The notes under the pieces: generated by a model
What the model was told of the DNA's origin: nothing
Database searches by the model: none
What the model saw: the letters and a program-made list of their open reading frames with translations, nothing else
Shown: in pieces, positions 1-64,000 of the stretch
How the letters are laid out: each line of letters starts with the position of its first letter
Position numbering within the stretch: position 1 is the stretch's first letter
NCBI RefSeq assembly: GCF_001316005.1
Contig: NZ_BBBJ01000003.1
Span: forward strand, 1-64,000
Direction of reading: 5' to 3'
Source: Vulcanisaeta distributa JCM 11217
Lineage (GTDB): Archaea; Thermoproteota; Thermoprotei; Thermoproteales; Thermocladiaceae
Length of the DNA stretch: 64,000 nt
Made by a program: the position numbers and the translations under genes

Positions 1-625
1 CCCCCCCCTTGCCCTCACCAAAGGTAGTAAAACTTATTCTTGAGCATATTCCTTAGGATAAACGCCAGTGAGTAGGCCCTCCTTGATTCGTCACCGCCAC
101 AGGTGATGAACGCATCCTCATGCATTACGTGAGTCGGTGCAACACAGAGTTTAGCATTTACTGGATACCTCATGAACCCCCCCCTCATTACCAACCTTCT
201 CAACAACAGCCACCAACTCATTGTCTAGGTACAGTTCTTGGCGAACCCAGTAATCCTTAAGCCTAAAACTATAGTGATAACCAATGACGGACCCCCCCCT
301 ACTTAACTCAAGGCCTGTGCTACGCCCAAGGCTCTCCCCCCCATCCTCATCAACCTCGTAATAAACACCAATCGTTATAGCCTCACCAGGGTCTAAGCCA
401 TAGGCTAGGTCCTCAGGCTCGTGAATAATTAACAGGTTTCCCTCAAGGACAAGCCACTCCTCACCCCCCCCTACTCTGCATTAGTAGGGCTAAGGCTTCC
501 ATTAAGCTTGTCTTACCCGACCCACTACGTCCAACAATTACCGTATTACCATCAAGGTCAACCGCCAACCCCCCCTTACCCAAGCCCTTGAATCCCTTAA
601 CCACCGCCCTTATGAGTCTCGTCAT
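1..625 (-). CDS. AAA/RecF-SMC-like ATPase, partial, frameshifted
   Basis: The gene starts at 625 and runs off the left edge. The N-terminus reads MTRLIRAVVKGFKGLGKG and then the Walker A loop GRSGSGKTSL (near 505-532), the usual opening of RecF/SMC-like ATPases. The frame breaks at the C8 runs 464-471 and 177-184, each of which reads through if one base is removed; the C8 at 292-299 is in frame. Near 15-50 a shifted frame gives SFTTFGEGKG, a motif seen near the end of AAA ATPases of this type, so the stop at 15-17 is probably not the real one. The start overlaps the upstream gene. Substrate unknown. Confidence 0.6.
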
Positions 626-875
626 CCTCATCAACCAATGCATAGGCTATTATTAATATTCCGCTAACATTACCAAGACTAACATTACTAACGTTAATAC
701 CCACCTGCTTAACACTGCGTGACCCCCCCACGACACTACTTAACTCACTTAATGCTTTGTTTAACGACTCATCAAGCCTATTCAACGCGACATCGAACTC
801 AACGCCCCCCCTAACTAATTGACCAACACTCACGTTTAGTGGTACAAACTTCCTAACATGCACTATTCTAGTCAT
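597..875 (-). CDS. hypothetical protein upstream of ATPase
   Basis: I do not recognise this 92-residue protein. It starts MTRIVHVRKFVPLNVSVG, contains a helix-prone middle (NRLDESLNKALSELSSVV) and ends where the following ATPase gene begins, overlapping its start by about 30 bases, so the two are probably one operon. C7 runs at 723 and 805 each encode Gly-Gly. A TATA-like AT stretch lies upstream on the minus strand, between this gene and the divergent HIT gene. It may be a partner of the ATPase, which is inference from overlap only. Confidence 0.5.
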   Translation of the reverse strand: MTRIVHVRKFVPLNVSVGQLVRGGVEFDVALNRLDESLNKALSELSSVVGGSRSVKQVGINVSNVSLGNVSGILIIAYALVDEDDETHKGGG

Positions 876-956
876 TAAAATTCAACACCTCCCTATGAGT
901 AAAATACCTTTCCACATAGATAAGCCTTTTATTAATTGGAATGTAACTGTATCCAA

Positions 957-1466
957 ATGGAGGTTGTATTTACGCCATGGCGATGGACCTACATAAAGTC
1001 AACGAATAATAAGGGTGGTGAGTGCGCGTTGTGTGCCTACCTACGCGGTAACGACGATGATGGATTAGTGGTTTATAGAGGTAGGCAGTGCTTCATTGTT
1101 ATGAATAAGTACCCGTACAATATTGGTCACGTTATGATAGTGCCCAATAGGCATGTACCATCAATAACAGACTTAGATAGCAACGAATTGAGTGAGTGCA
1201 GCACGCTCTTAATAATCATCATTAAGGCTTTGGCTAAGGTCCTCGGTATCGGCTATGGAGATTTCGATGTTGGCATAAACATCGGGAGGGTCGCTGGCGC
1301 GGGTATTGAGGAACACATGCACATACACGTTGTTCCCAAACCCTCGGTGATATCCTTCGAATCTGTGAATCCCGAATTCGTGATGAATAAGACCAGGGAG
1401 ATAGCGACTAGGCTTAGGGAGGTGATTCCCAATCTTCTAAATAGTGAAGCCATCAATATCTCATAG
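957..1466 (+). CDS. HIT family hydrolase/phosphorylase
   Basis: This is a histidine-triad protein of about 170 residues that acts on nucleotide conjugates such as dinucleoside polyphosphates or AMP adducts. The catalytic triad motif EEHMHIHVVPK is complete. The N-terminus MEVVFTPWRWTYI matches the FHIT/HIT opening, followed by a CxxC pair (CALC) typical of archaeal HIT proteins. I chose the ATG at 957 rather than an upstream in-frame codon at 936, because an AT-rich TATA box (926-933) lies about 25 bases before it, as in leaderless archaeal genes. There are no long G/C runs and no frame damage. Confidence 0.87.
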   Translation: MEVVFTPWRWTYIKSTNNKGGECALCAYLRGNDDDGLVVYRGRQCFIVMNKYPYNIGHVMIVPNRHVPSITDLDSNELSECSTLLIIIIKALAKVLGIGYGDFDVGINIGRVAGAGIEEHMHIHVVPKPSVISFESVNPEFVMNKTREIATRLREVIPNLLNSEAINIS

Positions 1467-1552
1467 GTGATTTCGCATTAATCACGTAAATACATTAGGT
1501 AATTAGTGAATAGATGTACTTTTTATAAACGCTTAAGTTGGCGAAAATTAAT

Positions 1553-2459
1553 GTGCCATTCGCAGGTGAGCCATTAAAGGCATTACTCACGGACGTGGTT
1601 ACGCCCAAGTACGTACACTCGCTGATGGAGTCCCTTAAATGCGGATCAGTAACTAATAGGGAGTTTCCAATTTTAACAATGGGCATTGGGGGTTAGACAG
1701 GTACTCATAGTGACCGGCTTCTCAATAAATGATTACAGGATAAGCAATACACTGATTTACATGCTACTTAATAAGTGCATGAATCACGTGTACTCAATAC
1801 CTACGTTTAGCGCCTCACAGTTAAGTAAATGGACCGTCAGGGTAATACCCATGGCGAATCCCTGGCCATTTAACTCATGGGACATTATCCGAGGCAAAAG
1901 CCCATTTTACTCAATGGATGATGAGGGTATTCCCGTGAGATACGATGCACTGACGCTCAGAAGTAGGTACTCAATTAAGCTTCATAACTTCGTGCATGAG
2001 GTAAATCCAGAGCTAATAATAATGCTCGTAAGCTCTGACAAGTGGTCAATAACGACACCAGAGCCAATAAGAATTGATGAGTATAGCACAGTCAACCCAG
2101 ACCCAGCCGACTTCACGCATCACTTCTCCCTCGAGAGTTACCCCCCCACGATAATACTATCGGTGCCCAGGGATGCGGAGCCACGTGAAATAGCCAATGA
2201 GGTAATTCAATTAATTAAGGAACACAGCACTAAGGTACAGGAGAGTAAGCCCCCCCTGGAGGTTATGGTTAGGGTTCACGGCGATATTGACAATATATCC
2301 AACATACTTAGACTTCACGGCTTCCTAGTGGGTATTGATGGGAATAAATTAATTATTAGGGCAGGTAATAAATCCCAGTTGTTACTGAACGCGTTGATAG
2401 ATAATAATTTAATAGAGCATTACTTCGATGTTGAGATTTCAGAGATTCATCTTCAATAA
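1553..2459 (+). CDS. conserved-looking hypothetical protein, probable frameshift
   Basis: I do not recognise the family. An open frame starts at a GTG at 1553, about 28 bases after a TATA box (1520-1529), and continues to 1696. A second frame from 1686 carries on to 2459. Removing one G from the G5 run at 1688-1692 joins them smoothly (ILTMGIGVRQVLIVTGFSI). The fused protein has about 300 residues, no obvious signal peptide or membrane segment, and alternating alpha/beta character. C7 runs at 2141 and 2250 add Pro-Pro. The long frame alone would be a 257-residue protein with a TTG start. Confidence 0.5.
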
Positions 2460-2537
2460 TTCCCTGAACTTTATCTAAATAAATAATTACTCAAAAGACT
2501 TAAGATTTATTATTCCCTAACTTTGCATAATTAGATT

Positions 2538-3610
2538 ATGGAGAAACTCGTACTTACGTACTCAGATAAGTATTTGGATTATAATTTTGGCCCATGGCAC
2601 CCATTTAAGCCCCCATAGGGAGAAGAAGTTGGTTGAGTTGCTTAAGGAACATGGGTTGTTGGGTTCCTACGTTGATTTAGTGGAGCCTGGGCCCGCGACC
2701 GATGAGGAGTTAATGCTTGTTCACACTAAGGACTACATTGAGTATGTTAAGAGCGCGAGCATTAATGGTGTTGGTTATCTGGACTACGGCGACACACCGG
2801 CCTTCAGGGGGGGTGTTCATGAGGCGGCAGCCATTAGGGTTGGCGGTACATTACTCGTCACGAAACTCGTCAACGAGGGTAAGTACGTCCACGGCTTCAA
2901 TCCTGGCGGTGGCTTTCACCACGCTAAGCCAAGTGAGGCGGCGGGGGGGTTCTGCGTGTACAATGATATAGCCATAGCAGTTAAGTGGCTTAGGAATCAC
3001 GGCGTTAGGCGCGTGGCTGTGGTTGATGTTGATGTTCACCATGCTGATGGCACACAAGCAATTTTTAATGATGAGGACGTTCTTCTAATATCAACACATG
3101 GCTATGATGGCAGATTTTACCCAGGCACTGGCTGGATTGATGAGGACGGCGTGGGCGCTGGTAAGGGGGGGCTTAAGGTAAACATACCACTACCGCCTCA
3201 TACGGGTGATGACGTGTACTCCATGGTGATTGACGAAATAATAAAGCCCATACTTGATAGGTACTCACCAGAATTCCTAATACTTCAATTTGGCGTTGAT
3301 GCTCATACAGGTGATGAGCTCGGTATACTGGACCTAACCACAGAATCATACCTCAAGGTACTTAATACGGTTCATGAAATCGCCCATAGGTATGCCGGCG
3401 GTAAGTTGGTCTTAACCGGCGGTGGGGGGTTACGATGTTTGGAACACCGTCAAGACCTGGTTCCTAGCCACAGTATTCCTCACAGACCCCCCCAGTAGGC
3501 TCAGCCAGTACTCGAGTTATTTCGATAAAGAATCCACAAGAACTCCAGAGCGTTATTATGAGGAGGCGCTGTATGTAATCGATGCCGTGAAGCAAAGATT
3601 CGGCGTGTAA
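2538..3610 (+). CDS. histone deacetylase-like (AcuC/class II HDAC) amidohydrolase, frameshifted
   Basis: This is a zinc-dependent deacetylase of the HDAC/acetoin-utilisation superfamily; the archaeal substrate is uncertain. The start MEKLVLTYSDKYLDYNFGPWHPF follows a TATA box (2502-2514) by 26 bases. Catalytic parts are present: GGGFHHAKPSEA (His pair), VDVDVHHADGTQ (zinc ligands), FGVDAHTGDELG (third ligand) and the GGGGYDVWN loop. Two frame breaks occur: C5 at 2610-2614 (four fit) and G6 at 3424-3429 (five fit). Four runs of seven (2817, 2943, 3165, 3487) each add one residue, for example AGGFC where the family has GFC. A second deacetylase-like gene lies at 57945-58997. Confidence 0.85.
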
Positions 3611-3613
3611 ACC

Positions 3614-3856
3614 CTACTCAATGTGCGAGATCCTCTTTGTCTGGAATGACCTTATTTTAACGATGATTCTATAACCACAGTATGGGCAGTGCACACCGGG
3701 CGTTATCATGTCCTCAAGTGAGAATACCCTACCGCACCTAAGGCACATGTATATCTTTCGACCGGCGGCTTCACCAGCCGCTTCCTCACCACCCTCCTCA
3801 CCTAACGCCTTTGTTTGTTCTTCCTCATTACCCTCCTCAAAGAATTCCTCACTCAC
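3614..3856 (-). CDS. rpo12: RNA polymerase subunit Rpo12 (RpoP)
   Basis: This is the small zinc-ribbon subunit of archaeal RNA polymerase. The core is Y-M-C-L-R-C-G-R-V-F followed by SLEDMITPGVHCPYCGYRII, the two CxxC knuckles and CPYCGYRI signature of Rpo12/Rpb12. An acidic N-terminal extension of about 33 residues (EEFFEEGNEEEQ) precedes the domain; archaeal Rpo12 is usually about 45-50 residues, so the true start could be internal. It converges with the deacetylase gene (4 bases apart) and lies just downstream of the NMN adenylyltransferase on the same strand. The reading frame is intact. Confidence 0.88.
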   Translation of the reverse strand: MSEEFFEEGNEEEQTKALGEEGGEEAAGEAAGRKIYMCLRCGRVFSLEDMITPGVHCPYCGYRIIVKIRSFQTKRISHIE

Positions 3857-3884
3857 GCCGATTCGCTGAAGTAAGCCCCTTAAA

Positions 3885-4405
3885 TTATTTTTGCATTATC
3901 CTCCTCACCCTATCCTCAGCATTAATCCTACTCAGTACAGGCAGTACCCCCCCTGTTGCCACGAGACTCTGCCACGACTTATCACCCATAGCCATTAATT
4001 CCCTAATCCTCGTACCACTATAAACCTCCTTATTAAAGAGTGGCGTATTAAGGACCTTAACTCCACCATACTCGAGACATAGCCTAGTGAACTCGTCGTT
4101 TGTATATGCCACGTCAAAGGACGGGCATTGCTCGCGAACATAGGCATACCAGAGCGCTGAGTCGCCCTTTGTGTCAGGTACGGCGCAATAAAGCACCCTA
4201 TCAACCAGGTTTAACTCCCTAAGCATTGAGTGAAGCATCTCAATTCTCTCACCAACGGTGAATGGTTCCTAGGCGTAAATGACTCATTGGCAGACCCAAT
4301 GGCGATAACCAACTCATCATGCCTACCCAACAACCACTTAATCACCTCCTCATGACCCCCCCTATGCAATGGTTGAAACCTCCCAACGAACAACGCCCTA
4401 ACCAT
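3885..4405 (-). CDS. nicotinamide-nucleotide adenylyltransferase, frameshifted
   Basis: This nucleotidyltransferase makes NAD from NMN and ATP. The start MVRALFVGRFQPLHRG is the archaeal NMNAT signature. The family needs H-x-G-H; here a C7 run at 4356-4362 makes it HRGGH, one Gly too many. The second motif region (ELVIAIGSANESFTPRN, then PFTVGERIEML) is split by a missing base near 4267, so the enzyme appears as two ORFs. The C-terminus GTRIRELMAMGD matches the family ISSTxIR-type motif. The total is about 173 residues, the usual length. If the sequence were literal the active site would be damaged; I infer the functional gene has the canonical motif. Confidence 0.82.
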
Positions 4406-4489
4406 ACAGCACTAATTAGTGCAGAGCCATTTTATCTATTTCCCAGGGAGTAATTATGCTTAAATTAATGCGTAAGAAACGTAGTTAGT

Positions 4490-5470
4490 ATGGTTAGTAT
4501 CAGGGATACCGAGGTCGTGCTTGTTGAGGCTGTCCAACCCTTCGACATTAATTCCCTGGGTAATTTATTCGGTGGTAGAATGCTTGAGTGGATGGCAAAC
4601 ATAGGCACTGTAGCCGCCACCCGATTCTCAAGGGGGGGCCCCGCAGTCCTTGCCTATCTAGACAGGCACTTCTTCATAAGGCCCGTCAGACTCGGTGAAT
4701 TCGTGATACTCAAGGCTAGGGTTGAGTACGTGGGCACATCATCCCTTGAAATCAGGATAGAGGCTTGGAAGGAAAGCCCAGGTGGTAAGCAGGAATTAGT
4801 GACGATGACTACGGCATCCTACGTGGCTGTTGATGAGTATGGTGTCCCAAGACCCATAAATAACGTACTCGAGCCCGCTGAGGATGAGAAGCAGATCTAC
4901 GAGGATGCCAGGAGGAGGTATGAGGAGAGGAAGAAGAAGATTGAGGATAGGAAGTTCAAGAGGTTCGACCTAACTGACCCAACTAAGGGACTCAGGTGGC
5001 GCGTTGAGTCCAGCCGCTGGGCAACACCGTCAGACGCCTTCGTCGGTAATCTAGTGTCTGGTGGCAGGTTATTGGCGTGGCTTGATGAAATAGCTGGCCT
5101 ACTCGCGGCTAGGTACTCAGGCGGCGCCGCTGTGACGGGCTCCGTGGATGAGACGGCATTCTACGCACCAATTAGGGTTGGGGGGGATATCGTCACCGTG
5201 AGGGCTGGGATTACCTACGTTGGTAAGTCATCCATGGAGATAATGCTCGATGTAATTGCCGAAGGCACCTACGGCCAAGCCAGGCATGTATGCACGGCAT
5301 ACTACACGTACATCCACGTTGACAGTAGTGGAAGGCCAGCGCCCGTTCCTGAGTATGTTCCCAGTAATGATTATGAGAGGAGGTTATTCGAGGAGGGCGA
5401 GAAGAGAAGGCAGGTTAGGGATGAGGAGTTGGCTAGGATTAAGAGGATGTGGTTAAGCCCTAGGACTTAG
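4490..5470 (+). CDS. tandem hotdog acyl-CoA thioesterase
   Basis: This is a 326-residue protein with two hotdog domains of the acyl-CoA hydrolase (BACH/YciA-like) type, which cleave acyl-CoA to free acid and CoA. Domain 1 (about residues 5-125) holds NSLGNLFGGRMLEWMANIG. Domain 2 (about 165-300) repeats it as GNLVSGGRLLAWLDEIAGLLA. A charged linker rich in Glu, Arg and Lys lies between them. The frame is continuous, but G7 at 4632 and 5180 add a Gly (RVGGDIVTV where VGDIV would be usual). The 3' end overlaps the convergent rrp4 gene by about 11 bases. Confidence 0.85.
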   Translation: MVSIRDTEVVLVEAVQPFDINSLGNLFGGRMLEWMANIGTVAATRFSRGGPAVLAYLDRHFFIRPVRLGEFVILKARVEYVGTSSLEIRIEAWKESPGGKQELVTMTTASYVAVDEYGVPRPINNVLEPAEDEKQIYEDARRRYEERKKKIEDRKFKRFDLTDPTKGLRWRVESSRWATPSDAFVGNLVSGGRLLAWLDEIAGLLAARYSGGAAVTGSVDETAFYAPIRVGGDIVTVRAGITYVGKSSMEIMLDVIAEGTYGQARHVCTAYYTYIHVDSSGRPAPVPEYVPSNDYERRLFEEGEKRRQVRDEELARIKRMWLSPRT

Positions 5471-6186
5471 AGCTGGCTTTCCTAGCCCTGTACTGAGTCA
5501 CTATTGACCTAACCCTATCCGTCAACCCACTTGTGTGGCTCTCACTCTCTATTAACTTTATTACCCTCGCAACGAATGACTCATCCCCCAGGATCCCTAC
5601 ACCTAATCCAGACCCTACCGTTCTGACCAACAGTCACGTCACAATTAAGCTCCTCACTAAATATACTAACCATCGATCCCCTCCTACCAATCACCCTGGC
5701 AACCTTACTCGCGTCAATCTCAACCAGCGTCCCACCCTCAATCCTACCAAGCCTAGTCTCCTTAAGCGTCAGCGTGACTGGGTAATCCTTGGTTAAGTTG
5801 AAGTCTATTATCCTGGCGAGCACTATATCGCCGATACCCAACAAGTTCTTCAAGTCAACTGCCGTTAAATCAATGGGCTTGAGCGTGGCTTCCTGGACAG
5901 GCAAGTACGCTGAGTAAGGGGATTTAATGTCTATGACCCACCCAGTGAGCCCAATGTCAACAACGTAACCAATGACTATATCCCCCCCAACCCTAGGCTT
6001 ATAAATACCACTAAGCGGTATGACCTCTACGTCCCTCTCACCCCCCCTTATGTTTATGAGCCCAACAACCGCTGAGTAGGCCACATCACCATCCCAGTAA
6101 ATACTGCCACTAACGTTGTAGTCCCTGGTGGCCACGGCATCCCCCCCAGGCAGTACTATCTGCTTATCACTAACGTATAGCGGCAT
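5460..6186 (-). CDS. rrp4: exosome subunit Rrp4, C-terminal frameshift
   Basis: Rrp4 is the S1/KH RNA-binding cap subunit of the archaeal exosome. The N-terminal domain holds VLPGGDAVA (PGD expected), VEVIPLSGIYKPRVGGDIVIGYV (VGD expected), then the S1 segment and a KH region with GQNGRVWIRC. Three C7 runs (5992, 6041, 6141) each add a Gly, two inside invariant P-G-D or V-G-D turns. The obvious stop at 5581 follows a C5 run (5585-5589). With four bases the frame continues to a stop at 5460 with a further 39 residues (DESFVARVIKLIESE...), a usual Rrp4 tail. It sits downstream of SBDS, a common archaeal arrangement. Confidence 0.87.
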
Positions 6187-6238
6187 AGCAGAGATACCCT
6201 AATTTCTCCAATTTTATTTTTAATCCCAAAACTGGCAA

Positions 6239-6946
6239 TTACGATGTGGAAATAATCTTTACATCCCCAGAACCATGCGTCAACTCATTAACCTTAGCGA
6301 TTATCGTATCCTGAAGGCCAGCAGGAACCTCAAGCTGCATCACCAACGAGCCATCACCCTCAAACCTCTCCTTAATAACCCTACCCATCCTCGACAGCGT
6401 ATTCCTAACCTTATGGGCATGCTCAGCCGGAGCCCTAATCTCGAGGACACTAACAGCCACCTTGAGAGGCAAAACCTTTTGGAGAGCCTTTATTATGGCA
6501 TTAACCTGCTCCTCAACGGGCTTAAATGGGTCTATGGCCACGTCTACCTGCTGCATAGCAGCCTCGACCCTCTGCGGAGGTACAGGAGTCCTAGTCCTCG
6601 TGTCTATGCAGTTCCTACTAATCCAATCAATTATCTGCTTCCTCTTCTGCTCAATGAGCCTTCTCCTCTGCTCAGCCGTAAGTGGCAACTCGCCATTCTT
6701 AACTATGAACTCAGCCACCTTCCTGGGGGGGTCCGTAGTCTTGAAAACCCTCATCAACGACTCCTCACTCGCCCTGAGTCCCTTCCTGGCGTCCTTGTAT
6801 ATCGTGTCCGTTATCAAGACCTTATCAATGCTCACAGACTTACCAAGCCTCAGGTCAAGGGCCGCGTCTGGGTCAACGAGTATCTCGAAGACGTAGCCAT
6901 CCTTCTCATACCTAGCAATCACATAATTCCTCCTACTCATATTCAT
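6239..6946 (-). CDS. SBDS family ribosome maturation protein
   Basis: This is the archaeal homologue of the Shwachman-Bodian-Diamond protein, which helps release the anti-association factor from 50S subunits. At 235 residues it has the family length. The N-terminal FYSH domain includes ARYEKDGYVFEILVDPDAAL, VLITDTIYKDARKG and KNGELPLTAEQR. The helical middle contains RTRTPVPPQRVEAAM, and the C-terminal ferredoxin-like domain ends GSGDVKIIS. A G7 run (6725-6731) reads as TDPPRK where one Pro is usual. It is probably cotranscribed with rrp4, 52 bases downstream. The second ATG at 6940 could be the real start. Confidence 0.92.
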   Translation of the reverse strand: MNMSRRNYVIARYEKDGYVFEILVDPDAALDLRLGKSVSIDKVLITDTIYKDARKGLRASEESLMRVFKTTDPPRKVAEFIVKNGELPLTAEQRRRLIEQKRKQIIDWISRNCIDTRTRTPVPPQRVEAAMQQVDVAIDPFKPVEEQVNAIIKALQKVLPLKVAVSVLEIRAPAEHAHKVRNTLSRMGRVIKERFEGDGSLVMQLEVPAGLQDTIIAKVNELTHGSGDVKIISTS

Positions 6947-6990
6947 TTAGCCCTATGCAGGGGGAATTTTTAATTCTTCCACAACATAGC

Positions 6991-7759
6991 CTATGGAGAT
7001 CTCCACCTGGCAACCCTCAGGGTAAGCAATGTACCGACAATACACCAAGCAGCGCTGGAGATATATGCAATGCCTATTTGTAGCGCGGAATAATGCGTTA
7101 CACCGACGGCGTTTTGTATAACCATGGCGGTGGCTGAGGTCGGCACTAAATATGCAACCCACCAGGCACTGCCTAAGTACGTGGCTGGGTAGTAAACAGG
7201 GGGGGGTAGTACGCCGAGCGCGAGCGTTAGTAAGCTAACGACGGCCCAGGTATACCTAATGTATGTGAATAGAGTCGACGAGTAGAAGGCTATGGATGAG
7301 ATGGCGTACCAAAGGAGAACTAACGAAGCCGTAATCTCCAGAATATCCAACAAATCAATTGTCGTCTTAAGCGCCATTAATACCGCGAATAAGACAATGC
7401 CAGGCAGTGTAAATATGACCTCACTAAGTGCGAGACCTATGGTGTAAGCCAGAGGGCTTGTTGGCGTAGCCACAATCATCTGCTGGAACTTAAGTTCAAG
7501 CCTGTAATAAGCTGCGTCGCCAATTAGGGCCGTGCCACTTGACAACATTGTCCAGACGAGACCACCGATTATACCATGACCATGCCAATGCCCCGATAAA
7601 GCACGGTGAGCAATATTAACAGGGAGATAGCGTTGCCAGGGTGGATACGGTCCAAAGCGGCGACCTAAGTATCGGCAGTAACCCATTAAGCCAGGCAAGC
7701 ACCAGGACAGCCCTTAATTGATGCCTCAAACCACCCTCAACCTTCCTCACCCTCCTCAC
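6991..7759 (-). CDS. ABC-2 type permease, frameshifted
   Basis: This is the membrane subunit of an ABC exporter. The proposed start is the GTG at 7759, overlapping the ATPase stop (GTGA), with first residues VRRVRKVEGGLRHQLRAVL and then a hydrophobic segment. Two frame changes between about 7590 and 7650 are needed to join it to the open frame GLVWTMLSSGTALIGDAAYYR. Four to five further membrane segments follow (for example EVIFTLPGIVLFAVLMAL, SLVLLWYAISSIAFYS, AWCIVGTLLTL). A G8 run at 7199-7206 gives Pro-Pro-Pro. Substrate is unknown; drug or lipid export is typical of the family. Confidence 0.68.
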
Positions 7760-8614
7760 CCCCCCAGGACCTTATGGTCACGAGCACGTAGTGCTCAAGG
7801 GACTTAGGCGAAACCCTAATGGCGCCATCCCCAACCTCATCGAGAGAATCTACGAAGGAAAAGCATGAAGAACCAACCGAATGCACGGTCCATTACTCAT
7901 GGATGCGGGGGGGTACTCAACAACATACTTACCAGGCAGTTTATTAACGAGCTCACTAGGCTTACCACGCGATACTATCAAGCCACTATCTATTAGGAAA
8001 ACAATGTCCGATATTTGCTCAGCCTCCTCAATATAATGGGTCGTTAGAAATATCGAAGCCCCGCTATCACTATATCGCCGCAGTGAGTTCCAAACAACTC
8101 GCCTAGACGCCGCGTCGAGTCCTACCGTTGGTTCATCAAGAAATACTACCTCGGCATTCGAGGCAAGTATGGCAGCGACCAGGACCCTCCTGGTCATGCC
8201 ACCGGACAATTGATAAATTGGCGTGTTCCTAAGGTCCCACAGGCCAAGCTCCTCAAGTGAATCCCTGGTAGCCTTCCTCGCATCATTCCTAGGTAAGCCA
8301 CGAAGCAGTAAGTATGAGTAAACAAATTCTTGAGGAGTCATGTAGGATATGGGCCTGGCATCCTGTGGAATCACGGCAATCCTACGCCTAACCTCAGAGG
8401 CTTGGCTAACGACGTTGAAGCCAGCGACGTAGGCCTCGCCACCATGAGGCATCAGCTCGGTCGTTAATATCCTAATGAGCGTTGTTTTACCGGCACCGTT
8501 TGGGCCAAGTAATGTGGCTATCATGCCGTAGCCAACGTCGAGATCTATACCCCCCCTTAAAACCTCCTTGGCTCCAAAGCTCCTTCTTAATCCCTTAACC
8601 ATTATTGCCTGCAT
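7756..8614 (-). CDS. ABC transporter ATP-binding protein, C-terminal frameshift
   Basis: This is the ATPase of a drug/lipid-type ABC exporter. It has Walker A LLGPNGAGKTTLIRIL, Q-loop VIPQDARPISYMTPQEF, signature LSGGMTRRVLVAAI, Walker B AEVVFLDEPTVGLD and H-loop TTHYIEEAEQ. The first ORF stops at 7850; one missing base there restores a typical C-terminal domain (VDSLDEVGDGAIRVSPKSLE) and a stop at 7756 that overlaps the permease start by four bases, implying translational coupling. C7 at 8550 gives LRGGIDL where LxGIDL is usual, and G7 at 7907 adds a Pro. About 285 residues when joined. Confidence 0.85.
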
Positions 8615-8673
8615 TTACATGGCTTGTTGGGAGACCTCAAATTTAAAAAGGGTTCTATGCATATGCCGTTTGA

Positions 8674-9226
8674 ATGGGCGATCCAAGGAAGCCAAGGAAG
8701 AAGTACCTGGGCGGTAAGCAAGGAGACTTTGGAATAGGCAGTTGCTTGAGGAGGAGCTTAGGCTAATTGGTGAGTATGGCCTCAGGAATAAGAGGGAGCT
8801 TTGGCTTGCTAGGACGATACTCAGGGAGTTAAAGCATAGAGCTAGATCGCTATTATCAATGCCGGCTGAACAAAGGGCTAAGTTGGAGGCCGAGTTTAAG
8901 GCGAGGCTGTTTAAGGCTGGTTCATACCGGAGCAGGACATACCACTCGATGCCGTGTTATCGCTGGATGTTAGGGCAATACTGGATAGGAGACTACAGAC
9001 AATAGTCTATAGGAAGGGCCTGGCGAAGACTATTTATGAGGCGAGGCAGTTGGTGACTCACGGCCACATAGCGGTTGATGGCAGGGTTGTTAAGTCACCA
9101 GGTTACTTAGTGCCTAGGGAGCTTGAGGACAGGGTGACCTACGCAATAACAAGCCCAATACTAAAGAGATTACTGGCACAGCCACAGCAGGAGACACAAC
9201 AGGCGCAGCAAGGCCAATCAACCTAA
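8674..9226 (+). CDS. rps4: 30S ribosomal protein uS4, frameshifted
   Basis: uS4 nucleates small-subunit assembly by binding 16S rRNA. The start [14 protein letters not shown] at 8674 lies 26 bases after a TATA box (8641-8650). Two missing C residues (near 8730 and 8920) split the gene. Joined, it gives [41 protein letters not shown] and the S4 RNA-binding domain [20 protein letters not shown] with [13 protein letters not shown]. The tail is glutamine rich ([13 protein letters not shown]). About 183 residues. uS13 and uS11, usual neighbours in archaea, are not seen here. Confidence 0.92.
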
Positions 9227-9261
9227 GGAAGGTTTTATTCAAGTTCATAGACTACATACCG

Positions 9262-9956
9262 ATGGATGTATCATTAATCCTAGGCATCATTGGCCCATAG
9301 TTACTATAGTCACGATTTTGGGTACGACGCTTTACTGGCTTGGCGGTAAGTTTAAGGAGATCGACATGAGGTTTAAGCAGATAGATGAAAGATTCAAGCA
9401 GATTGACGAGAGATTCAAGCAAATTGACAAAAGATTCGAGGAAATAGATAAGAGGTTCGAAAAAATTGACGATAGATTTGACAAATTAGAAAAGGACCTA
9501 AAGAGCTATGTCGATATAAAGATTAATGAGTTGAGGAATTACGTTGATGAGAGGTTTAACCAGGTTAATACGAGGATTAGTAGGTTGGCTGAGGCATATA
9601 GTGATTACCAGGAGTTCTTCGTTGAGTACCTCACAGCCGAGGGCTTGTTGAAGGCTGAGAAGGCCGCAATGCTCCGTAATGAGGCTAGGAGGGTCATGAG
9701 GCTAGCCGCTTCCGGCAACCCATTGAGTAAGGAGGAGTGGGATAGGATTAAGGAGCTTCTTGACAAGGATGAATTAACGCTTGAGGAGGCCCTTGAACTC
9801 CGTGAACTGGCTAGGAAAGTGGTTAGGGAGTATGGGGGGGAGTATCCGGAGGCCTGGAAGCTTCATATATACGCAAGTATAATGGTTGGTGAAGCCATTA
9901 GGAGGCAGTCCCAGCAGCAACAGGGACAGAAGGAGCAGGAAAAACAAAGGCAGTGA
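9262..9956 (+). CDS. membrane-anchored heptad-repeat coiled-coil protein, frameshifted near start
   Basis: I do not recognise a family. The reconstructed start MDVSLILGIIGP at 9262 leads, after one missing base near 9297, into a hydrophobic segment (IVTIVTILGTTLYWLG) and then a heptad array in which ERFKQID-type units repeat about seven times, a clear coiled coil. The C-terminal half is helical and charged and ends in a Gln-rich tail. It follows uS4 by 36 bases. G7 at 9834 gives REYGGEYPEAW. Similar short coiled-coil proteins in archaea often carry C-terminal nuclease-like domains, but I see none here. Confidence 0.6.
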
Positions 9957-9972
9957 TGCACCAATTTTAGTG

Positions 9973-10272
9973 CTAATAAAGCAGTGCTCTTCCCTTCCTA
10001 ACCAACCTGCCAGTGCCTGAATCAACCACTAGGTTTAGCGTCTCCAGGGTCGTCTGCCCAATGAGGACCTTACCCAAGCCATCAATTATCATTATAGGCA
10101 CGACCCTCCTACGGCCCTCAACCTCTATCAACGCGGCGCTCGCCACATACTCAACCTCACCCCCCCTGGCAGTTTCGGCAACATCCCTATAGAACATGGG
10201 TAACCTTAACTCATCGGCCAATTCCCTGGGCATCGCCGTATCCGTAGCGCCGGCATCGACCAAGGCATTCAC
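9973..10272 (-). CDS. retropepsin-like aspartyl protease domain protein
   Basis: This is a small clan AA (retropepsin-like) protein. The active-site motif is ALVDAGATDTAMP (usually D-T/S-G-A; here D-A-G-A), and the second conserved turn is KVLIGQTTLETLNL. About 100 residues are visible; an open frame continues upstream (EVWVRARIGSLDGSVIKD) and the start is unclear. C7 at 10160 encodes ARGGE. A close paralogue lies at 11148-11510 with a HEPN-MNT pair between them. Such proteins are common and uncharacterised in Thermoproteales; proteolytic activity is not certain given the Ala in the triplet. Confidence 0.7.
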   Translation of the reverse strand: MNALVDAGATDTAMPRELADELRLPMFYRDVAETARGGEVEYVASAALIEVEGRRRVVPIMIIDGLGKVLIGQTTLETLNLVVDSGTGRLVRKGRALLY

Positions 10273-10380
10273 ATCCTTAATTACGGAGCCGTCCAGCGAA
10301 CCAATCCTAGCCCTAACCCAGACCTCACCCTGGCCAATTTAAACACATTGAATTAAACAAAATAAGTCCTTAGTCCCTAC

Positions 10381-10706
10381 CTAAAAGACCCTAACGGCAT
10401 TCCTCAGGAACCACGCGTACGGCGGCCTATCCCTATCCCTGGCACTAACGACTTTAACATCGAATAGATGCGCTAAGTCGCCGAACCTATCCTCGATTTC
10501 CTCTATTACCCTGACCTTAACATCCAATGGATCCCCCCCCTATCAATCACCAATAGGATATCCACATCACTCGAGCCCGTGACCCTACCCGTCACCACGG
10601 AGCCAAAGACATAGCACTCAGCGCCGTACTTCCTAAGTATTGGCGAAACCTCATTAATTAACGACCTCCAATCCCTGAGCAGCCTAATCCTCCTCATAGG
10701 CTCCAT
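10381..10706 (-). CDS. MNT-type nucleotidyltransferase, frameshifted
   Basis: This is a minimal nucleotidyltransferase of the DNA polymerase beta superfamily, the usual partner of HEPN proteins. The motif YVFGSVVTGRVTGSSDVDILLV carries the G-S-x10-D-x-D catalytic pattern. I chose the ATG at 10706 (MEPMRRIRLLRDW) because GGAGGT sits five bases before it, just after the HEPN stop. A C8 run at 10533-10540 breaks the frame; with six bases it continues GDPLDVKVRVIEEIEDRFGD to a stop at 10381. Known HEPN-MNT pairs act as toxin and antitoxin, the MNT modifying the HEPN protein. Confidence 0.8.
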
Positions 10707-10713
10707 AACCTCC

Positions 10714-11103
10714 TCACCAACCAATAATGGACTCGGCAATCCCTAGGGCAATCTCAGCCCTATCCCTATCAACACTGGGCATTCCATACTGGCCGAGGCC
10801 CCCCCTTGAGTCCTCAAGTATTATTAATTCCCTACGATTACTACTCACAAACGCCCTAACCTCCTCACCAGCACTACCTCCTAACTGATTAGCCACGAGC
10901 CCCCCCAGTAATAACCTAATGTTGTGCGTCCTTGGCGGCTCAATCCCGAGCTTTATGAGTAACGCCTTAATTGATAATTGGGCAGCTATCTCAGCATTAA
11001 CCGCCGCGGCGTTGTAAAACCCCCCCCTCTCAAAAGATACCCTGGCAACCACCATGTACTCCTCAGCCCTCCTCATGAAGTCCTCCGCAGCGTCAAGGCT
11101 CAT
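10714..11103 (-). CDS. HEPN domain protein
   Basis: This helical protein of about 130 residues opens MSLDAAEDFMRRAEEYMVVA, then NAAAVNAEIAAQLSIKALLIKLG, the HEPN core with conserved Ala, Glu and Lys. It ends just before the MNT gene, with a Shine-Dalgarno-like GGAGGT in the gap. The start at 11103 fits the family; an upstream ATG would add 10 residues through a G7 run. C8 at 11020 and C7 at 10799 and 10900 each add a Gly. The RNase motif RxxxxH of toxic HEPN proteins is not clear, so this may be the substrate-binding type. Confidence 0.8.
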   Translation of the reverse strand: MSLDAAEDFMRRAEEYMVVARVSFERGGFYNAAAVNAEIAAQLSIKALLIKLGIEPPRTHNIRLLLGGLVANQLGGSAGEEVRAFVSSNRRELIILEDSRGGLGQYGMPSVDRDRAEIALGIAESIIGW

Positions 11104-11147
11104 GAAATTAGCAAGACATTTCTTCCCCCCCATCCAGGGTAATAAAC

Positions 11148-11510
11148 CTATTGATGCAGGGCCAAGAGCAGCACACCCGTCCTCTCTAGCTTGCCCGTGG
11201 TTGAGTCTACCCTCAAGCCGAAGGTCTCCAGCGTAGTTACCCCCCCAATGAGTACTTGCTCAACCTCATCGCTAATTAAAACCACGTTAGTCCTCTCCTC
11301 ACCCATCAACCTAATAACCGCCACACCCTCCTCAAGCGTGGTCTCGCCCCCCCTCGCGGTCACTACACTGACACGCCTACCGGTGCTGGCAATGCCAAGC
11401 TCCTCAGCAGTCCTCTTGGGGATTACTGTGTACGTGGCGCCTGTATCCACAAGTGCCCTGAACTTACCAATCCCCCCCTTACCGCCAATTAACTCAATAT
11501 CGACATACAC
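11148..11510 (-). CDS. retropepsin-like aspartyl protease
   Basis: This is a 120-residue clan AA protein. The active site FRALVDTGATYTVIP carries the full D-T-G-A motif and the second turn reads QVLIGGVTTLETFGL. Its paralogue at 9973-10272 has VLIGQTTLETLNL at the same place, so the C7 run at 11240-11246 has inserted one Gly. C7 at 11347 and 11473 also encode Gly-Gly. It is the first gene of a minus-strand set with the HEPN-MNT pair. Retroviral-type proteases work as dimers; the natural substrate here is unknown. Confidence 0.78.
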   Translation of the reverse strand: MYVDIELIGGKGGIGKFRALVDTGATYTVIPKRTAEELGIASTGRRVSVVTARGGETTLEEGVAVIRLMGEERTNVVLISDEVEQVLIGGVTTLETFGLRVDSTTGKLERTGVLLLALHQ

Positions 11511-11568
11511 GTGCCCCCATCATCAACCTAAGGCCCTTAAGCCATTAATATTGATTTCGGAAAACTTA

Positions 11569-11612
11569 AGTATTGGGGGGGGTGATACTTAGTATCGGGG
11601 GGGGTGATACTT
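11569..11612. repeat. two tandem 22-bp units with inverted arms
   Basis: Units 11569-11590 and 11591-11612 are identical except for one T/C. Each has arms AAGTAT and ATACTT around a G8 run, so each unit is an imperfect palindrome with a G-rich centre. They end at the start of the ATPase gene (11611) and lie between two divergent genes. An operator for the ATPase promoter is the simplest reading; an early translated leader is an alternative. Confidence 0.75.
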
Positions 11613-12680
11613 GCTCTTCAGTACCGAGCCGAAGACCTCGCTAAGCGAGCTCTTTGATAGGGAGGTCGAGATAGAGAGGCTTAGGAACGGCCTTAATGAG
11701 CGGTTGGTCCTCGTGCTTGGGATCAGGAGGGTTGGTAAATCAAGCCTCGTGCTCTCGGTGCTTAATTCTCTAGGCATCGACTACGTATTCATCGACGTTA
11801 GGAAGCTCTACGACAATGTCTCGAGGAAGGTACCTGCGGAGAGAATATACAACGAGTTAAGGTCATCACTGAGCAGGCTTAGCTTTTGGGAGAGGATTAA
11901 GGGAGTCATTAATGAAATCGACGTGTCCCTCGGACCCATTAGGTTTAGACTTGGCACTTCGAGGATCAGGGATGGGATTGCGAGGATCCTTGAGGCAATA
12001 AATGATGTCGGTAGGCACGTTGTGCTCGTCTTCGACGAGGCCCAGTACCTTAGGTACTCAACGATTGGTCTCAGACCACTACTGGCGTATACATATGATT
12101 ACCTTAGGAACGTAACCCTCGTACTCACGGGCAGCGAGGTCGGTCTCCTACACGATTTCCTGGGACTTAATGACCCATCATCGGAGCTTTACGGTAGGTA
12201 CTACTTCGTCATTGAGCTTAGGCCATTCGATAGGGAGAGATCCATTGAGTTCCTGAGGAGGGGGTTCAAGGAGTTGGGAATTAACGTGGATGATAGGGTC
12301 ATTGAGAGGGCTGTCGACGAGCTGGGCGGTATTGCAGGTTGGCTAGTTTACTTTGGCAGGCTTTACCCCCCCGAGAAGGGTGAGGACGCGATCAACGAGG
12401 TTAAGGAGATCGGCGCCAACCTAGTTAGGACTGAACTTGAGGAGTTGTTCTCAAGGAGTCAGTATTACCGGTACATAATGGAGCGGTTGCCGTGCTCGGT
12501 AGGGCTAGGTGGAGCGACATCATGAAGTACCTAATGGCTAGAGTTGGTGAGAGACCAACCAACGCAACGCTGTCCCGGGACCTAAATAACCTAGTTAAGA
12601 TGGGTTTTCTCGCCAAGGATGGTGATTGGTACAGCATCCCGGATCCAATAATTAGGTACGCCGTGCTTAAGACGAGGTAA
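11611..12680 (+). CDS. archaeal-type AAA ATPase with C-terminal winged helix, frameshifted
   Basis: This belongs to the archaeal ATPase family (STAND-like, expanded in Thermoproteales and Pyrococcus). It has Walker A LGIRRVGKSSLVLSV, Walker B HVVLVFDEAQYLR and sensor VLTGSEVGLLHDF. A missing G near 12484 ends the long ORF early; corrected, it continues MEAVAVLGRARWSDIMKYL and a winged-helix-like domain (SRDLNNLVKMGFLAKDGDWY) to 12680. About 356 residues. C7 at 12366 adds a Pro, while the G5 at 12260 is unaltered. The role is unknown; the tandem repeat directly upstream suggests autoregulation. Confidence 0.8.
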
Positions 12681-12693
12681 TTAATTACGGCAT

Positions 12694-12959
12694 CTACAGT
12701 TTTTCATAAACATTCTCTCGTTTACCTATGATGATTACCTTATGATGCGCTGCGTATGGTTTATTTGGTAGATTATCCTGTAATCACCCACCCTAGCTCG
12801 GCATAACCCCCCCCTAAGCGTTCCCTTAAGCTCCTTCTCACAAATTGGGCTGTTAGCTAGTTCATTAATTCTCTCTAGGATCCTATCACGCACATCATTA
12901 GGAAGATCCCTCAATGACCTCTCTGCTTCTCGCGAAAACTCCACCCTGTAACTATTCAT
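12694..12959 (-). CDS. RelE family toxin, C-terminal frameshift
   Basis: This RelE/ParE-superfamily protein reads MNSYRVEFSREAERSLRDLP, ILERINELANSP and CRARVGDYRIIYQI, the classic RelE core. RelE toxins cleave mRNA in the ribosome A site. The C8 run at 12807-12814 gives LRGGLCR where the family has LxGL. One missing G near 12737 restores a C-terminus RVIIIGKRENVYEKL and a stop at 12694, which is the canonical end. The start overlaps the stop of the upstream 248-residue gene by four bases (ATGA), the usual toxin-antitoxin coupling. Confidence 0.85.
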
Positions 12960-13702
12960 TGTTTAATCACGCCCTCCTCCCTCAATGCTTTGTAGGTCTC
13001 GTCACTAATTAGTAGGTCTAGCGTGTCTATGTACGTGTCAAGCTCCTCCGCATATGCCCTAGACCACTGGGCAAGAGAATCAAGGTTCTCCCTCCTGAAC
13101 TCCTTAACAATGCCCAGCACCGCGGTTGTTGATGAGTACCACGCGAACATTGTAGCCATTAGGTAAGCCGACGTCTCACCAACCTCATTAAGCGCTCGTT
13201 CATTGATCCTGTCCATGAGGCCATCAAACCCATACTTAACCACGTTATTTATGACCCATTGATCATGCTCAATGAGTATGGATAATGCGTAGACGAGGTC
13301 CTCGGCACGTGAGTAATTGGTTGACCTAATCAACCTAGCCAATTCCCTACCAAGCGCCAACTCGACCCTGCCAAAGTCATTAATGCTAATCCTCCCCCCC
13401 AAACCAATATTGCTGGATACGTGCTGGGTTAGCTTGATTATTGGGTTTATAATCTTAACAGTGAATGTCGAGAGATTTGTTAGGAATGCATTGCTGAGGT
13501 TGTCGGCACTCAGGACGGTGCGAACCTCATTATCCAACGCATCCCTAAAGGCGCTCAAGGTATTATCTATTAAATCCCTTGGTATGTCCAGGGCAGTCAC
13601 GTAATCAATGGACTGCTTAACAACTAATGCTGCAGCCCCCCCGCCAAGCCCCCCCACGGGCCTCGGAATCAAGTACTGCTGCAATACAGTCAGCGTCTCC
13701 AC
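12956..13702 (-). CDS. uncharacterised 248-residue partner of RelE
   Basis: I do not recognise the family. The protein starts METLTVLQQYLIPRPVG, is almost wholly helical, and lacks a visible AbrB, RHH or Phd-like N-terminal DNA-binding domain. Its C-terminal DLLISDETYKALREEGVIKQ ends four bases into the RelE gene, so the two are translated together. Normal RelB antitoxins have 60-90 residues. It could be a large antitoxin or an unrelated protein whose last exon-like segment supplies the antidote peptide. C7 runs at 13394, 13636 and 13649 each encode Gly-Gly. Confidence 0.6.
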   Translation of the reverse strand: METLTVLQQYLIPRPVGGLGGGAAALVVKQSIDYVTALDIPRDLIDNTLSAFRDALDNEVRTVLSADNLSNAFLTNLSTFTVKIINPIIKLTQHVSSNIGLGGRISINDFGRVELALGRELARLIRSTNYSRAEDLVYALSILIEHDQWVINNVVKYGFDGLMDRINERALNEVGETSAYLMATMFAWYSSTTAVLGIVKEFRRENLDSLAQWSRAYAEELDTYIDTLDLLISDETYKALREEGVIKQ

Positions 13703-13799
13703 ATTAATTTTTGCTTAATTTCTCTTAAAAATCATTCCCGTCTCAGGTTAATACCGGTCATCGTAGTGCCTTATTAATTAAGTTGGTAATGCTTTACTG

Positions 13800-14922
13800 A
13801 TGAGGAGCAGGGGTTCACTATCAACAATACTCGCCGGAATACTAGTACTAATTGCTTTACTCATGGGCATTGGCATTGCCGTTGAGGTCATGTCCGCTGT
13901 AATAACCCTGGAGAACCTAGCTGCTAACACGTGAATGCCGTGGGCAGGGCAGCCGCCACGTACAGCGGCTTAATAACGCAGGGAAACACATTAGTAAGTA
14001 CCAAGGGCCCAGTAACCATAATAGGCGTAGTGACACCAGACGGTTTTAAGTTCACTAATGAGACCACGTATGAGTACTCAGGCGAGGGCGCAGGGCCTGA
14101 GTTGTTATTAACAAACGTGGGCCCGGTAATGCTAGACCCAGCCCAGCAGTCGATGGTTGATGCTGAGCTTAGTAGCAACATCATCGTTAATTACCTAAAT
14201 CACTGGGTTGAGGCCGTAATAGTCACTGGGCAAGGCAATGAGCAAGTGTTTAGCGGTGTAATTGTAATGATTGGCAATGAACCCTACCTACTGCACATAT
14301 CCAGGGATAACGAGCCCAACTACATAGTGGGACCACTAACGGGGAGTAACGCCTACGTACTGCGTGACTACGGAATTGGACAGTACGGCTGCGAGGCACT
14401 CTACTCATTCCCCCCCTGGAACTGGTTCGTCAATGAACCACAGAGTAATACTACGTGCCCAGCACCACCGCCAGGCCCAATAACCACACTCCTATACCAG
14501 GGTTACTGGCCTGAGATATCCATAAAGCCTGTGAACACAACCGCAGTAAGCATTGAGGTAACTTTCACAAAGGGAACAAAGTTCTCAGCAAAGCCCCCCA
14601 GCACTTCACCCTCAGTTTCCTGGACCAAGGAGACGCCAAGTGGTTAAACGCAACGTGCGTGGGAGCCAATGAGTATGGGGGGGACTGCTCATTCACAATA
14701 AACACCATCTACTCAACACTACAGCAAAGCCTCAACTACAGCATAATCGTCAACTTCCACCAGGAAGTGCCAAGGAATTACTACCTAGTGATGACCATAA
14801 CATACATAGACAACCTCCCGGATGAGTGGTTCGTATGGAACATAACCAATTACTCAATCATTAACTACCCAACCTGGCTAGACGCCGGTGGACCACCCGC
14901 GAGCGTGGTTTATGATGGTTGA
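13800..14922 (+). CDS. type IV pilin-like secreted protein, frameshifted
   Basis: The start MRSRGSLSTILAGILVLIAL at 13800 lies 26 bases after a TATA-like stretch and matches archaeal class III (pilin/archaellin) signals: short basic head, then one long hydrophobic helix. A missing G near 13930 and a C6 at 14594-14599 (four fit) break the frame; corrected, one protein of about 370 residues results with Asn-rich beta segments and several N-x-S/T sites. C7 at 14410 and G7 at 14677 add single residues. It is probably a pilus or adhesin subunit on the cell surface. A protein of the same type lies at 30845. Confidence 0.65.
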
Positions 14923-15929
14923 GGTTTATGACCCAGCAACTCCCTATAGAGCCTTAACCAGGTGTATATCGACTCACCCCCCCCAGCCACAAGCCTATCC
15001 CTCAAGACCCTATACGCCGTTGCGTAACCCCCCCTAAAGACAAGAAACGCATAAAAGGCATTCAGCTTCGCCCTATCCCCCCCCGCATCACTCCCGAAAT
15101 CACTAAGCAACATCCTCAGTGTACCTATGGTGAATAACATTGGCATTATCACCAATGAGTCAACGCCCTGAGTAGGTGCTTAATCATTAACGCATAGTTG
15201 TTAATGCCTGTTATGTGAACTCCCCCCCTCCTAATCAACGACTTAAGAAGCATATAATTCGCGTATGCACTTAAGTGCTCATTGCAATTACCGCTGTTGT
15301 CCCCCCCATCCCACGGGCACCTGGAAACCAAGGCGTCATCAACTGGCCAATCATTAACGCATAAATACCCAACACCACGCCCTCATCAACACACTGCCTA
15401 ACAGCCTTAGGAACACCCCCCCCAACAACACCCAATAGGTCATTTATGTACTCAGCAACTGGCCTATGGTTTATGATTAAGGCTAGCGTGGGGGCCAAAG
15501 CCTATTGAGCCCCCCCCATGGACTATCCTTGCATGAGGAACACCACCGATCTCCAGATCCCTAGGCCCAGGCCTCTTACCAACATCAGCAACCCCCCCAA
15601 CCAATCTACTCCCAAGTTTCCTGGCGTTTTCGTAGCGCTCAGCAAATGCTTTTTCGAGGACAGCCCCCCATTAACCACCACGTCACCCACCTCCGCAATG
15701 CTGAGCATCCTAAGCAGCGCCTCGGCACCCCCCCATAACCAACGCAGTGAACCTCATCCACGTTCAATAACTCGCCATTACAGCCGTGGGCATTGTCCGT
15801 GAATACCACGACACCACTCGGCCTCACCACCTCAGCATTAATCCTAAGCACGTCTCCGCGACTCCCAACACCGCCCGGTATATAGGCTATCAGCCTCATG
15901 GAGTCACCCCACGCCCAAGGCCCAGACAT
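14910..15929 (-). pseudogene. heavily broken gene of unknown function
   Basis: Successive minus-strand frames can be chained from about 15929 to 14910: MRLIAYIPGGVGSRGDVLR, NAEVVRPSGVVVFTDNAHG, then ALLRMLSIAEVGDVVVNGAV, AFAERYENARKLGSRLVG, GVPHARIVHGG, SIGFGPHASLNH, NDLLGVVGG, GIYALMIGQLMTPWF and NYALMIKHLLRALT, ending LLGHKPQPS. At least five frame changes are needed, most at G/C runs of 6-8. The result resembles one soluble protein of about 340 residues. I do not recognise it. It may be a true pseudogene or a normal gene with an unusual density of runs. Confidence 0.45.
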
Positions 15930-16147
15930 TTGATAAAGCCCTCAATCACTCACCAACTTGATTGTCCCCCCCGGGTAATAAATAGTTAATCCTCAAATAA
16001 CACAGGCCTGCGGGCCACTCTAGCGGCTTTAGATTACATGGCTCACGACCCGACACTGGAAAAATCTATTAATTTGGCTCTTGGCCTATATACCACTCAC
16101 TTATTTTACTTGGTTATCTTATTAGCCCAGACCACTGATTACTACCG

Positions 16148-16381
16148 ATGAGCCTCTGGGACTACGCCTTCGGCGTGATGATGACGGCACTGGCAATTAT
16201 TGGCGCCTACGTGACAGTACTCGGCCTCATCACCAGAAACCCACACACCATGGTCGCAGCCTCAATGCTCATGATATCCTCAGCATCGGTGGTCTCAATA
16301 GCACTGGCTATGAGACAATCAAACCGAGGTTATGAAAACATTAATCAGCCAGGTCTCGATCATCAGCCTACAGCAGCATGA
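16148..16381 (+). CDS. small two-helix membrane protein
   Basis: This is a 77-residue protein with two hydrophobic segments (FGVMMTALAIIGAYVTVLGLI and a second from HTMVAASMLMISSASVVSIA) and a polar, Asn/Gln-rich tail. An AT-rich stretch about 40 bases upstream could be the promoter. No family is recognised. It sits alone between the broken gene and an AbrB relic. The frame is intact. Confidence 0.5.
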   Translation: MSLWDYAFGVMMTALAIIGAYVTVLGLITRNPHTMVAASMLMISSASVVSIALAMRQSNRGYENINQPGLDHQPTAA

Positions 16382-16489
16382 ATTCCCATCATCAACATAG
16401 GGAACACGCCTAACCCACTTTTATGCCTAGCCGCTCATTTAGACATTACGCAGCAGAATTCCCAAGTTAGCGCCCTTGACCCGTTATTG

Positions 16490-16669
16490 CCAATGAGGGA
16501 AATAGCCCACCAAGTAAGGTCCCTCTTCCTGCTGAGCCTATTGGGGGGGTCCTTGGACATTGCTTGAGCTCGTTATGCGTGCATAGTAATTAGGCATAAT
16601 GGTAAGGTAACTGAATTAAGAGACATACCCACTAAGGATAAGTTTTGCCGAGACTTAGTCCACCGGTGA
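16490..16669 (+). pseudogene. relic of AbrB/SpoVT-like protein
   Basis: The segment GSLDIA-stop-ARYACIVIRHNGKVTELRD aligns with GIEWARYADILIRHNGRLIKLRG of the intact AbrB-like gene at 29905. The stop is a TGA where that gene has Trp (TGG). A G7 run at 16543 lies just before. Only the middle of the protein is present, so this looks like a decaying copy. Confidence 0.6.
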
Positions 16670-16704
16670 TTATTACCGCTTAAGCCCTAACTGAGGCGTC
16701 CACG

Positions 16705-16914
16705 TTGGCTCACCTAACGCAGGGCAGGAAGGAGGGGGGGTTGATAGCTTACGCCGCCTATGTCCTCACCAACTGCGGCATAAACCTCACTGAGGTAGTA
16801 AAGGCTCTAAGGGGGGGCCCATGGACTACGAACCACCGCAATACACGGGCATTCAGCCTGGAAAGACACGGCATTAAGGAGATGGCACCGAGGGACGCAG
16901 GGATGAGGAGATAG
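16705..16914 (+). CDS. possible small ORF next to AbrB relic
   Basis: This 69-residue frame starts MAHLTQGRKEG and includes IAYAAYVLTNCGINLTEVVKAL, a plausible helical segment, before passing through a G7 run at 16811 into a low-quality C-terminus that may be out of frame. No family is recognised. It may be the remnant of a gene paired with the adjacent AbrB relic. The coding call is weak. Confidence 0.25.
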   Translation: MAHLTQGRKEGGLIAYAAYVLTNCGINLTEVVKALRGGPWTTNHRNTRAFSLERHGIKEMAPRDAGMRR

Positions 16915-17025
16915 TTGGTTTATGAGGTCATGAGGATGATGACCACGTGCAAGCCGGAGGTTGAGGTGGAACAGCTTTAAGAAGAAATTGCTTAGTTTTA
17001 AATGGGGCCTAATCCCCCTCCCTCA

Positions 17026-19025
17026 CTACCTACCCAGTAGCGTTGATAATGCCTGGGCAGCCCCCCCATAAACATTCAACTGACCCAACCCAGTGACAGG
17101 GCTCCACTGACCCGGCACTGACCAGTATAGGCCATTATCGCCACCCAGCGTCGGAACATAGCTCCAGAGATCCCTGTGAAGAAGCTTGCCGATGTTATCG
17201 TGATGTTGCTAACATAAGCCTCGCTGGGCATGTAGTGGTAAATCAAGTACATGCTTGGTGCCAAGTCACCAATTGCGTAATTAACGCCAGTGCCGTATAG
17301 GTAGCTCTGTATTGTGGTTGTCATGCCTGCTGATAGAGGCGTCGCTAGGCTAGTACCGCCTATGAAGTACGGCGGTATAACGCCATTAAGGACTATGAAG
17401 ACGCCAGTGTATGGGTCGGCATCAGCGGCAATGTCCGGAACACCCCTCATTCCCGTAGTATTAAACCAAATCCCGAGGTCAGGCTCATACACGTACTGCA
17501 ACTCATAGGGCATACTGATCAACTTCTGGCCAGGTGTCTCTGGGAAGGTGAAGGAGTAACCACCACCACTACCCCATACTATGAATGGATTCCAGTTCCA
17601 AGCAGTCTCCATGCGCTGTGCATAACCACCAACAAACTGGGCAAACAACTCAGTACCACCAACACCGGTTACCCATGGGTCGCTGGCTGGATAAAATACA
17701 CTTGGTTCCATGGGCATGTTAAATGCGAACCAATAAACGTCATAGGCACCCCCCCAATCACCTGACGCCGCAAATGCGCCAATGCCCTCCGCGGCTGCCT
17801 GCATGAATATCTCGTCATAGCCATAGAGTAGGTTGTAACTTGGCGGTGGGTAATAGAACATGTCCTCCCAGGAGCCCCCCCAACTCATACTAATGAAGTT
17901 TGCCAGGGAGTTATTAACCACGTACTCCACATCAACGAATAAGTCATCACCAGAGTCCGGGGGGGCCACAACAAGGAGTATCTTAGCTCCAGGAGCCATA
18001 GTGTGTGAGTACTCAACATCCAACGCAGTCTCCCAAGACCAACCCTCAGCATAGGGCAGGTTATAAGGCGTTAATGTGGGCACGCCGGTTGGGTAAATGA
18101 CCTGGCATGAAGCAGGCGGCGGTAGGTAGAATATGCTGTCGAAAGTCGCCAGGTCCTGGCAGGCAATGTCCTGGTAAACATATTGACTGGCCAATGTGAA
18201 GTTAACATCACCAAAGGCATCAACAATGGCTATCGTCAAGCCCTGGCCAGAGTAACCACTGTAGAACAGCGGTAATTCATCATACATCCACTCAAGGCCG
18301 AATGGGAACCAAATCACCGCGTAACCCCACTCCTCCTGAGCACTCCTCAACGCATTGAGGGCGTAAACCATGCCCATGAGGCTCGGCCTAGCCATTAAGT
18401 ACTGAGCAATCAACTGAGCCATGTTAAGCCTGGCATACGCCGGCTTACCATTAACCCTAACCGCATTACCCAACAACTGACCTGGACTCAAGCCAAGGGG
18501 TAATGACTCCTTAACAATCATTGGCTGGTACTGAGGCGCCTTACTATGCACCGCAAAGTAACCCAGTGGTATACACTCCCCCCCAGCCAATATCCACTGC
18601 GTTATGTTGCTCGGCGCCGATTGTAGGGCTGTTAGGAAGTTGTCTACTGCCGATGCGTTGCCGGTGGCTTCTATGAGCATTGGGAATGTGTAATTAACGA
18701 CTAAGCCATACTCCTCAGCAAGACCCGTTATATAACTAAAGACATAACCAGGCGGCGAATACCACTCAGCAAACTCCTGAGGAGTAATGAAGTGGTGGAA
18801 GTAGGGACTTGAAGCATTGTAATACATCTGATTCAGTAGGTTTACGAGGCTCGACTCATTGCTTAGCCTAAGCCAGACAATCACGTGACTTGGGTTTGAA
18901 CCAGGCACGCCTGGGACAACCTCCTCACAAGTGAAGTACTGGGCTTGTTGGGCGTGAACCGTAAGCGCCATCACCGCCAACACAGTTATGAGGGACAGAA
19001 CCACATAGGCTAGTTTCCTCGTCAT
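17026..19025 (-). CDS. S53 family (kumamolisin/sedolisin) acid serine-carboxyl protease, frameshifted at C-terminus
   Basis: This is a secreted acid protease. The start at 19025 gives the signal peptide MTRKLAYVVLSLITVLAVMA ending near HAQQ, about 27 bases after an AT-rich TATA box. The N-terminal pro-domain (residues about 30-200) is followed by the catalytic domain: Glu/Asp in EGWSWETALDVEYSH, oxyanion Asp in AASGDWGGAYD (SGDxGA expected) and catalytic Ser in GGTSLATPLSAG. One missing base near 17168 restores the calcium-site tail GGD-NGLYWSVPGQWSPVTGLGQLN and a stop at 17026. Runs of seven at 17061, 17749, 17875, 17959 and 18578 add residues. About 666 residues, a usual length. Confidence 0.9.
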
Positions 19026-19260
19026 AAAACAAAGCACGCCAACACACCTTTTAAGCATTACCCTAATTTTTAAAGAGACCTCAGCAAGTAATGTGAATAT
19101 GGTCAACGAATACGCAGAGCATTAGGACGATGGTAAAAACAGCCCTTTACCTCTAATTCCATAATTTTTATTAAATTATTATTAAGGAATTAATTCCTAA
19201 GCAACCACACCACGCCGGGTGGGTTACCTTTAAATTCCGGGATTGCCCCCCCTGTATCTG

Positions 19261-19625
19261 GTGGTCGAGGAGATAACCTGCGAGAGGTGTGAGCTCAATA
19301 ATGGAGTCCTAAACTGCAGCAACTGCAGGCGCATGGAAAGCCGGCGGTTAGGGAGGCGCTGATGGCCATAACGGGCGCAGGGGGGGCCCTATACCTACTG
19401 GTCTCAATACTAACAACGAGCATATACCAAATACCACTAATCGCAATACTCACCGCAACCACAATAGCACTAAGCCTATACACAGCATACGCACTAAACA
19501 AGGAGCTAAGCAAGGCACTAACCGCAGTAACAGCCACAACCCTAACCCTAGGACTAGCAACAACACTGGTAATCTTCACAATAGGCCTAAGAGCCTCAGC
19601 AGCAGCCCTAGGCTCAGGTGGGTAA
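19261..19625 (+). CDS. zinc-finger plus membrane-segment small protein, frameshifted
   Basis: A GTG start at 19261 lies 27 bases after a TATA box (19228-19236). The first 25 residues hold two Cys pairs (CERC, CSNC), a small zinc ribbon. One missing base near 19335 joins it to a frame with three hydrophobic segments (ALYLLVSILTTSIYQIPLIA, ATTIALSLYTAYAL, TLGLATTLVIFTIGL). The result is a protein of about 121 residues resembling archaeal zinc-ribbon membrane proteins of unknown function. G7 at 19380 encodes GAGGAL. Confidence 0.6.
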
Positions 19626-19689
19626 TCTACGGGGGTAGGGCTCTACGAGCTTGTGAGGCTATCGAGGGGTTAGTATATATTGACCACGG

Positions 19690-19801
19690 AATTATAAATA
19701 TTTTATTTATAAGTTCCAACGAACCGCTAAATAGCAACGAATTATTCAACGAACATTCCAAGGGTGTTCTTTAAAAACCCCCCCAACCCAAAGGTGCCCT
19801 G
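19690..19801 (+). promoter_or_regulatory. promoter block shared with the giant surface-protein gene
   Basis: This upstream region aligns with the region before 32812. Shared parts in order are TATTTTATTTATA, TTATTC, CATTCCAAG, a TTAAAA TATA box, and a C7 run, followed by the start codon about 25 bases later. The spacing is similar in both, which indicates common regulation of the two surface proteins. Confidence 0.7.
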
Positions 19802-22800
19802 ATGAACCCAAAATCAGTAACCGGGAGTAGAAAAGTAATAATACCAAATAATAATAACACTACTGGCAATAACACTAGCACTCACGGGAATCGCGCACGC
19901 ACAACAATGGACGCCAGTAACATGCCCAAGCCTAGCAACCGTAACGAATGAATCAGGATTAGTATACTCACCAACCAGTGGATACCCCGGAACAACGATA
20001 ACCTTCACAAGTCTACCAACAGGCGCCACTGGCGTAACAGGAACACAGTATGTTACCTACACACTATACTTCATAAATCCAGTAACGGGGGGGCAGGCCG
20101 TGGCCTGCTACAGTACAACTGTATCAAATGGCACCTTACCGCCACCCTTCACAATACTCTCCTTACTACCGGGTGACTACAACATAACGGTTTACAGCAA
20201 CGCAACGGGCGACAATTATTACTACCAGGGCGTATTATTCACCTTATACCCAGGGTTCTCACCAACCAGTGGGTTCTCCGGTTACAAAATAACATTTAAC
20301 ATACCAAATGGAGTATTTGCACCATACTCCTCTGTTGAGGTTTACTTCAACAGTACGTATGTGACCACGGTATCCGCAAACGCAACAGGAGGCCTAAACG
20401 TAAAGATACAAATACCATACAACCTAACAGCGGCCAACTACACAATCTACTTAATAGGCACCGCGCCCTCTGGAACTCCAATAAATGTAACCAGCGGCGT
20501 CTTCTCTGAGAAGTTCTCACTGAGCCCGGCTTTGGCTCGCCGGGAAGCACCGTCTACTTCACGGGCTTCGGCTTCCAGCCCGGCGAAACGGTTAAGGTGT
20601 ACTTCGACGGTACTGTCGTTGCCACGGTAACGGCGAATGGTACAGGCTATGTAAGTGGTTCGTTCACAGTACCATCAACCGCAGCCGTAGGCTCGCACAC
20701 CGTGGTTGCCGTCGGCCAGACAAGTGGTGTTACCTACGTGTCCCTCTTCTACGTAACCGTCGCCAAGATAGCACTGTCACAGACGGTGGCCACGGTGGGC
20801 ACCGCAATAACAGTGAGTGGTTCAGGATTCCCAGCGAACCAGTACGTAGTCCTATGCTTCAACAACGTTGTAGTCAACACGGCGTACACAAGCTCAAGCG
20901 GTACATTCGTAACCAACTTCACAGTCCCGCAGACGCCAAACGGGACCTACCCAGTGGTTGCCATGGCATCACTAAACGCGGTACCCATAGGCTCGCAGTG
21001 CCCATTCATCGGCGAGACTTATGAGGGTGGCTACGCAAGTTCAAGCCTAACCGTAGTACCAAGCCTGGTGGTTAATGTAACGCAGACATGCCCGACCTTC
21101 GGCGTAAGCGTTGTTGGTTACGGATTCTGGCCAGGTACAAACGTAACCGTGTACCTTAACGGTACGTTAGTGGGCTACTCGCTAATAGGCAGTAATGGTA
21201 CGTTTGAAAAGCTAGTAACCTTCCCTGCGCCAACGACACCCGGTACGTACGTAATAACCGTTAATGAGACATTCATGGGCTACCCAACACCAGTAAGTAT
21301 AAGCGTTATGCCACCATACGTGCAGGTCAACGGGCAGAGCAGCGCCTCAGGTATAGCGGGTGGTACAGTTACCGTTAGCGGCGCATGCTTCCCGCCAAAT
21401 AGCAATACGACTCTGTATATTAACGAAGTTCAGTATCTAAATGTAACTCTAACGAATAGCACCGGTGGCTTCAGCGTCAACGTGAACCTACCACTACTAC
21501 CGCCGGGTACCTACACAGTATACGCTGTTGTGGGTAATTATACACCTACCATCACGAGTAGTATAAACGCCAGCGTCACAATACTAAAGCCGCAGATAGT
21601 CTCAGTAACGCCTACGGCGGGCGGTGAGGGTAGCTGCTTCGTGATTAAGGGCATAAACTTCGCAAACACCACGCTCTATAGCGTTGCCGTAACCATAAAC
21701 GGTGTAACCTACACATACGGAATCTATAGCGAGTACGCGAATGGATCATCAGTAGCCAATGCATTTGGGATTTCCTGTAGTCAAAATGTTACGTTATACC
21801 CGAACGGTACTGTGATACTGCCGGTGGTCGTTCCCGTGACCACGCCAGGTACATACACAGTATACGTTAACTCAACAGTGCACCAATCACTCATTAGCCC
21901 CACAGGCGTCCCATCAACTGAGCAGGTAGAGATTGTCCCATCATTCATAACGGCACCCAACGACACGTTATACGCAACCACGAGCTTCACTGTACAGCCC
22001 TCCTACATAACTGTGACCCCAACGTTGGCCGTTGGTGGGCAGCAAATATTAATAACCGGTTACAACTTCTATCCAAATAGCCCAGTTACCATAATTATTA
22101 ATGGCACAAACGTGACCTCAACAGAGGTTGGCTCCAACGGTCAGTTCAGCGTCGTATACACAATACCGAGCTACCTAACCAGCGGTGTGCTTTACATAGT
22201 TGCTGAGGAGAATTACACAAGCTATATTGCCGGCACACCACCGAATGCCGTTGGTAACGCCACAGCCACAGTAACCATAGTGAGCTTCTACATAGCAGTG
22301 CTTGATGACTTAGAAAAGCTACTGCAGTGCTGCAGCAGTGTTAATGCAACGCTACAGCAGCTAATGAGTGAGGTGGAGGGGGGGTGGCCAGCGAGGTTAG
22401 TACGGTGTACAGCACGGTACTCAGCATGAACTCCACGCTGGCATCAATCAGCAGTACGCTGAGTAGCATTAGCTCAACACTATCATCAATGCAGAGCACG
22501 CTCACGAGCATACAGAGCACGCTATCATCAATAAGCAATGCATTAACGACAATACAGGGCATATTGACGGCAGACTTCTCAACAGTAATTAGCGACTTAT
22601 CATCAATACAGAGCCAGTTAACCACAATAAACAACAATGTGCTTGGTGTCAACAGCACAGTGACCTACTACGCCCAGCAGTTGCTGAGTGGTGTAAGTAA
22701 CATACAGAGTATGATACAGGGCCTGCAGACGACGATATCAAGCCAGTACAGCACAATAGAGGGTCAGCTGGGCGCCATTGGCAGTGAGCTTGTCAGCGTT

Positions 22801-23184
22801 AATAAGACCGTTACGTACTACGGAAGCAACATACTGAGCGCCGTGCAGAGCATTAACGCCACAGTGCAGAGTGTTAAGACCGTCGTGCCGAGCGTGATGA
22901 CTGGCTACGGAAGCTACACATTCACGGCGCCGGGTACGTACACGATATACCAAAGCTCAAGCGTAGGCCAGATAACGGTGACGCTGTACTACACCGGCTA
23001 CAGCACGGTGTACATCTACGTATACCCAATACCCGGCGACACAACGCATGTTGTGAAGCTACAGGTGACGAGTAGCATGGGCTACACAGTCACGGTGTCC
23101 GGCTGGAGGGTTGACATATACGTGACGTCGGCATCATCAGTCTCGCCAGTCACTGTGTACTACTCATACACCGCAATATCGTGA
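19802..23184 (+). CDS. secreted surface protein with Ig-like repeats and coiled-coil stalk, frameshifted
   Basis: One gene of about 1,125 residues is split by indels near 19842 (extra C), 20527 (missing G) and at the G7 at 22378-22384 (five or eight fit). A signal peptide (IIITLLAITLALTGIAHAQQ) is followed by five or six beta repeats of about 90-110 residues with the pattern V-x-G-x-G-F-x-P-(G/N), each with a -G-T-Y-x-V- strand, like IPT/Ig domains of adhesins. Next comes a Ser/Thr-rich coiled coil (STLSSISSTLSSMQSTLTSI) and a C-terminal beta domain. Many N-x-S/T sites suggest glycosylation. No C-terminal anchor is seen. Confidence 0.75.
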
Positions 23185-23327
23185 TAGCCACCTAAGGCTT
23201 AAGCACCTAAAAACTCAAAATCAACCCTTATTCCTCTCCCCTCCTCCTTATTCCTCCAGTAATACATGCGCATTAACAATTTATTTTACATGTATGGATT
23301 AAGTAAGGCCACCCTTCCAAAGACCTG

Positions 23328-25747
23328 ATGAAGGTCTCACTGAGGATTTACGCGGTGATTATTGGATTATTAACCTTAATCTTAGCCAGCGCCGTGGTTA
23401 ACGCCCAGGTACTCGTGCCACCACCAGGGTCCCTGGCTGAGCGAGGGCGTGACGACTCAGTCACCCAGCTACCTGGTGCTGCTACTCGCCGGCTGCAACC
23501 CCCCAGCAGCCCTATAACCTGTATGTATTCACGCCTAGCCAATACAGTGCCTGGGCCTCGGGGGGGGAGACGGCGGAGGTTGTGTTCGCTGGTGAGTTCA
23601 TCAATGGGGGGGCAACAGTGGTTTACCTAGGCCCTGGGAACTACGTCGTCGTGGTATACCCAGAACCAAGCAATTATAATGCCTGTCTATCAATCATTGG
23701 GCCTAGCCAGGGCCTGGCCATGGGGCTTGCTAGCCTGCCCAATAACCCAATAAGCACTGGGGAGGTCCTTGGGTACTTCAGCATATCCTCAATAAGTGCC
23801 TACAACAGCAATGCCAGCCAGTACGGGGCTCCCTCTGATGGAGCTAGCCTGCAGTTGGGTGCTGTGATTGTCCTGCAGCTTGCTGACGGCTCAATACAGT
23901 ACTACCTGGCCCAGGACATACTCAGGCTGGAGACCCAGGGTGGGTATTACTCCGTGGCTGACGTGGTTTGGAACGAGACCACGGCGCCCAGCGTCCTCAA
24001 TGGTGTTGCGGGTAATGGAGGGGTCACGGCCTACGGCGCTGATGAAGCCTATGAATATTCAACCCCCCCTTCAGCACCTACAAACTACCACTTAGTGGTT
24101 ACTTAATCATTGGCGTGGCTGCGTCTGGGGGTTCTGCAGTCATAGGCTTTGGCTACGCCATAATACAGAGCGGAGCCTACAGGCCTCCCCCCCAGGTGGT
24201 TTGGTTTGATAACGTGACCATAATGCCGGATTCCCCCCCAGTGGTGAGTGCCTTCATTGAGGCGTACAACGGTAGGTTAACGGGCTCTGGGAGACCCATG
24301 AGCATGGAGCTGACGTTTGGGGGTTACGGAATTGGCGAGGCAACGACATTCAACAACCTAAGCGCCGAGCTAGCCCTGGCCTACTGGAATGGGTCTGGCT
24401 GGGTCTCGCCGCCAAGCATCTACGACTACTCCCTAAACCCCGTGGGGGGGTCGGCCACGGACCTTAAGGTACTGATGCAGGGGGGGCCCTGGCCATGGTC
24501 AGCACTGGGAGGCCGGACCCAGGCTTATTAAGTCCTCAGCCTCCGGCTCCGGCGCTGCCCATGACCTACATCGCGGTTTACAACTCGGTCACGAACAGCC
24601 TCAACGCCACCTACGTGACTCAGCCAGTCACGGTGAGCCAGCCCCCAGGTGATTTATGTGGGGCAGGGGGGGCTAGGTACGTACTCACTGGTTATTACGT
24701 GAATGATGAATTCACGGCAAATCCACCGGTTATTGAGCCGGGCACCTGGTTTGCGACGTATGAGGTTGAGGCCCAGTACCAGGAGGAGTATCTGGTGAGT
24801 ATAGTGAGTCCGCTGCCACTCGCTGTCAATGGCACGGAAACCACAAACTACACGGCCTGGGTTGTGGCGGGTTCCCTCCTCAACCTAGCAATAGGCGATG
24901 TGTATCTGGCGAACAACACCATGTACACCCCCTCAATTGGCAATGAGTCGATTATCGTATCCTCACCAATAAACCTAAGCATTTCCTGGACGCCGAATTA
25001 CTTGGTGAGTGTTGAGAGTGTGTTGCCCATTTACGTGAATGGGTCTGAGGTGATTAACTACGCCAATTGGTTGGCTAGGGGCTCAATACTCCTCATTGAG
25101 GCTAACAACGTCGTCCTAGGTAATGGGACTATGTTCAAGCCGTCAATCAGTAACGAGACAATAACCGTGAACTCACCCACAACAATAAGCATTACCTGGA
25201 CCCCCCCATACTACCTAGTGAGTATTGTTAGCCCAGTGCCGGTTAGGGTGAATGGGGAGGCAACCACGAACTATACTGCCTGGCTTAGGCCTGGCTCTAC
25301 CGTGGTTGTGAATGCGAGCGTGGTTTTCCTGGGCAATGGCACGATGCTCATGCCATCTGTGGGCAATGAATCATTGACTGTTAACTCCCCCCCATTAACC
25401 TGGCGATGGGTTGGACGCCCTACTACCTAGTGAACATAACTGGTGAGTACCCGGTCCGGGTTAATGGGACTTTGACCAGGGTATACAGCGCCTACGTTAG
25501 GGCTGGCTCAGTACTTGTAGTAAGGGCTGAGCCTGTGGTGAAGTACCTGGGCCTCGTGGTGATGCGTCCAAACGCCACTTCACTGGTCATGGTGGTTAAC
25601 AGGCCGGTAAGGCTATTCATAGCCTACACGCCAAACTACGCAAACCTACTCCTGCTCATGCTCCTCATAGCCCTTGCGCTGGCCGTCGTCCTAATGACGA
25701 GGCGCCTAGGCCATGGTGAGTCCTGGGGTGAGGAGGTGCAGTTATAG
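23328..25747 (+). CDS. thermopsin (peptidase A5) with C-terminal repeats and membrane anchor, frameshifted
   Basis: This is a secreted acid protease of the thermopsin family. The signal peptide is MKVSLRIYAVIIGLLTLILA. Family blocks include QYGAPSDGASLQLGAVIVLQ, YYLAQDILRLE, VADVVWNETTAPS and ELTFGGYGIGEATTF. The C-terminal third has four repeats of about 75 residues marked WTPNYLVSV, WTPPYYLVSI and WTPYYLVNI, then one membrane helix (LLLMLLIALALAVVLM) and a basic tail, so it is cell bound. Frame breaks occur near 23430, C6 23499, C7 24063, near 24510, C5 24642 with G7 24666 (these two compensate), and C7 25387. About 800 residues. Confidence 0.8.
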
Positions 25748-25933
25748 GTAGGTCACGCGTGGTTGGGTCGCCATAGCCGCGAAGAGGGCGTGACCCTGCA
25801 ATGCGGGGGGGTTTAGTGAGTGAATTAGGAATTGCGCTGCTAGCGCAGCCAGCGCCAGGGCAATCCAGAGGCACTCAATGCACCTCATAACGTGGTTGCT
25901 AACACGACTCAATTTAATAGTATTACCTAGCAT
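25742..25933 (-). CDS. possible small membrane protein
   Basis: From the ATG at 25933 a 63-residue frame reads MLGNTIKLSRVSNHVMRCIE and has a hydrophobic helix (LWIALALAALAAQFLI), then a segment that may be a second helix. It converges with the thermopsin gene and overlaps its end by a few bases. The G7 at 25805 falls within it. No family is recognised and coding status is uncertain. Confidence 0.35.
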   Translation of the reverse strand: MLGNTIKLSRVSNHVMRCIECLWIALALAALAAQFLIHSLNPPALQGHALFAAMATQPRVTYL

Positions 25934-26264
25934 TGCCGGGCTCAATCCTCGTTGATGTGTAACCGCTATTGTCCTGTTTCGCTGGGCACGGTCACGGTGT
26001 AGGTATGAAACGCCTCGGTGACCCATATTATTAGTAGTGTCTCGAAGTTCGCGTAATTGAAGATGGCCATCACGGCAGGTATGAAATGGGAACCAGCCAA
26101 TGCACCTGTTATTGGCTGTTAATTCACTGTTGGATCGCGTGACTCATCATTAGTGTTGAGGCTTACGTACGGGTCTTGCCTGTTGACTATACATTAATGA
26201 GTCGTTGATGTGGCGATCCTGCTTATGATGCACTACTCACGCCCAGCCTTTGTGTGGTTTGGGC
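25934..26264. other. gene-poor stretch
   Basis: I see no supported gene here. There are no G/C runs of six or more, no clear promoter and no inverted repeat of note. The right end borders an AbrB-like relic, so this may be decayed coding DNA. Confidence 0.4.
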
Positions 26265-26404
26265 AGGCAGTTCACGATTCCGAAAGGCATTAGGCTCCTC
26301 CTCGGTATTAGGCCCCCCTGGATGAGGTTGAGGTCGTTCAAATAAGGCCCCTAAGCGATGGCGAGGTTGGGGGGGAGGAGTTTAGGGTGGTTAGTGATGG
26401 TTAG
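26265..26404 (+). pseudogene. C-terminal relic of AbrB-like protein
   Basis: RQFTIPKGIRLLLGIRPLDE can be read here, then VEVVQIRPLSDGEVGEEFRV, to a stop at 26404. It aligns with RQFTIPREVREEFGIEPLDN of the AbrB-like gene at 29905. The C6 at 26313-26318 (four fit) breaks the frame, and the G7 at 26369 adds a residue. No N-terminal half is visible upstream. Confidence 0.55.
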
Positions 26405-26652
26405 GGTCCTAGTCGGTGGCTTTGGTCTTGCGTGCCCCGACTCGGGCGGTCTCGAATTCATAGATCTTTAGCCCAATCCTCGCCTGTGCACCTGTCCTTT
26501 ACACTCCCCCCCTTGATGTAATCAATTACTCGTTAATTCCCAACCCAGCGAATCCAAATGCCGGAAGTACCTCATGGGTAGGCCGTGGCTTTACACCTCA
26601 GGTGGGTATTAATGATTTGATTGCGCCTAAGCTAGCGCACAACTTACTTAAT

Positions 26653-26850
26653 TCACCAACCCTCAACTCTCAATGACTCACTTCTCCTAGTCTCATACTC
26701 GATGTTTATGATTATTTCCCAAAGTGCGTCTAGTGCCTCGTCGTCGCTTATTAAGCCCCTCTTCCTAAGCTCAATAACCTTGAATGCCTTGCTTATGAGT
26801 CCATCGATTGATTCACCCATTAACTGCCCACCACGTTGCCTCCGGACCAT
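26653..26850 (-). CDS. small helical protein with LIxxDEALDxLWE motif
   Basis: This 65-residue protein probably starts at MGESIDGLISKAFKVI (ATG at 26820). Its core RKRGLISDDEALDALWEIII resembles short SHOCT-like or EF-hand-like helical modules. A paralogue lies at 32407-32597 (RRGLIDKDEALDTLWELLV). It is well preserved relative to its neighbourhood. Function is unknown; both copies lie close to surface-protein genes. Confidence 0.6.
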   Translation of the reverse strand: MVRRQRGGQLMGESIDGLISKAFKVIELRKRGLISDDEALDALWEIIINIEYETRRSESLRVEGW

Positions 26851-27242
26851 TCGAAACCCTCGCCTAGGCTTTGTTTAAAAGCCTTTCTATCCCAAATAAT
26901 CGATGGCCTAACGCCAACAATCTCAATTCAGCTCAGAGACCCCAATACTGAACCCCCCCCTTCCTAACCTCCCCCCCAGGAATCGTGAATTACCCATTCA
27001 GCCCAGCCCTAGTGTATCCTTCCAAAGCAGTACCAAGCACCTATTTAATAAAACTTCTTTAATGCTTAATTAAGCAATACTGGATACAGGACATATGCTC
27101 ATGGATTTACTGGAGTAATGGTAGGGCGGTTGTCTCTTGGCCTGAGGTGGTTAATCAGACGCCTATTGTGCCTAGCCCTGGCTTTAGGCCTTGAGTTTCC
27201 TCGGGGGGGAAAGGCATATAAGTGGGTTTGGAGCAGGAAAAA
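26851..27242. other. intergenic stretch before a candidate RNA
   Basis: No supported gene. C8 at 26953, C7 at 26971 and G7 at 27203 lie here. An AT-rich patch at 27050-27080 and a TATA-like CATATAAG at 27215-27222 are present; the latter is about 25 bases before the candidate RNA. Confidence 0.4.
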
Positions 27243-27345
27243 TGGCGGGGGGGTGGGTTGGTCCCCCATCCGCTGGGAGAGCCTTCATCATGCCTCAGCT
27301 GAACACCGGCTCGCCACTTGGGGGCTAGCCCCACCCCCCCGCAAT
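27243..27345 (+). ncRNA. candidate structured RNA closed by a long helix
   Basis: A 12-base 5' strand GCGGGGGGGTGG pairs perfectly with CCACCCCCCCGC about 80 bases later. Inside it CCCCCA pairs with TGGGGG, and GAGCC pairs with GGCTC. A TATA box (27215-27222) lies about 25 bases upstream and a T5 run follows (27356-27360). Both closing strands contain a run of seven, so the helix is preserved whether the runs are four or seven. I cannot assign it to SRP RNA, RNase P RNA, 5S rRNA or tRNA; no T-loop sequence is present. The identity is open. Confidence 0.45.
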
Positions 27346-27350
27346 CATCA

Positions 27351-27360
27351 AGGGCTTTTT
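27351..27360 (+). terminator. T-rich terminator after candidate RNA
   Basis: A GGGC followed by five T residues lies just after the closing helix of the candidate RNA. Archaeal transcription ends at T-runs, so this is a plausible terminator. Confidence 0.35.
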
Positions 27361-27530
27361 CAGGAAGAAATAAAAGCCTGATTGTTTTTGATTTTAAAAG
27401 CCCCCCCTGGCTTGCCCAGGGCTCACCAGCCAAGGCTTATTGGCGATGGCGTTGGCATTGCATTAAACGGCCCACTCCATAGTGGCTACCCCCCCAACCA
27501 TTATAGCCAATACTATACGTTGAGCCAATA

Positions 27531-29368
27531 TTATAGTTCTGCCCCCCCAACACTTAGTCTCTGGCTATTAATCACCTTATCAACGGTGGGCCTAGTCCAC
27601 CCACAGTACACCTCCTCCATGGACAACCCCCCCCTCAAGCGCCTAAGCGACTTAAGAAGCCTTGAGTAAATCTCAGCATGCCTCACCGAGTCCTCAGCAA
27701 TCCTCCTAAACACCTCCGAGTATTCTCTATGCGTCTCTGCAAGCCTGAAGTAATGCACAGCAATGACCCTCTCCAGCTGTATACCGCAGGTGAGCAGCTG
27801 CAATGCATGATGCTCAAGGCCCTCGTAAGACTGGGAAACCCTCATAACGGCATTCTCCGGCACAGGAAGGGCGAGGCTAATGTAAAAACCAAGCAACGCC
27901 ATGACTAACCACCAGCCAGCCCAGAACAGGTTGATCACGTAGGCATAGAATAAATCACCGCTTGTGTGAATCGCATTAAACACGCCAATGACTATAGCCG
28001 CCGTTAAGAAGGCGATGATGGCCAGGTAGTATGTGTGGTAGATGGTGAAGTGCGATGCGCCAACACCCTTCGGCGTGACCCTAAACCCCTTCCTCCTCCT
28101 CAGGACCCACCAGATGAATGCTATGGTGACCGGTAGGGATACTACAAATTGAATGCCCTGATGATACATGAACTCCCTAAGTCCATAACCATACCTACCC
28201 ATTATGGCTAGGTAAAGTATCAATGAGAATAGGAACACAGGGATATACGTGATCAGGTAGAGTATTGGGTTTATACTTAGGAAGAATACCCTGAACATGA
28301 GGAATATGCTTGGCGCCAGTATACTAGCTATGGTCAGGATGCTCACGAAGAACCAGTAATAAACACCGTTAATGTAATCCAGTAGTTGCGAAACACTTAA
28401 CCTAGCGTTGAGTAATTTCTTAATTAATTGGAAGGTGCCGAGGGCTCACCTGCTCTGCTGCGTTATATAGCTCGGCAGGTCCTTAGGAGCCTCGCCGCCC
28501 CCCACACGAATGGTAAATCAACGTAGACACTCCTGAAGCCCCTCTCGTGAAGCATCGCGGATGTGTATACATCCTCAGTCACACTACCCTCATAGAGACC
28601 GCCGATCAATAACAAATGCCTAACCCTGTAAATAGTACCACTGCCCAGGCTAAACGCCGAGTTCCTCATGTGCCTACCCCCCCTCATTATAACTCTCAGG
28701 AAGGGTATTTGCTGTATCCAGGCGGAGAGGGCGATCGTTGTATCAAGCCCCCGAGTAGTACTGCGGAACCTGTACAAAGGCGACCCTTGGGTCATCGAAG
28801 AACTGCATGACATGCTCAAAGACACCGAGCAGAAGCCTCTGATCAGAATCCATGATGACCACGTAGTCATAATTCTCACCAAAGGCCCTAAGCCAATCAT
28901 TGACAGCGCCAGCCTTAAACCCCCCCCTCCTACTACCCCCCCTCCTGAAGACCTTGAAGCCAAGCTCCTCCGCATAGTAATCAAGCTCCCTCCTCACGTC
29001 CTCCCTAGTCGAGTCATCAAGCACATAGACATCCCCCCCTAACTCGCCGACCGCCGCCTTGGATATTATGGCGGTTTCGGCGACGAGCCTCGGAGACTCA
29101 TTAAATACTGGTATTACCAAGCAATCCTATAATTACCCACACCATTGATTCTCCGGGCCCTACTTAGTACGGCATCTTCATAATCCTTACCCCCCCTAAG
29201 CCAATAGGTAATGAATAGACCCATGGACAGGAAGGAGACGACCATCATTAACACTATGAAGTAGCCCAAGACAATGCCCCCCCAACCCCCCCTAATTTTA
29301 ATAAAGGAAGTAATAACAAGCGTTATGATGAATGGTGAAGAGACAATGAGTGTATTGATGAGTCTCAT
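27531..29368 (-). CDS. cellulose-synthase-like family 2 glycosyltransferase with ferritin-like tail, frameshifted
   Basis: This membrane glycosyltransferase of about 610 residues has two N-terminal helices, then a GT-A domain with VIPVFNESPR, VYVLDDSTR, GFKAGAVNDW, VIMDSDQ (D-x-D) and EDVYTSAMLHERGF, followed by QQSR and about six C-terminal helices. Breaks: near 29118 (missing C), G5 28748 (four fit) and C6 28498 (four fit). The Trp of the Q-x-x-R-W motif reads TGA at about 28447. After the last helix comes a four-helix-like segment with LERVIAVHYFRLAE and IAEDSVRHAEIYSRLL, which resembles ferritin/rubrerythrin helices. It probably makes or exports a surface polysaccharide. Confidence 0.78.
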
Positions 29369-29515
29369 TTTAATTTTATGATTTGCGAATGTTAATTTAA
29401 CTTTTTCCTTAAAAAGCTAATTATGACTTTAATGCTCATGAATTGGGTGGGCGAGATCGACGTGGCCCATGGTGAGTTATTTTGAAAGGATTTAAAGGGG
29501 GGGGTGAGGGAGATA

Positions 29516-29825
29516 ATGGGATTAATGGGTGATTGCCTGCCTGTGACTTCCAGGGTCTACGTGAACAATCAGGTATTGGTCCGGCCCATGTCGTCAAGTG
29601 CCTGGGGGGGATTAAGGACGTGGAGTACGTAGACGTGGTTATCAGGTACGGTGGTGAGGTCATTGAGTTGAGCGGTGTTAAGTTACTTAGGTCGGTGAAG
29701 GGTGGCGCTTCGAGGCAGTTTACAATACCGAGGGGGGGGTCAGGGAGAGGTTTGGGATTCAGGCCTTCGATGTCGTGGAGATAGTGAGTATTAGGCCTAG
29801 GGCCTACCCACAGCCCGTGGGTTAA
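29516..29825 (+). CDS. AbrB/SpoVT-like double-domain protein, frameshifted
   Basis: This is an antitoxin-like DNA-binding protein. Joined frames give CLPVTSRVYVNNQVLV, HVVKCLGIKDVEYVDVVIRY, then ASRQFTIPREVRERFGI and a tail to 29825. Two AbrB-type half-sites (RVYVNNQVLV and RQFTIPREV) are visible. It aligns along its whole length with the neighbour at 29905. Frame changes occur near 29580 and at the G8 at 29732; the G7 at 29604 is in frame. A TATA-like TTTAAA precedes it at 29490-29496. No toxin partner follows directly. Confidence 0.6.
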
Positions 29826-29904
29826 CTTATTGCCCATTTATGTCAATTCCTCTTTGTCAATTCCTCAAGAAACCTTTTTAACCCGGGATTGAACCTAGTA
29901 ATAA

Positions 29905-30224
29905 ATGCCGAGGGGGGGCTTGGAGGTTAGCGGGTTACCCTACGGGACTAGGGTGTACATAAACGGCCAAGTCCTACTGCCTGCGAGTCTCGTGAGGGCG
30001 CTGGGCATTGAATGGGCTCGCTATGCGGACATACTCATTAGGCATAATGGGAGGTTAATAAAGCTCAGGGGGGGGTGCTACTGCTGAGGGCTAGGAGGGC
30101 GGCTAGCAGGCAGTTCACGATTCCTAGGGAGGTTAGGGAGGAGTTCGGTATTGAGCCTCTCGATAATGTGGAGATACTCGAGGTGAAGCCGCTGAGGGCT
30201 TCCGAGGCCAGGGTGATTCAGTGA
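29905..30224 (+). CDS. AbrB/SpoVT-like double-domain protein, frameshifted
   Basis: The start at 29905 lies about 27 bases after CTTTTTAA. The protein reads YGTRVYINGQVLLPASLVRA, YADILIRHNGRLIKLRG, then after the G8 at 30068 (six would fit) ARRAASRQFTIPREVREEFG and EILEVKPL. Two AbrB-like swapped-hairpin units are present, each normally one strand pair of a dimeric DNA-binding domain. The stop is six bases before the next gene, so it is probably an antitoxin-like regulator of that gene. Relics of the same family lie at 16490 and 26265. Confidence 0.65.
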
Positions 30225-30230
30225 TCGTCA

Positions 30231-30778
30231 ATGAGGTTGATAAGTAGCGACGGTAGCTGGAGGTGCCCTGGGGGGGAGGGCATTAACGGGGTTGAATTCC
30301 TCAGTTATTGGTGCGTGGCTCTGGGTTCCTTTAGGGGGGGCTTCGAGTTAATATTTGAGGGCGTCATCACGGATATAGCTGGGCAGCCCTGCAGCCAAGC
30401 CTCAATGCTGAGGTCGTCACTTGGGTAATAGAGGACTCGGGGATTGAGGATTACTTCGACGTAACTCTCGTAAGGCCTGGCTGTAAGACTCCGAGCATGG
30501 TGGTCCTAATACCTAAGTCCGTTGACGGGTTAATGAAGCTGTACAGGCGTGGTCTGGGCGGCGCTAGGCTGGTTAACTGCCCAATACCGAGGCGTGAGGC
30601 CTACAGGGCCTGGCTTAGCATTGTTGATGGGCTCATCAACGCGGTTGGCATTGATGAGTTGCTGAGGCATGCTTTAAGGCGGTTAATAGGCCTTGAGTAT
30701 GGAGGGGGGGGTGGGGGGGTTGAGGAGCCCAGTGACTTGGTGCGGGAGTTGATCCAAGCGTTTAGCATGACCCGGTGA
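30231..30778 (+). CDS. uncharacterised protein in operon with AbrB-like gene, frameshifted
   Basis: This starts at ATG 30231, six bases after the AbrB-like stop. Joined frames give MRLISSDGSWRCPGEGING, FLSYWCVALGSFRGFELIFE, EVVTWVIEDSGIEDYFDVTL and AYRAWLSIVDGLINAVGIDE to 30778, about 180 residues. A frame change is needed near 30405. G7 at 30270, 30334 and 30713 and G8 at 30704 add residues, including a Gly stretch. I do not recognise the family; its position after an antitoxin-like gene makes a toxin possible, which is inference. Confidence 0.5.
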
Positions 30779-30844
30779 TTAGCGTTAATTCTTTGGGTGG
30801 TCACGGAAACTCTGGTTTTTAAGCTCACTTTCAATCTATAATTA

Positions 30845-32365
30845 ATGCCCAACCCCCCCAAATCAGAGACTGGGGGTCAAATAAGTGCGGTTGAGGTTGC
30901 CTGGTAATTCCCGTGGTGATTATAGCGATGGTGATCCTTCTCTTGCTGGTCCCCCCCAATTACTCCTACTCGGCTGGTTCTGAGGTTAATGCCTTCCAGC
31001 TGAATGCCATGGCCCAGTCACTACTCCAGTACATCGTTACGAACCCGGGAAACCCACCAATTGGGGCTTGAACGCGAGCCAATTAACATCCTTCGGATTA
31101 GCCCAACCAAACCAACCATACCACCTAGACCCATTCAAGGTGATGGCACTGGTTTACTGGGACTACGCCAATGGGCTCATACCGAGGAGTGAGTTAAGTG
31201 GCTACTGCACCCTCAACCAAATAAACGGTAATGGCTTCAGGGAGTACCTAAACCAGAGTGGTGTTACAGCCCTCTCAATAACCGGTAACTGGCTATTCAC
31301 ACCAGGCGCCTACGCGCCGTGGATAATCAACTACACCGAGGTTAAGGAGATGCTGGGCCTGGGTAGTGGCTATGAATTTAGGCTAGTCCTAACGCCGGTT
31401 ATGAACATATCCGTTGTAGACTTCCCACCAAACCCAGGCCCAGGAAGTTTCAACCTAGTCATTAGGGTTGTGGATAGTGCGGGTGGTACTCCAATCAGTG
31501 GTGCTGAGGTGACTATTCAATACTTCGCGATTGATCAAGCCGGTAACGACCTGGCCTGCCAGTACGGCTTGGTCACGCCATGCACGCCAGCACCGAGTAA
31601 TGCCCAGTTGCCTCCGGCCTCAACGTTTACCATACTCTCCACAAAACCGCTGATTATTGAGGGCTCTGAGGTTGGCTACACGAACGGGAGTGGTTATGTA
31701 GTCTTCACGCTACCACTCTCGTATGATGGTGATAACTCATACTTCATGATAATTAGGGTGAGCATCGGTGGGTTGGGCGATTACTACTACTTCCAGTACC
31801 CAGCACAATCAACGCCACTGCTCATGGTTGGTGTACTGCCGATGGGCACCACCTACAACTCCATAGTCTTTGCGGACCCACACCTATTCACGAACTGCCT
31901 ATCGGGCCTAGTCAAAAGCCCGAGCGCCACATCGCTGGGTCTTAGGATAATTGCCGTTTACAAGAGCCTCTATGGCTACGTATTCGAGGGATTAAACTTC
32001 ACACTAAACCCGGGCAGGGGGGGCTCCCACTCATACCCAATACCCTGCACATTACTGGCCAATACAAACGCCAGAGACTACTCAGCCTGCTACTGGAACT
32101 TACCGAGCGAGCCAATGCTCCTAATAGTCAATGTGGTTAGGAATTCGCAGGGTCAGGCAGGCCCAGTCCCACTGGCCCAGTCAATAATCGTGCCCTACGG
32201 CCTATACCCAAACTACCTAATGAACAACGGCCCAATAGTATTCGGAAAATCAATTAAGTACGCAGAGGTAGGCACAGCAACAGCCTAGTCTACATTGGAG
32301 ACTCAACCTACTACGCAACCCTATACCTATACTACGGAGGAAACACCTTCGGACCAATGGGTTGA
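30845..32365 (+). CDS. pilin-like secreted protein, frameshifted
   Basis: The start at 30845 lies about 25 bases after TTTTTAAG. The N-terminus GGQISAVEVALVIPVVIIAM has the hydrophilic head and long hydrophobic helix of archaeal pilins and archaellins, followed by VNAFQLNAMAQSLLQYIV. Missing bases near 30901 and 31062 and one change near 32275 are required. The exposed part (about 430 residues) is beta rich with many N-x-S/T sites and ends YLYYGGNTFGPMG at 32365. G7 at 32017 adds a Gly. It parallels the gene at 13800 in architecture. Confidence 0.62.
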
Positions 32366-32406
32366 TTTTAGAAATAGAAAGTAATTTAAACAGGAGTTCA
32401 TTAATA

Positions 32407-32597
32407 ATGTGTATGGGCATTATTGAGGAATTGATAGAAAGGGCCCTGGAAACAATCCTCAACGCCAGGAGGGGGGGCTCATTGATAAGGACGAGGCCCT
32501 AGACACCCTCTGGGAGCTTCTGGTAAACATTGATTATGAGGTTAGGACTAACTACGTAATGGTCCGGTTCAGGAAAGGCGCGGTGGGCGTGGATTAA
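32407..32597 (+). CDS. small helical protein, paralogue of the 26653 gene, frameshifted
   Basis: This reads MGIIEELIERALETILNARR, then GLIDKDEALDTLWELLVNID to a stop at 32597. The G7 at 32471-32477 shifts the frame; five fits, and the paralogue at 26653 (RKRGLISDDEALDALWE) confirms the corrected frame. A TATA-like TTTAAAC lies at 32383-32389. About 62 residues, function unknown. Confidence 0.55.
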
Positions 32598-32689
32598 TGG
32601 TCAGGTTCACGGGGGGCACCTAACGCGTGGGACTGGGCTTCTATTTCGCTAGTCATGGTTACGTGCGTGGGTATTTATATAAATTAAAT

Positions 32690-32811
32690 ATTTCATTGGT
32701 AATTATAAGTATTTTATTTATATGTTTCATCGAGACGTATTATTCCACGGGAATGTACAACGCTCATTCCAAGCGTGTCCCTTAAAACCCCCCCACCGTT
32801 AGGGTCATGTG
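32690..32811 (+). promoter_or_regulatory. promoter block shared with surface protein at 19802
   Basis: TATTTTATTTATA, TTATTC, CATTCCAAG, the TATA box TTAAAA and a C7 run occur in the same order as at 19690-19801, ending about 20 bases before the ATG at 32812. The similarity is clearly higher than in the rest of the intergenic DNA. Confidence 0.7.
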
Positions 32812-35800
32812 ATGGCAGGTCTAGGGATAAAGGCAGGACTAATTAAACAACTAAAACCGCTTACAGTAATAATCACGTTACTGGTAATGGGCATAGCGCT
32901 TGGGCTTGGGCATCCGCTGCTTGCGCAGTCCTATGGACCAACTTCGGTGCCAGTACCGCCGGTGACCTATACATGGACTCTCTACTGGAACTTAACCGAC
33001 GCTAGGCTGCCCTACGGGGTCACACCAACTAATTCAATAGCAGTTAGTACCTATAATTATTTAATTAATTACATGGTGCCTTGGTACTTCACTGCCGGTA
33101 AATCCTTCAGCATCTACATAGCCAACGCAACTGATGTTTATTACTGGAACGGCACTCAATTCATACTCTACTCACCAATTAGTATGAACGCAACCGCTAT
33201 GACGAACTCAACAGGTGGTGTCACCTGGACTGTGAGCACAACATTGACTGGTGGAATAACGCCGAGTCAGGTCTACGCTAACTGGACTATCGTGGTCGTA
33301 CTTAATAACTACGGTGGAGCTAATTGGATGGTCTTTAACGTGACCTCCACCTTCATGGACCTGGCGGACCTAATGGGTAATCTAACGACAGTGAGCACTA
33401 GCAGTTATGTGCCGGTGTCACCATCAATAGCCCAAAGCCTAATACCGCAGGTAACCACAACAGTAACGTACACACTACCCAATGGGACCCAGGTAACGGC
33501 CTACGTATACCCACTCTTTAGGCCCGTATATGGCGCTGAGACAACACCCAGTGACTTATACGTAATACTACCAGACCTATACTTCTTCTTCCTATTCACT
33601 GGCGCATCAGTCAGTCCATCGGTGGAGCCGGTATCACTGCCATCAACCGTGCAGTTACAAGCCATACTAACGCTGGGGGGACTGGAGTCACGGTGTTTGA
33701 GTCAACGCCTAACAGCACGGTTACCTCAGCATCGCAGTACATATACACAGTCACGTACACGGGCTTCGGCCCAATCTACTACGTAACTAACGAATTCAGC
33801 GGCTTAAACCCAGCGGACCACAACTACCCAATGGTCACCGCGGAGCCAGTGACACTAACGGTTAATGAATTATTCCCAAGCGGGCAAACCCTAATGCTCT
33901 TCAACTACACCACCGCGACATCAAACTACCAGACAACCCCCAGAGTCATTCAATGTAGCTCAGGCATACACATGGCCATCACCGGTGGTTTCAAGCTATA
34001 CAGTAAGTTTAACAGCGTTATCAGACACGACACAGGCAGATCCGGATTGGCTAATTGGTGTTCCAGTCATTGAGTTCTACATTGGCGATGTTTACGACTT
34101 AAAGGCCAACCCGATAATCGAAAGCTCGCTGAGTGTACCACCAACGATAGTCTCGGAGCCTAACCCAATAGTCGCTGGTAAGCTCTATGTTAAGTGGTTA
34201 CTGCAAACGACTCCGGTGGCCACGGTAATAAGTGAGAACTACCTACCGTACTACGAGACCTCGCCAGCCCTAGTACCAGTAGGCCAATTCACAGGCACAG
34301 GACCATCGGCGCCAAGCTTCACAGCCTTATCAGTATCGCCAGAGGTTCAGATGTTCTTCGAGAGCCAGCCAGTATTCACAGCCCAGATAATTGGTGCGTC
34401 CCAGTCATCGCCGTTGATACAATTCATTAATAACGTATACGTATCCCTAATGCCGGTATTCATAAACCTGACGCAGTACGCGCCAGGCGTGCCGGCGACG
34501 AGTCAGTTACAGCTCAGTCCAAACATAGCCAGTAAAGTAACTGTGTACTACGCCTACTCACCAAGTGTTAGCCAGCTAATACAGACGATGCCACCATCAT
34601 ACGCAACGCAGGGTAGTGTTTACTATGCCCAGAACGTCTATGTTACGTACCCAACGGTCTCCCAGTTACCTGCGGCCTTTGCCACCTTCCCACCATTCAC
34701 CCAGTCAGTTGTTTGGGGGCGTGCTTGTGACGCCTCAGGTCAACTGGTTCCCAGCACCACCACTGAGCGGTACGTATAACGCAACTTCTACGAGTCTAAC
34801 CGAGAGCGTGACGCAGAGGCAGACCTATTACTACGCCTTCTGGGTGACCTATAACGGCTTAACCGTTGGCTATGGATTATTTGAGCTCGGTTATGAGCCG
34901 TCAACAACGTACTTCTATAACCCAGTGAGCGGCGTCACGGCGCCATTCACGTATCAGCCGGTATTCGATGTTTACCCAATCAGCGAGAGCAACTCAACGC
35001 TGTTGTCATTCTACGACAACAGCAGTGAGGTTGGCATAGGCAACTTCCTGGGCGGTGCGCCGGCGCAAATAACGACGCTGAGTGTGTACACTGAGGTTGC
35101 CTACATAGCGGTGTCCTACACGGTGTATGACGTGCAGTTCCTCAACTTGTGCAATGAGACTATAACCGCAGGTATCGTTAGTATAAGTGAGTTAACGCCG
35201 AGCGGCGTAACAGTTACACTGCCACCAGTGCAGTTGAGCTCCACGGCCTACATAATGAAGATAACGGCACCAATAGCCCTGGAGATATCCTCGGTGTCTG
35301 GCGTGCCTTACATAGAGACTATGTCCCTGTGTTTAACTTCACGCTGAACTACTACGGCTACATAATGCCGAGCGTCAACTACACAACGAGACAGCCCGAG
35401 TACAACTACATGCTGACCCCTGGCATTATTAATGTGGTGTACTTCCCATTAATTGACATTAACATACAGGTTCTGAGCCAGACAACACCGCAGTACCCAC
35501 TGTGGGGGGGCTTCGTGGTGAACATCTACAGCGCAGTGACTGGGCAGAAGATGTGGGAGGCAATAACCAACTCGAGTGGCTATGTTTATGTAATGAACGT
35601 GCCACTCAACGCCAGTTACATACAGCCGCAGGGCAAGGCCTACGTAATGCTTAAGGTTAGGACAATAAGTCCAGCAATCGACAGCGTCTACCCATACGCC
35701 TCAGTATCACAGCAGTATGGCCAGACATACCAGGCATACGCAAGTGCTTTAGGAATACCAAGTGGTTACTACGCCTACACGCTTGGTACCAGGGGGGGAC

Positions 35801-38800
35801 CATTCGATGAGGACCTAGTGATATACTATGAGCAGTTCTCAGTGCCAGTAACAACAACGTGCGGCCAGGTATTCCCAATCACCGTGCCAGTTGAGAATCT
35901 ACACATAGTAGTCACTGACCTGAAGGGCAATGTCCTTAGCAGCCAGCCAGTCTACCCATGCGCCACGCCGAGCTACTGCCCAAGCTTCTACTACAACGTG
36001 ACGCTGGTGCTCGATGACCAGTACAGCCCGTACTACCTATCCAGCCAGTGGCTGGTATTCCCAACCTACTGGTTGAACCTAACTGACTTCAGAGTTGTTG
36101 GGCAGACCTGGATGCAGCCTGAGTATGAGGCCCTGGAGAGCACGTTCCAGTCACTGATAGCCGCTGACCAGGCGGCGTACCAGAGCGGCATGATTAGTCT
36201 ACAGCAGTTTGTCGAGTGGTACGTGGGCAACTACAGCTACTACACATTAGCTGCGCTGCTGGCTAACTATAGTACGTCATCACCATTCGCCATATTCACA
36301 TTCCCATCAATAGTGCCTCATGAGGGTACAATATTCGTTAGGTTATTCATGCCAGCCAGGCATTCCAGATGAAGGTGTACTACCTAGGCCAGGAGGTCTT
36401 CAACGAGATAGTGCCAGTACCACCACCCAATGAGAACGTGATAGTCACGCCGACGGGTAAGGTGGAGTACACCACAAGCCCAGTGACTGTCTACATAGCC
36501 GGGCAGGCAGTGACAATACCGCCAAACGGCACGATAATAATCGAGACCAGCGTATACCCAGTAACCTTCAACATAACCAGCAAGAGCGGCATATACCAGT
36601 GGGCAACACCTACCTAGGACTAACATTCACAGACGTACTCTATAGGGAGTACGTGATGCCACCATACTCAGCACTAAGCACATCAATAGCCTTAACGTAC
36701 ATCAACAACACGGCGTATCCATTTAACGTGACGAGCTTCGGAATACTAACACCATCAGAGCTTGAGTTGCTGACGAAAGGCACGTACTCGATAATTGAGA
36801 CCTACCAGACGACAACCACGAACTACAACCCAGAGGCTGTGGCTAGTGAGGAGCCAATCAATAATATCTACTCACTGGCTGGCTACGTACTGCCAGACCT
36901 GATGGGCTTCTTCGTTAACTCCAGCAGCCCAACAACAAGCCTAACGCCACTATACATGACTAGCATATACCCGAACGTGTTTAGCACGACTCCATCTGCC
37001 GTAGCCTTCAACCTAACAATGGGCATACCGATATATGCCCACGTCGTCACATCAATAATCGCAACGGCATACCCGAATGACACATTCCTATACGCGGCTG
37101 AGCCAGCCTACAGTGAGTATAGGCTGTTAGTTAATGAGTCATTGATGGAGCCCGTAACGCCATTACCTGCGGTCATTGACGGCTCACCAACCACACTAAC
37201 GGCCAGCCCGCTAACCGGCTTATACCCAACAACTTACGCGGTTGAGGTTACTCAGTCAGAGAGCAGTGAGGTTAACTTCACGTACTATGCAGTGCCCAAC
37301 CTAGCCAGCTATAGGCTGTGGGAGGCCTACGTGAACGCCACTGGAATGACGTCAGTCACCAACGCAACAATAGGCATATACGCCGCTAATGCCACCGGCT
37401 GGTACTACGTGTACAGCGTTAACGTAACATCAACATTCCAGCAGGCAATGGTAAGGACAGTGCCGCTATACGTATACCTGAACTACGGCGAGATAACAAG
37501 CGTGGTTCAGTCACCGACTGAGGTTGCGGTTGTGCTCTACGTATACGGCAGCGGCACCTACTACATACTACCGCCAGCTTACTACGGCGATCACACGCAC
37601 ATTGAGTACCCACCAATAAGCAGTGGCTTTGGCGGTATTGTGCACCACTACACTGAGAACCTATACACGGTCGCGACAGGTCCAATGGCAGGAACAACAC
37701 AGACAGTAACCTTCACGTACCCAACGGTTAACGCCACGTGGATGCCATACTTTGGAAGCCCACTGACCGTTGTAATACCAATACCAAGCAGTGGTGAGGC
37801 GGTGTTCGACATACCGTGGTGGGCACCAACGACAGGCGCCTACGGCACTAGGATCGCTAGGTTCTGGGTGATGGGCACAACGAGCACGCAGAACATCGGC
37901 TACGGAAGCATAACCACGGTCTACACGCCAAGCCAGTACACGCCGACAGCTCCATCACCACTGCCTGAGCTAGCCATAAGCAGCTATGTATTGCTGAACT
38001 ACATAACACCAAGTGGCGGAGCACCGAGGTATTCACGGGCGAGATACCGCCGGGCGTGGTTGTGAGTAATGGCACGCTATACATGACGGCTATTGGCGCC
38101 GGCACTGGCGGCACATCAGCCCCCCCAATGCTCATGTACGACACGTTGTTCCCAGAGGATCTATGGAACGTGACTATGAGCGCAATACAGGCGGTCAGCG
38201 GCGTATATAACATTAGGACTACAGCGCTGGAGAGTGTTGAGGCGTATCTACAGAACTCCGCCTCATTCCCAATATACTTCACGCTAAGCGGCTTCACATA
38301 TAGCAACTCCGGCATGCAGTTCACAGTGTCAATAACGCCGAAAGTACTAGTACTGGAGCCACAGACTAGCGAGATTATTGAGGTGCCGGTGCAGTACATC
38401 TATGGCAGCAGCTATGAGTTTACATCAACGTGGTGTGACCTAGGCAACTACACACCATTTATACCAGACTTTGGATTACAGTACTCAGTCTACTACAGGC
38501 CACCCAACGCCACCTTCTACTTAGCCAATGGAACAGCACTGAGCTTCATAGCAAACTCCAGCGGAGTTTACATAGAGACGCCCACTGAAACTCTGTATTA
38601 CAGCCCATTAGTCAACCTAACAGGGCTTGAGGCACCGCTTGTGCCAACCACCTCATACACGATTAACTTCACCACGCTATACGCCGGCAGTGAGCTAATG
38701 CAGTTGAACACGTCAGTTAAGATACCGCAGTTTGGAGAGAGTGCCAGGAGTAACGTGTACTATGAGTCGTACTACAACGCTACGAGCTCAATAGTCGGTG

Positions 38801-40464
38801 CTGACTACTTTGTGCATGATAACTTACCATACCCAACATATAGTACGCTGGCCAGTGGCGAGCATGTGTACTGGAACATAGCTGGCTACGTTGGTACGCA
38901 GACAATGCCGGAGATACTACCGAGTACAAGTAGCGACACAGAGGTTGAACTTGCATTCACATTCAGCTACCCATCAATACCGCTAGCCGCAATTGAGGAC
39001 TGGGACGGCAGGCCACTACCCAACCAGGTGATTGTTGAGTATGGAACAGGCACAACGCCAGCGCTCTGCGCAGGCACTGCGCCAATAGCCATAGACTTCA
39101 GCGGCGTTAATGGACATCTACTGCAGCCGCTGCCAGTTGGCACTAGGACCGTGGTGTACTGGTACGACAGCTGCCTACTCTACACAATAACCAGCGGCGC
39201 CTACCCATACATAGACATATACGACACCAACATAGCCACCGACGTAAGCACGCTGGGCAATGCCTTCACAGCAACTTCAGTTGAGACCCACGTGGTGCCA
39301 GCCACCATATACCTAAAGAGCGCCACTGGAACCGGAATACCCGGCGCCCTAGTTATTGTGTTTGACCAGCCAACAATGGGTAATGAATTCCTAGCCTTCA
39401 ACGTAACCGGCACCGACGGCTCAATAACGCCTGTCGACTACAGGATATACCCACCAGCCACAAGCCAGCTACCACCAACCAACTACTACCTAGTTGCCTA
39501 CTACGCGGCCAACGGAACACCACTGACGTGGCAGGAGATACAGCAGGCTATAAGCAGCCACTCAACACTATACCTAGTGCCTGTGTTTGAGAACACCTTC
39601 AGCATACAGAGGACTGTGACGGCCACTGAGGCCATAGAGTCCTTCACATTAAGCAACATACTGACCACGGCTAACATAGTCGTTGTACTATCGAGCTTCG
39701 GCCCAGCGCCAGGCGTTACCCTGAGCTACAGCGTGTCTGAGCCTGAGTGCCCGGTGACGATAACTGCCATATCACCGGCATCAACGATAGTTGGTTACAC
39801 GTATAGCGTGACGCCGCTGATGCCATCACCAAGTGTTTGCAAGCCAGTCACTGCAGTAACTGGCACTGGAACGACCAATGCCCAGGGCCAGATAACAACG
39901 GCGACTTTCGTAACGCCCGTGGCTCCATTTGCGGCCCAGATAACGATAACCGTACAGTCATGGAAGGGCATACCACTGGGCTACACCTACACCTACTACG
40001 TAACGAGTAGCAACGCAACAACACCAATACAGGTATCGGTACCGGCCGTCGAGTTAACAGTGACTCCAGTAAGCGCCAGTGGTGCGCCATTGACGACGCA
40101 GGCAACGGTCAATGTGACATGCGCCGGTGTTCCAATCGCCAGCGGCGTTGGTCAGCAGACCGTGGTCGTTCCAATACCGAGCAGTGGGTCAATAACGTGC
40201 ACAATAACTGGCTATAGCTATGGTAAGACCGCGAGCACGACGGTGACGCTGACGAGTAGTGAGGCTGGGCAGACGATAACGAGGACGTTGACGATACCGG
40301 TGAGCGGCTACTACATACCTGGCGTGGGCTTCGTGCCTGTGAGCACGTTCATACTGCTGGCTGTGGTGATAATAATCATAATAATACTGATAGTGATACT
40401 GCTGATTGAGTACAGCAACTGGAGGAGAAGGAGACTAGCCGGCTTGCTGGGCCCGCCGAAGTGA
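32812..40464 (+). CDS. giant secreted, membrane-anchored surface protein (about 2,550 residues), frameshifted
   Basis: The start MAGLGIKAGLIKQLKPLTVI leads into a signal peptide ending near LLAQ. The body is Tyr/Thr/Ser/Pro rich beta sequence with very many N-x-S/T sites, as in S-layer or adhesin proteins. The C-terminus has a beta domain with VVVPIPSSGSITCTITGYSY, then PVSGYYIPGVGFVPV, a long helix (ILLAVVIIIIIILIVILLI) and a basic tail, so it is anchored in the membrane. Frame breaks lie at G6 33675, C5 33937, G5 34715, and near 35330, 36362, 36596 and 38035 (last four missing one base). Its anchor is duplicated at 57266-57769. Likely the main surface-layer component. Confidence 0.78.
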
Positions 40465-40581
40465 GAACCTTAAATGCATAAGTCGCCTTAAAATCAATCC
40501 TTTCCCTTCAAATCTTTTCTCCTTTTTCCTTCTCCTTCCTCAGAACCAACAACCTTATATTCCAGTCCCGTGAGTTAGATA

Positions 40582-42121
40582 GTGGTGAGTAAGGCAGATA
40601 AGGTCAATAGGGATGAATTGCTCAGGCTTCTTAGGGAGGATGAGGAGCTTAGGCTAGCGGTGATGGGGCTTCTAGGCATTACCGACATTCAATTATCCCT
40701 CAGGCAGTTAATAAACGCCATTAATAAACTCGCGGAGGCCCAGACAAGGTCTGTCAACGCAATGCAGGGCATCGCCGAGGGTGAGGCCAGGATTACGGAG
40801 ATGCTCGGTAAGGTCACTGACATGCTCGCCAAGATAAATGAGATGATAATGGACCTCGCAGAGACTTTAAGCAGGACAATCGACATGGTTGATAGCTTGC
40901 CAAGGGCCAGGAGGGGGGGCTCGGCAACGCATTAAGCAATTAGCAGATGTGCAGAGGGTTACCTGGGAGGCCGTTAAGCAGTTAATTGATGGAGAGGGCA
41001 AAATACTCGACCTACTCAAGCAATCCCTCGATTCCCAGGGAAGGCTTTGGCAGGAGGTTAAGAACCTGCAGGAGCAGGTCAAGGCGCTTCAGGAGGGTCA
41101 GAACAACGTGTTAGCCGAGATAAGGAGATTAACCGAGAACCAAGCCAACCTATTACAGGAGGTTAAGAGACTTGCTGAGGGTCAGGAGGCGCTTAGGGTT
41201 GACGTAAATAAACTATGGGAGGAGAATAATAAGATTTGGCAGGAGCTTAATGAATTGAAGGTGGTTCAAACAAAGTTGCTTGAGGAGAATAACAAGCTTT
41301 GGGAGGAGGTGAAGGCGCTTAGGGAGAATCAGGAGAGGCTATGGCAAGAAGTTAAATCGCTCCGTGAGGGTTATGAGGCAATTAGGACTGATGCGAATAG
41401 GTTGTGGGAGGAGAATAATAAGTTGTGGCAGGAGGTGAAGGCTTTGAGGGAGGGTCAGGATAGGCTTTGGGAGGAGAATAAGAGGATTAACGAGAATATT
41501 GAGAGGCTTTGGCAGGAGGTTAGGAGGTTAGCTGATAACCAGGAAAAACTATGGCAGGAGAACAACAGGATTAATCAAAACATAGAGAGGCTTTGGGAGG
41601 AAAACAAGAGAATAAACGAGAACATCGAGAAGCTTTGGCAGGAGAACAGCAGGATCTGGCAGGAGATAAGGAGGATAGACGAGAATATAGAGAAACTATG
41701 GCAGGAGACGAGGAGTATTAGGCGTGAGCTTTCTGGCGTTTCTAGGACTGTTGGGGGGGCTTTGGTTGAGCGTGATGTTAGGCATTACCTACCTAGTTGG
41801 GTTAGGGAGAGGTTCGGCGTTCATGTTGATAGGATTAGGAGGGTTAGGATTGAGGGTGTTGGTGAGTTTGATGGCTATGCGGAGGTCGATAATAAGGTGG
41901 TGGCCATCGAGGTTAAGGCAACACTTAGGCTTAGGGATGCTGAGGACTTTGTGAATAAGGTGAGTAAGTTAAGGAGCGTTAAGGCAGGTAAGGAAGTCAT
42001 TGCAGTAATAGCCTATGTGAATGAGGCGAGGGATACGGGCAAGGCCATAGAGCTTGCGAGGGCTAACGGCATTAAGGTTGTTAAGCACCATGGTGAGGAT
42101 GACTTCGAGGAACTCACCTAG
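40582..42121 (+). CDS. long coiled-coil protein with C-terminal PD-(D/E)XK nuclease-like domain, frameshifted
   Basis: This is a DUF3782-like protein of about 512 residues. A GTG start at 40582 follows a TATA box by about 26 bases. Residues about 110-390 form a coiled coil of variable heptads and 11-mers (LWEENNKLWQEVKALREGQ and similar). The C-terminal 130 residues hold VGALVERDVRHYLPSWV, EFDGYAEVDNKVVAIEVKAT and VIAVIAYVN, a restriction-endonuclease-like fold with D...ExK. The G7 at 40913 breaks the frame (six fit) and the G7 at 41753 adds a Gly. Such proteins are common in Thermoproteales; a defence or DNA-repair role is possible. Confidence 0.75.
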
Positions 42122-42617
42122 CCACCAACTGCCCTGTGTAGTTTACGAACCACTCAATGAGCGGTAAGTCAACCCTCACCTGGTCAATGCCATACTTACC
42201 CTCGTGAAAACCCCACACATGTAGGTCATACGCCCTTGACCAAGCATCAACAATCCTTGACTCACCCAACCTACTGCTTAACGTCCTGGCTGCCCTACCG
42301 AGTAAGTGGGTGAACCACCTACCCTCCTTAATGGCCTCTTGATACTCAGGTGTATCGAATTTCTCGGCCAACGCCTTAACGCACTCCTTAACAGCCTTAT
42401 ACAACTTCTCACTGGCTTGGACCGCATCACCTCTGTCGATGTACTCCTTGGCCTCACTTAAGTACTTACCCGCGAGTTCAAGCCTCGCCTTAGCCAGTTC
42501 ACCAGGGTCTAACTTCATCGCATTCATTAACGCATACATCACGAGGTCCTCAATATCCAAGCCCCTCTCCTTAACCTTCTCGTAAATAACCCTCGGCAAC
42601 TCAAGTGAAACAACCAT
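42114..42617 (-). CDS. PaREP1 family (HEPN-like) protein
   Basis: This 167-residue protein opens MVVSLELPRVIYEKVKERGL and contains KARLELAGKYLSEAKEYIDR, DAVQASEKLYKAVKECVKAL and LHVWGFHEGKYG, the PaREP1 pattern first named in Pyrobaculum aerophilum. The fold is HEPN-like. It has no G/C run of seven. Its paralogue at 52492 has the same positions with one extra Gly at ERGLDI and WGFHE, which makes this copy a useful reference. It overlaps the convergent coiled-coil gene by eight bases. Confidence 0.85.
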   Translation of the reverse strand: MVVSLELPRVIYEKVKERGLDIEDLVMYALMNAMKLDPGELAKARLELAGKYLSEAKEYIDRGDAVQASEKLYKAVKECVKALAEKFDTPEYQEAIKEGRWFTHLLGRAARTLSSRLGESRIVDAWSRAYDLHVWGFHEGKYGIDQVRVDLPLIEWFVNYTGQLVAR

Positions 42618-42659
42618 TACTCATACCACGTATTACTGACTTAAAAACCTTCAGGGCAG

Positions 42660-43937
42660 TCATAGAATCTTCCTAACTAACTCGGCAAGCCTATCGACGA
42701 ACTTATCGAAGGTTATGTCCCTAACCCTATCCAGGCTCCTTATTGAGTAATTACTCCACGCCCTGGAATCGGTCAAAAGCTTGGCCAAGGCATTAACCGC
42801 CTCGTCGACATTCTCGTAACCAAGCCCAATCTCACCATTCAGAGCCAAGTCACTCCAGGCGCCGCCGGATTTATGCACAACGACTGGCAAGCCCCTAGCC
42901 ATGGCCTCCGCAACCGCAATACCCCCCCAGTGCTCGTTGATTGTGGCGTGAAGGAAGGCCCTAGCCCCCCCATCCATGGCCTCGTTAATCTCAGCCCTAG
43001 GGGCATTAAGCCTCAGGTAAACCTGGTGCTCACTATTTAACTCCCTAAGTACGGAACCCTCACTAACAACCTTAACATTAAGACCGCTTCTTCTAGCTAG
43101 ATCGGCAACCCTATTAACGTAATTTAATTGAGTCCTGGTGGTTGCGCCACCGAAAATAATCAACTTGGCGTTGGGTATCTCCTTAATGAGCCTGGGCATT
43201 AACTCAGTCACAACCCAGTGATAGCGCTTCTCCTCACTAAACCTACCAAGCATGACGACTAAGTTACCCCTCTCCTCAAACGCCCTAACGGAGCCCAGGA
43301 TACTAATGTTCGGCGGTATCGGTGGGTTAAGTACAATGGGTTCCTCACCATAAACCATCTTAGCCACACTGGCGGTCCACCTCGAATTAGTGAGGACAAG
43401 GTCAGCATCATGGAATGGATTCTCCCTCAAGTACCTAGGCAACAGCCTTGTGAAAACACCCCCCCAGTAAACATTCATTGGGAACCTACCATACCTCTCC
43501 ATTATGTACGGATCCTCACCATAAGCAAGCCCACTACCCCCCCTAAACCTAGGATCAACAACAACCTCAAGTGGAAAGTGAATATACTCAATAATTCTAA
43601 GCCCCATACTCCTATACCTAACCAATGGCTTATACGTCTCATCATCAATAAATAAAGCCCTAACGTCATACCTCGACAATAGCTTTACGGCTGGTCTCCA
43701 CATATAAAGCCTGGTCCACAACCCAAAGGCCTTAATGTTAATGGGCATTAACGTATGAACCTCATACTTAGAAATGTCAATGCCGTACCAATCAACGTAC
43801 CTAGCTGGGTCAAACTTAAACGTACCAGTGAGTATGGGCTTAAGTCCCATCTTATCCAGGGCAACTGCCGCAGAGGCACAGACGAGCTGTCCACCACCCG
43901 GCGTTCCCCAGTAACGATGCGCCACTATAGATTGCAC
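42660..43937 (-). CDS. family 4 glycosyltransferase
   Basis: This is a GT-B (GT4) enzyme of 425 residues. The donor-binding part contains LVVMLGRFSEEKRYHWVVTE, AKLIIFGG, a family motif NEHWGGIAVAEAMARGLPVV and HKSGGAWSD. The N-terminal domain starts HRYWGTPGGGQLVCASAAVA. The usual E-H-x-G-I motif has an extra Gly from the C7 at 42922; the paralogue at 45874 has NEPFGIVVVEAMA. C7 runs at 42965, 43459 and 43537 also add Gly. The architecture is like Alg11-type mannosyltransferases. It probably acts in surface N-glycan assembly. Confidence 0.85.
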   Translation of the reverse strand: MQSIVAHRYWGTPGGGQLVCASAAVALDKMGLKPILTGTFKFDPARYVDWYGIDISKYEVHTLMPINIKAFGLWTRLYMWRPAVKLLSRYDVRALFIDDETYKPLVRYRSMGLRIIEYIHFPLEVVVDPRFRGGSGLAYGEDPYIMERYGRFPMNVYWGGVFTRLLPRYLRENPFHDADLVLTNSRWTASVAKMVYGEEPIVLNPPIPPNISILGSVRAFEERGNLVVMLGRFSEEKRYHWVVTELMPRLIKEIPNAKLIIFGGATTRTQLNYVNRVADLARRSGLNVKVVSEGSVLRELNSEHQVYLRLNAPRAEINEAMDGGARAFLHATINEHWGGIAVAEAMARGLPVVVHKSGGAWSDLALNGEIGLGYENVDEAVNALAKLLTDSRAWSNYSIRSLDRVRDITFDKFVDRLAELVRKIL

Positions 43938-44032
43938 AGTAAAGGTAATTCCCTAAGTATTAAAAGTATTTCAACATACTGCGTATGATGAATTATATAC
44001 CGTGATTTTATGAACAACATTATTTCTTTCTG

Positions 44033-44971
44033 TCATAGAAACAGTGAATTATAAAGTATGGCATAAATCGTTGCCAATAAGCGAGGTAATGGCTTCCTCC
44101 TCATAAGTGATACATTCGCTGCTAAATAAGCGGGTAAAGATACATTAGCACCTAGTCTCTTAAGCCTAAAGTACATACTTGACCTATCAAAGTGAAGCCA
44201 GAACTCACTCCAAAAACCCGGTTTTCTCGTTAATGACTCTCTATGACTCTCTATATGCCAGACGATGGGTGCTATTTTATTATCTAAAACGTGGTATGAG
44301 GAATAACCTCTCTTAATCACGTAATATGCCACATAAGACTCAAAGTGAAAACCTCTCCTGCTGCCTATGTATGCTTTGCTTAAATTCAATTCCCTTAATA
44401 TATCAGACTTAAAGCCCATATTCATTCCGATTAATAATACTGATTTTACAATAGGGCCTATGCACGGCTTTGAACCAGGAAAACCACTAACTGATAACCA
44501 GCGGCAGTAATCATGAAGCTCCTTAAGCGGCTTCCTATAGAATACGTCTTTTGTTATCTCATTACTAAATAATAACTCATTCGTTAATTTAACTTCTCCA
44601 TTAACTACGTAAGCCTTATATGATAAACCACCAATCGCGCCCGCATCTGTTAATTTACTAAATAATTCTATGTATCTTCTTACCCAATCCTCATGTGGCA
44701 CTGCATCATCATCAATAAACAGCAGTAAATCGCCGTCAGCCTCTTTAATACCCATGTCATAAGCATCTATTGCATATCCTCTTTCCTGGATTATGACCCT
44801 TATATTTAGTTTGTCCTCATAACGCCTAATCACGTCCTCACTACCATCGCCTGACGGCTTCAATACGATGATTACCTCATGAGGCTTAATGGATTGATTG
44901 ACCAAGCCATTTAATAGGTATGGTAATGACCAAGCCCTCTTATACGTAGGCACTATAACAGAAACCCTCAC
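44033..44971 (-). CDS. family 2 glycosyltransferase
   Basis: This 312-residue GT-A enzyme begins MRVSVIVPTYKRAWSLPYLL, with EVIIVLKPSGDGS and DLLLFIDDDAVPHEDW (the D-x-D metal site). A C-terminal hydrophobic patch (LLATIYAILYNSLFL) may be a membrane contact. Its start overlaps the stop of the upstream gene by four bases. The region from about 44.0 to 46.6 kb has no G/C run of five or more and is visibly AT-richer than its surroundings, which may indicate later acquisition. Confidence 0.85.
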   Translation of the reverse strand: MRVSVIVPTYKRAWSLPYLLNGLVNQSIKPHEVIIVLKPSGDGSEDVIRRYEDKLNIRVIIQERGYAIDAYDMGIKEADGDLLLFIDDDAVPHEDWVRRYIELFSKLTDAGAIGGLSYKAYVVNGEVKLTNELLFSNEITKDVFYRKPLKELHDYCRWLSVSGFPGSKPCIGPIVKSVLLIGMNMGFKSDILRELNLSKAYIGSRRGFHFESYVAYYVIKRGYSSYHVLDNKIAPIVWHIESHRESLTRKPGFWSEFWLHFDRSSMYFRLKRLGANVSLPAYLAANVSLMRRKPLPRLLATIYAILYNSLFL

Positions 44972-45834
44972 TTAAAGTCACCGGCACTCATGATATTACT
45001 TAAGTTCTTGATTGTTGATAAGAAGTACTTAACCCTATACCTAATGAACTCCCGCCTATGAAACTCCTTATATAACTCCTTGGCAAATTGGTAATGAGCG
45101 GCAGCAACTAATAATTCGGTAGCTTTACCTAAGGTTGAACCATGGTGATAATGATGACTAGCTATTGTCCAGGGAATCTCCCTAATGCCCATTAGAAAGG
45201 CGAGAATTCCAAGCAGTGTTTCATCACTTATGAAGTTTCTTAACCATGGGTCAACCCTATTTAATGCCCTTTCAACCCTAGCTATCAATTCAATGTCAGG
45301 CAACCTCATGAAGGTAACTACCTGTTTAGGACCTATGAAGAATACTGAGCCACCCCTAAACATGCCACTGATTGAGTCATCATAAACCTTATACGCATAA
45401 ACAGGCCTTACGCCATCAGGTAATTTAATGTCGTTTATTTTTCGACTCCTAATTAGGAAATGCCTTGGATTTCTCCTCCACGCCTCCTCATCAAGTATTG
45501 TGTATATCGGTCCCTGCACATTTAATAATTTATGGACATCCACCAATAATGGCTCAACTACATTATCGCTATCGACAACCATGACCTCACCACCCAAGTT
45601 CTGGAAATCCCTGAGCATCGATAGCCATGTATTATTCCTGTTTCGCCAGTTACCTACCCTGACCTCGATTTCATTAGGCACAACCTTACTGATTATTTCT
45701 TTCTGTTTCTCGCGATAAACATTATCTATGTAGACGATGGCATCTCTCGGTTTTAATATCTCGACGTTTCTCATGAAGTATTCATTAATCTCGTGAATCC
45801 TGTAAAAGGGTAAATACGTAACTAGGGTAACCAT
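44968..45834 (-). CDS. probable glycosyltransferase, GT-A fold
   Basis: This 288-residue protein opens MVTLVTYLPFYRIHEINEYF. The segment LGGEVMVVDSDNVVEPLLVD supplies a D-S-D metal motif after a beta strand, and HFLIRSRKINDIKLPDG follows. I do not recognise the exact family. It is coupled to the GT2 gene downstream (ATGA overlap) and divergent from the GT4 gene at 45874, so a role in the same glycan pathway is likely. Confidence 0.6.
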   Translation of the reverse strand: MVTLVTYLPFYRIHEINEYFMRNVEILKPRDAIVYIDNVYREKQKEIISKVVPNEIEVRVGNWRNRNNTWLSMLRDFQNLGGEVMVVDSDNVVEPLLVDVHKLLNVQGPIYTILDEEAWRRNPRHFLIRSRKINDIKLPDGVRPVYAYKVYDDSISGMFRGGSVFFIGPKQVVTFMRLPDIELIARVERALNRVDPWLRNFISDETLLGILAFLMGIREIPWTIASHHYHHGSTLGKATELLVAAAHYQFAKELYKEFHRREFIRYRVKYFLSTIKNLSNIMSAGDFK

Positions 45835-45873
45835 TCAATAACCCTTTAAAGGAAGGGCATATTTAAATTATTT

Positions 45874-47035
45874 GTGAAAACGTTGATTTACTGGGCACTA
45901 AGTGGTATAGGCGGAATTCAGAGGTTCAATGCATTGTTGACAAGGGCCTTACTGGACCTTGGTATTGAGACCTCGGCGCTAATCCCATCGTCACTTAATT
46001 TAAGAGATATCGAGGATTACCATGGCGTCGAGATAAAAGACGCACGCATTATTAAATATGGAACCACTAACTGCAAAGGAGCTTACTGTAACTTAATTAA
46101 TAATATTCAGGGTAACATCGCCCTGGCAGGTATAGCGGGTAGTTATGATTTAGTGTTTATAGACACTCTATTTCTTTATCCAGCTAGTAATATATTGATT
46201 AAAAAGCTTAATTATATTTATTATATACATGGTGCCATAATGACTAATAAGCCGAGGCCAGTATTAACGTTTAAGCCGCATAGGTTGCTTTTGCATGCAT
46301 TGTTAAGTGCCCTATCTAACTATAGGATACTTAGTGCCAGGGATAGGGTGTACGCCAATAGCCTATTCACCGCGATGCTATCTAAGGACGCCCTTGGTTA
46401 CATGCCGAAGATTCTGTATCCGCCCGTTGACATTAACAGGGTCATTAAGTATGCGGGTGATAAGGAACCAATTGTTAGTATGCTCGCTAGGTTTGGTAGT
46501 GCTAAGGGTTGGGACTTCGCAATAACAATATTTAGTGAGGCACTCCGTAAATGCGGCATTAATGATGCTAGGCTTTACTTAATGGGTTCTGTGGGTGACA
46601 TGGTTGAGGCTAGGTATGTGAAGCACTTACTTGAGTTATCAAGGAGGCTCGGCATTGCTAATAGGGTTAAGGTCTTAATCAACCCGGGGGGGATTAACGA
46701 TGTGTATAAGGTGCTTAGTAGGTCTATGGTTTTCATACACGTTAGGCCTAATGAACCCTTTGGCATAGTGGTCGTTGAGGCCATGGCGGCAGGTGCAGTG
46801 CCAATTGTTCATAAGTCTGGTGGTCCTTGGTTCGACATAATAAGCATGGGTAAGTACGGCTATGGGTATTCAAATAAGGAGGAAGCCGTGGAGGCCTTAT
46901 GCAAGGTTTTAACAAGCGATAGGGAGTTTAATAGATTAAGTAACTTAGTGAGGGAGAGGGCTGGGGGGGGATTTCTCATACGAGAAGTTTAGAGATAGGG
47001 TTAAGGAGGTTATTTCTGGGTTCGTGGGTTATTAA
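45874..47035 (+). CDS. family 4 glycosyltransferase, C-terminal frameshift
   Basis: A GTG start at 45874 lies about 20 bases after ATATTTAAAT. It has PIVSMLGRFGSAKGWDFAIT-like donor-site sequence (SMLARFGSAKGWDF), NEPFGIVVVEAMAAGAVPIV and HKSGGPWFD. The G8 at 46963 (four or seven fit) cuts the C-terminus; corrected, it continues FSYEKFRDRVKEVISGFVGY to a stop at 47035. The G7 at 46686 gives NPGGIND. About 387 residues. It is a paralogue of the 42660 gene and divergent from the adjacent glycosyltransferases. Confidence 0.85.
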
Positions 47036-47058
47036 GAGTGTGCTTTCGTAGTGTGTTG

Positions 47059-47078
47059 CGTTTAGAAATTTCTAAATG
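47059..47078 (-). repeat. 20-bp palindromic site, copy 1
   Basis: CGTTTAGAAATTTCTAAATG, matching the 20-bp palindrome with one change. Flanking bases (TTG before, TGG after) match the other copies in the reverse orientation. It lies 38 bases after the 3' end of the three-gene minus-strand cassette. Confidence 0.85.
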
Positions 47079-47116
47079 TGGTGAAATAAGGTTTCTTGTC
47101 ATGACTTGGTCTTGGT

Positions 47117-47725
47117 TTATTGTGTTTGTTTTATGTTTTCTATGAATTTGTTTGTGGCTTCTCTCACTATGTCGTTCCACGTGAGTGTTTTCCTGCCTGT
47201 GAGTGCCCTTGTTATGTGGTCTATGCTTGCTGCTTCTTCGAAGGATTTGTTTAGTGCGTTTGTTAGTTCGTTCATCAGCTTATTGAGGTTGTCCAACGGG
47301 TTTGAGGTTGCCCTGGGTATTATGAACATGCCCAGTTCCTTTATCCTCCCTGGTCTCGTCGCGGCTAGGGTGTCCACCACGTACTTGCTGGATAATTGAA
47401 TGGCCCTGCCCCTACTTATGAACCTTAACTCTGCGTACCTGGACACGGCCTTGAGTAGGTGCGGTAGTGCCGCACGTAGTACTGCCCTGACGCCGGCATT
47501 ACCACCGAGCCTGACGATGTCCCTATTAATGCCTGGGTGCCTGTACAGGTCGCTCGCCAACTGCCTGTATATTTGGGAGTAGTAAATGGGTAGCGAGCGC
47601 GTGATGTCTCTAAAGTCATCACCATTACTAACCCTGACCCAGTTAATGAACCTGGCGAGGGGGGGCCTCGTGATTGGGAAGCCCAGGGCAGTCCTCACGC
47701 TGATGCTGTAGTTTAGGTAAGCCAT
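47117..47725 (-). CDS. uncharacterised protein, third gene of palindrome-bounded cassette
   Basis: This 202-residue protein begins MAYLNYSISVRTALGFPITR, is rich in helices and basic residues, and ends ATNKFIENIKQTQ. No family is recognised. It follows the second cassette gene by seven bases. The G7 at 47659 gives RPPL. The segment AVLRAALPHLLKAVSRYAELR could be an amphipathic or nucleic-acid-binding helix pair. Function in a mobile or defence cassette is inference from context only. Confidence 0.55.
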   Translation of the reverse strand: MAYLNYSISVRTALGFPITRPPLARFINWVRVSNGDDFRDITRSLPIYYSQIYRQLASDLYRHPGINRDIVRLGGNAGVRAVLRAALPHLLKAVSRYAELRFISRGRAIQLSSKYVVDTLAATRPGRIKELGMFIIPRATSNPLDNLNKLMNELTNALNKSFEEAASIDHITRALTGRKTLTWNDIVREATNKFIENIKQTQ

Positions 47726-47732
47726 GAAATTA

Positions 47733-48231
47733 TCAACGAAGCCCCCTGAGGACTTCCTCGGGCCTACTCACGAGCCTTATTAAAGCCGTGAAGCTCTCAA
47801 CCCTAGATTCACCGACGTAGCCAAACACCGAGAGCACGATGTCAGGCCCGCCACTAAAGCCCAGGGCCTCGGATAGGCCGCGGCTTGGGTAAACCGTTAA
47901 GAAGACGCTGACCTTGGCATTATCCAGCTCACCACCAATGACGGCCCTAAACCCGCGAGTCAACTTAACTGCACCGCTTTCCCCCCTTAACGCCCTTTAT
48001 TACTTCACCCACGTCGACGTTATCGAGATTTGTTGTCAGGAAGTTAAGGTCCAACTCCCTCACCTTATTGCTTGGTTCGTCCTCCCAAATGTACGAGCTA
48101 ACCCTCTCAAACCTACCCAACCTATTAATGGCGTTTATCAGTGCTAACCCGAGGTAAAGCGACGCCTTAAGCTACCCGCCCTCGTCAATCCATACCTGGG
48201 GGCTCAGAAGCTTGACCCCCCCAATAGTCAT
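47733..48231 (-). CDS. uncharacterised protein, second gene of cassette, frameshift and in-frame stop
   Basis: The start at 48231 overlaps the first gene's stop by four bases. It reads MTIGVKLLSPQVWIDEGG, then an in-frame TAG at 48172, then LKASLYLGLALINAINRLGR, SSYIWEDEPSNKVRELDLNF and, after the C6 at 47981 (five fit), ESGAVKLTRGFRAVIGGELD and VSVFGYVGESRVESFTALIR-like sequence. About 165 residues. I do not recognise it. The TAG and frameshift may be errors or signs of decay. Confidence 0.45.
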
Positions 48232-48794
48232 ACTCTCATCACCCCCCCGAGTACCGCATTATCGATCTTAACGGCATCATCCCTATCATCCTTCCTAACC
48301 CTAATCACCACTAACTCACCACCCAACTCCAATGCCTGAGACTCCCTGATAAACCTTACACTACGAACCTTCAACCTCAATTTACGAATTAACTTTCCCT
48401 TAAAATCGCCGTAATGCCCACTAGGTAATACCACGATTAAGTACTTGGGACTAACATCCCTCTTAAGCACTCTCCCTATCAGGGAGACACTGCCACGTAA
48501 CTTATCCTCCAAGTCCTCAACCGCCGAAGCGCCGGTTGATATGCATAGCTTAAAATCAATTAGGAAATCTCCGCGCTCAGTATCAAGGTAAACATCACAA
48601 TACCTCTCACCATACCTAAGATCCCTTAACGCCAAGTCGTCGAGGCAGTAAATCTCCCTAACCCCAGCATTCCTGATGAAGTCCCGAAATGAACTACTAT
48701 TAACAACGCCTTGGTAAACCCCACCATGCTCCTTATCATGCCTAACCCCCCCGCAATCAACAACCTTACTAAGTAATTCATCGACGCTCACCAT
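48228..48794 (-). CDS. uncharacterised protein with PD-(D/E)XK-like segment, first gene of cassette
   Basis: I chose the start MVSVDELLSKVVDCGGVRHD (48794) because a longer version adds a hydrophobic leader without promoter support. The segment CDVYLDTERGDFLIDFKLCI contains D and D-F-K in the spacing of PD-(D/E)XK nucleases, followed by an alpha/beta pattern (KYLIVVLPSGHYGDFKGK). About 189 residues. C7 at 48242 and 48746 add Gly. It overlaps the second gene by four bases. The nuclease reading is tentative. Confidence 0.5.
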   Translation of the reverse strand: MVSVDELLSKVVDCGGVRHDKEHGGVYQGVVNSSSFRDFIRNAGVREIYCLDDLALRDLRYGERYCDVYLDTERGDFLIDFKLCISTGASAVEDLEDKLRGSVSLIGRVLKRDVSPKYLIVVLPSGHYGDFKGKLIRKLRLKVRSVRFIRESQALELGGELVVIRVRKDDRDDAVKIDNAVLGGVMRV

Positions 48795-49131
48795 AATCAC
48801 CAAATAATTACTAAGCATTAAGATTATTAAAGCACTAAGGAAAAGATCACGCAAGCCACGCCATTGATTAATTACGTTTAAGGACACTTAATGAAGGCTA
48901 ATGGCCATGTTATACCCTTAGCCGAGACACGGTCATTAAGCACCCTGCACACTTCAGCGAGCACGAACCATAATCAACCCAAAGTGTCATTGACAATGCC
49001 CCCCCAACTGCGCAACTGACTGAGTAAGCACAATCACGGCCTAGGTAATGTAAGGCATGGGGAGGAAAGTAGGGGAAATTACGAGAAACAGGCGATGGAT
49101 GGGGCACGATTAGTGGTTTTATTGCACGTCA
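48795..49131. other. intergenic stretch between cassette and palindrome 2
   Basis: No supported gene. AT-rich sequence just upstream of 48794 on the minus strand (CTTTAATAATCTTA) can serve as the cassette promoter. A C7 run lies at 48999. Confidence 0.4.
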
Positions 49132-49151
49132 CGTTTAGAAATTTCTAAACG
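49132..49151 (+). repeat. 20-bp palindromic site, copy 2
   Basis: CGTTTAGAAATTTCTAAACG, a perfect 20-bp palindrome, preceded by CA and followed by CAA. Orientation judged by the flanks is opposite to copy 1. Confidence 0.9.
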
Positions 49152-49342
49152 CAAAAATTGAAAAAATACCTACCGCAACCCTGGATTATGCGCATCGGTT
49201 CCATGCCGTGCAGCATAGCAGTAAGTAATGCAGGGCATGCATCCACGAAATTAAGTAACGCGCTGCTCAGCAACTTAGTGGGTGCCGTGCCGATTAGTGG
49301 CATGGCGCGTGGTTACGTGGGTTGGTTGTTGAGGGGGGGGCA

Positions 49343-49362
49343 GGTTTAGAAATTTCTAAACG
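49343..49362 (-). repeat. 20-bp palindromic site, copy 3
   Basis: GGTTTAGAAATTTCTAAACG, one change from the palindrome. The flank TGG after it places it in the same orientation as copy 1. G8 runs lie on both sides (49333 and 49368). It is 79 bases after the 3' end of the zinc-ribbon gene. Confidence 0.85.
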
Positions 49363-49441
49363 TGGTTGGGGGGGGTTGGAGAATTAACATGGCTTGCCCG
49401 TGGTTGTGGTTGTTTTGAGTGTTTTGGTTTTGCCTGCTTAG

Positions 49442-49833
49442 TTATTGGCTTTGTATTAGTTTGTTTATGTATTCTATCCATGGTGTTATTGCCACTGCTA
49501 TCTCTGGGTATTTCTGTGTTGCTGTTGTTATTAATTCCGCCGTTGCCTTCATTATCTCCTCAATGACGTTTATGGTGTCCTCCCTGCCCAGTCTCTCCTC
49601 TGTTATTGCCTTCGTGATCTCCTCCATGTATTTCAACTCCCTATTGACGTCCACCGCGCCCCCCTAACCACTATCTTATTCGTCCTAGTCCCATACTTAT
49701 AGTGCAGAGGCCCCCCCAGGTGGTGCTGGGTGCCGTCGGCGTGCACGGCGACGTAGTAGATATTCGAACTCTTACCAACCCTGTAAATCCCCCCCTTAAT
49801 CGGTGCGCCGCACCTCGGGCACCTGCCCTGCAT
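49442..49833 (-). CDS. zinc-ribbon plus helical-tail protein, frameshifted
   Basis: Two ORFs join if the C6 at 49659-49664 has four bases. The protein starts MQGRCPRCGAPIKGGIYRVG with one CxxC pair, then YYVAVHADGTQHHLG (a possible His ligand), and continues KIVVRGAVDVNRELKYMEEI with a helical tail ending WIEYINKLIQSQ. About 129 residues. C7 at 49711 and 49789 each add a Gly. Similar short zinc-ribbon proteins occur near ATPase genes in crenarchaea; the function is unknown. Confidence 0.65.
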
Positions 49834-49937
49834 ATCATTGCTTATTTTAGCTAATGGGTTTATAAACTTTACTCATTAATTCAATTTTACATGAGTATAA
49901 ATAATTAATAATTATTAATTAAATATATGAAATATCA

Positions 49938-50042
49938 ATGATAGTTAGTATGGATACCGTTGGGTTAAGTACTACGATTATTGACGCTAATGCCTCAACT
50001 CGAGTTGAGGTGCATGACCATAATGTGATGGTTGAGTTTTGA
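49938..50042 (+). CDS. possible 34-residue ORF containing a palindrome
   Basis: MIVSMDTVGLSTTIIDANAS continues to a stop at 50042. An AT-rich stretch (49900-49930) could be its promoter. An 18-bp perfect palindrome lies inside. It may be a leader peptide or non-coding DNA. Confidence 0.25.
   Translation: MIVSMDTVGLSTTIIDANASTRVEVHDHNVMVEF
49993..50010. repeat. 18-bp perfect palindrome
   Basis: CCTCAACTCGAGTTGAGG reads the same on both strands. It is different from the TTTAGAAATTTCTAAA family. A dimeric protein binding site is possible; I saw no second copy. Confidence 0.6.
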
Positions 50043-50386
50043 TTACCTGAGTCGTTATAATAAAGGGTGGTCTACCGTGGCTACTAATCATGAGCAAACC
50101 CACCTACCTCCTTGACTCCATTAGTCATTCTCGAGTTCATTAGGTCGCCTTACCTGGCCTCATCTCCTCAATCCGCGGCATTCCTAGTTAATCCTCATTA
50201 AGAAATCCAAATACTGAACTAGACCTAACCAACGACTCTAAAACTCACGTTAATGTAATCCTACTACTCTGCTTAGGCAAAGGCCTCGTCGGGCTTCGGC
50301 ACTCACAGTTCGGGATTAAATTAACCCCCCCTAAATACTTATTGAGGCCGCGTTGTTGAGGGTGGCGTTGGATTACTGTCATTGAC
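50043..50386. other. intergenic stretch
   Basis: No supported gene. A C7 run lies at 50325. The right end meets the 3' end of the minus-strand ATPase. Short frames are present but none is convincing. Confidence 0.4.
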
Positions 50387-51414
50387 CTACCGCCCATGCG
50401 TTTCCAGAGTCCTTTTCACGGCCTCTCTATGGAGTGGTGTTTGCCAGGCAACGTGCCTGCCTATGCCTAGTTCTGGGTCCTTCTCTGGTGGTGGTTGGTC
50501 GATCCATAGGTATGGCTTCCTGCCTGATATGTCGAGTGCCAGGTTTAGTTCTATTAGTTTGTTCATTAGTGGTATTCCCTCCCTACTCATGAGTACGTCC
50601 GGGTCATCCACAGCCTCCACCAACACGCGCCTCTCATCACTGCCTAATGAATTAATGAATATGTCGATGCCCCCCTACCCCCCCTAATGACCCCCCCTCA
50701 ATCACCCTATCACTGTTCCAACCAGCCCCCCCATATAATTCCTCGAGCATCCTTGGGTTACCACCGGTTATCCTCCATACTTCGTCGAATCCCGGCTTAT
50801 CTCCGGGCACTTGTTCGTAGAGTTGCTTGAATCCTTCCCTATTCATGTTCCACATTGGCGTTATTTCAGCCACGCGTGCCTACCGATCTCGCGCCTCGAG
50901 ACTCCCTCACTCGTAGCCACTATTGCTACTATCCTCTCGTACGTCTCGGGCGGGTACTCGATTAGGTTCAGTAGGGCCTTAACGTACAGCGCGGACTCCC
51001 TGACTCCAATTACTTGGAAGGCGTCGTCTATGATGACCGCTATCCTACCCCTCGTTAACTTAATTAGCTCCTTGGCAATATCGAAGGCCAACCAAGCCAA
51101 CCTACCAAGGGCATTCTGGGCAATGGCCTCCCTGGCCAGTGTGATGAATTTACTCCTTAAATCAGCGATGTTGAACTCAGCGAGAACCTCCTTGTTAGGT
51201 ATATTGATGTAGATCACGTCAAAGCCAAGCTCCTTAAGCATCTCCACCGACTGTAGGAGCCATGCCGTCTTTCCGCAGCCCTCAGGGCCATAAACCACCT
51301 GCACTGGGAATGTGCCCCCCTCTCGGCCCAATCCCTAACCTGCCCAAGGGCCCTCTCCCTATCTATGAACTCCACCTGGGTATTGGCGAAACTAAGCCTA
51401 ACCCTCCTCACCAT
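50387..51414 (-). CDS. archaeal ATPase (P-loop), frameshifted; paralogue of 53691
   Basis: The start MVRRVRLSFANTQVEFIDRE is followed by VVYGPEGCGKTAWLLQSVEM (Walker A), GRIAVIIDDAFQVIG (Walker B), ESALYVKALLNLIEYPPETY and the conserved MWNMNREGFKQLYEQ. Breaks: C6 51315 (four fit), a missing G near 50873, and the cluster C6 50670, C7 50678 and C7 50691. Comparison with the paralogue INRFVRGKELI shows the cluster should read VIRGRGIDIF. About 340 residues when joined. It lies within the interval bounded by palindromes 3 and 4. Role unknown. Confidence 0.75.
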
Positions 51415-51807
51415 ATTAATCCCTAAGCCCACCCTTTTATCCCTTCTCAACTTAATTAAGGACTCCATGAACATGCAATGAACCATAAGTCCATCAAGTG
51501 CATTGCGTAGGGATTAGGACGCATTAATACTCATAAAACATAACTTCCCAATAGGGAAGTGATGATTTTGAAAATTACTAGCAATGAGGTAATTACTAGG
51601 AATGCCTATCTACGATGGTTTAGGCCTTAAACTGCGCGCTCCATGCATGAGGGGGGGAGGGTTTTAAGGCGTTGCGGGTTAATTATAAGTCGTTAATTAG
51701 TATAGCTCCTATAAAGGCTTGAGTGATTATTCCATATTCGCTAAATCACTAAATCCATAAGGCCTACTCAGCGTGAGACCTTTATCGATTAATTTGCTAA
51801 CGCCCAT
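51415..51807. other. intergenic stretch
   Basis: No supported gene beyond the ATPase leader. A G7 run lies at 51651, followed by AT-rich DNA (51675-51735). The minus-strand HEPN-like gene ends at 51808. Confidence 0.4.
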
Positions 51808-52386
51808 TCACTTAATGGCTTTCCTTAATTCATTTAGTGCGTTCTCGAGTTCGTTGCTCCACTTTATCCTCTGCTTTAGGTTCTCGATTCTATTCGCCAA
51901 CTCCCTTACGAGGCCCGCCACGGCCACCGCAGCCTCCTGTCTATCCCTGAACTTTGATAGGGCTAGGTCTGGGTCTGGACCATTATATTGGTAGTCATGT
52001 AGGTTAAGTGCCATGGCAGTTACAAAGGATAATCCGCTATATCCAATCCCCCCCTCAAGCATTTGAGACAGTGATATCATTCTACTCGTTGGTACTCTGG
52101 GTACTGCCCTCTCCATTAACCACTTCCTCTCCTCCTCGGTTTTTGCCACCTGGAGTAATTTATCAAGCTCAAGCCTCAGTAAGGCGGCTAAAAACGCCCT
52201 CCATGCCTGGAAAGCCTTGCCGGCTGAGTTCCTGACCAAACCCCCCCTGCTTAAGAACTCAATGGCGAGCTTAGCCTCGATTAACGCCTCAAGCAACCTA
52301 GCCGCTATGTAATCCTCCGTGGTTGGCTTAGGCAAAGGCCTCTCAAGAACCTCCACACCCACACACCAATACCCAACCAGCTCCAT
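51808..52386 (-). CDS. PaREP-type HEPN-like protein
   Basis: This 192-residue helical protein reads RPLPKPTTEDYIAARLLEAL, then LVRNSAGKAFQAWRAFLAAL, a motif shared by a Thermoproteales family (GLxRNAAGKAFQAWKA), then VPRVPTSRMISLSQMLEG and LHDYQYNGPDPDLALSKF. R-N and the downstream H could belong to an HEPN RNase site, but the spacing is not canonical. C7 at 52048 and 52241 each add a Gly. It forms a pair with the PaREP1 gene upstream. Confidence 0.7.
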   Translation of the reverse strand: MELVGYWCVGVEVLERPLPKPTTEDYIAARLLEALIEAKLAIEFLSRGGLVRNSAGKAFQAWRAFLAALLRLELDKLLQVAKTEEERKWLMERAVPRVPTSRMISLSQMLEGGIGYSGLSFVTAMALNLHDYQYNGPDPDLALSKFRDRQEAAVAVAGLVRELANRIENLKQRIKWSNELENALNELRKAIK

Positions 52387-52491
52387 AAATAATTTACTTA
52401 CTTATTTGAGGATTACTCACTCACCTGTAGTAAACTCGTCGTTCTAAGCTTACCTCTATGGCACTTCACCAATCACACCATCACTAATTAA

Positions 52492-53016
52492 CTATTCCTT
52501 ACCCTCACCGCCCAGTATCTTCTGCGCTTCTTGAATCATCCTCTCTATGTCTGGCAGTCTCCTCCTGACCAATTCACTGTCAAGCTTTGCTTCGTGAAAT
52601 CCCCCCCAGACGTGTAGGTAATTCGCGGTGTCCCAAGCCTCCTCAAACCACTTACCAAGCCTATCAGCTATTGCCGCCACCGCCCTAGCCAGGTCGGTCA
52701 CCGTCCACCTACCCCCCCTACCCTCAACCCTACCCAATACGTCCTTCAGGTCGTAGTGTTGGGCGAGGGCCTTAACAACCTCCTCAGCAGCCTTGTGGAG
52801 CTTCTCGCTGGCCTGCACGGGGTCCTTATCAATGAGTTCCCTACCCTCATTAAGGTACTTAACGGCCAACTCAAGCCTAACCCTCACCGCCACCTCGGGG
52901 TCTAGGTTCAAGGCCTTTACCAACGCATCCACCACCAACTCGCCTATGTCGAGACCCCCCCTCCTCACAGCCTCATCATAGAGAGTCCTCGGCACGTCGA
53001 CGATCACGGTACTCAT
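52492..53016 (-). CDS. PaREP1 family (HEPN-like) protein
   Basis: This 174-residue paralogue of the 42114 gene starts MSTVIVDVPRTLYDEAVRRG and contains VRLELAVKYLNEGRELIDKD and PVQASEKLHKAAEEVVKALA, then NYLHVWGGFHEAKLD. Against its paralogue it carries one extra Gly at RRGGLDI (C7 52955) and at VWGGFHE (C7 52601); C7 52712 gives RGGRW. The frame is intact. The gene is upstream of the HEPN-like 51808 gene and may be cotranscribed with it. Confidence 0.85.
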   Translation of the reverse strand: MSTVIVDVPRTLYDEAVRRGGLDIGELVVDALVKALNLDPEVAVRVRLELAVKYLNEGRELIDKDPVQASEKLHKAAEEVVKALAQHYDLKDVLGRVEGRGGRWTVTDLARAVAAIADRLGKWFEEAWDTANYLHVWGGFHEAKLDSELVRRRLPDIERMIQEAQKILGGEGKE

Positions 53017-53690
53017 ACCAACCCTTAATAACCAGGCACAACCTATTAACCCTTGCGCACCCCCCCGGTTTAGACTCCGTGAATCACCCCCCCATTAAAT
53101 TACGCCCTCCTCGAAGCATTACAGCCCATATGGGCCACTCACCGCGTTACCTGCCCAGTGGCAATTGAAACGACCTCACTACGCATCGGTCGCCCTCCCC
53201 CCCAGGGCATCGACATACACGGCATAATCACCGAAGCATCCCTAAACCCATTCATGAACTCCCTAAGCAACCTCACCTTAAGCCCTCTAAAGCCATAGAC
53301 GTGCAGGGGCACGTACCTAGAGCCCAAAGCCCAACCCCCCCAAGCCAACCAAGCTCCAAAACCCACCAACAAAGGGGAAACCCACTAGGAAAAATAACCG
53401 GCTTCAAGCAAAACCAGCGCCGCGTTGGGTCACGTGTTAAGCCACGTTTAGAAATTTCCAAACGCAACAAAAGAAACACGCAAAATCACGGCCCAGCCAC
53501 GGCAGGCCCATTAATGGTTTAATCACTTGTTCGGTCAGTGTGGGTAATGCCATTGTTGGGTTGGCTATGGGCTGGCTTAAGGTGATGCGGCTGTACTTGC
53601 TGCGCTCGCCTTAATGGGCTTTATGACTCGTTATTTTTGTACGGCGTGGTGGAGTATTTATACAGCTTACTAATTTTAATTGAGATTGAC
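53017..53690. other. degraded region with palindrome 4
   Basis: The only hint of coding is a minus-strand frame at 53139-53372 with VPLHVYGF and LREFMNGFRDAS, which faintly recalls PaREP1 C-termini; I treat it as a relic. C7 runs occur at 53060, 53087, 53197 and 53335. The ATPase promoter (TATA near 53656) is at the right end. Confidence 0.4.
53445..53464 (+). repeat. 20-bp palindromic site, copy 4
   Basis: CGTTTAGAAATTTCCAAACG, one change from the palindrome (T to C in the right arm, shared with copy 5). Flanks CA before and CAA after match copies 2 and 5. Confidence 0.88.
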
Positions 53691-54717
53691 GTGAGGAGGA
53701 TTAGGCTGAACCTGGCCCCGGACTTGCAGGTTGAGTTTGCGGATAGGGATTCAGCTTAGGCTTATTGAGTATTGGGCCGGGCGTGGGATGGGGCGTGGTT
53801 CAGGTTGTTTATGGACCGAGGGCTGTGGTAAGACTGCTTGGCTTCTACAGTCCGTTGAGTTGCTTAGGGAGCTTGGTTTTGAGGTTGTTTATGTTAACCC
53901 GGTTAATAGGCTTGCCTTGGCTGAAGTTGGTATTAGCGACCTCAGGGAGGAGTTCTTCAGGCTGATTAAGGAGGCTATTACGCAAAATGAACTAGCCAGA
54001 ATTGCTTGGATAGCCTATAACGTGGTCTATGACTTGATAAAGGCAACCAGGGGGGGTAAGGTGGCGATTATTGTTGATGATGCATTCCAAATACTCGGGG
54101 GGGTGAGGGAGTCCGCGCTGTACGTTAAGGCCCTACTGAACCTAATCGAGTACCCGCCCGAGACGTACGAGAGGATAGTCACCGTGGCGGCTACGAGTGA
54201 GGGTGCTAGTTTGAGGGAGATTGGGCGCCATAGGTGGGCTGATTTACTGGCGATGTGGAATATGTCTAGGGAGGGGGGGTTTAGGCAACTTTATGAGCAG
54301 ATACCCGGCGTTAAGCCGAACTTCGACGAGGTCTGGCGATTAACCGGCGGAAACCCGAAACTACTGGGTAGGCTCTACGAGATTAATTGGAGCGTTGATG
54401 ATGTGATTAATAGGTTCGTTAGGGGTAAGGAATTGATAAGCTTCATACAATCACTCAATAAAGACGATAGGGAATTGCTCATGAAGGCTTTAGAGGACCC
54501 AGACGTACTCATGAGTAGGGAGGGAATACCACTAATGAATAAATTAATTGAGTTGAACCTCATAATCGACATACCGCAGTGGAGGTATGATTACCTATGG
54601 GTAGATGTACCGCCACCAGAGAAGGACCTGGAACTGGGCATTGGTAAGTACGTGGCCTGGCAGACGCCACTACACAGGGAAGCCGTGAGGAAGGCACTAA
54701 AGGGACTAACACAGTGA
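53691..54717 (+). CDS. archaeal ATPase (P-loop), frameshifted; paralogue of 50387
   Basis: A GTG start at 53691 lies about 28 bases after a TATA box. It reads RRIRLNLAPDLQVEFADRDS, then after breaks near 53753, 53790 and 53817 (missing G) VVQVVYGPEGCGKTAWLLQS, KVAIIVDDAFQILGG and ESALYVKALLNLIEYPPETY. Three G7 runs (54050, 54097, 54273) add Gly where the paralogue has none (TRGRI, VIGVRES, REGFKQ). The C-terminal part KDDRELLMKALEDPDVLMSR is intact. About 340 residues. It is followed 133 bases later by palindrome 5. Confidence 0.78.
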
Positions 54718-55196
54718 GGACCAAAAAGGAAACCCCCCCAACACACTGAACGATGAAAAACACGAGGCCAGGAAACAGGGACTAAGTACAACAGCTAAAG
54801 GCCCAACAACGCCACGACTAAGCCATGGGCAATTATGTATTGCCCACCACGTTTAGAAATTTCCAAACGCAATCAAGGAAGAAAAACTAACCTAACCCCC
54901 CCCGCCAGGCATCCCAATATCCTATGCGGCGGCGTTTGTCATGCAATCCTCGCTAATGCAGATCCCTGTCTTGCTCATGGTTTTGCTGGGTTTATTGTGT
55001 TAATGGTTTGTACTGAACATTGATTGCTTGGCGGCTTCCTCGGGCATTTTTCTGAACTTGGTTAGTGATTAATCGGGACAACACCGCGGCTCGCAGCATT
55101 GGCGAATTAATGGCAAACCATAACACTAAGCCGCTGGGTGATGGGGGGGATTGGAACGCGGGCAGGTAATCAATGGGCCACGTCGAGGACCTCTGA
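54718..55196. other. intergenic stretch with palindrome 5
   Basis: No supported gene. C7 at 54733, C8 at 54896 and G7 at 55143 lie here, with palindrome 5 at 54850. The right end meets the 3' end of the MNT relic. Confidence 0.4.
54850..54869 (+). repeat. 20-bp palindromic site, copy 5
   Basis: CGTTTAGAAATTTCCAAACG, identical to copy 4, with the flanks CA and CAA. It lies 133 bases after the ATPase stop. Confidence 0.88.
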
Positions 55197-55562
55197 TTAA
55201 GTGCCTGTGCGCCTTTCTAGGTGGTTTATGTATTCATTGATGTCCAGGAGCTCCAGGTACCTCCTCCATATGTAGTTTGTGGCTTCGTCCTCATTGCCGT
55301 AGACCACCCGCTATCACTAATCACTGAGTAGAGGATTAAGGCACTTGCGTTCTCCAGGTGTACCACGTCGACCAAGTCCTCGGTAGCACCCAGCGTCTCG
55401 GCTATATTTACTGTTAACTCACCAATCCCCCCCAGGGGCACTCCTGATGCTTATTGAAATGGCAATGTCGTAGTCCCTACCCACCCAGCCTGGCGCTTGA
55501 GCCGAATAGGAACGCATCTTGATGTCATGCTTCTCGAACATGGGCCTTAACTTAATCCTCAA
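55197..55562 (-). pseudogene. MNT-type nucleotidyltransferase, broken
   Basis: Joined frames give LRIKLRPMFEKHDIKDAFLF, GSSARLGG, RDYDIAISISIR (the G-S...D-x-D pattern) and ELTVNIAETLGATEDLVDVV, then SALILYSVISDSGVVYGNED to a stop at 55197. At least three frame changes are needed, one at the C7 at 55427. It overlaps the end of the HEPN relic upstream, the usual HepT-MntA order. Confidence 0.6.
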
Positions 55563-55840
55563 TGTCTACTCGCCCTGGATCACCAACGCTGCTTATGAAG
55601 TTGCTGAGCCTCTCGAGTATTGGTAGTAGCTTCTCCTCCATCTCCTTAAATTGTCTCCTCAAGGCCCCCCCTATCAATCTCTGCATATCCATGAATCAAC
55701 GCATTTCTAAAGCCGGCAAGACCCCTCAGGAACCTCCTTAGGTCCTCGCCTAGGCCCGGTTTATTGGATAGGTAATCAGCAACGCCATCACCGTAGGTTT
55801 CAGGCTTTTTGTCCCTTTTCGTATATTGGTTTAATAGCTT
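55552..55840 (-). pseudogene. HepT-like HEPN protein lacking its N-terminus, broken
   Basis: The segment KRDKKPETYGDGVADYLS leads to FLRGLAGFRNALIHGYAEID, which contains the R-N-x-x-x-H RNase motif of HepT toxins. The C7 at 55665 breaks the frame (six fit); it then reads LRRQFKEMEEKLLPILERLS. The usual first 50 residues are missing because the frame opens right at the 3' end of the CobY gene, so the gene looks truncated there. Confidence 0.6.
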
Positions 55841-55842
55841 AT

Positions 55843-56378
55843 TTATGCATGTTTACATAACCTGAACGCGAGCTTTAGGTCCTCCTGCGTGTTTACATTT
55901 AGTAGCTCTGTTGTCCAGGGAATTACTAAGGATGCCCAGGGTATGATCTCGTGCATAAACTCCAGTCTCTTCACTAGGCTTATTCCTGTGAATTCTCTTT
56001 CACGGTTCCTCTCATACATTAGGGTTATCATTGGTGATGTTATGTATGCAGTCATGACCAGGAACCTCTTAATTAACTCCCTGGTTATGAAGGCATATCG
56101 CTTGGTACGAACATGGTTGGTACACCAACCATTAATAAGGACTCAAGTAAATCCTTAGAATAACCCGTGCCACTGGTTATTAGGACTTCATAACCACGTT
56201 GCCTAGCCCAGTTAATTACCTCGGTATGCCTAGCCGTGGTTGCTATGTATGTTCTGCCAAATTCGTTAACTGCCGATGCTACATGCTCGATCATCGATTT
56301 ACCGCAGACATTGATTAATGGCTTATTTGGATTTGATAGCCTACTTCCCATGCCGCCAGCCATTATTACTATATTCAT
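55843..56378 (-). CDS. cobY: CobY-like GTP:adenosylcobinamide-phosphate guanylyltransferase, frameshifted
   Basis: This archaeal nucleotidyltransferase attaches GMP to cobinamide phosphate in coenzyme B12 synthesis. The start MNIVIMAGGMGSRLSNPNKP has the G-x-G-x-R loop and Lys. It continues TARHTEVINWARQRG, EVLITSGTGYSKDLLESL and TMFVPSDMP (metal Asp). A missing T near 56088 splits the gene; corrected it continues FITRELIKRFLVMTAYITSP to 55843. About 179 residues. It overlaps the MobA-like gene upstream by four bases. Confidence 0.75.
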
Positions 56379-57247
56379 GCCTTACTAACACCGAGAGAGG
56401 TCAATATGCGTCTACCGAGTTGCTTAACATTTTCATTAACAGAATCAAGTAGTACGTGGGCAGCTAGGAAGTGCAGACCAGCCTCGGTGTACAGTCTGAA
56501 TTCAGGCCATGGATCACCAGTTATTAAGGTATACCAGAGTGAGCCCATGATCTTGTTGAGCCTCCTACTAAGTACATCATTAATTGAGTACTCCCTAACT
56601 ATTGATACATCACTTTTTATTACCTGCTCATGCACATTAACGTTTACGTTAATTAACTCATCACGCGTATTTACATTTATGAGATTCTTTAATTCAACTC
56701 CATGAACCAAGGGATTTAGAAAAAGCGCCTTTGGTAATCCCCCCCTAATTAAGTCGAAGATCTTTGACCTACCGTAATCAGCGAGGAGGTTCATAAATTG
56801 AAGGGTTACGGTCCTTCTGACGGCCATTAGGGCATTCTCTAAGTGTCCGTTTGGGTATATGTAGGTTGTTGCATCGAAGTTTTTTAACTCATCTATTAAC
56901 GGCTTAAGGGTATCGGGCGTTATGTAGGGCATGTCGTTGGGGACTATGATTACGTACTCCTCACCACACCTATTAAGTGCTGAGTATATCCCCCCCGCAA
57001 GTGCCCCCCCTTGAACCTCTCATCATCAATTACGTAATCGGCATTTGGTATTACAGATTTATAACTCACAGTCCTACCTGGATCATTCACTGCTATGATT
57101 ATCTTATCCGTAACTTGAGACACGGCTTTATAGACAAGTTTTATCATTGGTTCATTACCAACTATACAGCGCCTTATCAGTCCATGGTTCGCCACGTACT
57201 TGGAACCTCCGTGATAATCCACCACTCAGTATGACGCCGCAAATCAT
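56375..57247 (-). CDS. MobA-like NTP transferase, frameshifted
   Basis: The reconstructed N-terminus MICGVILSGGLSRRFQVRGE with TDKAL is the MobA-type nucleotide loop; a missing TA near 57168 joins it to VGNEPMIKLVYKAVSQVTDK. The C7 at 57004 (five or eight fit) is a second break, after which ALAGIYSALNRCGEEYVIIV and PNDMPYITPDTL (metal Asp) follow. The C-terminal half (about 100 residues) is long for MobA and contains EAGLHFLAAHVLLDSV. It could be a molybdopterin or cobamide guanylyltransferase; pairing with CobY favours a cofactor role. Confidence 0.7.
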
Positions 57248-57265
57248 CTTAAGCCATTACTCAGC

Positions 57266-57769
57266 CTATTCAGGCGGCCTTATAAGTCTCGCCAGTCTCT
57301 CCCTCCTCCATCTGGCATATTCTATTAGGCCAATGGCTATGAGTATCACCGCTATTATGATTGCCACGGCAATGGCTATTAAGGTACCCACAGGTATAAA
57401 GCCTATGCCCGGTACGTAATAACCACTCACTGGTACTACTAGAGTCACTGATATTGTTTCCCCCCCGCTTTCATTTGCGGTGAGAACCACAGTCTTGCTT
57501 GAGTATACACCGAAGGAGTAGGCATAGGCCTTACAGGTTATTGAGCCAGTACTCGGTATTGGAATTACCACGCTAATGAGGCCCAGGTTACTTACGTTAT
57601 AACCAGCGCATTGCAAACCCACTATTGCGTACTTCGCCAGTGGCATGCCATTTGCTGAGAGTGCGGTTATACTCACGTTAACGGCAGGTATATACACTGG
57701 TAATTGAACTTGCTGCGCATACGAGACTAAGGCAACGCCCAGTAACGCGATTAATACCGCAGTAATCAC
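57266..57769 (-). CDS. stand-alone copy of surface-protein C-terminal anchor domain
   Basis: This 167-residue protein has a signal peptide (VLIALLGVALVSYAQQ), a beta domain (ISVVIPIPSTGSITCKAYAY), PVSGYYVPGIGFIPVG, a hydrophobic helix and the basic tail IEYARWRRERLARLIRPPE. It aligns end to end with the last 150 residues of the giant surface protein at 32812-40464. The C7 at 57460 gives ESGGETI where the large protein has EAGQTI. A few residues upstream of the marked start (GTG near 57796) may also be translated. It may cap or anchor the surface layer. Confidence 0.75.
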   Translation of the reverse strand: MITAVLIALLGVALVSYAQQVQLPVYIPAVNVSITALSANGMPLAKYAIVGLQCAGYNVSNLGLISVVIPIPSTGSITCKAYAYSFGVYSSKTVVLTANESGGETISVTLVVPVSGYYVPGIGFIPVGTLIAIAVAIIIAVILIAIGLIEYARWRRERLARLIRPPE

Positions 57770-57944
57770 GCTAGGTATTGAGGCCTCGCCACGTTACATT
57801 ATTACTTCCTGAGAAAATAAATCACTAACTCACAGGAATTAATTAAAGAGTCTCATCAGCGCTATTAACCTAAATCACCGCTCATCAAGCCCAGCATCAT
57901 CACACAACCATGCATTAACCCATTAATTATAAATGTTTAGGCCG

Positions 57945-58997
57945 TTAAGCAAGTCGCCAATAATTCCTCTGGATGTTTATCACATCCCTAATAACCGAGT
58001 TTACGCGAGCCATAATCCTCGGGTCTGTCTGTGCTACCTCCTCATTAATCTCCACATCCTTATTACTCATGATGTCAATCAAAAGCCTTGAACCCCCCCT
58101 ACTCAGTACGTCGCTGTTATAACCACCCTCAAGCACGAAGACGACGCCCCCTAATTCTACCAATCATATCCCTCAGCCTCCTAAACACGTGGGCGTACGT
58201 ATTTAGGGATAGCCTTAGGTTAGCTATATTATCAAGCATGTGCGCGTCGAATCCCAGGGAGACAAGGATAATCTGCGGCCTAAACTCCTCAATTATTGGC
58301 CAAACAACTTTATCCAGGGCCTTCATGTAGCATCATCAGCCGTGAATGGCGGCAACGGAACATTAACATTGAATCCCTCACCCTCCCCCCCCTCACCGAC
58401 ATCATCTATGAATCCCGTGCCCGGGTAAATGGTTAATGGATCTTGGTGAAGACTTAAGTATAGGACCTCGGGTCTTCATAGAAGATCTCCTGGGTCCCAT
58501 TACCATGGTGAACATCAATATCGAGTATGGCAACCCTATTAATGCCCTGCTCAATAGCGTACACGGCACCAACAGCCACATTATTAAATATGCAGAAGCC
58601 CTGCGTGGGCGCCATTAATGCCCTACCATTACGGCCAACGTGATGGCCAGGCGGCCTAACAACAGCATAGGCGGCACTCCACTCACCACTTAACACCTTA
58701 TCAACACCCCCTCAAAACAGCGCCAACGGCTAGCCTCGCCGCCCTGCAAGTGCCTGGGCTTACGTACGTATCAGCATCTATAAATACATAGCCCATATTG
58801 CAAGTCTCATCGATCTGCCTCACGTAATTAGGATCATGAACCCTAAGCAACCACTTATCAACATTGCTGATGGGTTTTTCGACTATGGCGTAATCACTTA
58901 TTGATTTAATAATCGATAAGACCCTACCTGGATTCTCAATGTGAGTTCTCGGCGGTTTATGTTCTAGGTATGCGTCATCGTATATTACGCCGATCAT
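57945..58997 (-). CDS. second histone deacetylase-like amidohydrolase, frameshifted
   Basis: The start [20 protein letters not shown] (58997) leads through [33 protein letters not shown] (zinc ligands), [25 protein letters not shown] and [13 protein letters not shown]. Four or five frame breaks: C5 58707 (four fit), near 58471 (missing G), near 58335 (missing T) and C5 58147 (four fit). C8 58385 and C7 58093 are in frame with one extra Gly each. About 345 residues. It differs clearly from the 2538 gene, so the two are distinct subfamilies. Confidence 0.82.
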
Positions 58998-59053
58998 GAT
59001 AATTAAATCCAACCATAGTGCCTTATTAACTTACTTGAGATTTCATAATTGAT

Positions 59054-59311
59054 ATGTTCGGCAGGAAAAAGAAGGTTGACCTTGAGGAACTTCTTCAGGA
59101 GTTGACGAGTAATGATGATGGTAACGTGAGGAGTAAGGTTAGGAGACGTGTTGATGAGGATGAGGATTACGAGCAACAAACCAGCGTTAAGTTTAAGGTT
59201 GAGTTTGAGGGCGTTGATGAGTTAATAAAGGAGTTGAGGTCCTTAAGGGAGTCAATTAATGAGTTGATTGGTTTATTGAAGGAGCAGGAGTCAACGATTA
59301 CGAAGAAGTGA
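59054..59311 (+). CDS. small charged coiled-coil protein
   Basis: This 85-residue protein starts MFGRKKKVDLEELLQELTSN and ends in a heptad-like helix (VDELIKELRSLRESINELIG). It is divergent from the deacetylase gene and 42 bases before RqcH. The frame is intact. Function is unknown; association with the translation-related gene downstream is possible from the spacing alone. Confidence 0.6.
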   Translation: MFGRKKKVDLEELLQELTSNDDGNVRSKVRRRVDEDEDYEQQTSVKFKVEFEGVDELIKELRSLRESINELIGLLKEQESTITKK

Positions 59312-59353
59312 ACCGTTTTTAAAGGCCTTATCGCCACTTAAAATTAAGGCTCA

Positions 59354-61376
59354 ATGCCGAGTCAAAAGAGGTCGTTGAATGTCCTGGACCTATTGGCAAT
59401 CCTAACAGAGCTTGGCGACTTAAGGGATTCAATCATTGATAAGGTATACACAATGGGCGGCTCATTACTTCTTAGGTTTAGGAAGGGTTCTGAGAAGTAC
59501 TTCGTAATAGCTAACTCACATAGATTTGGATTGACAAGTTACGTCCTTGAACATGGGGGGGCTGAGGGGGTTACTTCACTTAGGAAGTTGATTGAAGGGT
59601 CAAGGTTGAGAAGTCTCGAGTTGTTGAACTTTGACAGGATCGTTAAGTTATCATTTGATGATGGCTACTTAGTGATTGAACTTCTTGAGCCTTGGAACGT
59701 GGTCTACGTGGGTAATGACGGTAAGGTCAAGTGGGTTTTAAGGGCGTATAGGGGGGGTAAGGACCGGGTTGTGAATGTTGGTCTTGAGTATAAGCCACCG
59801 CCTCAAAATTTCGTTAAGCCCATTGATGATCGTGAAAGTGTGATTAAGGCTTTGTGGAGTTACGATACTATAGGTAGGGCAATTGCCAGGGGGGGCTAGG
59901 TCTAGGTGGTGAGGTGGCCAATGAAGTGTGTGCTGAGGCATTAATTAACTGTGATTCCCCTGTTTCTTCAGTTAATGTTGATGGTGTATTATCTGTGATA
60001 AAATCAATGATTAATAAGATTAGCAGTGGCAATTTAGAACCAACAATTTATTACAGTAATGGTGTGCCGATAACCGTAACACCGATTAAGTATCAATCAA
60101 TTAAGTACGATGATATTAAGCAATTTAAGAAGTTTAACGAGGCAGTTGATGAGTATTTCCACGAAATCGAGGTTAAGGAGGAATCCGAGAAGAGATTAGC
60201 CAGCATATCTGGGGGGGAGATTGCGAGACTTGAGAAGAGTATTGACGAGTTGATTATGAGTATCGAGGGTTTTAAGAAGGGTTCTGAGGAGTTGAGAGTT
60301 AAGGCGGAGACCGTGCTCAATTGGAAGTACGTAATTGAGGAGTTACTCGATGTGCTTAGGAGTTATTGGTCCTCATATAAGGATGAGTTTCAGGATTTGG
60401 TCAAGGGCATGGAGTACCAGGGAATTAGGGTCAAGGGCTTTGATCCGAGGAGTAAGGCTGTGATTCTCGAAATTGGTGGCGTTACTGTATCCATACCCTT
60501 GAATGCGGACGTGGGCGATGTAATTAATGACCTTTTTAACAGGGCTAAGGAACTTGAGCGGAAGGCGAGGACTGCGAGGAGAGCCTTAATCAACTTAGGG
60601 CGCGCATTGAGGAGCTTAAGGCTGAGGGTGATAAGATCGTGGAGAGCGTTAGAGGGAGCTCGGTCCGCGTGATTTATGGCGCCAGGGAATGGTTTGAGAG
60701 GTTTAGGTGGTTTATAACGAGTAATGGCAGGTTAGTCATAGCTGGTAGGGATGCCACTCAGAATGAGGTTATTGTTAGGCATTACCTGAGGCCCTGGGAC
60801 ATATTCGTGCATGCGGACATACCAGGAGGCGCCGCGGTGGTTATTCGGCTCGCTAACCCTAGTGATAACGTGAATGACAGAGACATTCAGGAGGCCGCCC
60901 AGTACGCTGTTTCATACTCAAGGGCCTGGGTCATGGGTCTTTCAGTACTTGATGCCTTCTACGTAAGGGGGGGTGAGCAGGTGACTAAGAAGGCGCCGTC
61001 GGGTGAGTACTTAGGTAAGGGTAGTTTCATGATTTATGGAACTCGAGGTTGGATTAGGAACGTAGAGCTTAGTCTCGGTATAGGGGGGGTGAGAATTGAT
61101 AACTTTGGTGAAGCGTCAATTATCCGTCTCATCACTGCGCCACCAAGCGTTATAAGCTCGTTGGTTAATTACTACGTTATAGCGAGGCCGGGAGCTAAGG
61201 ATAGGACTACCGTGAGTAGGGAGATTTATGACTTATTTAAAGGTAGGGTACCAGGGATCACCAAGGTGATTGACTTAAGCCACGTAGTTGATGTAGTGCC
61301 TGGTCCGTCGGTGATTGATGGTCTTTATGAGGGTAGTCCAATCCCATGGGATAGGCTGAGGGATATTGTGAAGTGA
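59354..61376 (+). CDS. rqcH: RqcH/NFACT family ribosome quality-control protein, frameshifted
   Basis: This is the archaeal NFACT protein (Tae2/RqcH), which binds split 50S subunits with stalled nascent chains. The N-terminal NFACT-N region has SLRKLIEGSRLRSLELLNFD, YRGGKDRVVNVGLEYKPP (RxRxx..G..Y..PP pattern), then a long coiled coil, and a C-terminal NFACT-R domain with GRDATQNEVIVRHYLRPWDI, FVHADIPGGAAVVI and APSGEYLGKGSFMIYG. Breaks: G7 59889 (five fit) and a missing base near 60593. G7 at 59555, 59751, 60211, 60967 and 61083 add residues. About 670 residues, the usual length. Confidence 0.9.
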
Positions 61377-61382
61377 CCGGCC

Positions 61383-61928
61383 TTGGAGATCGCTAGACTT
61401 AATGCCTGTATTGACTTACCCATAAGTGATGATGAGGTTGTGGTTGATTCCATGCTTGGTTGGTTAGTTAGGTGGTTAAGGATGCTTGGCGTTAAGGCTA
61501 CGTATAATCCCAGCTTTCACGATGCTGACTTACTAAGTATTAACCACCTATTGGTGACCAGGGATAGGGAATTATTTAGGAGGAGGGCTAGGTTGAGTTT
61601 ATTATTGACTACGTCAATGCACGTTGAGTGGTTGGCAGTCCTCTCATTAATCCTCGGTTTCCCACTGGCACTTAATATGGAGAGGAGTTTATGTCCTGTC
61701 TGTGGTTCAAGACTGGTTAGGGTTAGTAGGGATGCAGTAGCTAATATGGTGCCAAGGAGTGTATTGCTTAGGCATAGTGAGTTTTGGCTATGTACTGGTT
61801 GTGGTAAGGTTTATTGGGTTGGTAGTCACCACATACGTATAGCTAGGGAGTTGGAGATTGCGAGGGATATACAGGGCGCGTTGAGTACTCAGTGTGTCGA
61901 TAATAATTTACTAATAATTCGTGAGTAA
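61383..61928 (+). CDS. Mut7-C (PIN-like RNase) domain protein
   Basis: This 181-residue protein has a PIN-like domain with VVVDSMLGWLVRWLRMLGV, ADLLSINHLLVTRDRELF (acidic residues of the Mut7-C fold) followed by a zinc ribbon (CPVCGSRLVRV and CTGCGKVYWVGSHH). Mut7-C proteins are predicted RNases. It follows RqcH by six bases and overlaps the next gene by eight, so the three form an operon. The frame is intact and there are no long G/C runs. Confidence 0.85.
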   Translation: MEIARLNACIDLPISDDEVVVDSMLGWLVRWLRMLGVKATYNPSFHDADLLSINHLLVTRDRELFRRRARLSLLLTTSMHVEWLAVLSLILGFPLALNMERSLCPVCGSRLVRVSRDAVANMVPRSVLLRHSEFWLCTGCGKVYWVGSHHIRIARELEIARDIQGALSTQCVDNNLLIIRE

Positions 61929-62679
61929 TAAGGAGGGCACTGCATATAAATTACTAATTATAACGCTATATTACATGGACTTATTCAGGCCACTTAATGA
62001 GCAGGAATACGCAAGTCTCATTAAGTACCTGAGGGCTAAGATCCTCGAGAGACTCGGCATTAAGGCTGATTATGAGATTGACCCAACACACCTAGTTAGG
62101 ATTGCTGAACTTAAGTTTGGCGTTTTCGTATCGATAGAGAAGCTCATGTACTCAGACGGCATGATCAAGAGGGTCCTTAGGGGGGGTAGTATGGGTACCA
62201 TAAGGCCAATAAAGAACTTACTTGAGGATTCAGTAACCGCTGCAATACACGCGGCCTTTTACGATCCAAGGTTCTCGCCGATATCCATTGCCGAGTTTAA
62301 GAACTGCGTCCTAGAGGTTACAGTGATATCCCCCCCATTAATGGATGTTGATATGGAATGGGTTAGGAATAACATGGTGCTTGGATATCACGGGCTGTAC
62401 ATCGTTGATTCAGGTAAGGCGACAATCCTACTTCCACAAAAGGTGATTGAGATTGCGGAGAATTACTATCAACGGACGAATAAGCAACTCGGCATTAGTG
62501 ATTTCATGAAGGAGCTATGTGATTCACTAAAGATGTGTAATCCCACGAGCATTAAGGCCTTTAAGACTCAAATAATATATGAACTACGCCCTGATGGTAA
62601 TGTCATTGAACGCAAACTTTACCTTAATAGGTTACTAAGCAATAATCTAAAGCAACAGGCCGTGGCTAATGGACAGTAG
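61921..62679 (+). CDS. AMMECR1 family protein
   Basis: This 252-residue protein contains the AMMECR1 core: GVFVSIEKLMYSDG, VLRGGSMGTIRPIKNLLEDS (LRGCIG in most members), VTAAIHAAFYDPRFSPISIA and LEVTVISPPLMDVD. The biochemical role of the family is unknown. G7 at 62180 and C7 at 62330 each add one residue to conserved stretches. A C-terminal extension of about 80 residues ends in a Gln-rich tail. Confidence 0.85.
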   Translation: MSNKEGTAYKLLIITLYYMDLFRPLNEQEYASLIKYLRAKILERLGIKADYEIDPTHLVRIAELKFGVFVSIEKLMYSDGMIKRVLRGGSMGTIRPIKNLLEDSVTAAIHAAFYDPRFSPISIAEFKNCVLEVTVISPPLMDVDMEWVRNNMVLGYHGLYIVDSGKATILLPQKVIEIAENYYQRTNKQLGISDFMKELCDSLKMCNPTSIKAFKTQIIYELRPDGNVIERKLYLNRLLSNNLKQQAVANGQ

Positions 62680-62744
62680 GATTATTAACGACATTTTAAA
62701 CACTAAAGATTTATTAAATCGGCCTATATTAAGAATTGAGGTAT

Positions 62745-63449
62745 ATGCCGGTCATGATTAAGTTTTACATGGTTGTGGGTAGGGATGAGGCTTATGAAAA
62801 CGCCATTAGAAGCGTTGTCACGGAAGTTAGGGAGAAATTTAAGGGCAGCGAGAGGAATGTTAATGCCACATTCATTAGGATAAAGCCTGAGGCTGTTGAT
62901 GCAGCTCTCAATGCATTAAACATGCCTGAAAACCAAGTACCGCAGAACCTCATATACCTGGTCAAGTCTATGAAGCAGGATGGCGTGACATCGTTACCGG
63001 CATTAATAATCAACGGTAGGAAGATATACGAGGGTCAATTACCGCCGCCGGATGTGGTTAAGCAGACGGTAATGGATGAGGTAGTTACCGCATTATCACC
63101 GCCACAAGCACCACAGCCAGCGCAGCCCGTGGCGCCTATTCAACAGCCAACTCCCCCCCCACCACCAAGCACTCCTCCGCCAGTACAACCCCCCCCACCA
63201 CCTCCACCACCGCCTATAGAGACTAAGCAGCCGGTCGAGACCGCAAAGACCGAGGCCGTGGCTATCGAGAAACCGCAATTACCACCAATACCTACGGCGC
63301 AAGCGCCATTACCGAGTGGCGTAAAGATAGTGGTGGGTAGACCAAGCGATTGCAGAGAATGCATTTACTACGGCGCGAATACAGGTACATGCCTATTATT
63401 TGGGTATAAAATAGTCGACCCAACAAGGCCTCCATGCAAGTCCTCATAA
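62745..63449 (+). CDS. thioredoxin-fold protein with proline-rich linker and Cys cluster
   Basis: The start MPVMIKFYMVVGRDEAYENA fits the ATG at 62745 better than one nine bases earlier. Residues 1-115 look like a thioredoxin fold (beta strand, helix, VTSLPALIINGRKIYEG with cis-Pro) without a visible CxxC. A linker of Pro-rich sequence (two C8 runs, 63153 and 63189) leads to CRECIYYGANTGTCLLFG with a final Cys (PPCKSS), four cysteines that could hold a metal or cluster, as in small high-potential-like modules. About 235 residues. Function unknown. Confidence 0.6.
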   Translation: MPVMIKFYMVVGRDEAYENAIRSVVTEVREKFKGSERNVNATFIRIKPEAVDAALNALNMPENQVPQNLIYLVKSMKQDGVTSLPALIINGRKIYEGQLPPPDVVKQTVMDEVVTALSPPQAPQPAQPVAPIQQPTPPPPPSTPPPVQPPPPPPPPPIETKQPVETAKTEAVAIEKPQLPPIPTAQAPLPSGVKIVVGRPSDCRECIYYGANTGTCLLFGYKIVDPTRPPCKSS

Positions 63450-63465
63450 TATCCTTTTAAGCTAC

Positions 63466-63741
63466 TTATAGTATTAAATCCACGGTATCGCCAAGGGCCT
63501 GCCCAGGCAATCCTCGCCTAAACCTAACAAGTAACTGACCGTGCTTACCCCCCCATACCCTAAGTACACTCCCTATTATCTCAGTCCCTGTTTTTGATCT
63601 CCACACGACCTTGGCATTAATGAACTTAGCGGCGTCTATCGCGGTTTCAACGCCCGGCACTATGATTATAGCATCCCTTGAGTAACCAATAGTGCCTCTC
63701 CTTATTGAGTATATCCTAGCCTTAACTGTCCTTGCCTGCAT
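63466..63741 (-). CDS. 50S ribosomal protein eL33 (L35Ae)
   Basis: The start MQARTVKARIYSIRRGTIGY at 63741 fits the family better than an upstream ATG. It has IIIVPGVETAIDAAKFINAK, VVWRSKTGTEIIGSVLRVWG and RFRRGLPGQALGDTVDLIL, the L35Ae signature. The C7 at 63548 gives RVWGGKHG where one Gly is usual. About 92 residues. Confidence 0.9.
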   Translation of the reverse strand: MQARTVKARIYSIRRGTIGYSRDAIIIVPGVETAIDAAKFINAKVVWRSKTGTEIIGSVLRVWGGKHGQLLVRFRRGLPGQALGDTVDLIL

Positions 63742-63854
63742 CGACACGTTACAAACCACAGCCCAGAATTTTTAAGCGCTACTTTCGTGAGTAATCGTGG
63801 CTAAGTCCCCGGAGGAATAATGCTTAAATTCTACAATTAGCCTTTGCCTATCGA

Positions 63855-64000
63855 ATGCCAATAGCGAGGCTTATTGAGTATAAGATCGCACTACCGTCAG
63901 AGCATGCCTTTGACCTATTGATGAATATCGGTAGCGCCGGTTACTTCATGCCAATAAATAGGCCAGGAGTAATACCGGCGCCTAGGGTACCAGGTGAGTA
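63855..64000 (+). CDS. protein start, cut by window edge
   Basis: The start MPIARLIEYKIALPSEHAFD at 63855 lies about 27 bases after GCTTAAATT. The visible 48 residues (to PAPRVPGE) resemble the start of an archaeal V-type ATPase subunit I/a, but this is too short to be sure. Confidence 0.45.
   Translation, partial: MPIARLIEYKIALPSEHAFDLLMNIGSAGYFMPINRPGVIPAPRVPGE

Follow-up and report, generated by a model that had tools for sequence, protein, structure and literature searches.

Extra Glycine Residues in Conserved Motifs of a Draft Vulcanisaeta distributa Genome: Very Likely an Artefact of G/C Homopolymer Inflation

Conserved motifs with one residue too many

Why should conserved motifs of an archaeal genome hold an extra Gly, each at a run of seven G or C? 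The question was raised by a preliminary description of the window, the whole 64,000-nucleotide stretch of Vulcanisaeta distributa JCM 11217 DNA analyzed here, which allowed three answers: an error in the written DNA, a correction of the products after transcription or translation, or an unusually tolerant cell. The extra residues are present in the deposited sequence and are foreign to the relatives. Eight motifs have one residue more than their aligned relatives, namely HRGGH, PGGD and VGGD of Rrp4, VGGD of the ORF at 4490-5470, AGGFC, NEHWGGI, VWGGKHG, and LRGGIDL. We have very little doubt that the extra Gly is an artefact of G/C homopolymers systematically lengthened in the draft assembly rather than biology, and the real genes of the organism almost certainly carry the canonical motifs.

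The HRGGH motif of NMN adenylyltransferase (NMNAT) lies on the reverse strand, where its run, seven G as coded, occupies 4356-4362. Three complete Vulcanisaeta genomes (G008, G004, and G010) have HRG-H at this site, with a run of 4 in G008 and of 5 in G004. The same lengths are found in these two genomes at a second G7 of the gene (3947-3953, reverse strand). Extra Gly apart, the deposited gene lacks a single open frame, since a one-base gap relative to all three genomes at 4263-4265 (reverse strand), which is not at a G/C 7-run, splits it into two ORFs in the window. This gap, a separate error, again points to the quality of the sequence. The Rrp4-like exosome subunit (5581-6186, reverse strand) has three extra residues; by tblastn, G008, G004, and G010 have one fewer at each of PGGD, RGGERD, and VGGD. 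The corresponding C7/G7 runs, all on the reverse strand, are at 6141-6147 (LPGGD, with LPG-D in relatives), 6041-6047 (RG-ERD in G008, with a run of 4 there), and 5982-5988 (VG-D in relatives, again with a run of 4 in G008). The C7 runs that had been reported at 4356 and 6141 are thus where they were said to be, and the Rrp4 VGGD run, given as 5992, belongs at 5982-5988.

The remaining motifs are scattered over the window and lie on both strands. On the forward strand, AGGFC is encoded by a G7 at 2943-2949 in a deacetylase-like ORF (2587-3498) whose relatives read AG-FC. The ORF at 4490-5470, also on the forward strand, looks like an acyl-CoA thioesterase and has two such runs, a G7 at 5180-5186 that encodes VGGD, where relatives have one residue fewer, and a G7 at 4632-4638 that is a run of 4 in G008. 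The C7/G7 runs of the other motifs are on the reverse strand. LRGGIDL (8550-8556) belongs to an ABC ATPase ORF (7850-8614) and is LRG-IDL or LRG-VDL in relatives; NEHWGGI (42922-42928), in what had been described as a GT4 protein, is NEHWG-I in G008 and G010; and VWGGKHG (63548-63554), from the protein described as eL33, is VW-GKHG in the same two genomes. GDWGGA (17749-17755), from the previously named S53 protease, is present in the window as well, but it has no aligned relative among the relatives' loci that were compared.

Run lengths in the window and in complete genomes

The lengths of all G/C runs in the window form an unusual spectrum. There are 1295 runs of 3, 71 of 4, 24 of 5, and 12 of 6, followed by 141 of 7, 29 of 8, and none longer than 8. 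Base composition alone would give about 4 runs of 7 instead of the 141 observed. A/T runs fall off smoothly with length. When another 140 kb of the same genome (G000) is added to the window, the counts for lengths 3 to 8 are 3996, 221, 74, 40, 402, and 62, and no G/C run exceeds 8 in the 204 kb. The complete relatives are exemplified by 160 kb of G008, in which the counts for lengths 3 to 7 show a plain decay (3039, 511, 59, 7, and 0). The deficit of 4- and 5-runs in G000 is about equal to the surplus of 7- and 8-runs, which suggests that 4 has become 7 and 5 has become 8. C runs and G runs both show the step from 4 to 7, whichever base flanks them, and a check of flanking-base dependence turned up nothing strong enough to explain which 4-runs stay 4. 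One part of the window, 36001-40000, has a single G/C run of at least 4 in 4 kb despite 52% G+C; this looks like a different composition rather than the artefact.

Alignment of the window with stretches of the three complete Vulcanisaeta genomes allowed the change in length to be read directly, run by run. G/C runs of 3 in the reference are unchanged in the window in 444 of 455 cases for G008, 264 of 275 for G004, and 344 of 358 for G010. Reference runs of 4 are read as 7 in 32 of 54, 11 of 20, and 16 of 30 cases, respectively, or about 57% overall. With any of the three genomes as reference, a change of length is rare in A/T runs and in G/C runs of 1-3. The same mapping applied to a second V. 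distributa draft, G003, gave 4 to 7 in 46 of its 85 4-runs relative to G008. Length changes are therefore confined to G/C homopolymers above a threshold, with runs of 1-3 essentially unchanged and runs of at least 4 changed, which is the behavior expected of a systematic over-call. Under such an over-call, a true run of 4 would be written as 7 over half the time, and true runs of 5 and 6 would mostly be written as 7 or 8. Because 4 to 7 adds three bases, most frames remain intact with one residue added to the protein, and this residue is Gly where a G run is read as GGG. Gly-containing motifs consequently seem to hold an extra Gly.

A different reading of the same runs is that G4/C4 really expanded to G7/C7 in vivo in these lineages and that the cell either tolerates the result or corrects it in the RNA or the protein. 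The runs do stand in the deposited sequence and are mostly frame-keeping, as this reading would have it, but the spectrum outside long frames is similar (9 runs of 7 and 6 runs of 4), and frame selection would not operate there. We regard such an expansion as highly improbable, and the RNA genes and the distribution among genomes also speak against it.

RNA genes and distribution among genomes

A search for 16S rRNA in G000 returned no match, and the 23S rRNA gene was used for comparison. Relative to G008, the G000 23S gene has only 11 mismatches in 2233 columns, yet it contains 139 inserted bases, 137 of which fall in G/C runs of at least 4. Runs of 4 in the reference are written as 7 in 25 of 48 cases, runs of 5 as 7 or 8 in 15 of 20, and runs of 6 as 7 or 8 in 4 of 5, and not one A/T run is changed. 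These counts bear on the proposal that runs slip at random in the cell and that frame selection lets only +3 changes survive in genes. Most changes are indeed +3 and frame-neutral, but the 23S gene has no reading frame and shows the same +3 dominance, so frame selection cannot be the cause. Slippage would also be expected to affect A/T runs and to leave a continuum of lengths extending beyond 8, and neither is seen. We consider this proposal to have next to no chance of being correct. ARAGORN found no tRNA in the window, and the tRNAs examined come from elsewhere in G000. In their intron hairpins, GGGG stands opposite CCCCCCC in one gene and GGGGGGG opposite CCCCC in another; inflation thus strikes one helix arm and not its partner. 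Runs are inflated in rRNA, tRNA, coding, and noncoding DNA alike, independently of function, and the inserted bases in 23S rRNA and the unequal hairpin arms both count against a real expansion.

The distribution of the pattern was assessed by counting exact C7/G7 runs on both strands. G000 (2,076,046 bases in 19 contigs, completeness 67.27%) has 3857, G003 (V. distributa JCM 11216, BBBI01) has 4803, and G020, a draft of another genus in the same family with the same excess of 7-runs, has 7958. By Rrp4, G000 is closest to Vulcanisaeta genomes. The ten other members of this genus have 0-5 such runs; among the remaining genomes of the phylum that were searched, the count reaches at most 340. Completeness is 67, 67, and 47% for G000, G003, and G020, whereas the finished Vulcanisaeta genomes reach 99%. 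The affected genomes are three drafts in two genera, one of them a JCM draft (BBBI01), with clean sister species, and the excess does not follow phylogeny. Within Vulcanisaeta, the pattern is absent from all other species but one, itself a draft with the same fingerprint. Two genomes of the genus of G020, G014 and G017, have 43 and 119 C7/G7 runs, somewhat above Vulcanisaeta, which is possibly natural. Two JCM drafts of Vulcanisaeta, JCM 14467 and JCM 16159, show no 7-run peak, have Rrp4 in pieces, and are 81% and 63% complete; these probably contain other indel errors.

A real expansion would have to be missing from ten other Vulcanisaeta members and to have arisen separately in each of two genera of the family. 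In its fullest form, the claim would be that three strains of one archaeal family have truly lengthened G4/C4 to G7/C7 throughout their genomes, and that their proteins, tRNA, and rRNA tolerate this or are corrected as they are expressed. This is more improbable still, and if true it would overturn known tolerance limits of rRNA and of active sites. Of the three answers first allowed, an error in the written DNA is the one borne out by the length mapping, the restriction to G/C runs, the 23S rRNA, the tRNAs, and the clean sister species. Correction after transcription or translation and an unusually tolerant cell are both unneeded, and neither accounts for the 23S rRNA and the tRNAs, for the limitation to G/C, or for the distribution within the genus.

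Origin of the inflated runs and comparison with known systems

We think it fairly likely that the artefact arose at the base-calling step. A flow-based (Ion Torrent PGM) origin of G000 is suggested by its sister draft with the same fingerprint, BBBI01, whose accession prefix is near-identical to that of BBBK01, a V. souniana draft stated to be from Ion Torrent PGM (PMC9872577). The same V. souniana strain later yielded a complete genome of 2,432,148 bp by Illumina and Nanopore sequencing (PMC9872577), and G010, which has this very length, contains 5 C7/G7 runs. A 2014 paper on JCM draft genomes also used Ion Torrent PGM, with Newbler 2.8 (PMC3974947). Nothing on accession BBBI01000000 or on frameshifts in drafts of Vulcanisaeta was found in the literature searched. 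In Ion Torrent base calling, homopolymers are recalibrated from a certain length onwards, and this would fit the sharp onset at 4. Flow sequencers are known more for errors of scattered size than for an abrupt jump from 4 to 7. Two other JCM drafts, BBDM and BBDN, lack the 7-run peak, which counts against our reading. In the mechanism that we propose, base calling in a flow-based run, probably through homopolymer signal calibration for longer runs, would over-call G/C runs, and the over-called lengths would then be carried into the consensus.

Assembly or consensus calling, in place of base calling, is a possible though rather doubtful source of the artefact. Indifference to the flanking base, for C and G alike, is consistent with it, as is the use of Newbler on sibling JCM drafts (PMC3974947), but other JCM Vulcanisaeta drafts, possibly assembled alike, do not have the peak. 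Regardless of the step at which base calling or assembly introduced it, the inflation has consequences for data hygiene only. At least three drafts that represent their species in the genome collection used contain false run lengths by the thousand, many of them appearing as extra residues, and the genes, rRNA, and completeness estimates of these drafts are unfit for claims about motifs, RNA editing, or recoding.

Two known systems invite comparison. Phase variation by mononucleotide tracts also places long G/C tracts in genes, but phase-variable tracts are few and gene-specific and have a spread of lengths. Here, exact 7-runs number in the thousands genome-wide, are nearly fixed in length, extend to rRNA and tRNA, and are missing from the ten other Vulcanisaeta members; this candidate was rejected. 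The homopolymer indels of flow sequencers (Ion Torrent and 454) typically show a broad plus-or-minus-one spread, in contrast to the sharp change from 4 to 7 and from 5 to 7 or 8, limited to G/C and with a threshold of 4, that is found here. In other respects the resemblance is close: in both, errors of length occur only in homopolymers, are systematic and so survive in the consensus, and leave broken frames and low apparent completeness.
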